Part shown: positions 1 through 64,000 of the stretch, one piece after another | Numbering within the stretch: position 1 is the stretch's first letter | How the letters are laid out: each line of letters opens with the position of its first letter | Assembly: GCA_031262885.1 (NCBI GenBank) | Contig: JAISGV010000003.1 | Span: forward strand, 124,001-188,000 | Direction of reading: 5' to 3' | DNA length: 64,000 nt | Source: Endomicrobium sp. | Lineage (GTDB): Bacteria > Elusimicrobiota > Endomicrobiia > Endomicrobiales > Endomicrobiaceae | Position numbers and translations under genes: made by a program | Notes under the pieces: generated by a model | What the model was told of the DNA's origin: nothing | The model's database searches: none | Seen by the model: the letters and a program-made list of their open reading frames with translations, nothing else

Positions 1-642
1 TTGTGGGATAAACTCTCTACCTTTTCTTATTATAAATTTATCAGCAAAAAGAGATTTAACTAATTCACTTTTTGCTGTAAAATTATTAATTCCAAAATTT
101 TTTAATGCAATGTTTGAAAAATCTTCACCATTCTTTAATTTATTATGAATATATAAAGCATCTTTTAAACTAAAAGTAAAAATGTGTTTAACAACATATA
201 TCGTTTGTGATTTAAAAAAATTTAAATTAGATCTATAATAATCAAGCATTTCAGATATTTGTGGATAAAGTTTTGCATAAATTTCTTTTATATATATATC
301 CATTAAAATACTATTACTATATTCTTTTAACTGTTGTTTTTGTTTTCTTTTAAAATCATTCATTAATTTTTTGTATGAATAAGTATATTTTATTCCTGAT
401 TTTTTAGCAGATTCTAAAATTATATTTTCCCTTATAATAGTATCAATAAATCTTCTTCTAGCAAACGCAGATTTTTTTACATATCTTTGATAATTTATAG
501 GCATATTAAGTAATTTTTTATTGATAGTTTTTTCAGTAATCTTTTTTTCACCTATAATAGCAATAACGTGTTCTTTATTCTTACATGCACTCAAGCAAAA
601 AACAATAAATAACAAAATTATTGTTATAATTAGATCTTTCAT
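1..642 (-). CDS. Parvulin/SurA-PrsA-like peptidyl-prolyl isomerase lipoprotein, truncated by the window edge
   Basis: Own translation of the minus strand from ATG at 642: MKDLIITIILLFIVFCLSACKNKEHVIAIIGEKKITEKTIN... It has a lipobox-like LSAC, an N-terminal SurA-like region and a parvulin-like start (VVKHIFTFSLKDALYIHNKLKNGEDFSNIA). Open to the window edge; absent from the supplied ORF list. Confidence 0.7.
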   Translation of the reverse strand, partial: MKDLIITIILLFIVFCLSACKNKEHVIAIIGEKKITEKTINKKLLNMPINYQRYVKKSAFARRRFIDTIIRENIILESAKKSGIKYTYSYKKLMNDFKRKQKQQLKEYSNSILMDIYIKEIYAKLYPQISEMLDYYRSNLNFFKSQTIYVVKHIFTFSLKDALYIHNKLKNGEDFSNIALKNFGINNFTAKSELVKSLFADKFIIRKGREFIPQ

Positions 643-659
643 AAAATTATTCCAAACAT

Positions 660-1751
660 TTAAATATTAAATCTAAAATTTATTATATCTCCATCCTTAA
701 TTATGTATTTTTTCCCTTCGCTTCTCAAAAGTCCTGAATTTTTAACTAGTTTTTCATTATTAAATTTTATGAAATCATTAAAATTCATAACTTCCGCTCT
801 TATAAATCCCTTCTTAAAATCAGAATGAATTATTGCAGAAGCTTCTAATGCAGACGTTCCATTTTTTATAGTCCATGCCCTAACCTCTTTTACTCCAGCT
901 GTAAAGAAGGTTTGTAAACCTAATATTTTATATCCAATATTTATAAGTTTGTCTAATCCAGATATATTAATATTGAATTCTTTTAACATCTTTTTATTGT
1001 TTCTAATTTTAGAAACTTCTTCTTCAATTTTTGCACATATTAAAACTAACTTTGCATCTCCATTATTTGCAGCAGTAATAAGATCTTTAAAATAATTGCT
1101 TTTTTTAAATAAATCTATTTCAGAAATATTACAAGCATAAATCATTGGTTTTGATGTTATAAGATTTAATCTAGCTAATATGTTGTTTTCATCATTACTA
1201 ATAGTACTTATGGTTCTAGCAAATTTTCCAGTATTGAGATGATTTTTAATTTTGGTTAGAAAATCTATAGTTTCTATATGTTTTTTTTTATCAAGTATTA
1301 AACTAACTTTTTCTTTATTTTTTTTTATTATATTAGATATAAAATCAATGTCTGACAATAATAATTCGGTATTTATAATATCTATATCTCGTATAGGATT
1401 AATATTTCCCATAACATGCGAGATATTAATATCTGTAAAACATCTTACTACATGAACAATAGCATTTGCTTCTCGTATATATGATAAAAATCTATTACCT
1501 AATCCATTTCCGTGAGAGGCGCCTTTTATAATACCAGCAATATCTATAAATTTCACTGTTGTATAAATCTTGTTCTTTGCATTATAAACTTTTTCTAAAA
1601 TATCTAATCTTTTGTCAGGTACCATAGTAATTCCTATATTAGGATTTATAGTACAAAACGGATAATTAGCAACTTCTACATTTGCTTTTGTCATAGCATT
1701 AAATATTGTAGATTTTCCAACGTTAGGAAGTCCTACTATACCTAGTTTCAT
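660..1751 (-). CDS. ychF: YchF/OLA1 family ribosome-binding ATPase
   Basis: MKLGIVGLPNVGKSTIFNAMT P-loop, NYPFCTINPN, C-terminal TGS-like domain (FFTAGVKEVRAWTI...). Start moved to the internal Met at 1751, behind a ggggag RBS. Confidence 0.95.
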   Translation of the reverse strand: MKLGIVGLPNVGKSTIFNAMTKANVEVANYPFCTINPNIGITMVPDKRLDILEKVYNAKNKIYTTVKFIDIAGIIKGASHGNGLGNRFLSYIREANAIVHVVRCFTDINISHVMGNINPIRDIDIINTELLLSDIDFISNIIKKNKEKVSLILDKKKHIETIDFLTKIKNHLNTGKFARTISTISNDENNILARLNLITSKPMIYACNISEIDLFKKSNYFKDLITAANNGDAKLVLICAKIEEEVSKIRNNKKMLKEFNINISGLDKLINIGYKILGLQTFFTAGVKEVRAWTIKNGTSALEASAIIHSDFKKGFIRAEVMNFNDFIKFNNEKLVKNSGLLRSEGKKYIIKDGDIINFRFNI

Positions 1752-1881
1752 ATTTATCTCCCCCACATACCACTTTTTTTTATATTCATACGTAATTTAA
1801 TTGTATACAAAATTCTACACATAAATAGTTGATATTTTAGATAATAACTACCAGATATATTATAGAAGCGCATTAACATAT

Positions 1882-2971
<1,090 letters not shown>

Positions 2972-2990
2972 ATTTTAGGAGTATAAAACT

Positions 2991-4226
2991 ATGAAGAAGA
3001 CTATAAGAGATATAAATATTGATAATAAAAAAATTATTGTGAGAGTTGATTTCAATGTTCCTATAATTGATGGACATATTACTAATGATAATAGAATAAT
3101 ATCTAGTATTCCTACCATAAAATACCTTCTTTCTAAGAATGCATCAATAATTTTAATATCTCATTTAGGTAGGCCTAATGGTAAATTTGTTAAAAATATG
3201 AGTTTAAAACCAGTTGCAAAGCGTTTAGGAGAAATATTAAATTTACCCATAAAATTTATAGATAAAGATTGTATAAGTAATGATTCAAAAAAAGTTGCGA
3301 ATAATTTAAAATCTAAAGAAATTTTCCTGTTAGAAAATTTAAGGTTTCATACAGAAGAAGAGGGAAATGATTCCTTTGGAAATAAAGATATTATAGCTAT
3401 GGAAAACTTCGCAAAAGAACTATCTAATATGGGAAATTCTTTTGTTCAAGATGCTTTTGGAACAGCTCATAGATTTAATGCTTCAACCGTCAATATTGTA
3501 AAGTATATGGATGATGCCGCTATAGGATTTCTTGTAGAAAAAGAATTAAAGTTTCTTAATATGCTTTTAAATAATCCAAAAAGACCTTTTTTAGCAGTAT
3601 TAGGTGGTGCTAAAGTGTCAGATAAAATAGGTGTTATAAAAAACCTTATTAATAAAGTTGATTCCATTATAATCGGAGGAGCAATGGCATATACTTTTTT
3701 AAAGGCAAAAGGTATAAATGTTGGCGCTTCTATTGTTGAAAATGATAAACTATCTCTAGCTCTAGATATTTTAAATGAAATAAAAAATAAAAATATAAGC
3801 TTTATGTTGCCTATAGATCATATAGTAATTAATAAAGCAGATTTTAGAAATAATATCTTTAATAATAAAAAAAATACTAATGATAGTTCAATTCCTAAAG
3901 ATTTTTTAGGAGTTGATATTGGAAATAAATCGATTAATATTTTTAAAGATGCTATTAAATCAGCAAGTACTATAATTTGGAATGGTCCAGTAGGTATGTT
4001 TGAAATAAATAGTTTTTCTTATGGAACAATGGCTATCGCTAAATTAATTGCTATAGCTACTAAAAAAGGTACTGTTACTATTGTTGGTGGAGGAGATTCT
4101 ATTTCTGCAATAAGTACAGCAGGTGTACGAGACAAAGTAACACATGTTTCTACAGGAGGAGGAGCCTCTTTAAAATTTCTTGAAGGTAAGAAATTACCAG
4201 GATTAGATATTATTCCTGAACTATAA
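2991..4226 (+). CDS. pgk: Phosphoglycerate kinase
   Basis: RVDFNVPI, LISHLGRPNG, LGGAKVSDKIGVI, GGGDSISAIS. Confidence 0.97.
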   Translation: MKKTIRDINIDNKKIIVRVDFNVPIIDGHITNDNRIISSIPTIKYLLSKNASIILISHLGRPNGKFVKNMSLKPVAKRLGEILNLPIKFIDKDCISNDSKKVANNLKSKEIFLLENLRFHTEEEGNDSFGNKDIIAMENFAKELSNMGNSFVQDAFGTAHRFNASTVNIVKYMDDAAIGFLVEKELKFLNMLLNNPKRPFLAVLGGAKVSDKIGVIKNLINKVDSIIIGGAMAYTFLKAKGINVGASIVENDKLSLALDILNEIKNKNISFMLPIDHIVINKADFRNNIFNNKKNTNDSSIPKDFLGVDIGNKSINIFKDAIKSASTIIWNGPVGMFEINSFSYGTMAIAKLIAIATKKGTVTIVGGGDSISAISTAGVRDKVTHVSTGGGASLKFLEGKKLPGLDIIPEL

Positions 4227-4255
4227 TTTAAAATATAAAAAGGCGGTAAATAACA

Positions 4256-4846
4256 ATGTCATTTGAATCCAACAAAATTAAAGGTACAAAAACTGAACAA
4301 AATCTAATAAAGGCTTTTATTGGAGAATCTCATGCATATATGAAATATTCTTATTTTTCTAAAATAGCTAAAAAAGATGGGTTGGAACAAATTGCAGATG
4401 TTTTTATTAAAACAGCATATAATGAAAACGCTCATGCTAAAACTTTTTTTAGCTTTTTAAAAGGTGGTAAAATTGAAGTTAAAAATATAATTTTTAATGC
4501 TGATATGTTTGATACTACTATTGAAAATTTAAAATTGGCTTCTATAGGAGAAAGAATGGAATATTCAAAAATTTATCCAGAAATGGCAAACATTGCTATT
4601 AATGAAGGCTTTTTTAAAATATCTGAACTTTATAAGAATATTTCTAAGATTGAAAAATATCATGAAAATAGATACTTAGAATTATTTGACAACCTTGAAA
4701 ATAATAGATTTTTTAGAAAAGGTTTAATAACCAAATGGCAATGTCGTAATTGTGGATATGTGTATGAAAATAAAGAAGCTTTATCAATATGTCCTGTATG
4801 CTCTCATTCAATGGCTTATATGGAAGAATTATCAGAAAACTTCTGA
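4256..4846 (+). CDS. rbr: Rubrerythrin
   Basis: Ferritin-like diiron domain (GESHAYMKYSYFS, EKYHENRY) plus C-terminal rubredoxin centre WQCRNCGYVYENKEALSICPVCSHSMAYM. Confidence 0.95.
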   Translation: MSFESNKIKGTKTEQNLIKAFIGESHAYMKYSYFSKIAKKDGLEQIADVFIKTAYNENAHAKTFFSFLKGGKIEVKNIIFNADMFDTTIENLKLASIGERMEYSKIYPEMANIAINEGFFKISELYKNISKIEKYHENRYLELFDNLENNRFFRKGLITKWQCRNCGYVYENKEALSICPVCSHSMAYMEELSENF

Positions 4847-4849
4847 TGA

Positions 4850-5893
4850 GTGAGATATATGAAAACAATTTTAGATTTATTAGATTCTGAATTATATGAT
4901 TTTTTAAATAAAAAAATAAAACAAAAATATAGATTTAATCAAATTATTAATTGGATTTATAAAAAAAAAATTAAATCTTTTTCAGAATGTACCAATTTAC
5001 CAAAAAATATTATAAAGGAACTTAGTACAAAATATAAATTAAGAACACTGAGAATAATTCAAAAAAAAAAATCCATTACTAATGAAACTATAAAGTATAT
5101 ATTCCAAACTATAGATAATAATAATATATTTGCCGTTCTTTTAAAAAAAGCAGGTAAGAATAAATTATGTATTTCATCTCAAATAGGTTGTCCAATAAAA
5201 TGTGATTTTTGTTCATCAGGAAAAGTAAAGTTTGTTAGAAATTTAACTAAAGGTGAAATACTTGAACAGATTTTACAAGTAGAAAATGATATTAAAGGAA
5301 ATATAGCTGGTGTTTTATTCATGGGCATGGGAGAACCAATGCTTAATTTCAATAATATTGTATCTGTTATAACTGCATTACTTGATAAAAATAAATTTAA
5401 AATAGGTAAAAAACATATTACTATATCAACTATAGGAATTGTTCCTGCAATAAAAAATCTTGCTAAAATTAATTTTGGTATACGAATGGCTTTATCTATA
5501 CATGCGCCTTATGATTTTCAAAGAGATAAACTTGGTTGTAATAATTTTATAAAATTTAGTATAGCTGATATTATGAATGCAGGGAAATATTATATTGATA
5601 AGACCAATTCATCCTTAACCATAGAATATGTATTATTGAAGGGTATAAATGATTCAACTAAAATGGCTCATAAATTTGCAAGATTAATAAGACAGCATAA
5701 ACTTGTAAGATATAACGTAAATGTTAATTTGATTCCATATAATTATACTTATAATACCAGTTATAGAAGGTCTACAGATATATCAATACACAAATTTAAA
5801 ACTGTTCTGTATTTAAATGGAATTATTTCAATAAGTCGTAAAATTAAAGGAGAAGATATTAATGCCGCATGCGGTCAACTAGGATGTTACTAA
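4850..5893 (+). CDS. rlmN: 23S rRNA (adenine2503-C2)-methyltransferase, radical SAM
   Basis: SQIGCPIKCDFCSSG (CxxxCxxC), FMGMGEPMLNF, C-terminal GEDINAACGQLG; GTG start. Confidence 0.95.
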   Translation: MRYMKTILDLLDSELYDFLNKKIKQKYRFNQIINWIYKKKIKSFSECTNLPKNIIKELSTKYKLRTLRIIQKKKSITNETIKYIFQTIDNNNIFAVLLKKAGKNKLCISSQIGCPIKCDFCSSGKVKFVRNLTKGEILEQILQVENDIKGNIAGVLFMGMGEPMLNFNNIVSVITALLDKNKFKIGKKHITISTIGIVPAIKNLAKINFGIRMALSIHAPYDFQRDKLGCNNFIKFSIADIMNAGKYYIDKTNSSLTIEYVLLKGINDSTKMAHKFARLIRQHKLVRYNVNVNLIPYNYTYNTSYRRSTDISIHKFKTVLYLNGIISISRKIKGEDINAACGQLGCY

Positions 5894-5912
5894 TTCTTAA
5901 AAGAGGTTTTCC

Positions 5913-6371
5913 TTGTTATTTAAAATTACAACCCGTAGAGAAGCAAGAGAGTGTTCTCTCCAAATGTTATATATGTTAGATATTTGTTATCAGTTATCAA
6001 TAAATGATATTTATCATAATATAATGCGAGGTTATTTAATCAATGATAAACCATATAAAAAGTTTTCTATCTTCTTATTTAAAGGAGTGTGTGATAATAT
6101 AAAAAAAATAGATTATATGATTAAGTGTCATGTAAAAAATTGGGAAATTCAAAGGATGGCAATCGTGGATAGAAACATAATAAGAATTGCTATTTTTGAA
6201 ATTTTTGCAACGCTTGATACTCCTATCAATGTTATAATAGATGAAGCTGTAGAAATTTCAAAAAAATATTCAACGGCTAACTCTAGTAAGTTTGTAAACG
6301 GAGTTCTAGATAATCTGAAAATTATAAGAAAAAATAAGATTTATACAAATGAAAAAACAAAAAAAAATTGA
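5913..6371 (+). CDS. nusB: Transcription antitermination factor NusB
   Basis: TRREARECSLQMLYMLD N-terminus; DTPINVIIDEAVEISKKYSTANSSKFVNGVLD. Confidence 0.93.
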   Translation: MLFKITTRREARECSLQMLYMLDICYQLSINDIYHNIMRGYLINDKPYKKFSIFLFKGVCDNIKKIDYMIKCHVKNWEIQRMAIVDRNIIRIAIFEIFATLDTPINVIIDEAVEISKKYSTANSSKFVNGVLDNLKIIRKNKIYTNEKTKKN

Positions 6372-8091
6372 TTTATTAATGAAAAAAATTGCTTATCATG
6401 ATTATTTATATTACAACAAAAACACTGTTGAAATATCAGATTTTGAATATGATTCTATGATAAAAGAACTTTCATATATGAAAATTCCTGCTTCTTATTT
6501 AGTTAGTGAAAAATCTCCAATTAAAAATGTTTCTGGATACGTATCTAAAGATTTTAAAAAAGCAAAGCATTATTCTAAAATTTTGTCATTAAGTAATACT
6601 TATTCTAAAGAAGAAATTTTCGAATGGTATACTAAAATAACTAAAAAACTCAGTGTAAATAATCTTGAGATTATAGTTGAACCTAAAATAGACGGTTTAA
6701 ATGTAAATTTATTATATATTGATGGCATTTTGGTTTCTGGAGCCACTAGAGGTAATGGAGTAATAGGAGAAAATGTAACTAATAATATAATTAATGTGTA
6801 TGGCATACCTCATAAATTAATTGGAAATAATTATCCTGTTTTTTTTGAATTACAAGGTGAAGTTTATATAGACAAATTGCATTTTAAAAATTTAAATTCT
6901 AGAATATCAAAATCTAATGGACAGATATTTACTAACTCACGAAATGCAGCTTCAGGTTCATTGAGACAAAAAAATTCTGATATTGTGAAAGAGAGAGGCC
7001 TTAGTTTTTTTGTTCATTCTTTAGGTAGAATTAAAGGGCAACAATTAAACACTCAAATGGATTTTCTTGAATTTTGCAAACAAAATGGATTTAGAATACA
7101 AAAGAATTATAAATTGTTTAACTCTTGTTGTTTTAATAATATAATAGATTATATAGATAACTTTGGTATCAAGATTAAAAATTCATTGCCTTATGATACA
7201 GACGGTGTTGTAATTAAAATTAATAGTTTTATATTACAAAAAATATTAGGGTGCACTAGTAAAAGTCCTAAATGGGCAGTTGCTTTTAAATTTCCAGCTG
7301 TTCAGAAAACTACAAAAGTTAGTAAAATTAGAATACAGGTTGGAAGAACAGGATTAATAATTCCATCAGCATCATTATTGCCAGTTAAAATGGCAGGTGT
7401 TACGATATCAAAAGCTACTCTACATAACTTTGAAGAAGTGAAACGACTTAATATAAATGAAGGAGATACTGTCTTAGTTGAAAGATCAGGAGATGTAATA
7501 CCTAAAATAATCAAGGTAACTAAAAAATATAACGAAGGATTTTTTGTGGTGCCAAAGTATTGTCCTATATGTATGATGACAATCTTAAAACAAGGAAAAC
7601 ATTACAGATGTATTAATCAGAAATGTCCTACAAAATTTAAACATCATTTATTACACTTTGTTAGTAAAGACGCAATGAATATTAAAGGTTTTGGGCAATT
7701 TGTAGTAGATCAATTATTAACTAATAAAAGATTACAAATTTTGTCTGATATCTACAATTTAACATATAAAGATTTAATAAAATTAGAACTCTTTAATAAA
7801 AGAAGAGTAGATAATTTATTGAAGGAAATAATTAATAGTAAAAAACAACCATTAGAAAATTTATTATTTGCATTTGGAATACCACATATTGGAAAAGAAG
7901 TTTCTCGAATTATTGCCAAAAAATTTAAGAATTTAAATATATTATTTAGTACTAGTATTGATGATTTCATTTCAATTCCAACAATAGGAAAAACTATAGC
8001 TTTTTCCTTAAAAAAATTTTTTAGTAATAAGGATACATATAATTTAGTAAATAATTTAAAATCTTATGGAGTTAATATAACAGAGGATTAA
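6349..8091 (+). CDS. ligA: NAD-dependent DNA ligase, lacking the C-terminal BRCT domain
   Basis: Adenylation motif VEPKIDGLNVN, OB fold, zinc finger CPICMMTILKQGKHYRCINQKCP, HhH domain; 580 aa, ending after the HhH region. Confidence 0.95.
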   Translation: MKKQKKIDLLMKKIAYHDYLYYNKNTVEISDFEYDSMIKELSYMKIPASYLVSEKSPIKNVSGYVSKDFKKAKHYSKILSLSNTYSKEEIFEWYTKITKKLSVNNLEIIVEPKIDGLNVNLLYIDGILVSGATRGNGVIGENVTNNIINVYGIPHKLIGNNYPVFFELQGEVYIDKLHFKNLNSRISKSNGQIFTNSRNAASGSLRQKNSDIVKERGLSFFVHSLGRIKGQQLNTQMDFLEFCKQNGFRIQKNYKLFNSCCFNNIIDYIDNFGIKIKNSLPYDTDGVVIKINSFILQKILGCTSKSPKWAVAFKFPAVQKTTKVSKIRIQVGRTGLIIPSASLLPVKMAGVTISKATLHNFEEVKRLNINEGDTVLVERSGDVIPKIIKVTKKYNEGFFVVPKYCPICMMTILKQGKHYRCINQKCPTKFKHHLLHFVSKDAMNIKGFGQFVVDQLLTNKRLQILSDIYNLTYKDLIKLELFNKRRVDNLLKEIINSKKQPLENLLFAFGIPHIGKEVSRIIAKKFKNLNILFSTSIDDFISIPTIGKTIAFSLKKFFSNKDTYNLVNNLKSYGVNITED

Positions 8092-8133
8092 TTTTATAAT
8101 AAATTTTTTAAGCATTAAAGGAGATTTTATAAA

Positions 8134-9708
8134 ATGTCTACAGTAATAATTAGTGTTTCAAATAAAAATAACATTGTTACTTTTGCACAGAAACTACAAA
8201 ATCTACGCTGGGATATAATTGCAAGTGATGGTACAGCTAAACTTTTAAAAACGAATTGTATTAGTTGTAAAGAAATATCTGATGTTACTAATTTCCCAGA
8301 ACTTTTAGATGGTAGAGTTAAAACTTTAAATCCTAAAATATATTGTGGGATCTTAGCTATAAGAAGTAATTTGAAACATATTGAACAATTAAAATTATAT
8401 AATATAAAAACTATTGATATGGTAGTTGTTGATTTATATCCATTCGAACAAACAATGATGGAAATACCTAAATCTAATAAAAAATCAATAAACAAAAAAA
8501 TAATAGAAAATATAGATATTGGAGGAGTTAGTCTTTTAAGAGCTGCAGCAAAGAATTTTAATGATGTATTAGTTGTATGTGATATTAATGATTATGAAAT
8601 AGTTATAGATAAATTAGCAAATCATAGTATTTCAAAAGAATTTAAACTTGAGCTTGCAGCTAAAGCATTTAGATATATAGCATATTATGATTCATTAATT
8701 TCTAATTATTTAACTAATGATGAAGATAGATTTTATAATTATGTTACTATACCTTTAAAAAAGCAAAGCAACTTAAGATATGGAGAAAATCCTCATCAAA
8801 AAGCTGCCATATATTATAATAATAACGCTAATGATGTAAATCAAAATAAATCTTCAATTCTAACTGCTCAAAAACTTCATGGAAAAGAATTATCTTATAA
8901 TAATTATTTGGATTTAAATGTTGCTTGGAATTTAGTTAATGAATTTGAAAATCCTGCTTGTGTTATTATTAAACATAATAATCCGTGTGGCTGTGCAGAA
9001 AGTTTTAATATAAAAGATGCTTATATTAAAGCTCTAAACTGTGATACTATTAGTGCTTTTGGTGGGATATTAGCATTTAATAGATGTATTAATGAAGAAA
9101 CTGCAACTGAAATAAATAAATTATTTGTAGAATGTATTATAGCTACTGATTATTCTAAAGAATCCTTAGCAATATTAAGGCAAAAACATAATATTAGAAT
9201 TTTATTACAAAAAAAGCTTTTTAACAGCAAAACTAATAGCTTAGAGTATAAACCAGTAACAAATGGAATGCTAATACAAAATAATGATAATCAATTATTT
9301 TCTGAAATGAACGTTGTAACGGACCGTATACCTACAAAGGAAGAAAAAAATTCTTTGCTTTTTGCTTGGAAAGTAGCTAAGTTTGTAAAATCTAATGCTA
9401 TAGTATTAGTTCAAGATAAACAAACAATAGGTATAGGGGCTGGACAAATGAGTCGTATTGATTCATTGAAAATAGCTATAGAAAAAATGAAATTATTAAA
9501 ATATAAATTAAATAAAGAAGAATTTCCAATTGTTTTAGCTTCAGATGCTTTTTTCCCTTTTTCAGATGTAGTAAATGAAGCTTCTAATATTGGAGTTACA
9601 GCTATAATGCAACCAGGAGGATCTATAAATGACATCGAATCAATTAAAATGGCAAATAGTAAAAATATAACAATGATTACTACAAATATGAGACATTTTA
9701 AACATTAA
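8134..9708 (+). CDS. purH: Bifunctional AICAR formyltransferase/IMP cyclohydrolase
   Basis: SDGTAKLLK, FPELLDGRVKTLNPKIYCGIL, LRYGENPHQKAA, HNNPCGCAES, ASDAFFPFSDVV, IMQPGGSIND. Confidence 0.96.
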   Translation: MSTVIISVSNKNNIVTFAQKLQNLRWDIIASDGTAKLLKTNCISCKEISDVTNFPELLDGRVKTLNPKIYCGILAIRSNLKHIEQLKLYNIKTIDMVVVDLYPFEQTMMEIPKSNKKSINKKIIENIDIGGVSLLRAAAKNFNDVLVVCDINDYEIVIDKLANHSISKEFKLELAAKAFRYIAYYDSLISNYLTNDEDRFYNYVTIPLKKQSNLRYGENPHQKAAIYYNNNANDVNQNKSSILTAQKLHGKELSYNNYLDLNVAWNLVNEFENPACVIIKHNNPCGCAESFNIKDAYIKALNCDTISAFGGILAFNRCINEETATEINKLFVECIIATDYSKESLAILRQKHNIRILLQKKLFNSKTNSLEYKPVTNGMLIQNNDNQLFSEMNVVTDRIPTKEEKNSLLFAWKVAKFVKSNAIVLVQDKQTIGIGAGQMSRIDSLKIAIEKMKLLKYKLNKEEFPIVLASDAFFPFSDVVNEASNIGVTAIMQPGGSINDIESIKMANSKNITMITTNMRHFKH

Positions 9709-9743
9709 ATTAAATAAGTAATATTTATATCAGGAGTGATATA

Positions 9744-10592
9744 GTGAAATTGTTAAAATTTAAAAAGAAAAAAATTAATATTAGTGACTTATTTCTTTTT
9801 AAGAATTTTTTCGAAATTACTAATGTTAATACTGTTTGTAGAAACGCTAAATGTCCTAATCTAGGCGAATGCTTTAATAAAAAAAATGTAACATTCCTAA
9901 TTCTTGGAAAGTATTGTACTAGAGCTTGTAGTTTTTGTGCTATTGAAAAAAAAACGCCTGAAAATATAGACATAAATGAGCCATATAAAATAGCTAAAAT
10001 AGTACAAAAATTAGGGATCATGTATGTTATTCTTACTTCTGTAACTAGGGATGATCTAATTGATGGTGGAGCGACACATTTTTTCAATGTTATTAATATA
10101 ATCAAAAAAAATAGCCCAAGTGTTAAAGTAGAAATATTAGTACCTGATTTCAAAGGTCAGAAAAAAAACATTGATATTGTATTAAATGCTAAACCTGATG
10201 TTTTTGCACATAATTTAGAAACTGTCCCATTGCTTTATAATAATGTACGAAGTGGAGCTTATTATAAACGTTCTATAGAAGTTTTAAAATATGCTAAGTC
10301 TAAAGGATTTATAGTTAAAACAGGATTGATGTTAGGCTTAGGAGAAACTTACTCACAAATTTTTAAAGTTATAAAAGATATAAGCAAAATTAATGTTGAT
10401 ATTTTAACTATAGGACAATATTTATCACCTACGAAACATAATAAAAAAAATATAAAAGAATATTCAAAGAAAGAATTCAAATTAATTAAAAATTTTGCTA
10501 AATTAATAGGAATTAAATATGTTCTTGCAGGAAGATATGTTCGTAGTTCATACTTAGCAAGTAAAATTTTTGAAAACTTTAATTATTATTGA
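9744..10592 (+). CDS. lipA: Lipoyl synthase
   Basis: CRNAKCPNLGECF plus radical SAM CTRACSFCAI; VTRDDLIDGGATHF; GTG start. Confidence 0.95.
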   Translation: MKLLKFKKKKINISDLFLFKNFFEITNVNTVCRNAKCPNLGECFNKKNVTFLILGKYCTRACSFCAIEKKTPENIDINEPYKIAKIVQKLGIMYVILTSVTRDDLIDGGATHFFNVINIIKKNSPSVKVEILVPDFKGQKKNIDIVLNAKPDVFAHNLETVPLLYNNVRSGAYYKRSIEVLKYAKSKGFIVKTGLMLGLGETYSQIFKVIKDISKINVDILTIGQYLSPTKHNKKNIKEYSKKEFKLIKNFAKLIGIKYVLAGRYVRSSYLASKIFENFNYY

Positions 10593-10595
10593 TAA

Positions 10596-11207
10596 CTAAG
10601 AGATTTGATAAATATATTTTTTTGTTATTTTAATTGTTATATAAGATAAAAATGTCCCTATTAATGCTCCTACTATAACATCTGATGGAAAATGATTACC
10701 TGTATATATTCTTTCTAAACAAATAAATAATGCTAACATTATATACCATTTTTTGTACTTTTTTATTGTTTTAAACATAAAAAAACAAATAGTGAATGCT
10801 ATTTGTGAATGACCTGAAGGAAAAGAATTTTTATATCTTTTTTCAAATAGTATATTTATATTTTTATCATTAAAGACCATTGCCGGTCGTTCTCTTCTAA
10901 ATATATTTTTTAGAACATATACTGTAATACTTGAAATAAATAAAGTTGATATAAATACAATAATAGTAATGATAGAAGTTTTTTTATTATTTTTCCATAA
11001 TATAAATATAGATAATAATATTAAAATAATTATAAAGCCTAAATTAAATTTTTTAGAATCAAAAATAGATTGTAAAGTAAAACAAAAATCTAGTAATTTA
11101 CATTTTAGCTTACTGTTTATAAGTATAAAAGTATTGTGATCTAATGTTTTTATATTATTTAAAACAAATAAAATACAAAGTTTATTAATTCCCATTTGTT
11201 TGTTCAT
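10596..11207 (-). CDS. PAP2 superfamily membrane phosphatase
   Basis: KNIFRRERPA ... SFPSGHSQIAF ... RIYTGNHFPSDVIVGA phosphatase motifs in a multi-TM protein. Confidence 0.88.
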   Translation of the reverse strand: MNKQMGINKLCILFVLNNIKTLDHNTFILINSKLKCKLLDFCFTLQSIFDSKKFNLGFIIILILLSIFILWKNNKKTSIITIIVFISTLFISSITVYVLKNIFRRERPAMVFNDKNINILFEKRYKNSFPSGHSQIAFTICFFMFKTIKKYKKWYIMLALFICLERIYTGNHFPSDVIVGALIGTFLSYITIKITKKYIYQIS

Positions 11208-11227
11208 ATTTATATTATTATTATAGT

Positions 11228-11255
11228 TTGAAATATCGTTGATTTTTACTATAAT
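11228..11255 (+). promoter_or_regulatory. Sigma70-type promoter upstream of nspC
   Basis: TTGAAA (11228-11233), 16 nt spacer, TATAAT (11250-11255). Confidence 0.6.
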
Positions 11256-11284
11256 CTTAGATTATAATAAACATCAATATAAAA

Positions 11285-12400
11285 ATGAAAGATAAAATAA
11301 AAACACCTTATTATTTAATTTATAAAAATAAACTATTAAAAAATCTTAAAAAAATTGAATATGTAAGAAAGCTATCTGGTGCTAAGGTTTTATTAGCGTT
11401 AAAATGCTTTTCTACATGGTCTGTTTTTAATTTAATAAGTAAGTATATGGATGGCACTACAAGTAGTTCATTCTATGAAGCAAAATTGGGATATGATAAA
11501 TTTGGTAAAGAAACTCATATATTTAGTGTAGCTTTTTCCAAAAGAGAAATAAACTTATTAAAAGAACTTAATGGAAACAAAATAATTTTTAACTCAATTT
11601 CTCAATTAAATATGTTTTATAATAAAGTTAAACATTTTGAAATAGGAGTTAGAATAAATCCAGGTATAAGTTATTCTAGTTTCAATATAGCGGATCCTGC
11701 TAGGCAATTTTCTAGATTAGGGATTGTTTCAAAAAAAAGCATCAAATATATAATAAATAAAATAAATGGTTTAATGTTTCATTATAATTGCGAAAATGAC
11801 AATTTTACTAAATTTAGTGAAATGTTAAATGAGATAGAGCTAAAATATTTTGATATTCTTAATGAAAAAAGAATTAAATGGGTTAGTTTAGGAGGAGGGA
11901 TAAGTTTTACAAATAATCAATATCCTATAAATAAATTTTGTAAAAAATTGAAAGAGTTTAGTAAAAAGTATGATGTTCAAATTTATCTTGAACCAGGAGA
12001 AGCTGTTGTACTTAATAGTTGTGAACTTGTAACTACAGTTTTAGATATTGTAGAAAATATAAAAAAAATTGCAATAGTAGATGCTTCAGTAGAAGCACAT
12101 ATGTTAGATTTATTAATATATAGAGTTTGTGCAGAAATTAGAACAAAACCAGGCAATAATGAATATATAATTGCAGGTAGATCTTGTTTAGCTGGAGATG
12201 TTTTTGGAGAATACCATCTTCTTAATAAATTAAAAATTGGTTCAATTATTAGATTTACTAATGCAGCAAGTTATACAATGGTTAAGAAAAATTGGTTCAA
12301 CGGAGTTAGTATGCCATCAATTGTTGTAAAGGAACTTAATGGACAAATAAGACTTATAAAAGATTTTGTATATAATGATTTTTTAAAAAATTTATCTTAA
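11285..12400 (+). CDS. nspC: Carboxynorspermidine decarboxylase
   Basis: Fold III PLP decarboxylase: LLALKCFSTWSVF, GVRINPGISY, GLMFHYNCEN, LEPGEAVVL, GRSCLAGDVFGEY. Confidence 0.9.
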   Translation: MKDKIKTPYYLIYKNKLLKNLKKIEYVRKLSGAKVLLALKCFSTWSVFNLISKYMDGTTSSSFYEAKLGYDKFGKETHIFSVAFSKREINLLKELNGNKIIFNSISQLNMFYNKVKHFEIGVRINPGISYSSFNIADPARQFSRLGIVSKKSIKYIINKINGLMFHYNCENDNFTKFSEMLNEIELKYFDILNEKRIKWVSLGGGISFTNNQYPINKFCKKLKEFSKKYDVQIYLEPGEAVVLNSCELVTTVLDIVENIKKIAIVDASVEAHMLDLLIYRVCAEIRTKPGNNEYIIAGRSCLAGDVFGEYHLLNKLKIGSIIRFTNAASYTMVKKNWFNGVSMPSIVVKELNGQIRLIKDFVYNDFLKNLS

Positions 12401-12433
12401 AGAAAAATCAAATTGCTAGGAGATTAATAAAAA

Positions 12434-13651
12434 ATGCTAAAAAGAAATGTCCTACTTGTAGGAGCTGGTGGGGTTGCTCATGTTGCTGCTCATAAACTTG
12501 CTCAAAATAATGATTTGTTTGGGAATATATATTTGATTTCTAGATCTCTTAATAATTGTAAAAAAATACTAGACAGTGTAAATAGAAAAAATAGTTACAA
12601 AGATAGTAGTAAAAAAATTTATATTGAAGAAGTTAATGTTTTAAATGTCAAAAAAGTAATTGAAATAATGAAAAAATTTAACATTTCGATTACAGTAAAT
12701 TTAGCATCTGCTTTTTGTAATATGTCAATTTTAGAATCATGTTTAGCTACAGGATCAGCTTATATAGATACAGCAATACATGAAGAACCAGATAAAGTTT
12801 GTGAATCTCCTCCTTGGTATGCAAATTATGAGTGGAAACAAAAATCTAATTGTGCTAAAAATGGAGTAACTGCTATTTTAGGTTCCGGGTTCGATCCTGG
12901 AGTTGTTAATGCTTATGTAGCATATGCAAAAAAACATTTTTTTGATCATATAGAAAATATAGATATCATGGATGTCAATGCTGGAGATCATGGTAAGTTT
13001 TTTGCTACAAATTTCGATCCTGAAATAAATTTCAGAGAATTTGAAAAAGCTTGGGTATGGATTAACAAAAAATGGGTATGTAAACCTGTTCATTCTATTA
13101 AAAAAGAATATGATTTTCCTGTAATAGGAAAACAGACTTTGTATTTAACTGGACATGATGAGATTCATTCTCTTTCAAAAAATTTTGATGCTAAATCAAT
13201 ACGATTTTGGATGGGTTTTAGTGAACATTATATAAATTGTTTCAATGTCTTAAAAAAAATAGGATTATTATCTGAAAAACCTATAAAAACAGCAGAAGGA
13301 GTAGAAGTAGTTCCTTTAAAAGTTGTAAAAGCATGTTTGCCTAATCCTAAAACATTAGCAGCAAATTATACCGGTAAAACTTGCATAGGAGATTTAATAG
13401 TAGGTACTAAAAATCAGCAAAAAAAAGAATGTTTTATATATAATATATGCGATCATAAAGCTTGTTATGAAGAAGTAGAATCTCAAGCTATTAGTTATAC
13501 TGCAGGAGTTCCTGCTGTTGCTGCAGCTATACTTATTGCTAATGGCGTTTGGGATGTCAAAAAAATGGTTAATGTAGAAGAATTAGATCCTGATCCTTAC
13601 TTGGAATTGTTAAATAATATTGGATTATTAACTTATAAAAAAATCTCATAA
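12434..13651 (+). CDS. Carboxynorspermidine dehydrogenase (saccharopine dehydrogenase-like)
   Basis: VLLVGAGGVAHVAAHKLAQN Rossmann motif; AYIDTAIHEEPDK; GSGFDPGVVNAYVAYA; adjacent to nspC. Confidence 0.88.
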   Translation: MLKRNVLLVGAGGVAHVAAHKLAQNNDLFGNIYLISRSLNNCKKILDSVNRKNSYKDSSKKIYIEEVNVLNVKKVIEIMKKFNISITVNLASAFCNMSILESCLATGSAYIDTAIHEEPDKVCESPPWYANYEWKQKSNCAKNGVTAILGSGFDPGVVNAYVAYAKKHFFDHIENIDIMDVNAGDHGKFFATNFDPEINFREFEKAWVWINKKWVCKPVHSIKKEYDFPVIGKQTLYLTGHDEIHSLSKNFDAKSIRFWMGFSEHYINCFNVLKKIGLLSEKPIKTAEGVEVVPLKVVKACLPNPKTLAANYTGKTCIGDLIVGTKNQQKKECFIYNICDHKACYEEVESQAISYTAGVPAVAAAILIANGVWDVKKMVNVEELDPDPYLELLNNIGLLTYKKIS

Positions 13652-13658
13652 TTTAGAG

Positions 13659-14948
13659 GTGAAAATGCTTGTATTTGATAAAAATGGAGAATTATTTCTA
13701 GAACATGTTAAGATTTCAGATATAGCTGAGTTCTATGGAACTAGCACATATATTTATTCTAAAAAAAAAATAATAGATAATTTTTATAGTTATAAAAACT
13801 ATAGCAAGTTTAAAAAAATGATAATTTGTTTTGCTTGTAAAACTAATTCTAATAGATCGATTTTAAATATACTGGCTAGTCTTGGAGCAGGAGCAGATAC
13901 AACTTCAGGAGGAGAAATATATAGATGTATAAATGCTGGGTTTAATCCAAATAAAATAGTTTATGCAGGCGTAGGAAAAACGAAAGATGAAATAGAATAC
14001 GCATTAAAAAATAATATTTTTATGTTTAATGTTGAATCTTTGGAAGAGTTAGAAACAATAGATAATACAGCAGGGAAATTAGGAGTTAAAGCAAGAATTT
14101 CATTTAGAATAAATCCTGACGTTGATCCAGATACTCATTCGTATATAGTAACAGGTAAAAAAGGTACAAAGTTTGGAATACCATATGAAGAAGCTGAAAA
14201 TGCATATTTAATCGCTAATACTAAAAAGAATATAAAAATAGCTGGGATACATTTTCATATAGGTTCTCAAATTACAAACATTAAGCCATTTGAATTAGCT
14301 GCAAAAAAAATAAAAAAAATAGTAGATATTATTGAAAAAAACAAAATAAAAATTAGCTATGTTAATTGTGGAGGAGGTTTAGGAATACAATATTCAAAAA
14401 CATCCGTATCATCAGAAGAAATATTAACTCCTAAACTATTAATCGATACAATGTTTACTATTTTTAATGATAAAACTTTAATTTTTGAACCTGGACGTTC
14501 AATAATGGCAAATGCTGGCTACCTTTTAACTAAAGTTATATATAGAAAAAATATTATTAATAATAATAAAAGATTTATTATAGTTGATGCAGGTATGAAT
14601 GATTTAATTAGACCTGCATTGTATGGAGCTTATCATGATATTATACCTGTAAAAAATCATGGGAACAATTTAAAAAATAACGTTCTAACTGACATTGTGG
14701 GACCAATATGTGAGAATAGTGATTTTATAGGTAAGGATAGAATATTACCTGTTTTATCACAAAATGATCTTTTATTAGTAACATGTGCTGGAGCCTATGG
14801 TTCAGCAATGTCTTCTACATACAATTCTAGACCATTGTTGGCCGAAGTTCTTGTGGATAATGATAGTTTAATATTGATTAGGAAACGTGGGAATTATTCA
14901 GATCTTACTTCAAATGAAATCTATTTAAAAAAGAGAATTAATAAATGA
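13659..14948 (+). CDS. lysA: Diaminopimelate decarboxylase
   Basis: CFACKTNSNRSIL, GADTTSGGEIYRC, FHIGSQITN, GGGLGIQY, EPGRSIMANAGYLLTKV, CAGAYGSAMSSTYNSRPL. Confidence 0.95.
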   Translation: MKMLVFDKNGELFLEHVKISDIAEFYGTSTYIYSKKKIIDNFYSYKNYSKFKKMIICFACKTNSNRSILNILASLGAGADTTSGGEIYRCINAGFNPNKIVYAGVGKTKDEIEYALKNNIFMFNVESLEELETIDNTAGKLGVKARISFRINPDVDPDTHSYIVTGKKGTKFGIPYEEAENAYLIANTKKNIKIAGIHFHIGSQITNIKPFELAAKKIKKIVDIIEKNKIKISYVNCGGGLGIQYSKTSVSSEEILTPKLLIDTMFTIFNDKTLIFEPGRSIMANAGYLLTKVIYRKNIINNNKRFIIVDAGMNDLIRPALYGAYHDIIPVKNHGNNLKNNVLTDIVGPICENSDFIGKDRILPVLSQNDLLLVTCAGAYGSAMSSTYNSRPLLAEVLVDNDSLILIRKRGNYSDLTSNEIYLKKRINK

Positions 14949-15766
14949 ATATAAATTTTACAAAATTAACAGCCGCTGGTAATGATTTTATCGTGATTGA
15001 TAATAGGACTAAATTTATTGTTAAAGATAAATATAATGTTTTAGCAAAACAATTATGTGATAGGAAATATTCAATAGGAGCAGATGGCTTAATATTATTA
15101 GAAAATAGCAATATAAGTAATTTTAAGATGGTATATTTCAATTCTGATGGTTCTCATGCTTGTATGTGTGGCAACGGAGGAAGAGCTATAGCAAAATTTG
15201 CATATGATATCAATATTGTTGATCAAAACATGAATTTTGAAACAGATGCAGGAATCATAAAAGCGTCAATTTTACCTAACAATAAAGTTAAATTATATTT
15301 ATATGACCCTAAAAATTTAAGACAAAATATAAATATTTTAATAAAAAATAAAAAAATAATATTAGATTTTATAGATACAGGAGTACCTCATGCAGTAATG
15401 TTTGTAAATGACATTAAAAATGTTGATGTTTTTAATTTAGGACAATCAATTAGATTACATGAAACATTTAATAATTGTAATGGCACTAATGTTAATTTTG
15501 TAAAAGTCTCACAGGATAACAATGACACCATATTTGTTCGAACATACGAAAGAGGAGTAGAAAATGAAACTTTGGCATGTGGAACTGGAGTAATAGCTTC
15601 TAGTATAATTTCAGTCATTAAAGGATTTGTTAATTCTCCAGTAACTGTAATAACAAAAAATAATGATATATTAAAAGTATCCTTTAATCATAACGATAAT
15701 ATAATAAAGGCTGTTGCATTAGAAGGGCCTGCTTTTATTGTATTTAAAGGTATTATTAAAATATAA
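14945..15766 (+). CDS. dapF: Diaminopimelate epimerase
   Basis: FTKLTAAGNDFIVID, MCGNGGRAIAKFA, RTYERGVENETLACGTG. Confidence 0.95.
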   Translation: MNINFTKLTAAGNDFIVIDNRTKFIVKDKYNVLAKQLCDRKYSIGADGLILLENSNISNFKMVYFNSDGSHACMCGNGGRAIAKFAYDINIVDQNMNFETDAGIIKASILPNNKVKLYLYDPKNLRQNINILIKNKKIILDFIDTGVPHAVMFVNDIKNVDVFNLGQSIRLHETFNNCNGTNVNFVKVSQDNNDTIFVRTYERGVENETLACGTGVIASSIISVIKGFVNSPVTVITKNNDILKVSFNHNDNIIKAVALEGPAFIVFKGIIKI

Positions 15767-15778
15767 TGGGGAGGTAGT

Positions 15779-16654
15779 ATGTTTTTTGGTGTATATACAG
15801 CATTGATTACACCGTTTAAGAATAATAAAATTGATTTTCATGCTTTAGATCTTTTACTAGAAAAGCAACTAATCAATGGAGTTCAAGGTATTGTCCCTTG
15901 TGGAACTACAGGAGAGTCAGTAACTTTAGAATACGAAGAATATATCTCTATACTAAAATTTTGTGTAAAGAAAGTCAATAAAAAAATTAAAATTATTGCA
16001 GGTGCAGGATCTAATTGTACATATAAAACTGTTCATTTATCTAAAATAGCTGAGGATTTAGGATGTGATGGCGTTTTGGTTGTATCTCCTTATTATAATA
16101 AGCCAACACAAAAAGGCTTATATTTGCATTTCAAAGCTATAAATGAAGCTATAAACATTCCTATTATAATTTACAATATCCCATCTAGAAGCTCTATTAA
16201 TATTGAGCCTAAAACTATTGCAAAAATATTTAATGATTGTAAAAATGTAGTCGGTATAAAAGAGTCATCTGGTTCATTAAACCAAGTAAATGATATAAAA
16301 TTATTATCTCATAATATAGTTCTTTTTTCAGGAGATGATGCTTTAACATTACCATTACTAGCATTAGGAGGAGTAGGTGTTATTTCAGTATTATCTAACA
16401 TAATTCCAGATAAAATAGTTAAACTTGTTAAGTTTTTTAGAATGGGGAATATTAATGAAGCTATGAGAATTCATTATAATCTGTTACCATTAATAAAAGT
16501 TATGTTTTTAGAAACAAATCCTTTACCAATAAAAACTGCAGCTTCAATACTAGGAATATGCGAAATGGAATTTAGATTGCCAATGTGCAAAATGGAACAT
16601 AACAACAGACTTTATTTAGAGAAAAAGCTAAGAGAATATAAACTTTTAAAATAA
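15779..16654 (+). CDS. dapA: 4-hydroxy-tetrahydrodipicolinate synthase
   Basis: YTALITPF, GIVPCGTTGESVTL, VVSPYYNKPTQKGLYLHF, IIIYNIPSRSS, GIKESSGSL, FSGDDALTLP. Confidence 0.96.
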   Translation: MFFGVYTALITPFKNNKIDFHALDLLLEKQLINGVQGIVPCGTTGESVTLEYEEYISILKFCVKKVNKKIKIIAGAGSNCTYKTVHLSKIAEDLGCDGVLVVSPYYNKPTQKGLYLHFKAINEAINIPIIIYNIPSRSSINIEPKTIAKIFNDCKNVVGIKESSGSLNQVNDIKLLSHNIVLFSGDDALTLPLLALGGVGVISVLSNIIPDKIVKLVKFFRMGNINEAMRIHYNLLPLIKVMFLETNPLPIKTAASILGICEMEFRLPMCKMEHNNRLYLEKKLREYKLLK

Positions 16655-16675
16655 ATAGGAGGTTAAAAAATAATA

Positions 16676-17425
16676 ATGAAAGTAACAATTTGTGGAGCTA
16701 TGGGGAAAATGGGTAGAGCTATTATGGAAGCATCAGAAGTTGATAAAGATATTGAAATATTTGGAGCATTAGATAACAAATCAAAAAATAATAATTGTAT
16801 AAGTTCAATAAAATATTTAGAAAAATTCTTAGTTAAAACAAATGTACTCATAGATTTTACAAATCCAGAAAGCTCTGTAGCCAATGTTGAAATGACAAAA
16901 AAATATTCAGTTCCTACAGTTATTGGAACTACAGGATTTACTTCTGAACAAAAACAGTATATAATTAATGCTTCAAAGGATATTCCAATTGTAATTTCTC
17001 CTAATATGTCGTCAGGGATTAATGTTTTACTTAAAATAGTTGAGTATGTTGCAAAAAAATTACCTGATTATGATAAAGAAATAGTTGAATTGCATCATAA
17101 TAAAAAAAAGGATTCTCCATCTGGTACTGCTATAAAATTGGCTGAAATGATATCAAAGGATCAAGATTTAAATAATATTGCTATATATGGTAGACATTCT
17201 ACTAATTTGGAAAGAAGAAAGAATGAAATTGGTATATTTTCAGTAAGAGCTGGCGATATAATTGGAGATCATACAGTATATTTTGTTGGAACAGGCGAGC
17301 GTTTAGAATTAACTCATAGGGCTCAATCTAGACAAGCTTTCGCAATGGGGGCTATTAAAGCTGCGAAATGGATAATAAACAAAAATCCTGGGCTTTATAG
17401 TATGATAGATGTGTTAAATATATAA
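16676..17425 (+). CDS. dapB: 4-hydroxy-tetrahydrodipicolinate reductase
   Basis: VTICGAMGKMGRAIMEA, VIGTTGFTSEQ, ELHHNKKKDSPSGTA, FAMGAIKAAKWI. Confidence 0.96.
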   Translation: MKVTICGAMGKMGRAIMEASEVDKDIEIFGALDNKSKNNNCISSIKYLEKFLVKTNVLIDFTNPESSVANVEMTKKYSVPTVIGTTGFTSEQKQYIINASKDIPIVISPNMSSGINVLLKIVEYVAKKLPDYDKEIVELHHNKKKDSPSGTAIKLAEMISKDQDLNNIAIYGRHSTNLERRKNEIGIFSVRAGDIIGDHTVYFVGTGERLELTHRAQSRQAFAMGAIKAAKWIINKNPGLYSMIDVLNI

Positions 17426-17450
17426 AATTGGAGGAACATAATATTATATT

Positions 17451-18617
17451 ATGAACATTATTTATAATGAAAAACTAAAAAAATTACCACCTTATTTATT
17501 TATTGAAATAGATAAAAAGCAAAAAGAAGCTTTAAAACAAGGGAGAGATATTATATCTTTTGGGGTAGGAGATCCAGATTTACCAACTCCCGAACATATT
17601 GTAAAGTCATTACAAGATTCAGTAATGAATCCTATGAATCATAAATATCCATTTGGTATGGGATTATTGTCTTATCGAAAAGCAATTATAGATTGGTTTT
17701 CGAATAGATTCAATGTTAATTTAGACATAGATGAGGTCTGTGCTCTTATAGGCTCAAAAGAAGGTATAGCTCATATGCCGTTAGGATTTATTAATCCTGG
17801 AGATGTAGTATTAGTTCCAGAACCTGGTTATCCTGTATATAACACAGGAACAATTTTTAGTGATGGAATACCGTATTATATGCCTTTGACAGAAAAAAAT
17901 AATTTTTTACCAGATTTAGATATAATTCCAGTGAATGTTATAAAGAAAGCAAAAATGATTTTTGTAAATTATCCCAATAATCCAACATCAGCTGTTGCTA
18001 CAAGAACTTTTTATTCTAAACTTGTTGATTTCGCTAAGAAAAATAATATTATTGTAGTATCTGATGCTGCATATTGTGAAATATATTATGATAATAAAAA
18101 TAAACCTTTAAGTTTTTTAGAAATTGATGGAGCCAAAGAGGTTGGAGTAGAATTTCATTCTTTATCTAAAACTTATAATATGACAGGATGGCGTGTAGGT
18201 TGGGTGTGTGGAAATAAAGATATTATTACAGGAATTGCTAAAGTTAAAGATAATTATGATTCAGGAGTTTTTCAAGCAATACAAGAAGCAGCTATTACGG
18301 CTTTATCTTCTTCTCAATCTTGTGTAGAAAACTTTAGAAAAATATATAAAGAACGTAGAGATGTTTTAGTTGCAGGATTAAAAAAACTAAATTGGGATGT
18401 AAAGTTACCTGAATCCACATTTTATGTTTGGGCTAGAATTCCTAAAGGATATACTTCTGCACAAGTCGCTTTGAAACTTTTTGATGAAGCTGCCATAATT
18501 TGCACACCTGGTAATGGAATGGGGATTAGTGGAGAAGGCTATATTAGATTTGCTTTAACAGTTGACATTATAAGAATTAACGAAGCATTGTCTCGTATTC
18601 TAAAAGTAACATGGTAA
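17451..18617 (+). CDS. dapL: LL-diaminopimelate aminotransferase
   Basis: Class I/II aminotransferase: ISFGVGDPDLPTP, PEPGYPVYNTGTIF, NYPNNPTSAVA, HSLSKTYNMTGWRVGW; located in the dap cluster. Confidence 0.92.
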   Translation: MNIIYNEKLKKLPPYLFIEIDKKQKEALKQGRDIISFGVGDPDLPTPEHIVKSLQDSVMNPMNHKYPFGMGLLSYRKAIIDWFSNRFNVNLDIDEVCALIGSKEGIAHMPLGFINPGDVVLVPEPGYPVYNTGTIFSDGIPYYMPLTEKNNFLPDLDIIPVNVIKKAKMIFVNYPNNPTSAVATRTFYSKLVDFAKKNNIIVVSDAAYCEIYYDNKNKPLSFLEIDGAKEVGVEFHSLSKTYNMTGWRVGWVCGNKDIITGIAKVKDNYDSGVFQAIQEAAITALSSSQSCVENFRKIYKERRDVLVAGLKKLNWDVKLPESTFYVWARIPKGYTSAQVALKLFDEAAIICTPGNGMGISGEGYIRFALTVDIIRINEALSRILKVTW

Positions 18618-18620
18618 TAG

Positions 18621-19973
18621 ATGTTAAACAAAGCACATAGAATACATTTGGTAGGTATTGGAGGTATTGGTATGTCTGGATTAGCTAAAATTTTAGCTAA
18701 TCTAGGGTACACAATATCAGGATCTGATTTATGTGATACGTTCACTACTAAATTTTTAAAATCTATAGGGGTAAAAATTTATATAGGCCATGATAGAACT
18801 AATATAAATAATATAGACACTTTAGTTATATCATCAGCTGTTTCTAAAAGCAATGTTGAAGTAAAAGAAGCTTTAAGAAAAAATATTCCTATTATTTATA
18901 GAGCCGACATGTTATCTGAAATTTTATCTTCAAAACGTATAATATCAATTGCAGGGTCTCATGGAAAAACAACAACTACTGCTTTAATTGCAATCGTGTT
19001 ACTATATGCGAATTTTGATCCAACAATATTAGCAGGAGGCATACTAAATAATATTAATACTAATGCGACATTAGGAAATAGTGATTATGCTGTTATTGAA
19101 ACAGATGAATCTGATGGTTCTTTTTTAAAATTTTCTTCATATATTTCAGTTGTAACTAATATAGATAATGATCATTTAGAACATTATGATAATGATATAA
19201 AAAATCTTAAGAAAGCTTTTTTTACATATATTGATCTTGTTTCTAATAACGGAATTTCTATAGTATGTTATGATAATGCTTCAATAAGAGATATATTAAA
19301 AAATAAAAATTTAAAAAATAATGTTACTTATGGAATTTATGGTAATCCAAATGTAAAAGCTGTTAACATTAAAATTGAAAAAGGTTTTACTAGTTTTATA
19401 GTAATTTATAATGGAAAAAGACTAGGAAGTATTATTATTAAAATTTTGGGTTTACATAATATATTAAATGCTCTTGCTGCAATCAGTGTAGGGTTATGTC
19501 TTGATATACCATTTAAAAGTATTTCAAAAGCTATTAAACATTTTTCAGGGGTAAAAAGACGTCTGGAATTTAAAGGGGTAAATAATAAAATTATTGTAAT
19601 TGATGATTATGCTCATCATCCTACAGAAATCAAAAATACTATAAGAGCTATTAAGATTAGGTACCCTACTCGTAGACTTATTGTTTTATTTCAACCTCAT
19701 AGATATACAAGAACTCATAGTTTATTTCAAGAATTTTGCGAAAGTTTTTCTAATGTAGATATGCTAAAAATACTTGATATTTATTCAGCTGGAGAAACTC
19801 CAATAAAAGGAGTTACATCAGATTTATTAGTGAAAAATATAAAATCAAGTGGTTATGTTAGTAAATTTTCTAACTTAGCAGATTTAAAAAAAGTTCTAAT
19901 AGAAGGAGACATAGTTTTAACTATAGGTGCTGGAGATGTATGGAAAATAGGAGAAAAATTGTTAACAATTTAA
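18621..19973 (+). CDS. murC: UDP-N-acetylmuramate--L-alanine ligase
   Basis: HLVGIGGIGMSGLAKIL, AGSHGKTTTTALI, ETDESDGSFL, DDYAHHPTEI, FQPHRYTRT. Confidence 0.97.
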   Translation: MLNKAHRIHLVGIGGIGMSGLAKILANLGYTISGSDLCDTFTTKFLKSIGVKIYIGHDRTNINNIDTLVISSAVSKSNVEVKEALRKNIPIIYRADMLSEILSSKRIISIAGSHGKTTTTALIAIVLLYANFDPTILAGGILNNINTNATLGNSDYAVIETDESDGSFLKFSSYISVVTNIDNDHLEHYDNDIKNLKKAFFTYIDLVSNNGISIVCYDNASIRDILKNKNLKNNVTYGIYGNPNVKAVNIKIEKGFTSFIVIYNGKRLGSIIIKILGLHNILNALAAISVGLCLDIPFKSISKAIKHFSGVKRRLEFKGVNNKIIVIDDYAHHPTEIKNTIRAIKIRYPTRRLIVLFQPHRYTRTHSLFQEFCESFSNVDMLKILDIYSAGETPIKGVTSDLLVKNIKSSGYVSKFSNLADLKKVLIEGDIVLTIGAGDVWKIGEKLLTI

Positions 19974-20869
19974 ATGATATAACAGAAAAATATTTTTTTT
20001 TGAAAAAAATATTTTTAAGTGGTTGTGAAATTTTTAAAAATGATACCTTATCTAATTATTGTTCTTTTGGTATTGGTGGGCCTGCTGATTTTATAGTTAA
20101 AATTCATAATGAAAAGTCTCTAATTACATTTCTAAAATATGCTAATTCTAATTTTTATGTTCTTGGTAAAGGAACTAATGTTCTTTTTTCTGACGAAGGT
20201 TATAGAGGAATTATTGTATTACTAACTGGAGAATTTAAGAAAATTAAAATTTTAAATGACAAAATATTATGTGGAAGTGGTGCTTTATTATCTGAAGTTT
20301 TAAACTTTTCTATTAAAAATAATTTACAAGGGTTAGAGTTTTGTAATGGTATTCCTGGAACTGTGGGAGGTGCAGTATATGGTAATTCAGGAACTAGAAA
20401 TATTTGGTTAAGTTCAGTAATAGAAAATATAGATATTTATAAAAAAAATGAAAAAATACATTTAAATAGAAAAAAAATACCATTTAATTATAGATATAGC
20501 GGGTTGAATAATTGTATAATCTCTGATGTAGTTTTTTCACTAAAAAAAAGTAACTCCAATAAAAATAATAAAACATTAGAGGTTGTTAATAGTACAAATT
20601 ACCGTTTATATTCACAACCTATATTTATGCCAAATGCTGGTAGTATTTTTAAGAATCCTAATAATATGAATGTTGGCAAACTAATTGAATCCATGAACCT
20701 AAAAGGCAAACGTATAGGTGGAGCACAAATATCAGAATTACATGGTAATTTCATTGTTAATACAGGTAAGGCATCGTCAAAAGATGTAATGTTATTAATA
20801 AATTTAATAAAGAAAAAAGCTAGAAAACAATTTAATATAAATCTTGAATTAGAAATAAATATTTTTTAA
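19940..20869 (+). CDS. murB: UDP-N-acetylenolpyruvoylglucosamine reductase
   Basis: NYCSFGIGGPADF, LGKGTNVLFSD, GLEFCNGIPGTVGGAVYGNSG, FMPNAGSIFKNP, GGAQISELHGNFIVN; overlaps the murC end by 34 nt as called. Confidence 0.95.
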   Translation: MENRRKIVNNLNDITEKYFFLKKIFLSGCEIFKNDTLSNYCSFGIGGPADFIVKIHNEKSLITFLKYANSNFYVLGKGTNVLFSDEGYRGIIVLLTGEFKKIKILNDKILCGSGALLSEVLNFSIKNNLQGLEFCNGIPGTVGGAVYGNSGTRNIWLSSVIENIDIYKKNEKIHLNRKKIPFNYRYSGLNNCIISDVVFSLKKSNSNKNNKTLEVVNSTNYRLYSQPIFMPNAGSIFKNPNNMNVGKLIESMNLKGKRIGGAQISELHGNFIVNTGKASSKDVMLLINLIKKKARKQFNINLELEINIF

Positions 20870-20906
20870 TTTGATATTAAATATTGATATATGGAAATAC
20901 TAAATA

Positions 20907-21656
20907 GTGAAGAAAAATAAATATTTATATAATTACTATTATAAAAAAAATAATAATAAATTTTCTAAATTATTTTTTTACACTTTATTTTTTGTTTTTA
21001 TAATATTTTTGATGTATTTTATAACTAATAAAATGAAAGTTGAAAATATAGAAATTTTTGGAACTAAAAATATTTCCAAAGAAGAAATTCAAAAAGTTTT
21101 ACCTTTAAATATAGGAGATAAATTAATAAGTCTCGATTTATTAAATATTGAACATAAGTTAAAACTTTATAAACCTGAATTAAAAGATGTTGTAGTTAGC
21201 AGAGGATGGAAAAAAATCAAAATTCAATTTAAAGAAAGAAAACCTGAAGCATTTTTATTTTACAATAAGATAAAAACAGGAATAGATTTTGATAATGTTA
21301 TGTTTCCTTTATATGGGACTTATAAGAATGTTGTTGTCCCCATTCTTTTTTATCAATCTATGAATGAAAGAATAAAATTAGTAACATTTTTAAAGAACTT
21401 AAAAAACATTGATAGTTCTTTCTTAAAAAAAATACTTCATATAAAGTTGAATAGTTTTGACGAGATGATACTATTAATGCGTAATGGTACTATAATTTTA
21501 TGGGGAACAGAATTAACAATACATTTGCAAGATAAATATTCTAAGTTCATAAAAATTTATAAAGATGCAGAAAGAAGATATTCTAAATTAGACTATATAG
21601 ATATGACTTCTTATTATTGGGGGAAAGCAATAGTTAAACCAGTTAATTATATTTAG
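20907..21656 (+). CDS. ftsQ: Cell division protein FtsQ (POTRA domain)
   Basis: Single N-terminal TM helix, POTRA-like KVENIEIFGTKNISKEEIQKVLPLNIGDKL; between murB and ftsA. Confidence 0.85.
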   Translation: MKKNKYLYNYYYKKNNNKFSKLFFYTLFFVFIIFLMYFITNKMKVENIEIFGTKNISKEEIQKVLPLNIGDKLISLDLLNIEHKLKLYKPELKDVVVSRGWKKIKIQFKERKPEAFLFYNKIKTGIDFDNVMFPLYGTYKNVVVPILFYQSMNERIKLVTFLKNLKNIDSSFLKKILHIKLNSFDEMILLMRNGTIILWGTELTIHLQDKYSKFIKIYKDAERRYSKLDYIDMTSYYWGKAIVKPVNYI

Positions 21657-21670
21657 TTAGGGGTTACAGA

Positions 21671-22939
21671 ATGGGAAAACCAATAATTATAGCAGGAATT
21701 GATATTGGAAGTAATAATATATGTTGTGTTGTTGGTATGTATAATTCTGAATCAGGATTAGTTAAAATTATTGATGCAATAAGAAAGCAATGTGATGGCA
21801 TTAAAGCCGGATCAATTACTAATATACAAGAAGCTGCTTTATGCATGAAAGGAATTATTGAAAAATTAGAAAAATCTCTAGATGAACCAATAAAAAATAT
21901 AGTAATAGGAATACGAGGTAATTTTATAATATCAAGACATTCTAAAGGTATTGTAAATATGGACCATGTTAATAAAGAAATTACTTTTGATACAATTGAA
22001 AGCGTTTTAGAAAATGCTAGAAAGCAGATTAGAGTAGATCCTGAACAAGAAATACTTCAAATTGTTCCTATAGAATACATATTAAATCAACAAAGAGGAA
22101 TACATAATCCTGTTGGTATGGAAGGAACTTATATAGAAGTTTCTGTATGTGCTTTTGTTGCTCCAAGTAATAGTATGAAAAATCTAACCAAAGTATTAAA
22201 ATCACTAGATATAGAGAATGATATTAGAGTTTATGGTTATTTAACTACAAGTGATATGTTAGTTACAAAAGAAGAAAAAGAGCTAAGTTGTTTAGTGATC
22301 GATTTTGGAGGGTTAACTACAGGGTTGATCCATTATACAAATGGTATGCTTAGTAACGCAGATGAAATTTTAGATGGCTCAGATTACATTACAAAAGATA
22401 TTGGACATAAATTAAGAACCACTTATTCTCTTTCAAAAGAAATTAAAGAAACCTATGGAGCCGCTTTTATACATGATAATTTCGAGGATAAAGAATTTGA
22501 ATATAAAATAGCAGATGGTAAAAGTATAAAAAAATGTAGTAGATTCGAGTTAGTTAATGGTGTAATAATGCCAAGAGTTGATAGAATTATGTATAAAATA
22601 AAAGAACTAATAGAAAGGAATGATTATGGAGATGATTTTTTATCTGGTGGGATAATACTTACTGGAGGTGGGGCTAAACTTCCAGGAATTACAGAAGCTT
22701 TTGAAAAAGTATTTAATTGTCCAGTAAGATTAGGTTTTGTAAATTTTAATAAACTTGTAGGATTAAGCGATATATCATTTGATTCTTCATATACTACTGC
22801 AATAGGAGCTATAATGTACGGATTTTCAAATTTTAATCATTTTAATACTTCTAAAAAATTACAAAAAAAAGTTTTTAAGAAGAATATTTTTTTTAGAATA
22901 TCAAAAAAAATATCTAAATGGGCTGAGGAAATATTTTAA
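21671..22939 (+). CDS. ftsA: Cell division protein FtsA
   Basis: IIAGIDIGSNNICCVVG, LVIDFGGLTTGLIHY, GGIILTGGGAKLPGI; stop directly abuts the ftsZ start. Confidence 0.95.
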   Translation: MGKPIIIAGIDIGSNNICCVVGMYNSESGLVKIIDAIRKQCDGIKAGSITNIQEAALCMKGIIEKLEKSLDEPIKNIVIGIRGNFIISRHSKGIVNMDHVNKEITFDTIESVLENARKQIRVDPEQEILQIVPIEYILNQQRGIHNPVGMEGTYIEVSVCAFVAPSNSMKNLTKVLKSLDIENDIRVYGYLTTSDMLVTKEEKELSCLVIDFGGLTTGLIHYTNGMLSNADEILDGSDYITKDIGHKLRTTYSLSKEIKETYGAAFIHDNFEDKEFEYKIADGKSIKKCSRFELVNGVIMPRVDRIMYKIKELIERNDYGDDFLSGGIILTGGGAKLPGITEAFEKVFNCPVRLGFVNFNKLVGLSDISFDSSYTTAIGAIMYGFSNFNHFNTSKKLQKKVFKKNIFFRISKKISKWAEEIF

Positions 22940-24055
22940 ATGGGCAGTATAAGAGTAGTTACAACAACTTCCACAAGAGAACAAAATAATAATACAATGC
23001 AACCTGCAATTATTAAAATTTTAGGAGTAGGAGGAGGAGGATGCAATGCTGTTAATAGAATGATTTCAACTAATGTAGGAAATGTTGAATTTGTAGCAAT
23101 AAATACAGATGCGCAAGCATTATTAAAATCGTTGGCTCCAGATGTTTTACAAATAGGAGAGAAAATAACTAAAGGATTAGGAGTAGGAGGAAATCCTGAA
23201 GTAGGAAGACGTGCGGCAGAAGAAAGTGCAGAGGAAATAAGAGATAGATTAATAGGTGCAGACATGGTTTTTATTACGGCAGGTATGGGCGGTGGTACTG
23301 GAACAGGTGCCGCACCTGTAGTTGCTAAACTTGCAAAAGAAGAAGGCATATTAACTGTAGGTGTTGTTACTAGACCATTTGAACATGAAGGAAAAATAAG
23401 AATGTCACAAGCTGAAGAAGGAATAAGAAATCTTAAGGAATATACTGATGCATTAATTGTCATTCCTAATGAAAGAGTCTTTGGAATAATAAATGAAATG
23501 GTAGCTCTTAATTCCTTCTATCATATTATTGATGATGTTTTAAGGCAAAGCATTCAAGCCATTACTGATGTTATAACTGTGACAGGAGAAATTAATAGAG
23601 ATTTTGCAGATGTAAAAAATATATTAATTAATTCAGGAACAGCTTTAATAGGAATGGGAGAAAGTTCTAGTGCAAACGTAAAAGAAGCTGTTAGAAAAGC
23701 GGTAACAAGCCCATTATTAGATAATTATGATATATCTAAAGCAGAAAAAGCTCTAGTTAATATAACCACAAGTGCTAAGGATACCGCATTGATATTACAA
23801 GAAATTTTTAATGATATTAAGAGTTATGGTATAAGCGGACACATATTTTTAGGTCATACAATAGATGAGACATTAGATAATAAAGTTAAAATAACTATTA
23901 TTGCAACAGGATTTAATAAATCAACTCTATTAGATAAAAATACTAAAAAAAAGTTTACTCAAAAGGATTTCGACACAGAGGAAGTGGATACAGCTAAACC
24001 TGTATATACATATTGGAAACCAAAATTTTTAAAATATCAAAGAAAAGATGTATAA
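22940..24055 (+). CDS. ftsZ: Cell division protein FtsZ
   Basis: IKILGVGGGGCNAVNRMI, AGMGGGTGTGAAPVVA tubulin signature, C-terminal peptide KPKFLKYQRK. Confidence 0.98.
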   Translation: MGSIRVVTTTSTREQNNNTMQPAIIKILGVGGGGCNAVNRMISTNVGNVEFVAINTDAQALLKSLAPDVLQIGEKITKGLGVGGNPEVGRRAAEESAEEIRDRLIGADMVFITAGMGGGTGTGAAPVVAKLAKEEGILTVGVVTRPFEHEGKIRMSQAEEGIRNLKEYTDALIVIPNERVFGIINEMVALNSFYHIIDDVLRQSIQAITDVITVTGEINRDFADVKNILINSGTALIGMGESSSANVKEAVRKAVTSPLLDNYDISKAEKALVNITTSAKDTALILQEIFNDIKSYGISGHIFLGHTIDETLDNKVKITIIATGFNKSTLLDKNTKKKFTQKDFDTEEVDTAKPVYTYWKPKFLKYQRKDV

Positions 24056-24064
24056 AGACCAAAA

Positions 24065-24673
24065 ATGAAAAATATAAAATATAATATAAAGCGTAGAAAT
24101 AATAATTCAACTATTTTATACTTAATAATTAAATGGATATTTAAGGTAATATTTAAATTATTTTATAGAATTAGTATAAAAGGAGTTAATAATCTACCTA
24201 AAAAAGGTGGAGCTATAATTGCTTCAAATCATTTAAGTGTTTTAGATCCTCCTTTAATAGGAGTAGCTGTAAAACGTATTATATTTTTTATGGCAAAAAA
24301 AGAGTTATTTGATATCTCTTTTTTAAGATTTATTTTCCATAAAACTAATGTTTTTCCGGTAAATAGAAACAACATGTTTAATATTAATACAATTAAATAT
24401 GCTATAAATATACTCATTAATGGGAATATTTTATTAATGTTTCCTGAAGGAACTAGAGGAAAGACAAAAAAGATAAAACATGGAATAGGAATGATAGCTT
24501 GTAAAGCTAATGTTCCTATAATTCCAGTAAAAATAAGAAACACAGACCAACCTTTGAAGTTTAAAAAGGTGAAGATAAAATTTGGCTCTCCTATCTATCC
24601 TCCTATTTATTATAATAAAACCGATTATGGAATACTAACAGATAAAGTATTTAAAATTATAACTAAAATGTAA
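24065..24673 (+). CDS. plsC: 1-acyl-sn-glycerol-3-phosphate acyltransferase
   Basis: IIASNHLSVLDPPLIG (HxxxxD), FPEGTRGKTKKIKHGIG. Confidence 0.92.
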   Translation: MKNIKYNIKRRNNNSTILYLIIKWIFKVIFKLFYRISIKGVNNLPKKGGAIIASNHLSVLDPPLIGVAVKRIIFFMAKKELFDISFLRFIFHKTNVFPVNRNNMFNINTIKYAINILINGNILLMFPEGTRGKTKKIKHGIGMIACKANVPIIPVKIRNTDQPLKFKKVKIKFGSPIYPPIYYNKTDYGILTDKVFKIITKM

Positions 24674-24680
24674 TTTATAA

Positions 24681-24984
24681 TGGAGGTGGCGGGAATCGAA
24701 CCCGCGTCCGAAAAAAAAATCGATAAAACAATTTTTTACAGGTTTAGCCTATAACAACAAAAACAATATCTATAAAATTAGACATTAAATAGACATTTTC
24801 TACTATTACTGATTTATTTGTATAGCTTTATATTTTTGGTTCTTTTTTTATGCAGCCATTGCTAAATTATTACTATTATACTTTTCGTTTGCGTTTATTT
24901 TTTAGTCGATTTTTCCGGAGCCATCGACTAACTCCGACCTGTTGTTTTATCTAAATTAATTCCGTCGAAACCTATTTCACCCCC
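24681..24984 (-). ncRNA. ssrA: Transfer-messenger RNA (tmRNA), tag ANEKYNSNNLAMAA*
   Basis: Minus-strand 5' GGGGGTGAAATAGGTTTCGACGG and 3' GGACGCGGGTTCGATTCCCGCCACCTCCA; the acceptor arms pair; resume ORF gca aac gaa aag tat aat agt aat aat tta gca atg gct gca taa. Confidence 0.95.
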
Positions 24985-25427
24985 GAATAAATATATGATT
25001 TATTTATTTCTCTTTTTTTTTTAAAAAAGTTTTTTATAATACTAGAACATTTTATTTTTAAATCATGATTTTTATTTTCTATAATTTCTACATTATTATA
25101 TTTTTCTTTATAATGTTTATTAATTATACTTCCAATGACTATTCTTTTTATTCTAGCATTAATTAAAGCTCCTATACACATGAGACATGGTTCAATTGTA
25201 ACGTACAAATAACAATTATTTAGTCTGTAATTATTAATTTTTTTTGTAGCTTTTTTTAAAGCTATTATTTCTGCATGAGCTGTAGGATCTATTAAATTAA
25301 TACATTGATTAAACCCTTTAGAAATGATTTTATTGTTTTTAACTATAATAGCTCCAACTGGAACTTCATTTATATTTAATGCTTTCTTAGCTTCAACAAA
25401 AGCTTGATATAAAAAAAATGTATCCAT
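24972..25427 (-). CDS. tadA: tRNA-specific adenosine deaminase
   Basis: VPVGAIIVKNNKI, DPTAHAEIIAL, EPCLMCIGALINARI deaminase zinc motifs. Confidence 0.93.
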   Translation of the reverse strand: MDTFFLYQAFVEAKKALNINEVPVGAIIVKNNKIISKGFNQCINLIDPTAHAEIIALKKATKKINNYRLNNCYLYVTIEPCLMCIGALINARIKRIVIGSIINKHYKEKYNNVEIIENKNHDLKIKCSSIIKNFFKKKREINKSYIYSGVK

Positions 25428-25574
25428 TTTATAATGAGATTTATTTTAAATATTATTGTTATTATGATAGTACTTATTATATTTAGTAGTCAAGTTTACT
25501 AACATTAATTATGTTATAATAAAAAAATATGAATATATAATTGCTGTAAATATTTGATAGTAGGAGATGAAATA

Positions 25575-26450
25575 ATGAATTTCCAAAATATTATAATGAA
25601 TTTGCAAAAATTTTGGTCTAACAAAGGTTGTCTTATATGGCATTCATATGATTTGGAAAAGGGAGCAGGGACATTTAATCCTGCAACTTTTTTATATTCT
25701 TTGAATAAAACATCTTGGAATGTTGCTTATGTTGAATCTTCCAGAAGGCCTAGTGATGGTAGATATGGTAAAAATCCTAATAGATTACAACACTATTACC
25801 AATTTCAAGTCGTTATGAAACCTGTGCCAAATGATATACAAGCTGTATATTTTAAAAGTTTAAAAGTTTTGGGAATTGATTGTGAAGAACATGATATAAA
25901 ATTTATAGAGGATAATTGGGAGTCTCCAACACTTGGAGCTTGTGGTTTAGGCTGGGAAGTATGGCTTGATGGTATTGAAATAACTCAATTTACGTACTTT
26001 CAACAAATTGGAGGTGTTGAGATATATCCTATATTAATTGAAATAACTTATGGGCTTGAAAGATTAGCCATGAATATTCAAAAGAAGAATAATATTTACG
26101 ATATATTATGGGATAACAATAATACTTATGGATATATTCATCTTGAAAATGAAAAACAATGGTCTTCTTATAATTTTCAGGAATCTAATATAATTCTATT
26201 AAAAAAATCTTTTATTGCTTATGAAAATGAAGCAATTTTTTTAATAAAAAAAAAGTTATTAATTCCTGCATATGACGCTGTTATTAAATGTTCACATTTA
26301 TTTAATTTATTGGAGGCTAGATCTGCTATTGCTGTTTCTGAAAGACAAGATTATATATTAAGATTATATTCAATCTCAAAAGCTATTGTAAAAGAATATA
26401 TGAAAAAATCAAATGTAAAAAATTATGGAGAATTTAATAAAAAATGTTAA
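25575..26450 (+). CDS. glyQ: Glycyl-tRNA synthetase alpha subunit
   Basis: MNFQNIIMNLQKFWSNKGC, DGRYGKNPNRLQHYYQFQVVMKP, GWEVWLDGIEITQFTYFQQ; start moved to Met at 25575 behind an aggag RBS. Confidence 0.96.
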   Translation: MNFQNIIMNLQKFWSNKGCLIWHSYDLEKGAGTFNPATFLYSLNKTSWNVAYVESSRRPSDGRYGKNPNRLQHYYQFQVVMKPVPNDIQAVYFKSLKVLGIDCEEHDIKFIEDNWESPTLGACGLGWEVWLDGIEITQFTYFQQIGGVEIYPILIEITYGLERLAMNIQKKNNIYDILWDNNNTYGYIHLENEKQWSSYNFQESNIILLKKSFIAYENEAIFLIKKKLLIPAYDAVIKCSHLFNLLEARSAIAVSERQDYILRLYSISKAIVKEYMKKSNVKNYGEFNKKC

Positions 26451-28537
26451 TAGAATTAAAAGATGCAATTTTAGAAATAAGATCAGAAGAATTACCTGTT
26501 TCATATATAGAATCCGCTATAGAACAAATTGGATTATTATCTAAAAAATTGTTATCTGAATATAAAATACATTATGATTCATTAAATACTTACGCTACTT
26601 CAAGAAGACTTATATTATTAGTAAATAATATTAATACTACAGAAAAATATTTCTTTAAAGAAATAATTGGCCCAAACATACAAATGATGAGGAACGCAAA
26701 TGGAGAATATACTGAATTAGCAAAGAAGTTTGCTGTCAAGAACAATATTAACTTAAATAAAATAAATAATAATTATGTAAACAAAAATGGGCGTTATTCT
26801 TTAAATATTAAAGTTAGATACGAAAAAATTGAAATCTTACTCTCAAAAATATTTCTTAAAATATTAAAAAATATACATTTTCCTAAAAGTATGATATGGA
26901 ATAGTAGTAAGTTTAAATTTGCAAGGCCAATAAGAAATATATTGGCCATTTATGGTAGAAAAAAAATAAAATTTCAAATTGCTAACTTAAACACTACAAA
27001 TCATACAACTGGCTTGCATTCTTATAATAGTAAAAAAATAAAAATAAATTCTGCAACTGATTATATTAATAAAATGAATAATAACTTTGTTATTATTAAT
27101 CAATATATAAGGTTAATGAAAATAAAAGAAGGTATTTTAAATGCAGTTAAAAATCTTGGATGCGTTGAAGAAGATGTGAATTTACTTAAAGAACTAAATT
27201 ATTTAGTAGAATATCCTTCAGTTATATTATGTACTTTTAATAAAAAGTATCTTGTTCTACCTAGGGTCGTAGTTAAAACATGCATAATAAAAAATCAAAA
27301 GTGTTTTTTAGTTAATGATAAAAGTAACAAATTATTAAATTATTTTATATGTATTAAAAATGGTATTTCTAATAATAATTTAATTATAAAAAATGGATAT
27401 GAACAAGCTGTAGAAGCAAGATTATCAGACGCTTTATTTTTTTATAATAAAGATATAAAAAATAAAATTATAATTAATTTTACTGGTTTAAAGAATGTTA
27501 TCTTTCATAAAGATATGGGGTCTGTTTACGATAAATTAATGAGAATAAAAACTATTGCTAAGTTTTTAAATGATAAACTAAACGTTAAAATTAATAATGC
27601 TTTATTATATAAAGCTATTATGCTATCAAAAACAGATTTATTAAGTAAAATGGTTTTTGAGTACCCTATTTTACAAGGTAAAATAGGGAAAATTTATGCG
27701 TTACAACATGGCGAATCGTTAGATATTGCAAATGCTATAGAACAACATTATTTACCAAATAAATATTTAGATAAATTACCTGATAATAAACTAGCTATTT
27801 TGATATCTTTAGCTGATAAACTAGATACTATAATTACAAATTTTTTTATAGGATTAGAACCTAATGGTTCTTCAGATCCATATGGATTGCGCAGAATATG
27901 TATAGGGATCATTAGAATGATTAATACTTTTTTTTCTGATATACGAATAGATTATATTTTTAAAAAAGTAATAGTTTTTTCTAAGCGTAATTTAAATAAT
28001 AATTTAGAAATAAAAAATATTTATAATAAACTTATTGATTTTTTTATTAATAGAATAGTCAACATTTATGAGAATAAAGGTTATTGTAAAAAAGAAATTA
28101 TGGCGGTATTAAGTTGTAGTAAAACTTTTTTTAGTTTTGAAGTTTTTAATCTTAAGATAAAACTTTTTAAGGATGAGGAAAATAAAAAAAATATTATATA
28201 TATTTTATCTACATTTAAAAGACTTAATAAGATTATAATACAAACTAGTTTTAATCATGAAAATTATTACATTGATAGTAGTTTATTTGTTAATAATGTA
28301 GAAACTATTTTATATTTTAGTGCATTAAAAATTAAAAAAAATGTTTTGTATTATATGCAGAAAAAAGAATATTCAAAAGTTATAAAAGAAATGTTAACAT
28401 TAAAAATTCCGATTGATGAATTTTTTAAAAAAGTTAAAGTAATTTCATTAGATAACAAAATTATGAAAAATAGAATTGCTTTATTAAATTTTATAAAAAG
28501 TATTTATATGAACTTTCTTAATTTTTCAATATTATAA
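26444..28537 (+). CDS. glyS: Glycyl-tRNA synthetase beta subunit
   Basis: LEIRSEELPVSYIESA, ATSRRLILLV, EQHYLPNKY, LADKLDTIITNFFIGLEPNGSSDPYGLRR. Confidence 0.95.
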   Translation: MLIELKDAILEIRSEELPVSYIESAIEQIGLLSKKLLSEYKIHYDSLNTYATSRRLILLVNNINTTEKYFFKEIIGPNIQMMRNANGEYTELAKKFAVKNNINLNKINNNYVNKNGRYSLNIKVRYEKIEILLSKIFLKILKNIHFPKSMIWNSSKFKFARPIRNILAIYGRKKIKFQIANLNTTNHTTGLHSYNSKKIKINSATDYINKMNNNFVIINQYIRLMKIKEGILNAVKNLGCVEEDVNLLKELNYLVEYPSVILCTFNKKYLVLPRVVVKTCIIKNQKCFLVNDKSNKLLNYFICIKNGISNNNLIIKNGYEQAVEARLSDALFFYNKDIKNKIIINFTGLKNVIFHKDMGSVYDKLMRIKTIAKFLNDKLNVKINNALLYKAIMLSKTDLLSKMVFEYPILQGKIGKIYALQHGESLDIANAIEQHYLPNKYLDKLPDNKLAILISLADKLDTIITNFFIGLEPNGSSDPYGLRRICIGIIRMINTFFSDIRIDYIFKKVIVFSKRNLNNNLEIKNIYNKLIDFFINRIVNIYENKGYCKKEIMAVLSCSKTFFSFEVFNLKIKLFKDEENKKNIIYILSTFKRLNKIIIQTSFNHENYYIDSSLFVNNVETILYFSALKIKKNVLYYMQKKEYSKVIKEMLTLKIPIDEFFKKVKVISLDNKIMKNRIALLNFIKSIYMNFLNFSIL

Positions 28538-28540
28538 TAA

Positions 28541-29062
28541 ATGATTATTATAAATACTGGAAATGGAAAAGGTAAAACAACAGCTGCTGTAGGACAAATA
28601 ATTCGCTTTTTAAGTCATGGATTTAAAGTTTGTATGATTCAATTATTTAAAAATGAAAAATATTATGGTGAACAAAAAATATTAGTTGACCTTAAAAATT
28701 TTTATTTTTTCCCTTTCGCGAAAAACTTTAGTCCATATGATAATTTAAAAAATACAGAAATAGAGACAATAAAAGATCAATGTGCTTTAGCTTTAAATAA
28801 AGCTAAAGAAATTTTAAACAATTCAGTAATATATGACGTTTTAGTATTAGAAGAATTTAATATTGCATTAAGAAATAAATATATTGATAAACATAACTTC
28901 ATTAAATTAATTAAGTTATTATCACAAAAATTAAATTTGATTATAACAGGAAGATACGCTTCTAAAGATTTAATTAATATGGCAGATATAGTTACTGAAA
29001 TGAAAGAAATAAAACATCACTATAACAGTGGTGTAAAATTTAATAAAGGAATAGAGTTTTAG
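28541..29062 (+). CDS. cobO: ATP:cob(I)alamin adenosyltransferase, CobO/BtuR type
   Basis: NTGNGKGKTTAAVGQIIRFLSHGFKVCMIQLFKN P-loop, VLVLEEFNIAL, LIITGRYA. Confidence 0.88.
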   Translation: MIIINTGNGKGKTTAAVGQIIRFLSHGFKVCMIQLFKNEKYYGEQKILVDLKNFYFFPFAKNFSPYDNLKNTEIETIKDQCALALNKAKEILNNSVIYDVLVLEEFNIALRNKYIDKHNFIKLIKLLSQKLNLIITGRYASKDLINMADIVTEMKEIKHHYNSGVKFNKGIEF

Positions 29063-29063
29063 A

Positions 29064-29888
29064 ATGAGATTTTTAAATAGATTTTTTATTGTTATCTTAA
29101 TTTTTTTTAATATTAGAATAGTTTATGGAAATTTGAAACAATATAAAAGAATCATTTGTTTAGCGCCATCTGTTACAAAAAGTTTATATGAATTAAACAT
29201 GGAAAAATATATTAAAGGTATAACATCTTATTGTCCAAGTGGAAATAAAAAGTATAGGAAAGAAATTGTTGGTTCTATTTTGAATCCTAATATTGAAAAA
29301 ATTATATCTTTAAATCCTGATTTGGTTATTTTATCAAAAGATGCTAATATGGTTGAAATATCTACTAAACTTCATAAATTAGGTATTGAAACATATGTAA
29401 TTAATGCTGCTAATAATTTTAATGATATATGTACAAATTATCTTTATTTATCTAAGAAGATAAATAAAGATAAACTTGCAAGTAAAATTATTAATTTAGT
29501 AAAAAAAAATATTAAAAATAAATGTAATACTAATAATAATAAGAATAAATTAAAAGTGTTTTGGATTGTAGGCATTTCTCCGTTGTATACAATAGGAAAT
29601 AAAAGTTTTATTAATGATTATTTATTATATAGTAAAACAATAAATATATATAACAAGGTTAATAAAAATTATTTTCAAGTAAATTTGGAAGATGTCATTA
29701 AACATAATCCAGATATTATTGTATTAATAAATACAAAATATGATACAAAAGAAATGAAGTTTTTTAGTAAATTAAATAATAATAATAAAATTATATTGAT
29801 CAATTATGATTATATGTTTTTACCAACGCCTTTATCTTTTCTAGAAGGTTTAAATAAATTATTTGATGTTTTAAATAAAATTAAGTGA
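29064..29888 (+). CDS. btuF: ABC transporter substrate-binding protein, BtuF-like (cobalamin)
   Basis: Signal peptide then KRIICLAPSVTKSLYELN ... NPDLVILSK; next to cobO and btuCD-like genes. Confidence 0.75.
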   Translation: MRFLNRFFIVILIFFNIRIVYGNLKQYKRIICLAPSVTKSLYELNMEKYIKGITSYCPSGNKKYRKEIVGSILNPNIEKIISLNPDLVILSKDANMVEISTKLHKLGIETYVINAANNFNDICTNYLYLSKKINKDKLASKIINLVKKNIKNKCNTNNNKNKLKVFWIVGISPLYTIGNKSFINDYLLYSKTINIYNKVNKNYFQVNLEDVIKHNPDIIVLINTKYDTKEMKFFSKLNNNNKIILINYDYMFLPTPLSFLEGLNKLFDVLNKIK

Positions 29889-30877
29889 ACATTAAAAAAA
29901 CTAGACTACTATTAATAGTATTAGGTATGCTCTTAATAATGTTATTAGTTTTATTAATAGCATTATCTATAGGAACAAGTAATATATCCATATTTGACGT
30001 ATTAAACTTTTTTTATGGTAATGCAAATGATAACACTATTTTAATAGTTAAATATATTCGTTTGCCAAGAGTAATAACGTCTTGTATAACAGGGGCAGGG
30101 CTAGCTGTAAGTGGATGTATTTTACAAGCAATGTTGCAAAATAATCTTGCAGATCCATTTACATTAGGAATTTCAGGAGGGGCTGCGTTTGGAGCTACAA
30201 TAGCTTTAATCTTAAAATTGTCCACAGTAATTTTTGTTCCTATATGTTCATTTTTAGGCGCGTTATTTTCTGCCATAATAGTATATTTAATTAGTTTTAG
30301 ATTTCAAAGAATAGAATTTGATAATAATATAATGATTTTATCTGGAATTGTAGTAAATTATGTATTCACTTCGATTGTTATGTTAATTCTTATTTTAACT
30401 AAAACAAATAATTTTCAATCAGCCTATATGTGGTTGATGGGGAGTTTTTCTATTTTTGAAGATACTATAATATATATCGCAAGTATAATAATAATAGTTG
30501 GTATAATTATTTTATCAATGTCAGGAAATATAATTAATATTATAACTTTAGGTTCTGATAAAGCTAAAACACTTGGTTTAGATTTTAATAAAAAAATTAA
30601 ATTTTTTTTTATAATTTCGTCATTAATAACGTCATCAACAGTTGCAATATCAGGGGTAATAGGTTTTGTTGGGTTAATAATACCTCACATAGTTAGAAAA
30701 ATTATTAGTTCCAATAATTTAATATTGATTCCAATGTCTGCTTTTATTGGGTCTATTTTTTTATTAATCTGTGATTCATTAAGTAGAATGTTTGTAGTTA
30801 TTTCTTTGCCTATTGGAATTATTACAAATATTATAGGTGGCTTGTTTTTTATTTATTTGTTAGTGGAAGAATATTAA
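29885..30877 (+). CDS. btuC: FecCD/BtuC-family ABC permease
   Basis: LPRVITSCITGAGLAVSGCILQAMLQNNLADPFTLGISGGAAFGA, GVIGFVGLIIPHIVRKI; GTGA overlap with btuF. Confidence 0.85.
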   Translation: MNIKKTRLLLIVLGMLLIMLLVLLIALSIGTSNISIFDVLNFFYGNANDNTILIVKYIRLPRVITSCITGAGLAVSGCILQAMLQNNLADPFTLGISGGAAFGATIALILKLSTVIFVPICSFLGALFSAIIVYLISFRFQRIEFDNNIMILSGIVVNYVFTSIVMLILILTKTNNFQSAYMWLMGSFSIFEDTIIYIASIIIIVGIIILSMSGNIINIITLGSDKAKTLGLDFNKKIKFFFIISSLITSSTVAISGVIGFVGLIIPHIVRKIISSNNLILIPMSAFIGSIFLLICDSLSRMFVVISLPIGIITNIIGGLFFIYLLVEEY

Positions 30878-30879
30878 TT

Positions 30880-31683
30880 ATGTTAATACAAATTAAAAAT
30901 GTAAGTGCAGGATATGTTAAAAAGTATTTAGTTTTAAAAAATATCAATTGCAATATAAAACTAGGAGAGTTTATAGGAATAATTGGTAAAAATGGTGTAG
31001 GTAAAAGTACTTTTTTGAAATTAATTTGTTGTTTAATTAAACCATTTTCAGGTACTGTGTTATTTAGAAAAAGAGATATATTTACATTATCTAAAGATGA
31101 TTTATCAAGAATTATTTCTTTTTTGCCACAACAAAATAGTTCAGATACTTTTAATAATAATTTTTCTGTATTAGAATTTATAATGTTAGGAAGATTTCCA
31201 TATTATAATAAAAAAATACTGAAAATACCTTCAAATATTGATTTTAAAATTGTTAAGAAAATTACCAGTATGTTGTTTATAACAGATTTACTACATAGAA
31301 AAATGAATACTTTATCAGGAGGTGAAAAACAAAAAGTATTAATAGCGCAGGTTTTGGTACAAGAAACAAAAGTGTTAATCTTTGATGAACCTACTTCTAA
31401 TTTAGATATAGGTAATCAAATAAATATTTTACTACTGTTAAAAAAAATAAATAAAGATTTAAATAAAACTATAATAGTGTCTATTCATGATTTAAATATA
31501 GCTAGTGAATTTTGTAATAAATTGATCCTCTTGAATAATAAAACTATTTACAGGTATGGTGTTCCTAGAGATATAATAAATTACAATAATATTTCCAGTG
31601 TTTTTAATATTAAAAATATTATTATAAAGATAAATCATATCTCAAATAAGCCATATATTATAATATATAAACATAATATATAA
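30880..31683 (+). CDS. btuD: FepC/BtuD-family ABC ATPase
   Basis: GIIGKNGVGKSTFLKLI Walker A, TLSGGEKQKVLIAQ signature, VLIFDEPTSNLD Walker B. Confidence 0.88.
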   Translation: MLIQIKNVSAGYVKKYLVLKNINCNIKLGEFIGIIGKNGVGKSTFLKLICCLIKPFSGTVLFRKRDIFTLSKDDLSRIISFLPQQNSSDTFNNNFSVLEFIMLGRFPYYNKKILKIPSNIDFKIVKKITSMLFITDLLHRKMNTLSGGEKQKVLIAQVLVQETKVLIFDEPTSNLDIGNQINILLLLKKINKDLNKTIIVSIHDLNIASEFCNKLILLNNKTIYRYGVPRDIINYNNISSVFNIKNIIIKINHISNKPYIIIYKHNI

Positions 31684-31699
31684 ACATAATATATAAACA
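31661..31699. repeat. Three perfect tandem copies of a 13-bp unit TAATATATAAACA
   Basis: Direct reading of taatatataaaca x3 spanning the 3' end of btuD and the btuD-tyrS spacer. Confidence 0.95.
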
Positions 31700-31709
31700 A
31701 GGATTAAAA

Positions 31710-32876
31710 ATGTTAGAAAATATTATACATGGAACAGAAGAAATAATTTCGAAATCAGTATTAATGACAAAACTTAAGAATAAAATTTTAAGAATAAAAT
31801 TTGGAGTAGATCCAACAGCTCCTGATTTACATTTAGGACATTCTGTTATATTAAACAAGTTAAAGCTATTTCAAAGATTAGGTCATAAAATAATATTTTT
31901 AATAGGAGATTTTACTGCTAAGATAGGAGATCCATCAGGTAAATCTGCAACAAGAATTCCTTTAACAGATACAGAAATCTTAAATAACATTAAAACTTAT
32001 TCTCAACAAGTGTTTAAAATTTTAGACAAAAATAAAACTGATATTGTATATAATAGCAGTTGGTTAAGTAAATTTGATTTAAATAGTTTATTTAATCTTA
32101 TGGCTAAAAGTACAGTTGCAAAAATGTTAATTAGATCTGATTTTGAAAAAAGATACAAAAACAAACAAACGATAAGTCTTGTAGAGTTTTTATATCCACT
32201 TTTACAAGCTTATGATTCTGTTGTTTTAAATGCTGATATGGAAATAGGTGGAAGTGATCAAATGTTTAATTTACTACTAGGCAGAGAAATACAGAGAAGT
32301 TATGGACAGGAAGAACAAATTATAATTACTATGCCAATTCTAGAAGGTATTGATGGGGTTAAGAAAATGTCTAAATCCTTTAATAATTATATTTCTTTAA
32401 ATGAAACCCCTGATAATATGTTTGGTAAAATTATGTCAATATCTGATGAACTTATGTATAAATATTATAAAATACTTACAACAGAAGATTTGCAATATAT
32501 AAAAAAAATTCATCCTAAAGAAGCTAAATATCTATTAGCATATAAAATAGTAAAACAATACTATACAAAAGAAATAGCTAATAAAACTAAGTTAAATTTT
32601 GAAAAAATTTTTGTAAAAAAAAAATTGCCAGACAATATTGCTCAGTGTAATGTACATGTAAATAACAAAATTATAAAATTATCAGATTTAATAATCAAAA
32701 GTGGATTTTTGTTAAGTAAACGTGAAATAAATAGATTAATTAAACAAAATGCAATAAAAATAGATTATAAAAAGATAAATTACGATTATACTTTTAACAT
32801 TAAAAATTATAAGGGACCTATTATTATTCAAATAGGCAAGAAACGTTTTAAGAAAATATTTATAACTTGTAATTAA
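31710..32876 (+). CDS. tyrS: Tyrosyl-tRNA synthetase
   Basis: FGVDPTAPDLHLGHSVIL, GGSDQMFNLLLGRE, GVKKMSKSFNNYI, C-terminal S4-like domain. Confidence 0.96.
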   Translation: MLENIIHGTEEIISKSVLMTKLKNKILRIKFGVDPTAPDLHLGHSVILNKLKLFQRLGHKIIFLIGDFTAKIGDPSGKSATRIPLTDTEILNNIKTYSQQVFKILDKNKTDIVYNSSWLSKFDLNSLFNLMAKSTVAKMLIRSDFEKRYKNKQTISLVEFLYPLLQAYDSVVLNADMEIGGSDQMFNLLLGREIQRSYGQEEQIIITMPILEGIDGVKKMSKSFNNYISLNETPDNMFGKIMSISDELMYKYYKILTTEDLQYIKKIHPKEAKYLLAYKIVKQYYTKEIANKTKLNFEKIFVKKKLPDNIAQCNVHVNNKIIKLSDLIIKSGFLLSKREINRLIKQNAIKIDYKKINYDYTFNIKNYKGPIIIQIGKKRFKKIFITCN

Positions 32877-32891
32877 AAAGGGTTTTTAAAT

Positions 32892-33869
32892 ATGAAAAAC
32901 TGCAATAAAAATAAGCATGATAAATTAGATTTTTCTTTAAGACCAAAAAAGCTTGAAGATTTCGTAGGACAAGAAAATGTCAAAAACAATCTTAAAGTTT
33001 TTATAGCTGCTTCAAAAAAAAGAAATGAACCTTTAGATCATTGTTTGTTTTTTGCGCCATCTGGATTAGGCAAAACTACTCTTTCTTATATAATAGCTAA
33101 AGAGATGGGAGGCAATTTAAAAATTACCTCTGGCCCTACTATTGAGAAAATAGGAGATCTTGCAGCTATCTTATCTAATCTTAAAGTTGGCGATGTTTTT
33201 TTTATAGATGAAATTCATAGAATGGTTCCGACTGTAGAAGAATCACTGTACTCTGTTATGGAAGATTTTCAACTAGATATTATGATAGGTAAAGGCCCGT
33301 CAGCTAAAACTATTAAATTACCTATTCCTCAGTTTACATTAATAGGAGCAACTACTAGAGCAGGTCTTATTTCAAATCCTTTACGAAATAGATTTGGAAT
33401 TATAGAACATTTAGATTTTTATAGTATCAAAGAATTGCAGTATATAGTTAAAAGGTCTGCTACATTAATTAACATTGATATTGATGAAGAAGCCAGTAAG
33501 GAAATTGCAAAGAGAGCTAGAGGAACTCCTAGAATTGTAAATAGATTGTTGAAAAGAGTTAGAGATTTTGCTGATATAAAAGATTGTAAAATCTCTAAAA
33601 ATATTGCAGTAGAAGCATTAAATTCTTTAGATATTGATACTGCTGGATTAAATAGAATTGATAGATTAATATTGAAAATTTTATTGGAGAAATTTGATGG
33701 AGGACCTGTTGGTATAAAAACTATTGCAACAATATTATCTGAAGATTTAGAAACTGTAACGGATATTTATGAACCATATTTAATAAAATTAGGATTTATT
33801 AGTAGAACATCAAGGGGAAGAATTATTACGAATGAAGGAAAACAACATATTAAAAATAATAATAACTAG
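32892..33869 (+). CDS. ruvB: Holliday junction branch migration helicase RuvB
   Basis: LRPKKLEDFVGQENVK, FAPSGLGKTTLSYIIA, FFIDEIHRM, GATTRAGLISNPLRNRFG. Confidence 0.97.
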   Translation: MKNCNKNKHDKLDFSLRPKKLEDFVGQENVKNNLKVFIAASKKRNEPLDHCLFFAPSGLGKTTLSYIIAKEMGGNLKITSGPTIEKIGDLAAILSNLKVGDVFFIDEIHRMVPTVEESLYSVMEDFQLDIMIGKGPSAKTIKLPIPQFTLIGATTRAGLISNPLRNRFGIIEHLDFYSIKELQYIVKRSATLINIDIDEEASKEIAKRARGTPRIVNRLLKRVRDFADIKDCKISKNIAVEALNSLDIDTAGLNRIDRLILKILLEKFDGGPVGIKTIATILSEDLETVTDIYEPYLIKLGFISRTSRGRIITNEGKQHIKNNNN

Positions 33870-35010
33870 TATTATAATAATATTGTTGCTACTTGTAGTA
33901 CTGTCTTCGTATAGTTTTTCTATTTATGGAATAAGGGAAAATATAAATGTTGGATTAATGATTAACATTAAATCGTTTAAAGTATGTAGTTCCAATGATT
34001 TATTTATTACTTCCAAAAATAATGAAAAAATTACGTTTCCTAAAAATACACTGATTGATGTAAATTATATAAACAATGGCTATGTAAGTATGGGAAACTA
34101 CAATTTAACCTTACCTGTAAAGATAGAAACTACTTGTAATAATAATTTAATTTATATTTCTAATAAGCCATATCATGGCATTTTAATTGTAAAAGAAAAT
34201 TCATCTTGTAATGGTATAAATGTAATAAATATTTTGTCTATAGAAGAATATTTAAAAGGTGTGATTCCTAAAGAAGCTAGTTGTAATTGGCCTATAGAGG
34301 CTCTAAAAGTTCAAGCTATAATAAGTAGAACATATGCAATTGCAAACTTTAATAAACATTCTGAGTTTGATCTTTGTTCTACCACTCATTGTCAAGTTTA
34401 TGATGGGGCTTTACAAGAATGTCGTTCTTGTAATATGGCTATTTATAGTACACTTAATGAAGTTTTAACATATAATGATAGTGTTTTAGTGGAAACTTTG
34501 TTTCATTCTACTTGCGGAGGCCATACTGAGAGTCCAATAAGTATATGGAATAGTAAAAATCCTCCAATATATTTGCAAGGTGTTGAATGTGGGTATTGCT
34601 CTTCGACTAAATATGCTAAATGGGATACAATATTACAAGAAAGCTTTATAAGACAAAAACTGTCTGAATATGAAAACAATATTGGAAAAATAAAAAAAAT
34701 TAAAGTAATAGAAAAAACAAAATTTGGTGCAGCAAAAAATATTAGAATAACACATTCTAATGGAAAATTTACAATTAATGCTTATAAGTTCAGAATTTTA
34801 GTTGATGCTCATAAAATAAAAAGCAATTTTTTTTATGTGATTGATAAAATGGATGAAACTAATTTCTATTTTAGTGGGGAAGGTTGGGGCCATAGAGTAG
34901 GGCTTTGTCAAAATGGAAGTATGGTTATGGCTCAGAAAGGTTATAATTATAAGGATATTTTATTACATTTTTATCCAGGAACAAAAATCAGAAAAATATC
35001 ATATTTTTAG
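33832..35010 (+). CDS. SpoIID/LytB domain protein (probable peptidoglycan lytic enzyme)
   Basis: N-terminal TM, NILSIEEYLKGVIPKEASCNWPIEALKVQAIISRTYA, HSTCGGHTESP, GEGWGHRVGLCQNGSMVMAQKGYNYKDILLHFYPGT. Confidence 0.92.
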   Translation: MKENNILKIIITSIIIILLLLVVLSSYSFSIYGIRENINVGLMINIKSFKVCSSNDLFITSKNNEKITFPKNTLIDVNYINNGYVSMGNYNLTLPVKIETTCNNNLIYISNKPYHGILIVKENSSCNGINVINILSIEEYLKGVIPKEASCNWPIEALKVQAIISRTYAIANFNKHSEFDLCSTTHCQVYDGALQECRSCNMAIYSTLNEVLTYNDSVLVETLFHSTCGGHTESPISIWNSKNPPIYLQGVECGYCSSTKYAKWDTILQESFIRQKLSEYENNIGKIKKIKVIEKTKFGAAKNIRITHSNGKFTINAYKFRILVDAHKIKSNFFYVIDKMDETNFYFSGEGWGHRVGLCQNGSMVMAQKGYNYKDILLHFYPGTKIRKISYF

Positions 35011-35027
35011 ATAAAGGAGATAAAAAA

Positions 35028-36056
35028 ATGGAAAAAAACAAACAGTATAATCTAGCGGTTGTAGGAGCTACAGGAGCTGTGGGTAGAGAAATGATTAAAA
35101 TGCTTGAAATAAGACAATTTCCGGTAAAAAGTATAAAATTTTTTGCATCAAGTCATTCTGTAGGCAAAAAATTGAAATTTAATAATAAAGAAATCCGTGT
35201 AGAATTATTGGATAAAAATAGTGGACAAGATATTGATATTGCCCTTTTTAGTGCAGGAGCTAAAATATCAAAAATTTTTGCTCCTTATTTCGTTTCTAAA
35301 AACTGTTATGTAATAGATAATTCTAGTGCTTGGAGGATGGATTCAAATGTTCCTTTGATAGTACCTGAAGTTAATTCTAATTTTTTAAATAAAAAAAATA
35401 AATTAATAGCTAATCCAAATTGTTCTACTATTCAAATGGTAGTGGTTTTAAAACCTATATACGACATAACTAAAATTAAAAGAATTATTGTATCAACTTA
35501 TCAGGCAGTTTCAGGAGCTGGTCAAACGGGAATTAAAGAATTATCAGAACAGATAAATGCTTGGAGTAATGGCAAAAAACTAGTGAATGATAAGTTTCAA
35601 TATCAGATTGCTTTTAATTTAATTCCACATATAGATGTTTTTACAGATAATGGATACACTAAAGAAGAAATGAAAATGGTTAATGAAACAAAAAAAATAT
35701 TAAATGATGATAACATTCAAATAAGTGCAACATGTGTTAGAGTTCCTGTATTTAGAGCTCATTCTGAAAGTGTATGGATTGAAACAGAAAAAAATCTAGA
35801 TCTTAAGCAGATTAAGAATGTATTGTCTAAATCTGTTGGAGTCTGTCTTATAGATAACCCAAAGTTAAATAAGTATCCTATGCCTATTATAGCTGAAAAT
35901 AAACAAAATACTTTTGTAGGTAGATTGCGTAAAGATATCTCAATAAATAAAAATAATGCTTTGACCTTTTGGATTGTATCAGATAATCTATTAAAAGGAG
36001 CCGCTTTAAACGCAGTACAAATTGCAGAAAAATTAGTCAGTATGAATTTAGTTTAG
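35028..36056 (+). CDS. asd: Aspartate-semialdehyde dehydrogenase
   Basis: LAVVGATGAVGREMIKML, NPNCSTIQMVVVLKP, STYQAVSGAGQTGIKEL, RVPVFRAHSESVWIE. Confidence 0.96.
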   Translation: MEKNKQYNLAVVGATGAVGREMIKMLEIRQFPVKSIKFFASSHSVGKKLKFNNKEIRVELLDKNSGQDIDIALFSAGAKISKIFAPYFVSKNCYVIDNSSAWRMDSNVPLIVPEVNSNFLNKKNKLIANPNCSTIQMVVVLKPIYDITKIKRIIVSTYQAVSGAGQTGIKELSEQINAWSNGKKLVNDKFQYQIAFNLIPHIDVFTDNGYTKEEMKMVNETKKILNDDNIQISATCVRVPVFRAHSESVWIETEKNLDLKQIKNVLSKSVGVCLIDNPKLNKYPMPIIAENKQNTFVGRLRKDISINKNNALTFWIVSDNLLKGAALNAVQIAEKLVSMNLV

Positions 36057-36104
36057 ATTTTTAATTTATTAATAAATTACTTTAAGAACAATTAAAAATA
36101 TGTT

Positions 36105-36171
36105 GTATATGCATTATGTTTTGTTTACTTGTTAATATACTACTTTAACAAGTAAACAAGACATAATATAC
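36105..36171. terminator. Long dyad between convergent genes, candidate bidirectional terminator
   Basis: GTATAT(gcat)TATGTTTTGTTTACTTGTTAA - tatactact - TTAACAAGTAAACAAGACATAATATAC; near-perfect arms, 9-nt loop, one wobble position and a 4-nt bulge. Confidence 0.65.
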
Positions 36172-36182
36172 ATTATAGGCCT

Positions 36183-36452
36183 TTATTTAATTTCATTAAC
36201 ATAGTTCATTTCTAAATCAGAAATGGTTGAGTTTAATAATTTTTCTTCTTCTGATGTCAAATTACCATGCATTTTATTTTTTAGCATTATTAGCATATCG
36301 ATAGTTAACTTAGCACTTTTTAAATCCTTAGTAATTTTTTTATCTACAGGATTAGGAACCTTTCCTAATTGACACCATACTGAAGAAGCAAACATAGAGA
36401 TAAGGTTTAATAAATATGGATTTATTTTGTTTTCACTATTTTTTTCTTTCAT
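36183..36452 (-). CDS. DUF1844-family small protein
   Basis: NPYLLNLISMFASSVWCQLGKVPNPVDKKITKDLKSAKLTIDMLIMLKNKMHGNLTSEEEKLLNSTISDLEMNYV resembles the DUF1844 pattern. Confidence 0.7.
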   Translation of the reverse strand: MKEKNSENKINPYLLNLISMFASSVWCQLGKVPNPVDKKITKDLKSAKLTIDMLIMLKNKMHGNLTSEEEKLLNSTISDLEMNYVNEIK

Positions 36453-37890
36453 ATTTGCTCGCCTTTTTTAAAAAGAATTTTATTCTTGCAATTACTTTGT
36501 GTTTACCCATAATTTCCATCATATGAAATAAGCTAGGGCCTTTTATTTTACCTGATATTGCAAATCTAACAACATGAAAAATATTACTAGATTTCTTTCC
36601 AGAAAGCTTTGATAAATTTCTCAGACACTGTTCAATAACAATTGCAGAAAAATTATTTAATACCACTAATTTTACTAAAACAAAATTTAAAATATTTATT
36701 GTTTCAGAATACTCAATTTTATACTCTGATAAAGAGTAATTTAGTTCACTATCAGTTACGAAAAAAAAATCAACCAAATATAGAATATCTTTCAAAACTT
36801 TAATTTTACTATGTTCTAATTCTATTGCTTTTGTTAATAATTCATAATCCCAATCTTTTATCAATTTTAAGTTACCATTATAATTTAACCAATCTATAAA
36901 TAATCTACATAGTTGTTCTGGAGTTTTTAATCGTATTTTTTCACTGTTAAGCCATAATAATTTAACAGGATCGAATATAGCTGGACTAGAACTGCACTTA
37001 TTTAAAGAAAATTTTCTTTTTAATTCATCTATCGTAAATATTTGTTGACTATCTTCTGTTGACCATCCTAATAAAGCTAAATAATTAAGTATAGTTTCTG
37101 CTAAAAATCCTTCTTTCCTATAGTTTAAAACTGATATATGACTATGCCTTTTAGATAATCTTGCGCCATCTTTACCAAGAATCATGGACATATGTGCAAA
37201 CTTAGGTATTTCCCAATTAAATGCTTTGTAAATAAAGATTTGCTTAGGAGTATTAGATATATGATCATCACCTCTTAATACGTGAGAAATTTTCATAATA
37301 TGATCATCTATAACACAAGCAAAATTGTATGTTGGAATACCATTAGGTTTTAATATAATAAAATCATCAAAAGAAGAATTTTCAAATATAATCTTGCCTC
37401 TGATGCTATCCTCAAAGCTAGTACTCCCTGTGTTAGGTACTCTCAATCTTAATACAGATTTCTTCCCAGAAGTTTCTAGTTGTTTTCTTTGTAGCAATGA
37501 CAAGTTACTACATTTTTTATTATATTTAAACGGTGTTTTTGAAGCTATTGATTCTTTTTTTAAAATTTCAATCTCTTTTTTACTACAATAACAAGGATAA
37601 GCCAAGTCTTTATCAATTAAAAGATTAGCAAATTTAATGTACATATCTTTATGCTGCATCTGAAAAAATATCTTATTATTATCCCACTTGAGTTCTAGCC
37701 AGAGCAAAGCATCAATTATAGATTTTATAAATGTTTTACTAGATCTTAATTCATCAGTATCTTCTATTCTTAATATAAATTTACCTTTTTTATTTTTTGC
37801 AAATAACCAGTTAAATAAAGCAGTACGTATCCCTCCAACATGTAAATCTCCAGTAGGTGAAGGCGCAAATCTAACAATAATAGATTTCAT
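36436..37890 (-). CDS. gltX: Glutamyl-tRNA synthetase
   Basis: VRFAPSPTGDLHVGGIRTALFNWLFA, RIEDTDELRSS, MILGKDGARLSKRHSHISVLNYRKEGF. Confidence 0.95.
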   Translation of the reverse strand: MKSIIVRFAPSPTGDLHVGGIRTALFNWLFAKNKKGKFILRIEDTDELRSSKTFIKSIIDALLWLELKWDNNKIFFQMQHKDMYIKFANLLIDKDLAYPCYCSKKEIEILKKESIASKTPFKYNKKCSNLSLLQRKQLETSGKKSVLRLRVPNTGSTSFEDSIRGKIIFENSSFDDFIILKPNGIPTYNFACVIDDHIMKISHVLRGDDHISNTPKQIFIYKAFNWEIPKFAHMSMILGKDGARLSKRHSHISVLNYRKEGFLAETILNYLALLGWSTEDSQQIFTIDELKRKFSLNKCSSSPAIFDPVKLLWLNSEKIRLKTPEQLCRLFIDWLNYNGNLKLIKDWDYELLTKAIELEHSKIKVLKDILYLVDFFFVTDSELNYSLSEYKIEYSETINILNFVLVKLVVLNNFSAIVIEQCLRNLSKLSGKKSSNIFHVVRFAISGKIKGPSLFHMMEIMGKHKVIARIKFFLKKASKYERKK

Positions 37891-38762
37891 AATATTATTT
37901 TATTTAATGCGTATTCTATAATTCCTGTAGCTCCTGCTCTCTTTAAGACAGGAATTATTTTCTTTACTGTTTTTTCTTCTAATACGACTTCTAAGGCTCT
38001 CCAATTTTCATCATTTAATCTTGACACTGTAGGTTTTTTTAAAGATGGCAATAAAGAAATGACTTTATCTAAACATCTAATATGAACGTTCATCTTAAAT
38101 CCTACCATGCCTTCGGCATTAATGGCTCCATTTAATAGCATTGCTATATTCGCTATTTTTTCTTTTTTCCAACTATCTAATAAAGCTTTTTCATTTGCAA
38201 TAAATCTTGTAGTAGAAATTAACATTTCAGTAACTACTCTTAATTTATTAGCTTTTAATGATAATCCTGTTTCTGTAAGTTCAACTATCGCATCAACTAG
38301 TTTGCCTGCCTTGGCTTCTGTAGCTCCCCATGAAAATTCTATCTTGGCATTAATGTTTCTTTTAGCAAAATATTCTTTTGTGTAGTTTAAAAGTTCTGTA
38401 GCAACACTACATCCTTCTAAATCTTCTAAACATTTAATATTAGAATTTTCTGGAACAGCTAAAACCCATTTAACAGGATTAAACCCAGATTTCGCATAAT
38501 TTAATTCGCATATTTCCTTAATTTTAGCATTACTTTCACAAATCCAATCATATCCAGTGATTCCTGCGTCGAAAAATCCATTTTGTACATATCTAGCAAT
38601 TTCTTGAGAACGTATTAACATTATATCTAATTCATTATCATCTGAACTAGGATAATACGATCTAAGAGATGTAATACTTATTTTTATACCAGCTTTTCTG
38701 AATAATTTTATAGTTGCATCTTGTAGACTACCTTTTGGAAACCCAAATCTTAATTTCTTCAT
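37887..38762 (-). CDS. hisG: ATP phosphoribosyltransferase, long form
   Basis: KLRFGFPKGSLQDATIKLF, GITGYDWICES, VDAIVELTETGLSLKANKL, C-terminal regulatory-like domain. Confidence 0.92.
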   Translation of the reverse strand: MKKLRFGFPKGSLQDATIKLFRKAGIKISITSLRSYYPSSDDNELDIMLIRSQEIARYVQNGFFDAGITGYDWICESNAKIKEICELNYAKSGFNPVKWVLAVPENSNIKCLEDLEGCSVATELLNYTKEYFAKRNINAKIEFSWGATEAKAGKLVDAIVELTETGLSLKANKLRVVTEMLISTTRFIANEKALLDSWKKEKIANIAMLLNGAINAEGMVGFKMNVHIRCLDKVISLLPSLKKPTVSRLNDENWRALEVVLEEKTVKKIIPVLKRAGATGIIEYALNKIIL

Positions 38763-39157
38763 ATATTTTTTCCCTTTAATATTTTTTTTATAAAAAAATG
38801 TACAATATTTATATTAAAAAATAACAAAATTTTAATTATAAAAACAAACAAAACAGCCAAACATATAACTCCTCCAAGTAATTTATCCAAAAGTTTTAAA
38901 TGAAAAAAATTTATAATCCTTAAAAAAAAATAATTTACAGAAACGTATACAAGTAACAGTATAGTAATAAGTAAATATAAAAACCAATTGTTTTTATATT
39001 GCACATAATTGTACTTATAACAAAAAAACAAAAAACAAAGACATAATAAAGAAGTAACTATTCTAATAAATCCTATAGACCACCCAATAATAAACGTTAT
39101 AAAACTAATGAGTAGAATACTAATAAATAGCAATACCATATTGTTTACTTTTAGCAT
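38759..39157 (-). CDS. CvpA-family membrane protein
   Basis: Four hydrophobic segments with an N-terminal FITFIIGWSIGFIRIVTSL pattern typical of CvpA; weak sequence specificity. Confidence 0.5.
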   Translation of the reverse strand: MLKVNNMVLLFISILLISFITFIIGWSIGFIRIVTSLLCLCFLFFCYKYNYVQYKNNWFLYLLITILLLVYVSVNYFFLRIINFFHLKLLDKLLGGVICLAVLFVFIIKILLFFNINIVHFFIKKILKGKNI

Positions 39158-39175
39158 ATTTTTTTTTGTTATGCA

Positions 39176-39204
39176 TTGACATAAATTTACGTATCTTGTA
39201 TAAT
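39176..39204 (+). promoter_or_regulatory. Perfect consensus sigma70 promoter for the M23 peptidase gene
   Basis: TTGACA (39176-39181), 17 nt, TATAAT (39199-39204). Confidence 0.85.
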
Positions 39205-39215
39205 TCTAATACAAG

Positions 39216-40472
39216 ATGTTTTTTTCTAAAAATATATACACCATCTTTTATCGTTTAATAGCATCAATAATATTTGTTGTGATTATGTTTTTGTATTTAT
39301 CTTGTGATGCAAGTGCAGTAAATAATCATCAACAAATATTAACAGGAATACCAACCACCATATCTGTTAATCCTGGATATGGAAATAGAATTATAGAAAA
39401 AATAACAATCCCAATACAACATGGAGATACGCTGTTATCTACTTTAAGACATACTCAATTATCACTTAATGATTCAAACATAGTAATAAAAGAACTTAGC
39501 AAATTTATGAATGTAAATCAATGTATGCCAGGAGATTTTTTTGAAATAATTTTTGATAAAAAAACAAAAGAATGGTTAAGTTTTTCCTATCATTTTTCTA
39601 AAGTCGATTATTACTATATAAGTAAATCTTTAGGTGAAAATAAAACAATAAAAATAGAAAAAAAAAATGTAGAAAAAAAGTTATTAAGATGTGAAAAACA
39701 AGGTATTATAAATTACTCTTTGTGGAAATCCATGTCAATACAAAATATTCCAAATAATGTAATAAGTACTTTTATAAATATTTTTTCCTTATCTTTGGAT
39801 TTTAAATCAGGAGTTAGAAATGGAGATAAATTTAAAATTATATATGACACTGAAGTAGCAAACAATAGCAACACTGTTTTGTCTTCTAAAATTATTGCAG
39901 CTAGCTACATTACTTCTAGAAAAATTTATAATGCTTTATATTTTAAATCAAAGAACAATGAAAATATTGAAGGATACTTTAATGAATTAGGCAAGTCTTT
40001 ACAATCAATGTTTTTACAAGCTCCTCTTAAATATAGTAGGATAAGTTCATATTTTTCAGAAGAAAGATTGCACCCTATACTAAAATACGTCAGACCTCAT
40101 CTTGGTATAGATTATGTCGCCCCGATTGGTACTCCAGTATTTTCAGTTGCAAATGGGACTGTAACATTAGCAGAAATTAGAGGAGGATTTGGAAATCTGA
40201 TAGTTATAAAACATTTAAATGGATATGAAACATATTACGGACATTTATCAGGATTTCGTAATGGAATCAAAAAAGGATGCAATGTATCGCAAGGGCAAGT
40301 GATTGGTTATGTTGGCATGACGGGATTAGCAACTGGTCCTCATTTAGATTTTAGAATAAAATATAATGGTAAATTTATTAATTTTCTAGAAATAAAAAAT
40401 CAACGCCGTTTAGAATTAACTAACGAATATAAAAAAGAATTTATTGAAACTACAAGAGATTATTTTTTATAA
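39216..40472 (+). CDS. M23-family (LytM) murein endopeptidase
   Basis: HPILKYVRPHLGIDYVAPIGTPVFSVANGTVTLA, GNLIVIKHLNGYETYYGHLSGF, GYVGMTGLATGPHLDFRI. Confidence 0.93.
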   Translation: MFFSKNIYTIFYRLIASIIFVVIMFLYLSCDASAVNNHQQILTGIPTTISVNPGYGNRIIEKITIPIQHGDTLLSTLRHTQLSLNDSNIVIKELSKFMNVNQCMPGDFFEIIFDKKTKEWLSFSYHFSKVDYYYISKSLGENKTIKIEKKNVEKKLLRCEKQGIINYSLWKSMSIQNIPNNVISTFINIFSLSLDFKSGVRNGDKFKIIYDTEVANNSNTVLSSKIIAASYITSRKIYNALYFKSKNNENIEGYFNELGKSLQSMFLQAPLKYSRISSYFSEERLHPILKYVRPHLGIDYVAPIGTPVFSVANGTVTLAEIRGGFGNLIVIKHLNGYETYYGHLSGFRNGIKKGCNVSQGQVIGYVGMTGLATGPHLDFRIKYNGKFINFLEIKNQRRLELTNEYKKEFIETTRDYFL

Positions 40473-41497
40473 ACATTATTTATTTTGTTTGTTCTCCTGA
40501 ACATTATTTCTTTTATTATTTCAGGTATTATTTTATATAAATCTCCAACTATGGCATATGTTGCTATTTCCATGATTTTACAATGTGGATCCTTGTTTAT
40601 TGCAATAATAATTGTGTCATTATTAATGTTAACTCCTTCCATATGTTTCATTTGTCCAGAAATTCCACAAGCTATATAAACCTTAGGACTAACGATATTG
40701 TGTTTCCCTATTAAAAAATTATTAGATATCCATTTTAGATCAACAGGGGGTTTAGATGCTCCTATAGTCCCCCCAATAGCTTTTGCTAACTGTTTAATTA
40801 AAATGAACCCTTTTTCATTTCCTAGTCCTCTACCACCTGATACAATAATATTAGACGACATTTCCGTTTGCTGTTTTATTTTTATATTCAAAGACTTGAT
40901 TTTACTAACAATTTCATTATCTTTCAACTTTATATCAATAATATTTCCTGTTCTATTTTGTAATACTCTATCAATTAAAGTATCCGGTTTTACCACAACT
41001 ATCTTAAGTTTATTTTTAGAAATTGTAACAGTAGTAATTTCTTTTTTACCTTCATACTTATTAGTAGTAATAAAACTAATTTTCTCAAAATTAGTTTTAC
41101 TAGAATAATTTAGTTTAAAAGCAACACAATTGGATATTATTCCTGCTTCAATATTTGCCGCAATTCTTGGCGCTATTGATTTGCCAATTAATGTTGAACC
41201 AAACAATAACAATTCGGGTTTTTTTGATTTTATTAATTTCAATAATATATTAGCGTAAACATCATCTTTAAAATCATTACAAATAACATCATCTAATACA
41301 TAAACTTTATCTGCACCTCTGATAATTAACTGTTTTGCCTTTTTTCTAATTTTATGGCCTAATAAAATAGTAACTAATGGCATATTTAATTTATTTGCTA
41401 GCTTTCTACTTTTGTTTAACAATTCATATACTACTTTATCTATTTTACCATAATGTTGTTCTGCGTAAACCCATATTTCTTTTAAAAAATTGTTCAT
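40460..41497 (-). CDS. etfA: Electron transfer flavoprotein alpha subunit
   Basis: ANIEAGIISNCVAF, IIVSGGRGLGNEKGFILIKQLAKAIGGTIGASKPPVD, CGISGQMKHMEGV. Confidence 0.95.
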   Translation of the reverse strand: MNNFLKEIWVYAEQHYGKIDKVVYELLNKSRKLANKLNMPLVTILLGHKIRKKAKQLIIRGADKVYVLDDVICNDFKDDVYANILLKLIKSKKPELLLFGSTLIGKSIAPRIAANIEAGIISNCVAFKLNYSSKTNFEKISFITTNKYEGKKEITTVTISKNKLKIVVVKPDTLIDRVLQNRTGNIIDIKLKDNEIVSKIKSLNIKIKQQTEMSSNIIVSGGRGLGNEKGFILIKQLAKAIGGTIGASKPPVDLKWISNNFLIGKHNIVSPKVYIACGISGQMKHMEGVNINNDTIIIAINKDPHCKIMEIATYAIVGDLYKIIPEIIKEIMFRRTNKINNVYKK

Positions 41498-41502
41498 GAT
41501 TA

Positions 41503-42264
41503 TTAAATAATTTTGTTTTCCAATAATTTATCAACTATTTTAACAGCAATACTACTAGCATTTCCAGTAAATATCTCTTTATTTTTTTGTTTATTATTCT
41601 CGTCCTTTTTGCTTATATGTGTATTAGAACCTAAGCTACCAGTTCTATTAGATTCCATATTTAAAAATTTCATATCCCAAATCTTTATCGAAGCTTTTCT
41701 TGCTAATATTCTTCCTTTCACAGAAACTAATCTAGAAATATTATCTCCTTTAGTTATAGTAAGCAAAACAGGAAGTTTACTTTCTAATACTTCTGAACCT
41801 ATATCAAGTAATCTATCAACTATAACAACAGTATTATTTATAGATTTTATTCTTTTCACACAAGTTATATGAGGAATATTAAGCATTTCTGCTAATTCAG
41901 GGCCAACAAATCCTGTATTCCCATTTGGGGATTGTTTGCCACATAAAATAAGATTATAATTATTAATTAATTTTATAGCTTTAAATAATGTGTAAGCTGT
42001 AGCTAATGTGTCTGAACCTTTAAAAGCATTATCTGTTAATAAAATGGCTTCATCTACTCCCTTAGATATAGAATATCTTAAAATAAACTCGGCATCAGGA
42101 GTTCCCATTGTAATAACAATTATTTTTGCTTTCAACATATCCTTAACTTTTAAACTTTCTTCTAAAGCATACTCATCAAAAGGATTAAGGCCATATCTTT
42201 TGTTATTTGATTCTTGATTAATTATGGAATTAATTATTTGTTTTATACAAACAATAATGTTCAT
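41503..42264 (-). CDS. etfB: Electron transfer flavoprotein beta subunit
   Basis: NIIVCIKQI, NPFDEYALEESLKV, LILCGKQSPNGNTGFVGPELAEML. Confidence 0.95.
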   Translation of the reverse strand: MNIIVCIKQIINSIINQESNNKRYGLNPFDEYALEESLKVKDMLKAKIIVITMGTPDAEFILRYSISKGVDEAILLTDNAFKGSDTLATAYTLFKAIKLINNYNLILCGKQSPNGNTGFVGPELAEMLNIPHITCVKRIKSINNTVVIVDRLLDIGSEVLESKLPVLLTITKGDNISRLVSVKGRILARKASIKIWDMKFLNMESNRTGSLGSNTHISKKDENNKQKNKEIFTGNASSIAVKIVDKLLENKII

Positions 42265-43424
42265 TTTGTAGAAAATTCTCTAATTAAATTAGCTGCAATT
42301 TCATTTTTTTGAATTTGACTTGTACCTTCATATAAGGTAGTAATTCTTGCATCCCTAAACATTTTTTCTATAGGATAATCTCTTAAATATCCATTTCCTC
42401 CTAAAATTTGCATAGAATTCAATGTAACCCTAACGGCCATTTCTGAACAAAATAATTTTACCATAGCAGATTCTTTACTTATACGTTTTTGAATTTTAGA
42501 ATCTATAGTTCTTGCACAAGTATATAATAGAGAACGTGCGGCTTCAATTTCAGTCGCCATATCAGCTAACATATGTTGTATTGCTTGAAAAGAAATTATG
42601 GAATTTCCAAATTGCTTCCTTATCCTTGCATATTTAATAGCTTCCTCGAAAGCCCCTGTAGCAATACCAAGTGCTTGAGCGGCAACTCCTGGTCTAGAAT
42701 TATTTAATGTAGTTTGTGCTATTAGTAAACCGTAACCTTCTTTTCCTAGTCTTTGATCTTTATGTACTTTACATTTATTAAAAATTAATTCTCTTGTAGA
42801 TGAAGATTTAATACCCATTTTTTTCTCTTTTTTACCAAAATGAAACCCTTGTTGTCCTTTTTCTATAATAAAACAAGAAATTCCTCTAGCTCCTTTAGTA
42901 AAATTTGTTTTTGCAAAAACAGTATAAATTTGAGCATCTCCTCCATTAGTTATAAAGCATTTAATCCCATCTATAATATAAAAATCCCCTGTCTTTGTTG
43001 CTACTGTCTTTATATTGCAAACATCAGAACCTGCTTCAGCTTCTGTTAATCCAAATGCAGCTAATTTTTTGCCAGAAGCTATATCTGGTAAATATTTTGT
43101 TTTTTGTTTATCATTTCCAAATAATATTATAGGTAATGTACCTAATGCTGTTGCTGCAATAGATAATGCAATAGAGCCATCAACTTTACAAAGTTCTTCT
43201 ATTAAAAGAACTAATCCCATAATTCCGCTGCCCAAGCCTCCATATTGTTTAGGTATATAGGTACCACATAGATCACACTTAGCAAATTCTTTCATTATTT
43301 CGTATGGAAATTCTTCCTTCTCATCATAATATTTTCTTAATGGTTTTATTTTTTGTATTGCTACAGAATGAGCTATATCTATTATTGCTTTTTCATCTTC
43401 TGATAACATATAATTCATAACCAT
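42261..43424 (-). CDS. Acyl-CoA dehydrogenase (short-chain/butyryl-CoA dehydrogenase-like)
   Basis: AAFGLTEAEAGSDVCNIKTVA, FITNGGDAQIYTVFAKT, MQILGGNGYLRDYPIEKMFRDARITTLYEGTSQIQKNEIA; ACAD signatures next to etfBA. Confidence 0.92.
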   Translation of the reverse strand: MVMNYMLSEDEKAIIDIAHSVAIQKIKPLRKYYDEKEEFPYEIMKEFAKCDLCGTYIPKQYGGLGSGIMGLVLLIEELCKVDGSIALSIAATALGTLPIILFGNDKQKTKYLPDIASGKKLAAFGLTEAEAGSDVCNIKTVATKTGDFYIIDGIKCFITNGGDAQIYTVFAKTNFTKGARGISCFIIEKGQQGFHFGKKEKKMGIKSSSTRELIFNKCKVHKDQRLGKEGYGLLIAQTTLNNSRPGVAAQALGIATGAFEEAIKYARIRKQFGNSIISFQAIQHMLADMATEIEAARSLLYTCARTIDSKIQKRISKESAMVKLFCSEMAVRVTLNSMQILGGNGYLRDYPIEKMFRDARITTLYEGTSQIQKNEIAANLIREFSTK

Positions 43425-43454
43425 ATAACTAATTCCTCCCCCCTCATCGTTTTA

Positions 43455-43495
43455 AGATAAAAAAAAGATTCTTTTATTTAATAAAAGAATCTTTT
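43455..43495 (-). terminator. Rho-independent terminator of the fab operon
   Basis: Perfect 15-bp stem AAAAGATTCTTTTAT/ATAAAAGAATCTTTT (43463-43477 and 43481-43495), loop tta, followed on the minus strand by a T tract. Confidence 0.85.
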
Positions 43496-44719
43496 AATTA
43501 CTATACAAGCGTTATGACCTCCGAAACCCAACGAATTTGAAATAGCAAAATTAATATCTTGTTTTCTGTATATATTTGGAACATAATCTAAATCACATTC
43601 CGGATCTGTATTTTCATAATTAATTGTAGGAGGTATAAAATTATCATTAATAGCTAAAATAGTAGCTATTAATTCCACAACAGCCGCTCCTCCTAATAGA
43701 TGCCCTATCATAGATTTAGTAGAGGAAACGGGAATATTGTAAGCTTTTTTTCCGAAAACTTGTTTTATAGCGTAAGTCTCTATTTTATCATTTAATATAG
43801 TAGATGTTCCATGTGCATTAATATAATCTATATCTTTTGTTAAAATACCTGCATTATAAATTGCTCCCTGCATAGCAGTAATAATAGATTTCCCTTTTGG
43901 TTCAGGAGCAGTAATATGATAAGCATCATTAGATACTCCATATCCAGAAAGTTCTGCATAGATTTTAGCGCCTCTTTTTAATGCATGATCTAAAGTTTCT
44001 AATACCAACATACCTCCACCTTCACCCATTACAAAACCATCTCTTAATTTATCAAAAGGCCTAGAAGCTTTTTGCGGATTATCATTTCTTCTAGATAAAG
44101 CCTTGATTGAACAAAACCCTGCCATTCCCAATGGACAAATCGCTCCTTCTGCACCACCTGTAATAATAATGTCTAAATTGTTATTACTTCTTAATAGCAT
44201 TAAGGCATCCCCTATAGCATTATTAGAAGAAGCGCAAGCACTAGTAATAGCATAATTAGGTCCTCTAAAACCATACTTAATAGCAATCTCCCCTGGTAAC
44301 ATGTTTGTAATAATCATAGGAATAAGAAATGGACTAACTCTTTTAGGGCCTTTATTTAATAAAGTATATTCTTCTCTTTCTATTATTTCTAAACCCCCTA
44401 TACCTGTACCAGTAATAACTCCAATCTTAGATAAATCTTCATTAGATAAATTAAGACCAGAATCTTCTATAGCAAGCTTAGCTGCTGCAAAGCCAAATTG
44501 AATGAATCTAGACATTCTTTTTATATGTTTTTTATCTATAAATTCTTTTGGATTAAAATTTCTAACAATGGAAGCAAACTTTGTACTATAAAGTTTGGTA
44601 TCAAAAGAATCAATATAGGAAACACAAGATTTACCACTTTTTAACGCTTTTGAAAACTCATCTTTCCCAATGCCTATAGGTGTAATAACTCCTATACCTG
44701 TTATAACAATTCTTTTCAT
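43478..44719 (-). CDS. fabF: 3-oxoacyl-ACP synthase II
   Basis: RIVITGIGVITPIG, TSACASSNNAIGDA, INAHGTSTILND, SMIGHLLGGAAVVE, NSLGFGGHNACIVIK. Confidence 0.96.
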   Translation of the reverse strand: MKRIVITGIGVITPIGIGKDEFSKALKSGKSCVSYIDSFDTKLYSTKFASIVRNFNPKEFIDKKHIKRMSRFIQFGFAAAKLAIEDSGLNLSNEDLSKIGVITGTGIGGLEIIEREEYTLLNKGPKRVSPFLIPMIITNMLPGEIAIKYGFRGPNYAITSACASSNNAIGDALMLLRSNNNLDIIITGGAEGAICPLGMAGFCSIKALSRRNDNPQKASRPFDKLRDGFVMGEGGGMLVLETLDHALKRGAKIYAELSGYGVSNDAYHITAPEPKGKSIITAMQGAIYNAGILTKDIDYINAHGTSTILNDKIETYAIKQVFGKKAYNIPVSSTKSMIGHLLGGAAVVELIATILAINDNFIPPTINYENTDPECDLDYVPNIYRKQDINFAISNSLGFGGHNACIVIKRFFY

Positions 44720-44725
44720 ATTTTA

Positions 44726-44974
44726 TTATTTAGATTCTACATGATTTTTTATATAATCTATTGCCTGACCTACAGTTTTTATTTTTTCTGCTTCCTCATC
44801 TGGTATTTCTATACCAAATGCTTCTTCAAAGGCCATGACTAACTCAACAGTATCTAAAGAATCAGCTCCCAAATCATTAACAAATGAAGCTTCATTGATA
44901 ACTTCAGCAGAATTAACACCTAATTGTTCAACTATGATTTCTTTTACTTTACTTTCAAAATCTATATCTAACAT
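44726..44974 (-). CDS. acpP: Acyl carrier protein
   Basis: [45 protein letters not shown]. Confidence 0.98.
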
Positions 44975-45003
44975 TATAATGTCATTCCTCCTATTTGTAA
45001 AAT

Positions 45004-45753
45004 TTATAAATACATTCCTCCATTGATGGATAATACTTGTCCAGTTATATATGATGAATCATCACTAGCAAGAAATAATGCAGCTTTAGCTATATCTGTA
45101 ACCTCACCAAATTTAGAAAGAGGTATTTGTAATAAAATATCTTTTTTTTGTTGGTCTGTTAATTTATTTGTCATATTAGTTTTAATAAATCCTGGAGAAA
45201 TTGCATTTACTAAAATATTCCTAGAAGCAAATTCTTTTGCACAAGTCTTTGTAATAGCAATTACTCCGCCTTTTGATGCTGCATAATTTACCTGTCCTGG
45301 GTTCCCGATTTGTCCTACTAAGGAAGCAATATTTATTATTCTTCCATGTTTACGTTTCAACATTGATTTACTTACAGCTTTTATACAATTAAACACTCCT
45401 TTTAAATTAACAGATATAACGGAATCCCAATCAACTTCTTTCATTTTTAGTATTAAGTTATCTTTTGTTATTCCTGCATTATTAACTAGTATATCTATAC
45501 TAGAAAATTTGTCAAGTGATTTTTGAACTAATTCGTTACAATCTACTAATTTGGCGACGTCGCCTATTGCTGTTAAAGTTTTGGTATTGTATTTTACTTT
45601 TAACTCATCTGATAAATTTTTTAATAAATTGATATTTTTCTCTGTATCAAAAGCTATAATATTTGCTCCTTCAGATGCAAATATTGTAGCTATTTCTTTA
45701 CCTATACCATTTGCAGCACCTGTTATTATAATCACTTTATCTTTAAGTTTCAT
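45004..45753 (-). CDS. fabG: 3-oxoacyl-ACP reductase
   Basis: [62 protein letters not shown]. Confidence 0.95.
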
Positions 45754-46702
45754 GAAAATTATTTATAACCTCCATAGTATTTTCTAAATTCAGTAAGTCA
45801 CTGGTATTAAATACTTTTTTTGACCTATCTATTTTTTTTATTATAGATGATAAAGTCCTACCAGGACCAATTTCTATAAATTTATTACAGCCAGTATTAA
45901 TAAGATTTTGGATACTTGTTTTCCACAAGACAGGGTTATCCACTTGCTTAATAAGTTTATATTTAATTGATTTTACATTTGAAGTTAAGGAAGCATCGTA
46001 ATTCATATAAATTCCGTAAATAGGGCTATGAAATTCATACTTCTTTAGTTCTATAGCCATTTCTTTTGAAGCACTAGACATTAAACTAGAATGAAATGGC
46101 CCAGAAACATTCAAAAAAACAGTTTTTAAAGCTCCTCTTTTTTTAGCTAAGTATACAGCTTTATTTATCGCTTCTACATGGCCTGATATAATGACTTGTT
46201 TTGTAGAGTTAAAATTAACTGCTTCACATACTATATTTTTATCTTTTGATACTTCTTCACATATTTTAATAACAATAGTTTCATTCAACCCTATAATTGC
46301 AGCCATTACGCCAGGATTTATATTAATAGCTTTTTTAATGAATTTACTTCTAGCATTTACAATTTTTAAACCATCTGTAAAACCAAAAACTTCTGCTGAA
46401 AATAATGCAGAATATTCACCTAATGAATGTCCTAAGACTGCTATATTTTTACTATTTTTAGCAAAAAAATTATTGCAGTATTTCTTTATAATACTAAAAA
46501 TAGCACAACTTACTGCAAAAATTGCAGGTTGTGCATATTGAGTTAATTGAAGGGTTTTTTTTGGTCCATTAAAAAGCAGGTTTATATCATAATTTAAAGA
46601 GTCAATTATTTCCCTAGCCTGTGAATAATTACTATATATATACTTACCCATACCTACACTTTGTGATCCTTGTCCAGGAAATACAAATGCAATTTTATAC
46701 AT
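45743..46702 (-). CDS. fabD: Malonyl-CoA--ACP transacylase
   Basis: AFVFPGQGSQSVGMGK, VLGHSLGEYSAL, NVSGPFHSSLM, EIGPGRTLSSIIKKI. Confidence 0.95.
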   Translation of the reverse strand: MYKIAFVFPGQGSQSVGMGKYIYSNYSQAREIIDSLNYDINLLFNGPKKTLQLTQYAQPAIFAVSCAIFSIIKKYCNNFFAKNSKNIAVLGHSLGEYSALFSAEVFGFTDGLKIVNARSKFIKKAININPGVMAAIIGLNETIVIKICEEVSKDKNIVCEAVNFNSTKQVIISGHVEAINKAVYLAKKRGALKTVFLNVSGPFHSSLMSSASKEMAIELKKYEFHSPIYGIYMNYDASLTSNVKSIKYKLIKQVDNPVLWKTSIQNLINTGCNKFIEIGPGRTLSSIIKKIDRSKKVFNTSDLLNLENTMEVINNFHET

Positions 46703-46719
46703 GATTAATCCTATTTAAT

Positions 46720-47703
46720 TTATATTCTTAAAACAGCTGCGCCCCAAGTTAATCCACTACCGAATGCTATTAATTCAACTAAATCTCCATTTTTTACTGT
46801 TCCGTTTTTAATAGCTTCATCTAGAGCTGTAATTACTGAAGCTGATGATGTATTACCTGTTTTAGTTATGTTTATAAAAAAATTATTTATAGAAACCCCT
46901 ATTTTTTTAGCAACACTTTCAATTATTCTTATATTAGCTTGATGAGGAATAAAAAATCTAATGTCATCTTTTTTTTTAGAAGCTAACATAAGGGCTTTTT
47001 TTGCGGCAAATACCATTTTAGAAATAGCATGTTTAAAAATTTTATTACCTTGCATTTTTATTTTATGTAAATTTTGAGATACAGTATTTTTAGAAGTAGG
47101 AAAGGCTGTTCCTCCACCAGGTAAAAAAAGTAATTCAGAATATATTCCGTCAGAACCTAAGAATATAGATAAGCAATCGTTGGTTTTATATGATGCTGTT
47201 AATACCATAGCTCCAGCTCCATCTCCAAACAAAATACAAGTACTCCTATCATCCCAATCTGTAATCTTTGATAATTCCTCAGAACTAACTAATAAAACAG
47301 TTTTATATAACCCTGATTCAATGAAAGCTTTTGCTGTAGCAAGACCATAAATAAATCCACTGCATGAAGCTGAAATGTCAAATGCTGGAATTGATTTAAT
47401 TCCTAACTTTCTTTGCAATAAACATGCAGTTGCAGGAAATGGCATATCTGGAGTAATTGTTGTTACAATAATCAAGTCTATTTGCTCATTAGTGAGCTTA
47501 GCACTTTTTATCGCTTTTTTAGAAGCTTCATATGCTAAATCCGAAGTTAATTCAGATTTACTTGATATCCTTCTTTCTTTTATACCAGTTCGAGATATAA
47601 TCCATTCGTCAGAAGTATCAACAATTTTTTCTAAATCCTTATTGTTTAATATTTTTTTTGGAAAATATGTGCCTGTCCCTAAAATTTTTATCCCTATACC
47701 CAT
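46720..47703 (-). CDS. fabH: 3-oxoacyl-ACP synthase III
   Basis: ILGTGTYFPKKILNNKDLEKIVDTSDEWIISRTGIKERRI, FDISASCSGFIYGL, IPHQANIRII. Confidence 0.96.
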   Translation of the reverse strand: MGIGIKILGTGTYFPKKILNNKDLEKIVDTSDEWIISRTGIKERRISSKSELTSDLAYEASKKAIKSAKLTNEQIDLIIVTTITPDMPFPATACLLQRKLGIKSIPAFDISASCSGFIYGLATAKAFIESGLYKTVLLVSSEELSKITDWDDRSTCILFGDGAGAMVLTASYKTNDCLSIFLGSDGIYSELLFLPGGGTAFPTSKNTVSQNLHKIKMQGNKIFKHAISKMVFAAKKALMLASKKKDDIRFFIPHQANIRIIESVAKKIGVSINNFFINITKTGNTSSASVITALDEAIKNGTVKNGDLVELIAFGSGLTWGAAVLRI

Positions 47704-47736
47704 TATTCTAAATCCTTATTTACAATCATTTAATTT

Positions 47737-48732
47737 TTATATTTTATACTTATCTATAGCTTTTTTTATATCAATAATCATGTTTTGTTGAACCATATTA
47801 ATTCCTGTAAATATTGCATTTTTAATAGCTTTGCCATTTGATCTTCCATGGCCTATTATACAAACTTCATTAACTCCTAAAAGAGGAGCCCCGCCAAATT
47901 CACTATAATCTATTTTTTTTTTAATAGTTCTTATAGCAAACCATAAAAAAGGAATAGCTAACCAAAACAATGGTTGTTTTATAATTTTTTCTTTAATAAG
48001 CTTTATAAATGTTTCAGCTATACCTTCACTAAACTTTAATAAAACATTTCCAACAAATCCATCACATATTACAACATCAGCTTTTCCATTAATAACATCT
48101 TTTCCTTCTATATTCCCTATAAAATTTATGCCGGATTTATTCAAAAGCTTAAAAGCTTTAATACTTAAATTATTTCCTTTAGTAGGTTCTTCACCTATAG
48201 AAATCAAAGCTATTTTGGGATATTTTATTTTCATTACTTTTTTGCAAAAAACATTTGACATAATTGCAAATTGAAACAAATATTCTGGCTTACAATCAAC
48301 ATTGGCGCCAATATCAGCCATTACACAATTACCATTAACCGTAGGGAAAATAGTAGAAATGGAAGGCCTTAAAATACCAGGGATTCTCTTTAAATAAAAA
48401 ATTGCCACTGCCATTATAGCCCCTGAATTCCCCATAGAAACAAAAGCATTTGCTTTACCATCTCTAACTAATTTAGCGCAAACAGCTAGTGATGAATCAG
48501 TTTTTTTTCGTACTGCTTGAGCAGGATGCTCTCCCATAGTTATAACTTCATTTGCATTAATTATATCTATATTAAGATCAGATAAATCATATTTTGACAA
48601 CTCTTTATAAAGAATTTTCTCTTGCCCTACTAACAATATCTTATGTTTTGATGATTTTGAGACCAAGACAGCGCCTTCAACAGTAGATGATGGGGCGAAA
48701 TCTCCTCCCATTGCGTCAAGAGCAATTATCAT
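47737..48732 (-). CDS. plsX: Phosphate acyltransferase PlsX
   Basis: MIIALDAMGGDFAPSSTVEGAV, SMGNSGAIMAVAIFYL, GANVDCKPEYLFQFA, VICDGFVGNVLLKFSEG. Confidence 0.95.
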   Translation of the reverse strand: MIIALDAMGGDFAPSSTVEGAVLVSKSSKHKILLVGQEKILYKELSKYDLSDLNIDIINANEVITMGEHPAQAVRKKTDSSLAVCAKLVRDGKANAFVSMGNSGAIMAVAIFYLKRIPGILRPSISTIFPTVNGNCVMADIGANVDCKPEYLFQFAIMSNVFCKKVMKIKYPKIALISIGEEPTKGNNLSIKAFKLLNKSGINFIGNIEGKDVINGKADVVICDGFVGNVLLKFSEGIAETFIKLIKEKIIKQPLFWLAIPFLWFAIRTIKKKIDYSEFGGAPLLGVNEVCIIGHGRSNGKAIKNAIFTGINMVQQNMIIDIKKAIDKYKI

Positions 48733-48947
48733 TTTTCTTTATACGAAATAGGAGTCGTTACTTTTTGTGTTGATTTGTTTAGTATAAGTTTTCCTGCATA
48801 AAATCCACATGTGTTACATATTCTATGAGATATTTTCATCGAATTACAATTTAAACACTTACATAACGTAGGCTGTTTAAGTTTAGAATTTGCAGAACGC
48901 CTACAATCTCTACGATGAGGAGTATGTTTTCTTTTTGGATTTGGCAT
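48729..48947 (-). CDS. rpmF: 50S ribosomal protein L32
   Basis: MPNPKRKHTPHRRDCRRSANSKL; CKCLNCNSMKISHRICNTCGFYAGK; upstream of plsX. Confidence 0.95.
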   Translation of the reverse strand: MPNPKRKHTPHRRDCRRSANSKLKQPTLCKCLNCNSMKISHRICNTCGFYAGKLILNKSTQKVTTPISYKEK

Positions 48948-48986
48948 ATTTTTTTAACTACCTCCAAAATATAATCTTGGATAAGA

Positions 48987-50198
48987 TTATAAAAATTTTA
49001 TTGCTTCTCTTGCAATCATTAATTCTTCATTTGTAGGAATAACTAAAATTTTAGTTTTAGATGTTTTATTTGAAATTATACATTCTTTACCATTATAATT
49101 CGTATTTTCTTTCGAATTTAATGATATCCCTAAATTATATAGATCTTTACAAACCATTTCTCTTATAAAAGGTGAATTTTCTCCTATTCCTGCTGTGAAA
49201 ACCAATCCATGAATTCCATTAAGTATACCATAATATGAACATATATATTTCTTTAAACTATAGCATAACATTTTAATAGCTAATTTTGATTTATGATCAT
49301 TATGTTTTAATGCCGCATTAATAATATCTCTCATATCAGAATACTTTTCTGATATACCATATAAACCACTTTGTTTATTTATCAATTTATTTAAATTATT
49401 TTCATTTCTATAAAAAGGATATAAATCCATAATATAAGTTAGAACAGAGGGATCAACATTACCACACCTAGTACCCATTATAATACCTTCAACTGGAGTA
49501 AATCCCATAGAGGTATCTATAGCTTTTCCATATTTTATAGCTGTTACACTACTACCATTGCCTATATGGGCTGTAATTAATTTTATTTTTTTGAGAGGCA
49601 TCCCTATTAACTCTGCTGCTTTTTTAGAAACATATTGATGAGAAATACCATGAAACCCATATTTTCTTATTTTATTTTCAATAAAATACTTATAAGGTAA
49701 TGCATACATATAAGCATAATCAGGAATTGTATGATAAAAAGCAGTATCGAATACTAAAACAGAAGGTATTCCTGGCAATGTATTTTCAACAGCTAATATT
49801 CCTGAATAATTTGCAGGATTATGTAAAGGAGCCATAGAGAAGGATTGTTTTAGAAACTTTTTAATTTCATTGGTTACTAATACAGATTTAGAAAATTTAT
49901 TTCCGCCATGTACTATTCGATGCCCAACTATATTAATTTCTTTATAATCTTTAATTATATTTTTTAGTAAATCATTTAATATAACTTTAATTGCAATATT
50001 ATGATTCTGAATGTTTAAAGACATTTTTAGTTCTTTTGTGTTGTCTAATGCATCATAAAATTGTTTCCTATAAAAAGAATTTTTTGAGCCAATACATTCA
50101 ACAATTCCACCAGCTATTTTTTTTTCCTCTTTATTTTTTATTTTAAACAGACTGTATTTAATAGATGATGATCCACAATTAATTGTTAATACTTTCAT
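48987..50198 (-). CDS. ackA: Acetate kinase
   Basis: [73 protein letters not shown]. Confidence 0.95.
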
Positions 50199-50713
50199 TT
50201 TTTACATACCTTTAAGTTCTTTTTTTTTATTAAAAAAGCTCTTTCTTTTAATTCTTTTTCTATACATTTTGGTATAAAATTTGAAATATCAGATTCAAGC
50301 AATGCCAGTTCTCTTATAAGTGCAGATGTTAAAAAACTATATGAATAATCTGGTATTAAAAATATAGTTTCAATATCGTTATTTAATTTTTTATTTATAG
50401 TTGCCATTTGTAATTCGTATTCAAAATCTGAAACTATTCTTAAACCTCTTATTATTATGAATATCTTTTTTTCTTTAACATAGTTAGCTAATAATCCTGA
50501 AAAAGATAATATCTGTACATTTTTTAAATTTTTTGTGATTTCCTCTAAAAAATTTATTCGTTCCTCTAAAGAAAACCAATGGTTCTTATTAAGATTATTT
50601 GTAACTGCTACCATTATTTTTGGAAATAAGTTTAAAGCTCTAATTATTATATTTAAATGTCCATTAGTAGGTGGATCGAAACTACCAGGGAAAATAGCTA
50701 TTTTATTATTCAT
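50195..50713 (-). CDS. coaD: Phosphopantetheine adenylyltransferase
   Basis: [48 protein letters not shown]; start moved to Met at 50713, since the ORF-track N-terminus runs into tRNA-Ser. Confidence 0.95.
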
Positions 50714-50736
50714 AATATCTGTCAAACAAATAATTT

Positions 50737-50827
50737 GGAGAGAGAGGGATTTGAACCCTCGACACATACATTAATACATGTATCAGTTTTCGAAACTGAT
50801 GCTTTAAAACCTCTCAGCCACCTCTCC
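50737..50827 (-). tRNA. tRNA-Ser(CGA)
   Basis: Minus strand GGAGAGGTGGCTGAGAGG...TCAGT-TTCGAAA-ACTGA...long variable arm...GAGGGTTCAAATCCCTCTCTCTCC; CCA not encoded. Confidence 0.95.
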
Positions 50828-50858
50828 AAAATTAACTAATAGTATAAACATTATACTT

Positions 50859-52151
50859 TTAATATATATTTTTACTATTTAATTTTATAAAATTTAACAC
50901 CTTACCTACAAGATAAAGTGAACCAATAACTGTTACTATTTCGTTAGTATCTAAGATGTTGTAAACATTATCTAATGAATTACAGATATAAATTCTTTTT
51001 TTTGCAATATGTTTTAAAAAAATTTTTTTTAAAATGATAGAGGGTACTATTCTTTCATTTTTAATATTTAATAATATCACTCTTTTTATAAATGGAATCA
51101 TAATTTTAATCATATCTTCATAATTTTTATTCTCTACTACAGAAAAAATAAAAGTTCTTTTTTTGTGTGAAAAATCAAATCGTTTAAAAGTTTTTATGAA
51201 AGCATTAATACCTTCAATATTGTGTGCTCCATCTATAATAAATTCATTAACTTTATTATAGATACTTACGCGTTTTATTTCAAAACGTCCAGGCCATACT
51301 GCATTTTTAATCCCATATCTTATGTGTTTTTCAGTTAATATATAACCATTTTTTTTTAAAAGTTTAGTTGCAAAAATCGCCATAGAAGCATTAATATTTT
51401 GGTGTATTCCAAGAAGTGAAATTTCCATATTTTTGAATTTATTACTATTGTCTATATAATCAAATGTTTGAGTATATAATAGTTTATTATATCTATCATT
51501 TATCACTTTAAAATCATAACCATACATATATATCTTTTTGTTATATATTTTTTTTAAATGTAGAATTGAACGCTTAGGTAATTCCCCACATATAACATGT
51601 GCGTCTTTTTTTATTATTCCAGCTTTTTCAGAAGTTATATCTTCTATAGTATTTCCGAGTATTTCTTGGTGTTCTTTTGAAATAGATGTTATTATGCAAC
51701 AAATTTTTTTTTCAATAATATTAGTAGCATCTAAGCGTCCACCTAATCCAGTTTCAATAATCGCAATGTCTACTTTTTGAGTTTTAAAATAGAAAAAAGC
51801 TAAAACAGTTAAATATTCAAAGTATGATACTTTATAATATAGAGCTTTACTTAAAAATTTTTTTTCTAATATAGAAAAATTTCTTTCTGTAATATTTATA
51901 CCATTAATTTTAAATCTCTCAGTAATATTAATTAAATGAGGAGAAGTATATAAAGCTGTTTTATAACCAGCTGCTATTAGGATTTCAGATATGAAAGTTG
52001 CAGTGGATCCTTTTCCATTAGTTCCTGCTATATGAATAGTATTTAAATTATCTTGAGGATTACCTATGCTTTCTAGAAATTTTGAGACTCTTGTTAAGCC
52101 TAGCGTCATATTCTTATATTCTTTTGAAATTTTAAAAAATATTTTATTCAT
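50859..52151 (-). CDS. folC: Folylpolyglutamate synthase/dihydrofolate synthase
   Basis: [71 protein letters not shown]. Confidence 0.94.
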
Positions 52152-52986
52152 TGTAAAAAAAATTCAGAAGTTTTGCTATAACAGTACGTATTTCTTTTCT
52201 TTCTGAAATTATGTCAATCATACCATGTTCTTTTAGAAATTCTGCTGTTTGAAAACCTTTAGGTAAAGTTTGTTTTATAGTTTGAGATATAACTCTAGGT
52301 CCTGCAAAACATATTAAAGCATTTGGTTCCGCTATAATTATGTCTCCAAGCATTGCATAACTTGCAGCGACACCTCCTGTTGTTGGATCTGTTAAAACTG
52401 AAATGTAAGCTAAATGATTGTTGGATAGTTTTGATAAAGCAGCACTTATTTTTCCCATTTGCATTAAGGACATTATGCCTTCTTGCATTCTGGCTCCTCC
52501 TGAAGCAGAAAAAAGTATTAAGTGTTTTCTTTTTTTAATAGCACATTCAATGGCTCTAGTTATTTTTTCACCAACAACAGAGCCCATGCTACCACCCATG
52601 AACATAAAATCCATTATTCCAATAACAACATCGTATCCTGATATTTGTGCTTCACCTGTAATAATTGCTTCTTTGTTTGTAAATTTCTTAAGTTTTTCAG
52701 AGTATCCTGGAAAACTTAAGAAATTTACAGATTTTAGATCTGAGTCCATTTCCTTGAAACTATCTTTATCAACAGTAAATTCTAATCTTTCCAATGAGTT
52801 GATTCTAATATAATACCCACATTTAGGACATATCATTAAATTTTTATAAAAAACTTTTTTCAAAAGAATTTGATCACATTTTTTGCAATTTAACCAAATG
52901 CTTTCTTCAGTTTTGTATTTTTTATGCATATTATTTTGTTTTTTTTGTAGTATAAACTTCTTTTGGATTAAATATTCGTTTACCAA
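52144..52986 (-). CDS. accD: Acetyl-CoA carboxylase carboxyltransferase beta subunit
   Basis: Zinc ribbon CKKCDQIL...[63 protein letters not shown]. Confidence 0.96.
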
Positions 52987-53338
52987 CTATTTCCTTATTA
53001 TTTGCTCCGTCTAAATTAACCTTTGTAAAAAAGCAAGATCTATAACCTGTATGGCATGCGGCATTTCCTATTTGCTCAACTTTTAACAATATACAATCGG
53101 AATCACAATCGTAATAAAATTCTTTTACTCTTTGAACATTTCCTGAGCTTTCTCCCTTCATCCAAAACTTTTTTCTAGAACGACTCCAGAAAAAAGTTTT
53201 CTTATGTTTTAAGGTTTCAATAACAGATTTTTTATTCATATATGCTACCATAAGAACTATATTGTCAGAATAATCTTGTACAATCACAGGAATAAGGCCT
53301 TTATCATCAAATTTTAAACATTTAATAACTTCTTCCAT
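52931..53338 (-). CDS. hisI: Phosphoribosyl-AMP cyclohydrolase (HisI only, no HisE domain)
   Basis: [66 protein letters not shown]. Confidence 0.95.
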
Positions 53339-53363
53339 AATAATACTACTCCTATTTTAATTT

Positions 53364-54119
53364 TCAAAATCTTACTGGAATATCTTTTGATTTTAAATAT
53401 TGTTTCACATTCTTTATAGTAAATTCTTTATAATGAAATAATGAAGCTGCTAATACAGCAGAAGCTCCAGCATAATATGCATCTGAAAAATCATTTAACT
53501 TTCCAGCTCCTCCTGAAGCTATAACTGGAATAGGAATATTTTCAGAAATTTTCTTTAAAAGATCTAAGTCATATCCATTTTTTGTTCCATCTTTATCCAT
53601 ACTAGTTAGTAAAATTTCTCCTGCTCCAAGTTCAACAGCTTTATTGGCCCAAGTAATAGCATCTATTCCTGAATCTATTCTTCCTCCATGAGTAAAAACG
53701 TTCCATTTATTATTTTTTATCATCTTGGCATCTATAGCAACGACTATACATTGTTTTCCAAATATATTACTAGCATCTTTTATAATTCTAGAATTGTACA
53801 CTGCGGCAGAATTTAGAGAGACTTTGTCTGCCCCTGCATTTAAAATATTCCTTATGTCTTCTATGTTTTTTATACCTCCACCAACTGTAAGAGGAATAAA
53901 AATTTTCTTTGCTGTTTTTTCTACCAAATCAACTGTAGTATAACGATTTTCATAGGTAGCAGAAATATCTAAAAAAATAATTTCATCTGCACCATACAAA
54001 TTGTATTGTTCTGCAACCATAACTGGATCACCTGCATCTCTTAAATTAATGAAATTAGTACCTTTAACAACTCTATTTTGAGCTATATCTAAACATGGAA
54101 TTACTCTTAATTTTAACAT
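53364..54119 (-). CDS. hisF: Imidazole glycerol phosphate synthase subunit HisF
   Basis: [54 protein letters not shown]. Confidence 0.96.
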
Positions 54120-54122
54120 TGT

Positions 54123-54860
54123 TTACTCTTTATCTCTTGTTATTTTTACAGCTTCTTCTAATTTAAATTCACTAGTATACAATGCACTTCCAACTATAAC
54201 CGCTATAACATTTTTATACTTTTTTAAATCTAATATATCATTAATTGTTCTTACCCCTCCAGAAGCTATTAACTTAATATTATTATTTAAAGATATTTGT
54301 TTTATACCAAAAAAATCTGGGCCAGTAAGCATTCCATCTCTAGATACATCTGTATACAAAATTTGTTTAATTCCCATGTTTTGTAGTGTTGGGATTATAT
54401 CCAAAATGTTAATTGATGTTACATCTTTCCACCCTTCTACCGCTACATTTCCATTTTTAGTATCAATAGCTATTATTATTTTATCTGAACCATATTTTTT
54501 TATTGCTTTTTTTACCATTTCAGGATTATAAATTATTGCTGTACCTAAAATCACATAAGACGCTCCCATATTAAATATTTCATCTACATCATTAATACTT
54601 CTAATACCTCCACCAACCTCAATGGGAACATCCACAGATGAACAAATATTTTTTATAACTTCTTTATTAGATCTTATACCATTAAATGCTCCATCTAAGT
54701 CTACAACATGTATGCGTTCAGCTCCTTTTGCTTGCCATAATTTAGCAATAAATACCGGATCATTAGAATGTATTACTTCTTTATCAATTTCTCCTTGTTT
54801 TAATCTTACAGATTTTCCTTGTCTTATATCAATTGCAGGAATAACCATCATCTTATGCAT
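54123..54860 (-). CDS. hisA: ProFAR isomerase
   Basis: [59 protein letters not shown]. Confidence 0.96.
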
Positions 54861-55521
54861 TTACCTCTTTTATAAAATTTTTTAGGATTACTAATCCTTT
54901 TTCTCCACTCTTTTCAGGATGGAATTGGCTGCCCCAGATATTTTTATATGTAATTGAAGAACAAAATTTTACTCCAAATTCACAAAAACTTGAAGTCTGT
55001 AATAAATTTATAGGCATTACATAATATGAATGAACAAAATAAAAACTTTCATTATTAGTTATTGATTTAAACATTTTTTTTGTATATGAATTATTTTGAA
55101 ATATTTTAATATTATTCCATCCCATATGTGGAATTTTCATGTTTTTATTTTTTTTCTCAAACTTTTTAACTTCTCCTGGTATTAGGCGTAATCCATCATG
55201 TATTCCATTCTCATAGCTTTTTTCAAAAAAAAGTTGAAATCCTAAACATATACCATAAATTAATTTGCCTGTATTTACATAATTATATATAGCTTCATCA
55301 AATCCTTTTTTCTTTAAAAAATGCATTGCAGGTCCAAAAGCTCCTACTCCTGGCAAAATTGCTCCATTAAAACGTGACATTTCTACTGGCGAATTAATAA
55401 CTACTGCTTCAGCAGTAGCACAGTAATTTAAAGCATTTACAACACTTCTTATATTACCAAACCCATAATCTATTATTGCAATCTTTTTTAATCTCATTAT
55501 TTTTAAATTTTTCTCCTTCAC
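54853..55521 (-). CDS. hisH: Imidazole glycerol phosphate synthase subunit HisH
   Basis: [59 protein letters not shown]. Confidence 0.95.
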
Positions 55522-55548
55522 ATAAAACTACTCAGAAACAGTATAAGT

Positions 55549-55577
55549 ATAATATAGTTTATTTCATATAATTTCAA
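55549..55577 (-). promoter_or_regulatory. Sigma70-type promoter for the hisHAFI-accD-folC block
   Basis: Minus strand TTGAAA (55572-55577), 17 nt spacer, TATTAT (55549-55554). Confidence 0.6.
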
Positions 55578-55788
55578 AAAAATATATCTACACAAAATTT
55601 TATTCCTAAACACATAGAAAAAAGATATAACACATAATCTATAAAATACATGATCGTTGATATAAAATATAAATGATTGTAGAAGTTAATCTTGACACAA
55701 ACTTAAATTATATTAATCTTGAAATTTCATATGACATTTTGGCTACGTTCTGATTGTATAAAAATATGCATCTTTTGACAATTGAAAT

Positions 55789-56979
55789 TTAAGATTTATT
55801 AGGATACATTAATCTTAAATTTTTAACTAAACCAGGTAAAATTTTTAATACATAATCAATTTCAGATTCTGTATTATAATAATCAAAAGAAAAACGTATG
55901 GAACCACGTGATAATATAGGATTTATTCCCATTGCAGAAAGAACATGAGAAGTAGAATTTAAACCTGAAGCACAAGCCGATCCTGTGGAAACTGCTATAT
56001 CATTCATATCAAGCATAAGTAACAAAGATTCTCCTTCTAAATATTTAAAACTAACATTTAATATATTATTGATTGAATTAGTATCAGGAGTATTAATATT
56101 TACATCTGGTATACTATTTAATATACCATATTTTAACTTATTTTTTAGGTAAAAAAGATAATCATGGTATTTCTCAAGATTATTATTTGAGTATTTAAAA
56201 GCTTTTGATAAACCTGCTATATAAGCTAAGTTTTCAGTTCCTGGATGAATTTTATTTTCTTGACTACCACCGTAAAGTATTGGAGATATGCTAGTTCCTT
56301 TTTTAACATAAATAGCACTTACTCCTTTAGGGCCATGAAATTTATGTGCTGAAATAGTTAGTATATCAATACCCAGTTTTTTTACATCCAATTTTAGTTT
56401 ACCAGCTGATTGTATAGCGTCAGTATGAAAATATATTTTAATTTTTCTATTTTTATTTATTTTTTTTAGTTTAGTAGATATTTCACTAATAGGTTGAATA
56501 GACCCAACTTCATTATTAGTATGCATTATTGTTACAAGAATTGTGTTATCTTTTATGTTTTTTACTAAATCCTCTGATGAAACAATGCCATATTTATTAA
56601 CATTTAAATAAGTTACAGTATAACCAATTTTTTCTAAATATTTACAAGAATTTAAAACAGCAGGGTGTTCTATTTTACTTGTGATTATATGTTTGTTATT
56701 ACTTTTATAAGCACTAGATATACCTAATATTGCAATATTATCAGCTTCTGTTCCACTGCCTGCAAAAAAGATTTCTTCAGAATTTGAATTAAGTAATTTT
56801 GATATCTTAACTCTGAAATTTTCTAAGGCAATTTTAGCTTGTCTTCCAATATTATGGATACTTGAAGGATTACCATAAATATGACAAGAATATTTTATTA
56901 TTTCCTTTATTACTTCAGGTCTTACAAATGTAGTAGCACTATTATCTAAATAAACTATTTCCCTTTTGTTAATTTTCAT
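55789..56979 (-). CDS. Cysteine desulfurase (NifS/IscS family)
   Basis: VYLDNSATTFVRPEVI, YGNPSSIHNIGRQAK, GSGTEADNIAI, ISAHKFHGPKGVSAIYV, STGSACASGLNSTSHVLSAMG. Confidence 0.94.
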   Translation of the reverse strand: MKINKREIVYLDNSATTFVRPEVIKEIIKYSCHIYGNPSSIHNIGRQAKIALENFRVKISKLLNSNSEEIFFAGSGTEADNIAILGISSAYKSNNKHIITSKIEHPAVLNSCKYLEKIGYTVTYLNVNKYGIVSSEDLVKNIKDNTILVTIMHTNNEVGSIQPISEISTKLKKINKNRKIKIYFHTDAIQSAGKLKLDVKKLGIDILTISAHKFHGPKGVSAIYVKKGTSISPILYGGSQENKIHPGTENLAYIAGLSKAFKYSNNNLEKYHDYLFYLKNKLKYGILNSIPDVNINTPDTNSINNILNVSFKYLEGESLLLMLDMNDIAVSTGSACASGLNSTSHVLSAMGINPILSRGSIRFSFDYYNTESEIDYVLKILPGLVKNLRLMYPNKS

Positions 56980-57749
56980 TTTATTTTATTTATCTTTCTT
57001 GCTATTTGTTTATTTTTTTTATGTTCATTAAAACTTTTAGCAAATAAATGTGTACCATGCCCTGTAGATACAAAAAAAAAATCATTAGATTTTGTAGGAT
57101 ATAGAGCCGCATTTATTGAGGCTATTCCTGGACTACATATAGGACCTGGCGGTAATCCAAAATACTTATAAGTATTATATGGAGAATTAATTTTTACATC
57201 TTTAATTGTTAGTTTCGACTTATTTACCCCTATAGCATACAAAACTGTAGCACAGGATTGCAACTTTATTTTATTATTTAATCTATTATAAAATACTGCC
57301 GAAATTTTTGCTCTTTCTTCTGGTTTAGCAGATTCCTTTTCTATGATTGATGCTAAAATAATGATGTCTTTAAATTTTATTTTTAAATTCTTCGCTCTTT
57401 TATACATATTAGGTGTAATTTTATTTTTAAATTCATTGAACATTTTTTTTATAATTTGTTCTTCATTTATAGTATTTTTAATAAAATATGTTTCAGGCAT
57501 AAGATACCCTTCTAGATTTTTACTCTTTGCTATATTTATAAATTTTGTTTTATCTATATTTATCTTTTTTGCAATAATATTAGCTGTTTGTTTTATATTC
57601 TTTCCTTCAGGAATAGTTAAATGAACGATTTCTGTTTTTAATGGACAAGATTGTGATAATTTACAATAAACTCTCTTTAATAAAAAAAATAGAAAGAACC
57701 AGAAAAAAGAAACAATGAAAATTTTCTTCCTATTAACATTTATAAACAT
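56976..57749 (-). CDS. mltG: Endolytic transglycosylase MltG
   Basis: N-terminal TM, LEGYLMPETYFI, IILASIIEKESAKPEERAKISAVFYNRL, LQSCATVLYAIG, PYNTYKYFGLPPGPICSPGIASINAALYP. Confidence 0.94.
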   Translation of the reverse strand: MFINVNRKKIFIVSFFWFFLFFLLKRVYCKLSQSCPLKTEIVHLTIPEGKNIKQTANIIAKKINIDKTKFINIAKSKNLEGYLMPETYFIKNTINEEQIIKKMFNEFKNKITPNMYKRAKNLKIKFKDIIILASIIEKESAKPEERAKISAVFYNRLNNKIKLQSCATVLYAIGVNKSKLTIKDVKINSPYNTYKYFGLPPGPICSPGIASINAALYPTKSNDFFFVSTGHGTHLFAKSFNEHKKNKQIARKINKIK

Positions 57750-57795
57750 TTTTATGATTATTTAATACAAAATACCTTGCTTTATTCATTTTATG

Positions 57796-58218
57796 TCATA
57801 AATTTTTATCTAAATATGTTCTTAAAATAATAGCAGCTGCTACTTGATCTTTATTTTTTTTGTATTTAGTCTTGGAAATTCCAATTTCATTTAATATATG
57901 TTTTGTTTGAAATGTTGTAAGCCTTTCATCAATAACATCAGTATTTATATTAGAAATAATATTTATCTTTTTAATGAATGAATAAATAATCTTAACCATA
58001 TAGCCACTACTTCCATCCATATTAATTGGCAAACCTAACACAATTGTGGAAACATTATTATTTCTTGCAAGGTTTACTACATTGGAAGCATTCTTGGTAA
58101 GAGATTTGTTACTTTTTATAGTTTTAAAAGGTGTAGCTATAATTCTTAAAGAATCTGTTATTGCAATGCCTAATCTTTTGAACCCATAATCTACAGCCAT
58201 TATTCTTTTACTGTTCAT
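57796..58218 (-). CDS. ruvX: Putative pre-16S rRNA nuclease YqgF/RuvX
   Basis: RIMAVDYGFKRLGIAITDS, VLGLPINMDGS, VIDERLTTFQT, KDQVAAAIILRTYL. Confidence 0.92.
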   Translation of the reverse strand: MNSKRIMAVDYGFKRLGIAITDSLRIIATPFKTIKSNKSLTKNASNVVNLARNNNVSTIVLGLPINMDGSSGYMVKIIYSFIKKINIISNINTDVIDERLTTFQTKHILNEIGISKTKYKKNKDQVAAAIILRTYLDKNL

Positions 58219-58281
58219 TAATCATTCCATAAGTTTTAATTATTTATTTAATATAAAATAATATTTTTAAATATATTTAAG

Positions 58282-59457
58282 TCAACTTTTATTTATTTTT
58301 GACAAACAGCTTTTAAGCAAAATTGGAGTTATTAATGTTGTTAGCATTATAACAGTAGAAAAAATACTATATTTTTCTATATTTAAAATATTATTATTTA
58401 CACCTATTTGGGCAAAAATTAAACCTACTTCTCCTCTTGGAATCATAGAAATACCTATTAACATTTGATTAAGTTTTTTTTTCATTACTACAAAACCTGA
58501 AATTATTTTGCCAATAATTGAGATTATGAAAATTATTATTATCATTAGTATTCTGTTTAAATTTTCAACAATAAATGGGTTAAATATTCCTAGATTAATT
58601 TTGGTTCCCATTAGAACAAAAAATATTGGTCCAAAAAATTCGTATAATGCTTCAACCTTATTTTTTAATTTTATTGTATGATTCATATTTGAAAGAACAA
58701 TACCTATAATAAAAGCTCCTATAATTGGAGTAAGTTTGCATTTAATAGCTAAAGCAGAACAAACAAAACATAAAGCTATTCCAAGATTAGATACATCCGA
58801 ATGTTGTTTAGTGTTTAGAATAAATTTAAACAAAACTGGCAGTATTAACAGTCCTAAAATTATAGATAAACTTATAAATAGTATAATATAACCCAATATC
58901 TCAACAATGGAAATAAATTTAATGGTTTGGTTGTTAATTAAACCGGAAACTACAAGTGTGAGTATGATAACTCCAATTATGTCATCTATAATAGCCGCGC
59001 CCAATGCTATTTTAGCTTCTTCCATATTAATACATCCTACATCTTCGAAAATTCTCGCCGTAATTCCTATTGAAGTAGCTGTTAACATAGCTCCAGAAAA
59101 AATTGAACATTGATTAGAAAATCCAAGTAATAAAAATAAAAAATATCCTAAAATATATGGAACTATAACTCCAACAATGGCTACAATAATAGCAAAGCCA
59201 CTAGATTTAAAAAACTCATTAAGTTTTACCGATAATCCAACCTTAAATAATAATATTATTATTCCAAGTTCAGAAAATACTGATAATACTTGTGTTTCAT
59301 AAACAATACCTAAAATGCTAGGGCCTAAAACTATTCCAGCTATAAGTTCTCCTATTATTTCTGGTTGCCCTAGTTTTATTGCAATTTCTCCAAAAAATTT
59401 AGAGAATATAAAAATACTAAATAATATAAATAAAAAATCAAAGATTGTTGTATGCAT
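58282..59457 (-). CDS. CPA2-family monovalent cation/proton antiporter
   Basis: Multi-TM; GQPEIIGELIAGIVLGPSILGI, SAMLTATSIGITARIFED, LGAAIIDDIIGVIIL, MIPRGEVGLIFAQIG. Confidence 0.88.
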   Translation of the reverse strand: MHTTIFDFLFILFSIFIFSKFFGEIAIKLGQPEIIGELIAGIVLGPSILGIVYETQVLSVFSELGIIILLFKVGLSVKLNEFFKSSGFAIIVAIVGVIVPYILGYFLFLLLGFSNQCSIFSGAMLTATSIGITARIFEDVGCINMEEAKIALGAAIIDDIIGVIILTLVVSGLINNQTIKFISIVEILGYIILFISLSIILGLLILPVLFKFILNTKQHSDVSNLGIALCFVCSALAIKCKLTPIIGAFIIGIVLSNMNHTIKLKNKVEALYEFFGPIFFVLMGTKINLGIFNPFIVENLNRILMIIIIFIISIIGKIISGFVVMKKKLNQMLIGISMIPRGEVGLIFAQIGVNNNILNIEKYSIFSTVIMLTTLITPILLKSCLSKINKS

Positions 59458-59499
59458 ATTATTTATTTTTACTATTTATTGCAAAGAGAACAAATCGTA

Positions 59500-60177
59500 C
59501 TAAGTATTTTTTTTCCATGGCATTCCGCATGATAAATATTCGCAACATTTACCGTTTACATTTATACAATTAGGGCCTGCTTTAAAAAATAATAGCGGGG
59601 TTTTTTGCTTAACAATTTTAAGTATTTTACAAGCTATATTTCTTAATTCATATTGTGTTTTATTACAACATCTTAATGAAAAAAAATGTCTTAATTCTCT
59701 AGCGTTCATTGTTAATATAATTCTTGTGCCTAAAGAATTTGGCATAACATATCTTGCATCTTCTATCGGGATTTCTTTTTTAACTAATTCATCATATAAT
59801 AAACTAGCTTGTTTAAAAAATGACTTACATTTAGATAATAATAACTTATTGTTCTTTATTGAATCAGGAATTACAAACGTGGAAGTATCATCTAGTTTAA
59901 CATATCTTTGACTTTGTACAGAAAAGGTTGCTATCCTATGCCTTGTAAGTTGAGCCAAAAGAACTCTCGATACATCTGTAATACTAAAAGTAAAATTTGC
60001 ATGCTCTAAAACAGAAAAATGTCTAGACAAAATAACTTTTCTTAAAATATTTGAAATATCTTTACTTGATAATTTATTATAAAGCTCATTAATATCTACC
60101 GTTGAATGACAAGAAATAGCAGCTAACGCACATAATCTTTCAGCATCATTAGTGAACTTTAAATTATATATTTTCAT
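59500..60177 (-). CDS. thyX: Flavin-dependent thymidylate synthase
   Basis: HFSVLEHANFTFSITDVSRVLLAQLTRHRIATFSVQSQRYVKL (ThyX RHR..S-like motif), NARELRHFFSLRCC. Confidence 0.95.
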   Translation of the reverse strand: MKIYNLKFTNDAERLCALAAISCHSTVDINELYNKLSSKDISNILRKVILSRHFSVLEHANFTFSITDVSRVLLAQLTRHRIATFSVQSQRYVKLDDTSTFVIPDSIKNNKLLLSKCKSFFKQASLLYDELVKKEIPIEDARYVMPNSLGTRIILTMNARELRHFFSLRCCNKTQYELRNIACKILKIVKQKTPLLFFKAGPNCINVNGKCCEYLSCGMPWKKNT

Positions 60178-60184
60178 ATTTTGT

Positions 60185-61474
60185 TTAAAACCATTCTGTA
60201 TTATCTTTTACTTTTATGGTTTCATTTCTTTTTCTTCCTAAGGATATTAAATCTATAGGAGCATTTATGAGTTGTTCTAATCTTTTAACATATTTTTTTG
60301 CATTTATTGGTAAATCATTAAAATTATTAATGCCTTTAATTTCTGTTTTAAATCCAGGTAGTTCTTCATAAACTGGTTTAGCATATTTTTGAATTGTACG
60401 AGATGCAGGAAATTCTGTGTATATTTTATTATCGTATTTATAAGCCACACATATTTTGATTTTATCTAAACCTTTCATACAATCTAATTTTGTTAATATA
60501 ACATGATTTATTCCATTTATTTTTACACTATGCCGTACAAGTACGGCATCAAACCAACCACAACGTCTAGGGCGTCCAGTAGTAGCTCCATATTCTGAAC
60601 CTTTTTCTCTAAGAAAGTTGCCTATGTCATCGAAAAGTTCAGTTGTAAAAGGCCCTTCACCAACTCTTGTAGTATAAGCTTTAACTACACCTAATATGTT
60701 GTCTATCTTTTTAGGATCTATGCCTGCTCCTGTACATACACCTCCTGAGATAGGATTAGATGATGTAACAAAAGGATACGTTCCAAAATCTAAGTCTAGC
60801 AACGTGCCTTGAGCACTTTCAAAAAGAATTTTTTTGTTTTCAGATATAGCTTTCTCAATTATAAGATGAGTATTTTTAACAAAAGGTTCTAAGAACTTTG
60901 AAAGTTCTGCATGTTCTTCTAATATTTTGTGTTTTAGTGAATTAACATTTATTTTTCTACTTTCCAAAATAGGAGCTTTTTCAATAAGATTTTTTTCAAG
61001 CAAGTCTATAAAAACATCATTTTCTAAATAATCAACTAACCTTATTCCTATTCTTTTTACCTTATCAGAATACGCAGGTCCAATTCCTTTTTTTGTAGTT
61101 CCAATTTTGACATTTCCTTCTTCTAAAATTCCATCTATAATTTTATGATAAGGCAGGATTACATGAGCTAATTCACTTATAAAAACTCTATTTTTAGTAG
61201 GAATTCTTTTAGAAGTTAAAATTGAAATTTCTTCTTTAAAAGCTATTGGATCAATAACAACTCCGTTACTTATTACACAATATTTCTTCTGAAATAATAC
61301 ACCCGATGGTATTAAATGTAAAACAAAAGGAGCATTTTCATAAATTAATGTATGCCCTGCATTATTACCACCTTGATATCGAACAACATAATCTGCTTGT
61401 TCTGCAAGATAATGTACAACTTTACCTTTACCTTCATCTCCCCACTGCGTTCCTAAAATAACTAATGTTGACAT
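60185..61474 (-). CDS. purA: Adenylosuccinate synthetase
   Basis: LVILGTQWGDEGKGKVVHYL, RYQGGNNAGHT, GTTKKGIGPAYSDK, FESAQGTLLDLDFGTYPFVTSSNP, TTGRPRRCGWFDAV. Confidence 0.97.
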   Translation of the reverse strand: MSTLVILGTQWGDEGKGKVVHYLAEQADYVVRYQGGNNAGHTLIYENAPFVLHLIPSGVLFQKKYCVISNGVVIDPIAFKEEISILTSKRIPTKNRVFISELAHVILPYHKIIDGILEEGNVKIGTTKKGIGPAYSDKVKRIGIRLVDYLENDVFIDLLEKNLIEKAPILESRKINVNSLKHKILEEHAELSKFLEPFVKNTHLIIEKAISENKKILFESAQGTLLDLDFGTYPFVTSSNPISGGVCTGAGIDPKKIDNILGVVKAYTTRVGEGPFTTELFDDIGNFLREKGSEYGATTGRPRRCGWFDAVLVRHSVKINGINHVILTKLDCMKGLDKIKICVAYKYDNKIYTEFPASRTIQKYAKPVYEELPGFKTEIKGINNFNDLPINAKKYVKRLEQLINAPIDLISLGRKRNETIKVKDNTEWF

Positions 61475-61530
61475 AATAGTTGTATACCTTTCTTGTATTG
61501 TATTTATATATAAGCTCTTAAATTCTTTGT

Positions 61531-61602
61531 GCTCCCAACGAGATTTGAACTCGTGTTACAGGATTGAAAATCCTGCGTCCTAAACCACTAGACGATGGGA
61601 GC
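61531..61602 (-). tRNA. tRNA-Glu(UUC)
   Basis: Minus strand GCTCCCATCGTCTAGTGGTTTAGGACGCAGGATTTTCAATCCTGTAACACGAGTTCAAATCTCGTTGGGAGC; anticodon TTC. Confidence 0.96.
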
Positions 61603-61612
61603 AAAAAAAAAT

Positions 61613-61684
61613 GAGCCCGGTGTGATTTGAACACACGACAACCTCATTAAAAGTGAGGTGCTCTACCAGCTGAGCTACGGGCCC
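61613..61684 (-). tRNA. tRNA-Lys(UUU)
   Basis: Minus strand GGGCCCGTAGCTCAGCTGGTAGAGCACCTCACTTTTAATGAGGTTGTCGTGTGTTCAAATCACACCGGGCTC; anticodon TTT. Confidence 0.96.
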
Positions 61685-61694
61685 AACATTATGG

Positions 61695-61723
61695 ATGCTA
61701 CCATAAAAAACTATCATTGTCAA
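61695..61723 (-). promoter_or_regulatory. Sigma70-type promoter for tRNA-Lys/tRNA-Glu(/purA)
   Basis: Minus strand TTGACA (61718-61723), 17 nt, TAGCAT (61695-61700), about 10 nt upstream of the tRNA-Lys 5' end. Confidence 0.65.
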
Positions 61724-61737
61724 TATATCTTTTTAAA

Positions 61738-62769
61738 TTACCAATTTTCTAACATAAGAGATGCATTTGTTTTTAATTGTTCCTTAGAATATTTTTTACC
61801 ATATAATTTGAGTTTAAAATATGCGATATAACCAATCATTGCAGCATTATCAGTACAGTAAATATAATTTGGCATTATAACTTTTATTCTATTTTTTTTC
61901 CCTGATTCTAAAAACATTTTCCTTATTAAATAATTTGCACTTACTCCGCCTCCTAAAACAATTTGTTTTATGTTTAATTTTTTTGCTAATTTAAAAGATT
62001 TAAAGTGCAAAGTTTCAGCTATGGCTTGTCTAAAAGAAGCACAAATATTACTAATTAATTTTTCATCTTTAAAATCAATATAATTTTTCTTAACATAATT
62101 TAGGACAGCAGTTTTAATACCTGAAAAAGAAAAATCCCAACTATTTCTTAAGTAAGGTCTTGTAAAATGTATTATATTTGGATTCCCTTTTTCAGATTTA
62201 ATATCTATAATAGGTCCTCCAGGATAACTTAGTTTTAAAATTCTAGCAACTTTGTCAAACGCTTCTCCAACTGCATCATCTCTTGTACTCCCTATTCTTT
62301 CATAAATTCCAAAATTTTTAACTATTATAAGTTCCGTATGTCCTCCAGATATTATCAATGATAAAAATGGAAAATGTATTTTATTTTTATTTCCAATGAA
62401 AGAAGAAAATATATGTCCTTCTAAATGGTTTATAGGTATCAAAGGTTTATTATAAATGTATGATAATGATCTTGAGAAAGCATTCCCAATTAGTAATGCT
62501 CCTTTTAACCCTGGGCCTACTGTAAATGCAACAGCACTTATTTTTTCATAAAAATCAGTAAATGTTATTTTTGCACTATTTAGAGCTTGTTGTAAAACAA
62601 AATTAATATTTTTTACATGTTCTCTACTCGCTATTTCTGGTATAACACCAAAATGTTCTGCATGTGTTTTTATTTGTGAAGCAGTACATAATGATATTAC
62701 TTTGTATCCATTTGAAATAACAGATACAGAGGTTTCATCACATGAAGTTTCTATAGCAATTATATTCAT
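61738..62769 (-). CDS. tsaD: tRNA N6-adenosine threonylcarbamoyltransferase
   Basis: IIAIETSCDETSVSVI, NHLEGHIFSSF, LIISGGHTELI, VLGGGVSANYLIRKMF, YCTDNAAMIGY. Confidence 0.97.
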   Translation of the reverse strand: MNIIAIETSCDETSVSVISNGYKVISLCTASQIKTHAEHFGVIPEIASREHVKNINFVLQQALNSAKITFTDFYEKISAVAFTVGPGLKGALLIGNAFSRSLSYIYNKPLIPINHLEGHIFSSFIGNKNKIHFPFLSLIISGGHTELIIVKNFGIYERIGSTRDDAVGEAFDKVARILKLSYPGGPIIDIKSEKGNPNIIHFTRPYLRNSWDFSFSGIKTAVLNYVKKNYIDFKDEKLISNICASFRQAIAETLHFKSFKLAKKLNIKQIVLGGGVSANYLIRKMFLESGKKNRIKVIMPNYIYCTDNAAMIGYIAYFKLKLYGKKYSKEQLKTNASLMLENW

Positions 62770-62836
62770 AATAAATAATAATGTTCCTATTTAAGTTTAT
62801 ATTCTTTCTAAAAAGTTTTCATATTTCATGAGCTCA

Positions 62837-62862
62837 TAGCTATTAAGTTTACTTAATAACTA
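62837..62862 (-). terminator. Hairpin downstream of trpS
   Basis: TAGCTATTAAG-TTTA-CTTAATAACTA, 11-bp stem with one mismatch, in the trpS-tsaD spacer; no strong T tract. Confidence 0.35.
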
Positions 62863-63076
62863 TAATATTACAAAAATTTACATTTTATAATTTGGATTTT
62901 CTTTTTCATTATTAGTTAGTATGTATATATTAAGAATTTTAATATTTTTTACTTTATATTACTTCTTATTCTTTTTAATTATTTAGGAACATAATTTTTA
63001 AAAGTTAAAATATAAACTTTATCTATACTGTTTTTTATTCAATAAATGATACACATACTATACGAATGATAAGTTC

Positions 63077-64000
63077 TTATAACTTAATGGCGTTACGCAC
63101 ATCCTTTATAGTTTCTGTAGCAATAATGGCAGCTTTTTGACATCCTTCTTTTAATATTTCATTTAAATAGCTCTTATTTTTAAGTAAATATATCCTTTTT
63201 TTATTTAAAGGTTTTATAAATTCGCTAATTATTTCCATTAATTGTTTTTTACATTGCATACAGCTTATGGTTCCATTTTCACAATTTTTTTGCAAATTTT
63301 CACAATTTTCATCAAACGCCTTCAAAAAAGCAAAAACAACACAATTACTAAAATGACCTTTATCAGTTTTTCTTATTTTTAATGGATCTGTAAACATATT
63401 TTTAACTTTATAATTCAAAACATCTATATCTTCTCCTAATAAAATAGAATTGTTATAAGATTTCGACATTTTCCTTCCATCTATTCCTGGAATTTTAGCA
63501 TATTTTGTTATTTGACCTATCGGCTCATCAAACATTTTACCATAAAAACTATTAAATCTTCTTACTATTTCACGTGTGAATTCTAGATGTGCAAGTTGAT
63601 CTTTACCTACAGGGACTATATTCGCTCTATATAATAAAATATCAGCAGACATTAAAATAGGATATCCTAAAAATCCAAAATTTTTAAGGTTTTTATTCTT
63701 TATTTCCTTAATTTGTTCTTTATATGTAGGACATCTATATAACCAATTTAATGGAGTTATCATTGTCAAGATTAAAAATAATTCACTATGTAGTGGAACT
63801 TCTGATTGTTTAAAAATTATACTTTTTTTAGGATCAATTCCAATAGATATCCAATCTGCAAGCATTTCTAAAGTATTTTCATTAATTCTGTCAACATTAT
63901 CATACTCCGTAGTTAGGGCATGCCAATCCGCGATCATATAATAACATTGATTGTTAAATTTATTTTGAAGTTCAACCCAATTTTTTAAGGCTCCGAAATA
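63077..64000 (-). CDS. trpS: Tryptophanyl-tRNA synthetase, truncated by the window edge
   Basis: Reading frame continues upstream of the ORF-track Met to the edge (YFGALKNWVELQNKFNNQCYYMIADWHALT); VPVGKDQLAHLEFTREI, GIDGRKMSKSYNNSI. Confidence 0.95.
   Translation of the reverse strand, partial: YFGALKNWVELQNKFNNQCYYMIADWHALTTEYDNVDRINENTLEMLADWISIGIDPKKSIIFKQSEVPLHSELFLILTMITPLNWLYRCPTYKEQIKEIKNKNLKNFGFLGYPILMSADILLYRANIVPVGKDQLAHLEFTREIVRRFNSFYGKMFDEPIGQITKYAKIPGIDGRKMSKSYNNSILLGEDIDVLNYKVKNMFTDPLKIRKTDKGHFSNCVVFAFLKAFDENCENLQKNCENGTISCMQCKKQLMEIISEFIKPLNKKRIYLLKNKSYLNEILKEGCQKAAIIATETIKDVRNAIKL

Follow-up and report, generated by a model that had tools for sequence, protein, structure and literature searches.

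Probably incidental overlap of the tadA stop codon with the tmRNA gene in an Endomicrobium genome

In Endomicrobium sp. (assembly GCA_031262885.1, contig JAISGV010000003.1) the gene for the tRNA adenosine(34) deaminase TadA ends inside ssrA, the gene for tmRNA, and this raises the question of whether the arrangement lets tmRNA maturation control TadA or is an accident of genome structure. The original prediction, made from a 64,000-nucleotide stretch of that contig (hereafter the window), raised the possibility of control. Here we consider the two genes, their counterparts in related genomes, and the explanations that the overlap admits.

Both genes lie on the minus strand, tadA (151 aa) at 24972..25427 and ssrA (304 nt, tag ANEKYNSNNLAMAA, CCA 3' end not encoded) at 24681..24984, as located by ARAGORN. 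They share 13 nt, GGGGGTGAAATAG (24972..24984), made up of the tmRNA acceptor strand GGGGGUG plus six linker bases, and the tadA stop codon TAG (24972-24974) forms nucleotides 11-13 of the tmRNA. The 3' end of tadA reads AAA TCA TAT ATT TAT TCG GGG GTG AAA TAG (protein ...YIYSGVK*). The open reading frame, ARAGORN and Rfam RF00023 all agree on the position, sequence and frame of the overlap, which bears out the original prediction. Its claim that tmRNA sequence dictates the last TadA codons is likewise supported: G149, V150 and K151 lie wholly inside the tmRNA. They are the only residues encoded entirely by it and are situated past the end of the protein domain. Our searches of the open-access literature found no prior report of a coding sequence whose stop codon lies within a tmRNA gene.

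Judged by its matches, tadA is a real gene. The protein is recognized by Pfam PF14437 (E 1.6e-32) and by the NCBIfam TadA model PRK10860 (E 1e-39, 136 bits, slightly below the 150-bit cut-off), carries both the HAE and PCxxC zinc motifs, and is matched by solved TadA structures across residues 2-143. The deaminase domain stops at about residue 143-144, and the tails beyond it vary among relatives. TadA is probably needed for decoding CGN codons, as tRNA-Arg(ACG), the TadA substrate, is the only CGN-codon tRNA among the 34 tRNAs recovered, with a few tRNA loci outside the scan. The ssrA gene encodes a one-piece tmRNA, given its tag reading frame and an end-to-end match to the family model (RF00023 at 24984..24678, model positions 1-374, 110.9 bits, E 1.7e-42, gathering score 47). 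Both genes thus look functional from their sequences.

The tmRNA is short, at 304 nt against about 350-460 nt in most relatives, and its alignment to the model is poor in the region of the pseudoknots. It is shorter still in two relatives, G018 (275 nt) and G034 (270 nt), which suggests that pseudoknots have been lost stepwise in the most reduced genomes.

The tadA-ssrA pair stands alone on its strand, between a divergent glyQ-like gene (25554..26450, plus strand, named by inspection of its sequence, start codon uncertain) and a plsC-like acyltransferase gene (24065..24673, plus strand) that converges on ssrA, its stop 7 nt past the tmRNA 3' end. No terminator was found in or beyond the 7-nt gap between plsC and the tmRNA (24673-24681), so tmRNA transcripts may read antisense into plsC.

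Overlaps with RNA genes are ordinary in this very compact genome (designated G000). Among the 35 of its tRNA and tmRNA genes that were examined as a control set, three contain the end of a codirectional open reading frame of 80 aa or longer, and in two of these the frame is a real gene: tadA at the tmRNA, and rdgB (XTP/dITP diphosphatase; TIGR00042, 168 bits), outside the window, whose stop lies 16 nt inside tRNA-Pro(UGG) (L093:1561-1576) in the same geometry. The third, an 82-aa frame running into tRNA-Ser GGA, is a mechanical case and probably not a gene. Also outside the window, the 3' end of yidC crosses 30 nt of an antisense tRNA-Ser(UGA) (L005:1504-1533), giving the protein a tail that reads ...WRERDSNPR. 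The tadA/tmRNA overlap is therefore real yet unexceptional in its own genome.

To compare relatives, tmRNA loci were oriented and the TadA frame was traced to its first stop; tmRNA coordinates were taken from Infernal, as an ARAGORN-based survey missed many members of the genus. Directly upstream of ssrA and on the same strand, tadA is found in 71 genomes of the class to which the window belongs. The same pair is present at eight or nine of 30 loci of a sister class, about a quarter, and at none of seven loci of another class; these comparison loci all belong to other classes of the same phylum. Taken across the sampled genomes, the tadA-ssrA neighbourhood is old and conserved. The stretch examined holds no tadA in five tmRNA-bearing family members (G060, G077, G081, G082 and G088), only 328 nt upstream of the tmRNA being available in G082, and on the G002 contig no sequence precedes the tmRNA.

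One further genome, G021 (L048), was excluded from the 71. In it a truncated tadA frame is fused to the interior of a tmRNA-like sequence that matches the model weakly (-126, negative distances denoting overlap), and it ends in a tag-like GIAMPMAAA*; with a contig end close by, this is possibly a misassembly or a deletion. Five incomplete genomes (G003, G005, G022, G061 and G066) have no tmRNA above the cut-off and no good tadA match, with weak deaminase hits at most, a pattern consistent with joint absence of tadA and ssrA. In three order-level relatives, G036, G037 and G042, the tmRNA directly adjoins GCGACATA, which has a GC-rich sequence or hairpin in front of it; the whole looks like a dispersed repeat element.

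Unlike the neighbourhood, the overlap itself is conserved in neither position nor frame. The tadA stop lies inside the tmRNA in only 16 of the 71 class genomes, by 8 nt in seven of them, by 90 nt in two, and by 12, 13, 37, 57, 58, 72 and 108 nt in the others; in the remaining 55 it lies 1-533 nt ahead of the tmRNA. Overlaps are found in 11 of 36 genomes of the genus, which is probably Endomicrobiellum, a group of reduced endosymbionts (PMC11257099), and in 5 of 35 other class members, a difference that is not significant (p 0.16), and among 35 tmRNA loci of other classes none is entered by a codirectional frame of at least 120 aa. On a TadA tree the overlap state switches at least 10 to 11 times. 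Two pairs of sister species illustrate how this happens: G009 (-8) and G035 (-90), and G024 (-90) and G027 (+1), are each separated by one-base indels that lie only a few bases from the tmRNA start, on its upstream side. The overlap lengths divide among the three frames as 7:3:6 (p 0.44, in a test that is rough since the genomes are related), an even split, as expected if frames enter the tmRNA at random.

Where such a frame stops is set by the tmRNA. In the window species two of the three frames reach a stop no more than 13 nt into the tmRNA, the conserved GGGGGUGA giving UGA in one and the linker AAAUAGG giving UAG in the second. In tmRNA of the G027 kind, the first stops stand at 8, 37 and 90 nt in the three frames, and all three distances occur as actual overlap lengths in relatives. 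The start of the tmRNA acts as a passive stop trap for incoming tadA frames.

We consider the likely explanation to be an old tadA-ssrA neighbourhood, probably expressed as one transcript, in which the spacer erodes neutrally and the overlap is incidental. The two genes would be read, at least in part, from a transcript that begins ahead of tadA. Maturation of tmRNA 5' ends is carried out by RNase P (PMC3985003), and this enzyme would free the tmRNA by cutting between 24985 and 24984; the conserved neighbourhood makes such a precursor plausible. The short, unconserved spacer changes by small indels, and wherever tadA loses its own stop the ribosome runs on to the next one within the tmRNA gene. 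In the window, the RNase P cut would leave tadA codons 1-147 plus two bases and no stop, and this non-stop mRNA is plausibly a tolerated by-product, cleared by trans-translation. The repeated appearance and loss of the overlap among close relatives is what points to drift in a shrinking genome. Against a neutral reading stands the fact that the three most reduced genomes, G000, G018 and G034, which cluster together on the TadA tree (support 88/94), all overlap; this could hint at retention, though their overlaps differ in length (13, 58 and 12 nt, respectively) and in frame.

A candidate promoter for tadA, and possibly for both genes, TTGACT-18-TATCAT (25464..25493, minus strand), was recognized by consensus match, and similar boxes occupy similar places in G034 (TTGACA-18-TATGCT) and G018 (TTGACA-17-TATAAA). 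The leader at 24986-25008 is predicted to fold into an 8-bp hairpin of A-U pairs only, ending one base before G1 of the tmRNA, which may be chance in AT-rich sequence.

The main competing view is that ssrA has a promoter of its own within the tadA coding sequence, in which case most tmRNA would not come from tadA transcripts and the overlap would be without consequence for tadA mRNA. We hold this to be possible, if on balance doubtful. It would fit with tmRNA being usually far more abundant than tadA message. A weak promoter-like sequence, TTAATA-17-TATAAT (25095..25123, minus strand), is found within tadA, some 110 nt upstream of the tmRNA, and transcription of ssrA in Pseudomonas aeruginosa starts 60 nt ahead of its RNase P site (PMC5870498); together these keep an internal ssrA promoter in consideration. 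Promoter-like sites are, however, about as numerous as in shuffled sequence (12 found against 9.1 expected), so that this possible promoter is indistinguishable from chance. Within 60 nt ahead of the tmRNA, promoter scores do not exceed those of shuffled sequence: z is -0.1 in this genome, and the mean z across 72 genomes is 0.09. This is consistent with the statement in the original prediction that no good -35/-10 pair lies just upstream; a TATATT hexamer 5 nt before G1 has no -35 partner. An equivalent scan upstream of tadA is equally silent over the 72 genomes (0.07), which makes the silence at ssrA weak evidence. Synonymous conservation is slightly raised in the last 75 nt before the tmRNA, at 0.83 against 0.79, a difference that is not significant (p 0.08) in a test of low power.

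The autoregulatory loop put forward in the original prediction holds that RNase P maturation of the tmRNA turns tadA mRNA into a non-stop message whose product is tagged and degraded, so that the TadA level follows tmRNA activity. The geometry allows it, as a cut at 24985/24984 leaves a stop-less tadA message, and the machinery seems to be at hand: the genome encodes SmpB (9.7e-45) and probably has an RNase P RNA as well (69.7 bits, E 6.8e-22, under the gathering score). There is also a precedent for such control in arfA of Escherichia coli, where the cut is made by RNase III (PMC3989581). The comparison with relatives nevertheless leaves the loop unsupported, and it shows the separation of tadA and ssrA that the original prediction gave as a refuting observation: 55 of 71 genomes lack the overlap, the stop in most of them falling a short way ahead of the tmRNA. 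Where the overlap is present it flips between sister species by single-base indels and enters in random frames. TadA is moreover not a ribosome-rescue factor, and as it is probably needed, tRNA-Arg(ACG) being the sole CGN tRNA found, its routine destruction would be costly. We therefore regard the loop as very unlikely. The same low standing is given to arfA-like control driven by RNase P with several origins, by which, in overlapping species, each transcript would yield either full-length TadA or a mature tmRNA, and tadA mRNA cut by RNase P would be a permanent target of trans-translation whose tagging would set the TadA level.

Least credible of all is that faulty assembly or base calling near the A-runs produced the overlap, or that tadA is a decaying pseudogene, for although an A-rich stretch lies immediately upstream of the tmRNA and the assembly is 76% complete in 3 contigs, the TadA core is full-length with its zinc motifs, the tmRNA matches its model from end to end, and comparable overlaps occur in independent relatives.

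The incidental overlap that we favour has partial parallels in known systems. Cotranscripts of an mRNA and a stable RNA include secG-leuU of E. coli and the 'tRNA punctuation' of animal mitochondria, and as in these, the stable RNA here lies 3' of a coding gene and its release by RNase P would also set the mRNA 3' end. In the bacterial cotranscripts of this kind known to us, unlike tadA and the tmRNA, the coding sequence is complete before the RNA begins. In mitochondria polyadenylation can supply the missing part of a stop codon, which is not applicable to tadA. The reduced genome of Blattabacterium has 139 overlapping regions averaging 11 bp (PMC2768785), and its overlaps between coding sequences and tRNAs or other coding sequences resemble this one in being short, at gene ends and unconserved in position. 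They differ in that the partner here is tmRNA, itself the handler of non-stop messages.

In E. coli, arfA mRNA is made non-stop by RNase III and its product is tagged by tmRNA (PMC3989581). As with arfA, cleavage of tadA mRNA ahead of the stop codon would produce a substrate for trans-translation, and the truncated protein would retain its functional domain. The tadA cut would instead be made by RNase P at the tmRNA, TadA has no part in ribosome rescue, and the predicted non-stop geometry of tadA is unconserved.

Taken singly, the tadA/tmRNA overlap is nothing unusual for a genome that is shrinking. Its wider interest lies in the natural series that these near relatives provide, where the end of a coding gene falls ahead of a tmRNA gene, at its edge, or as much as 108 nt within it. 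Should tadA and ssrA be cotranscribed, this series could be used to ask whether tmRNA maturation exacts a cost in the upstream protein, and it would bear on how far cells tolerate non-stop messages that arise from their own RNA processing.
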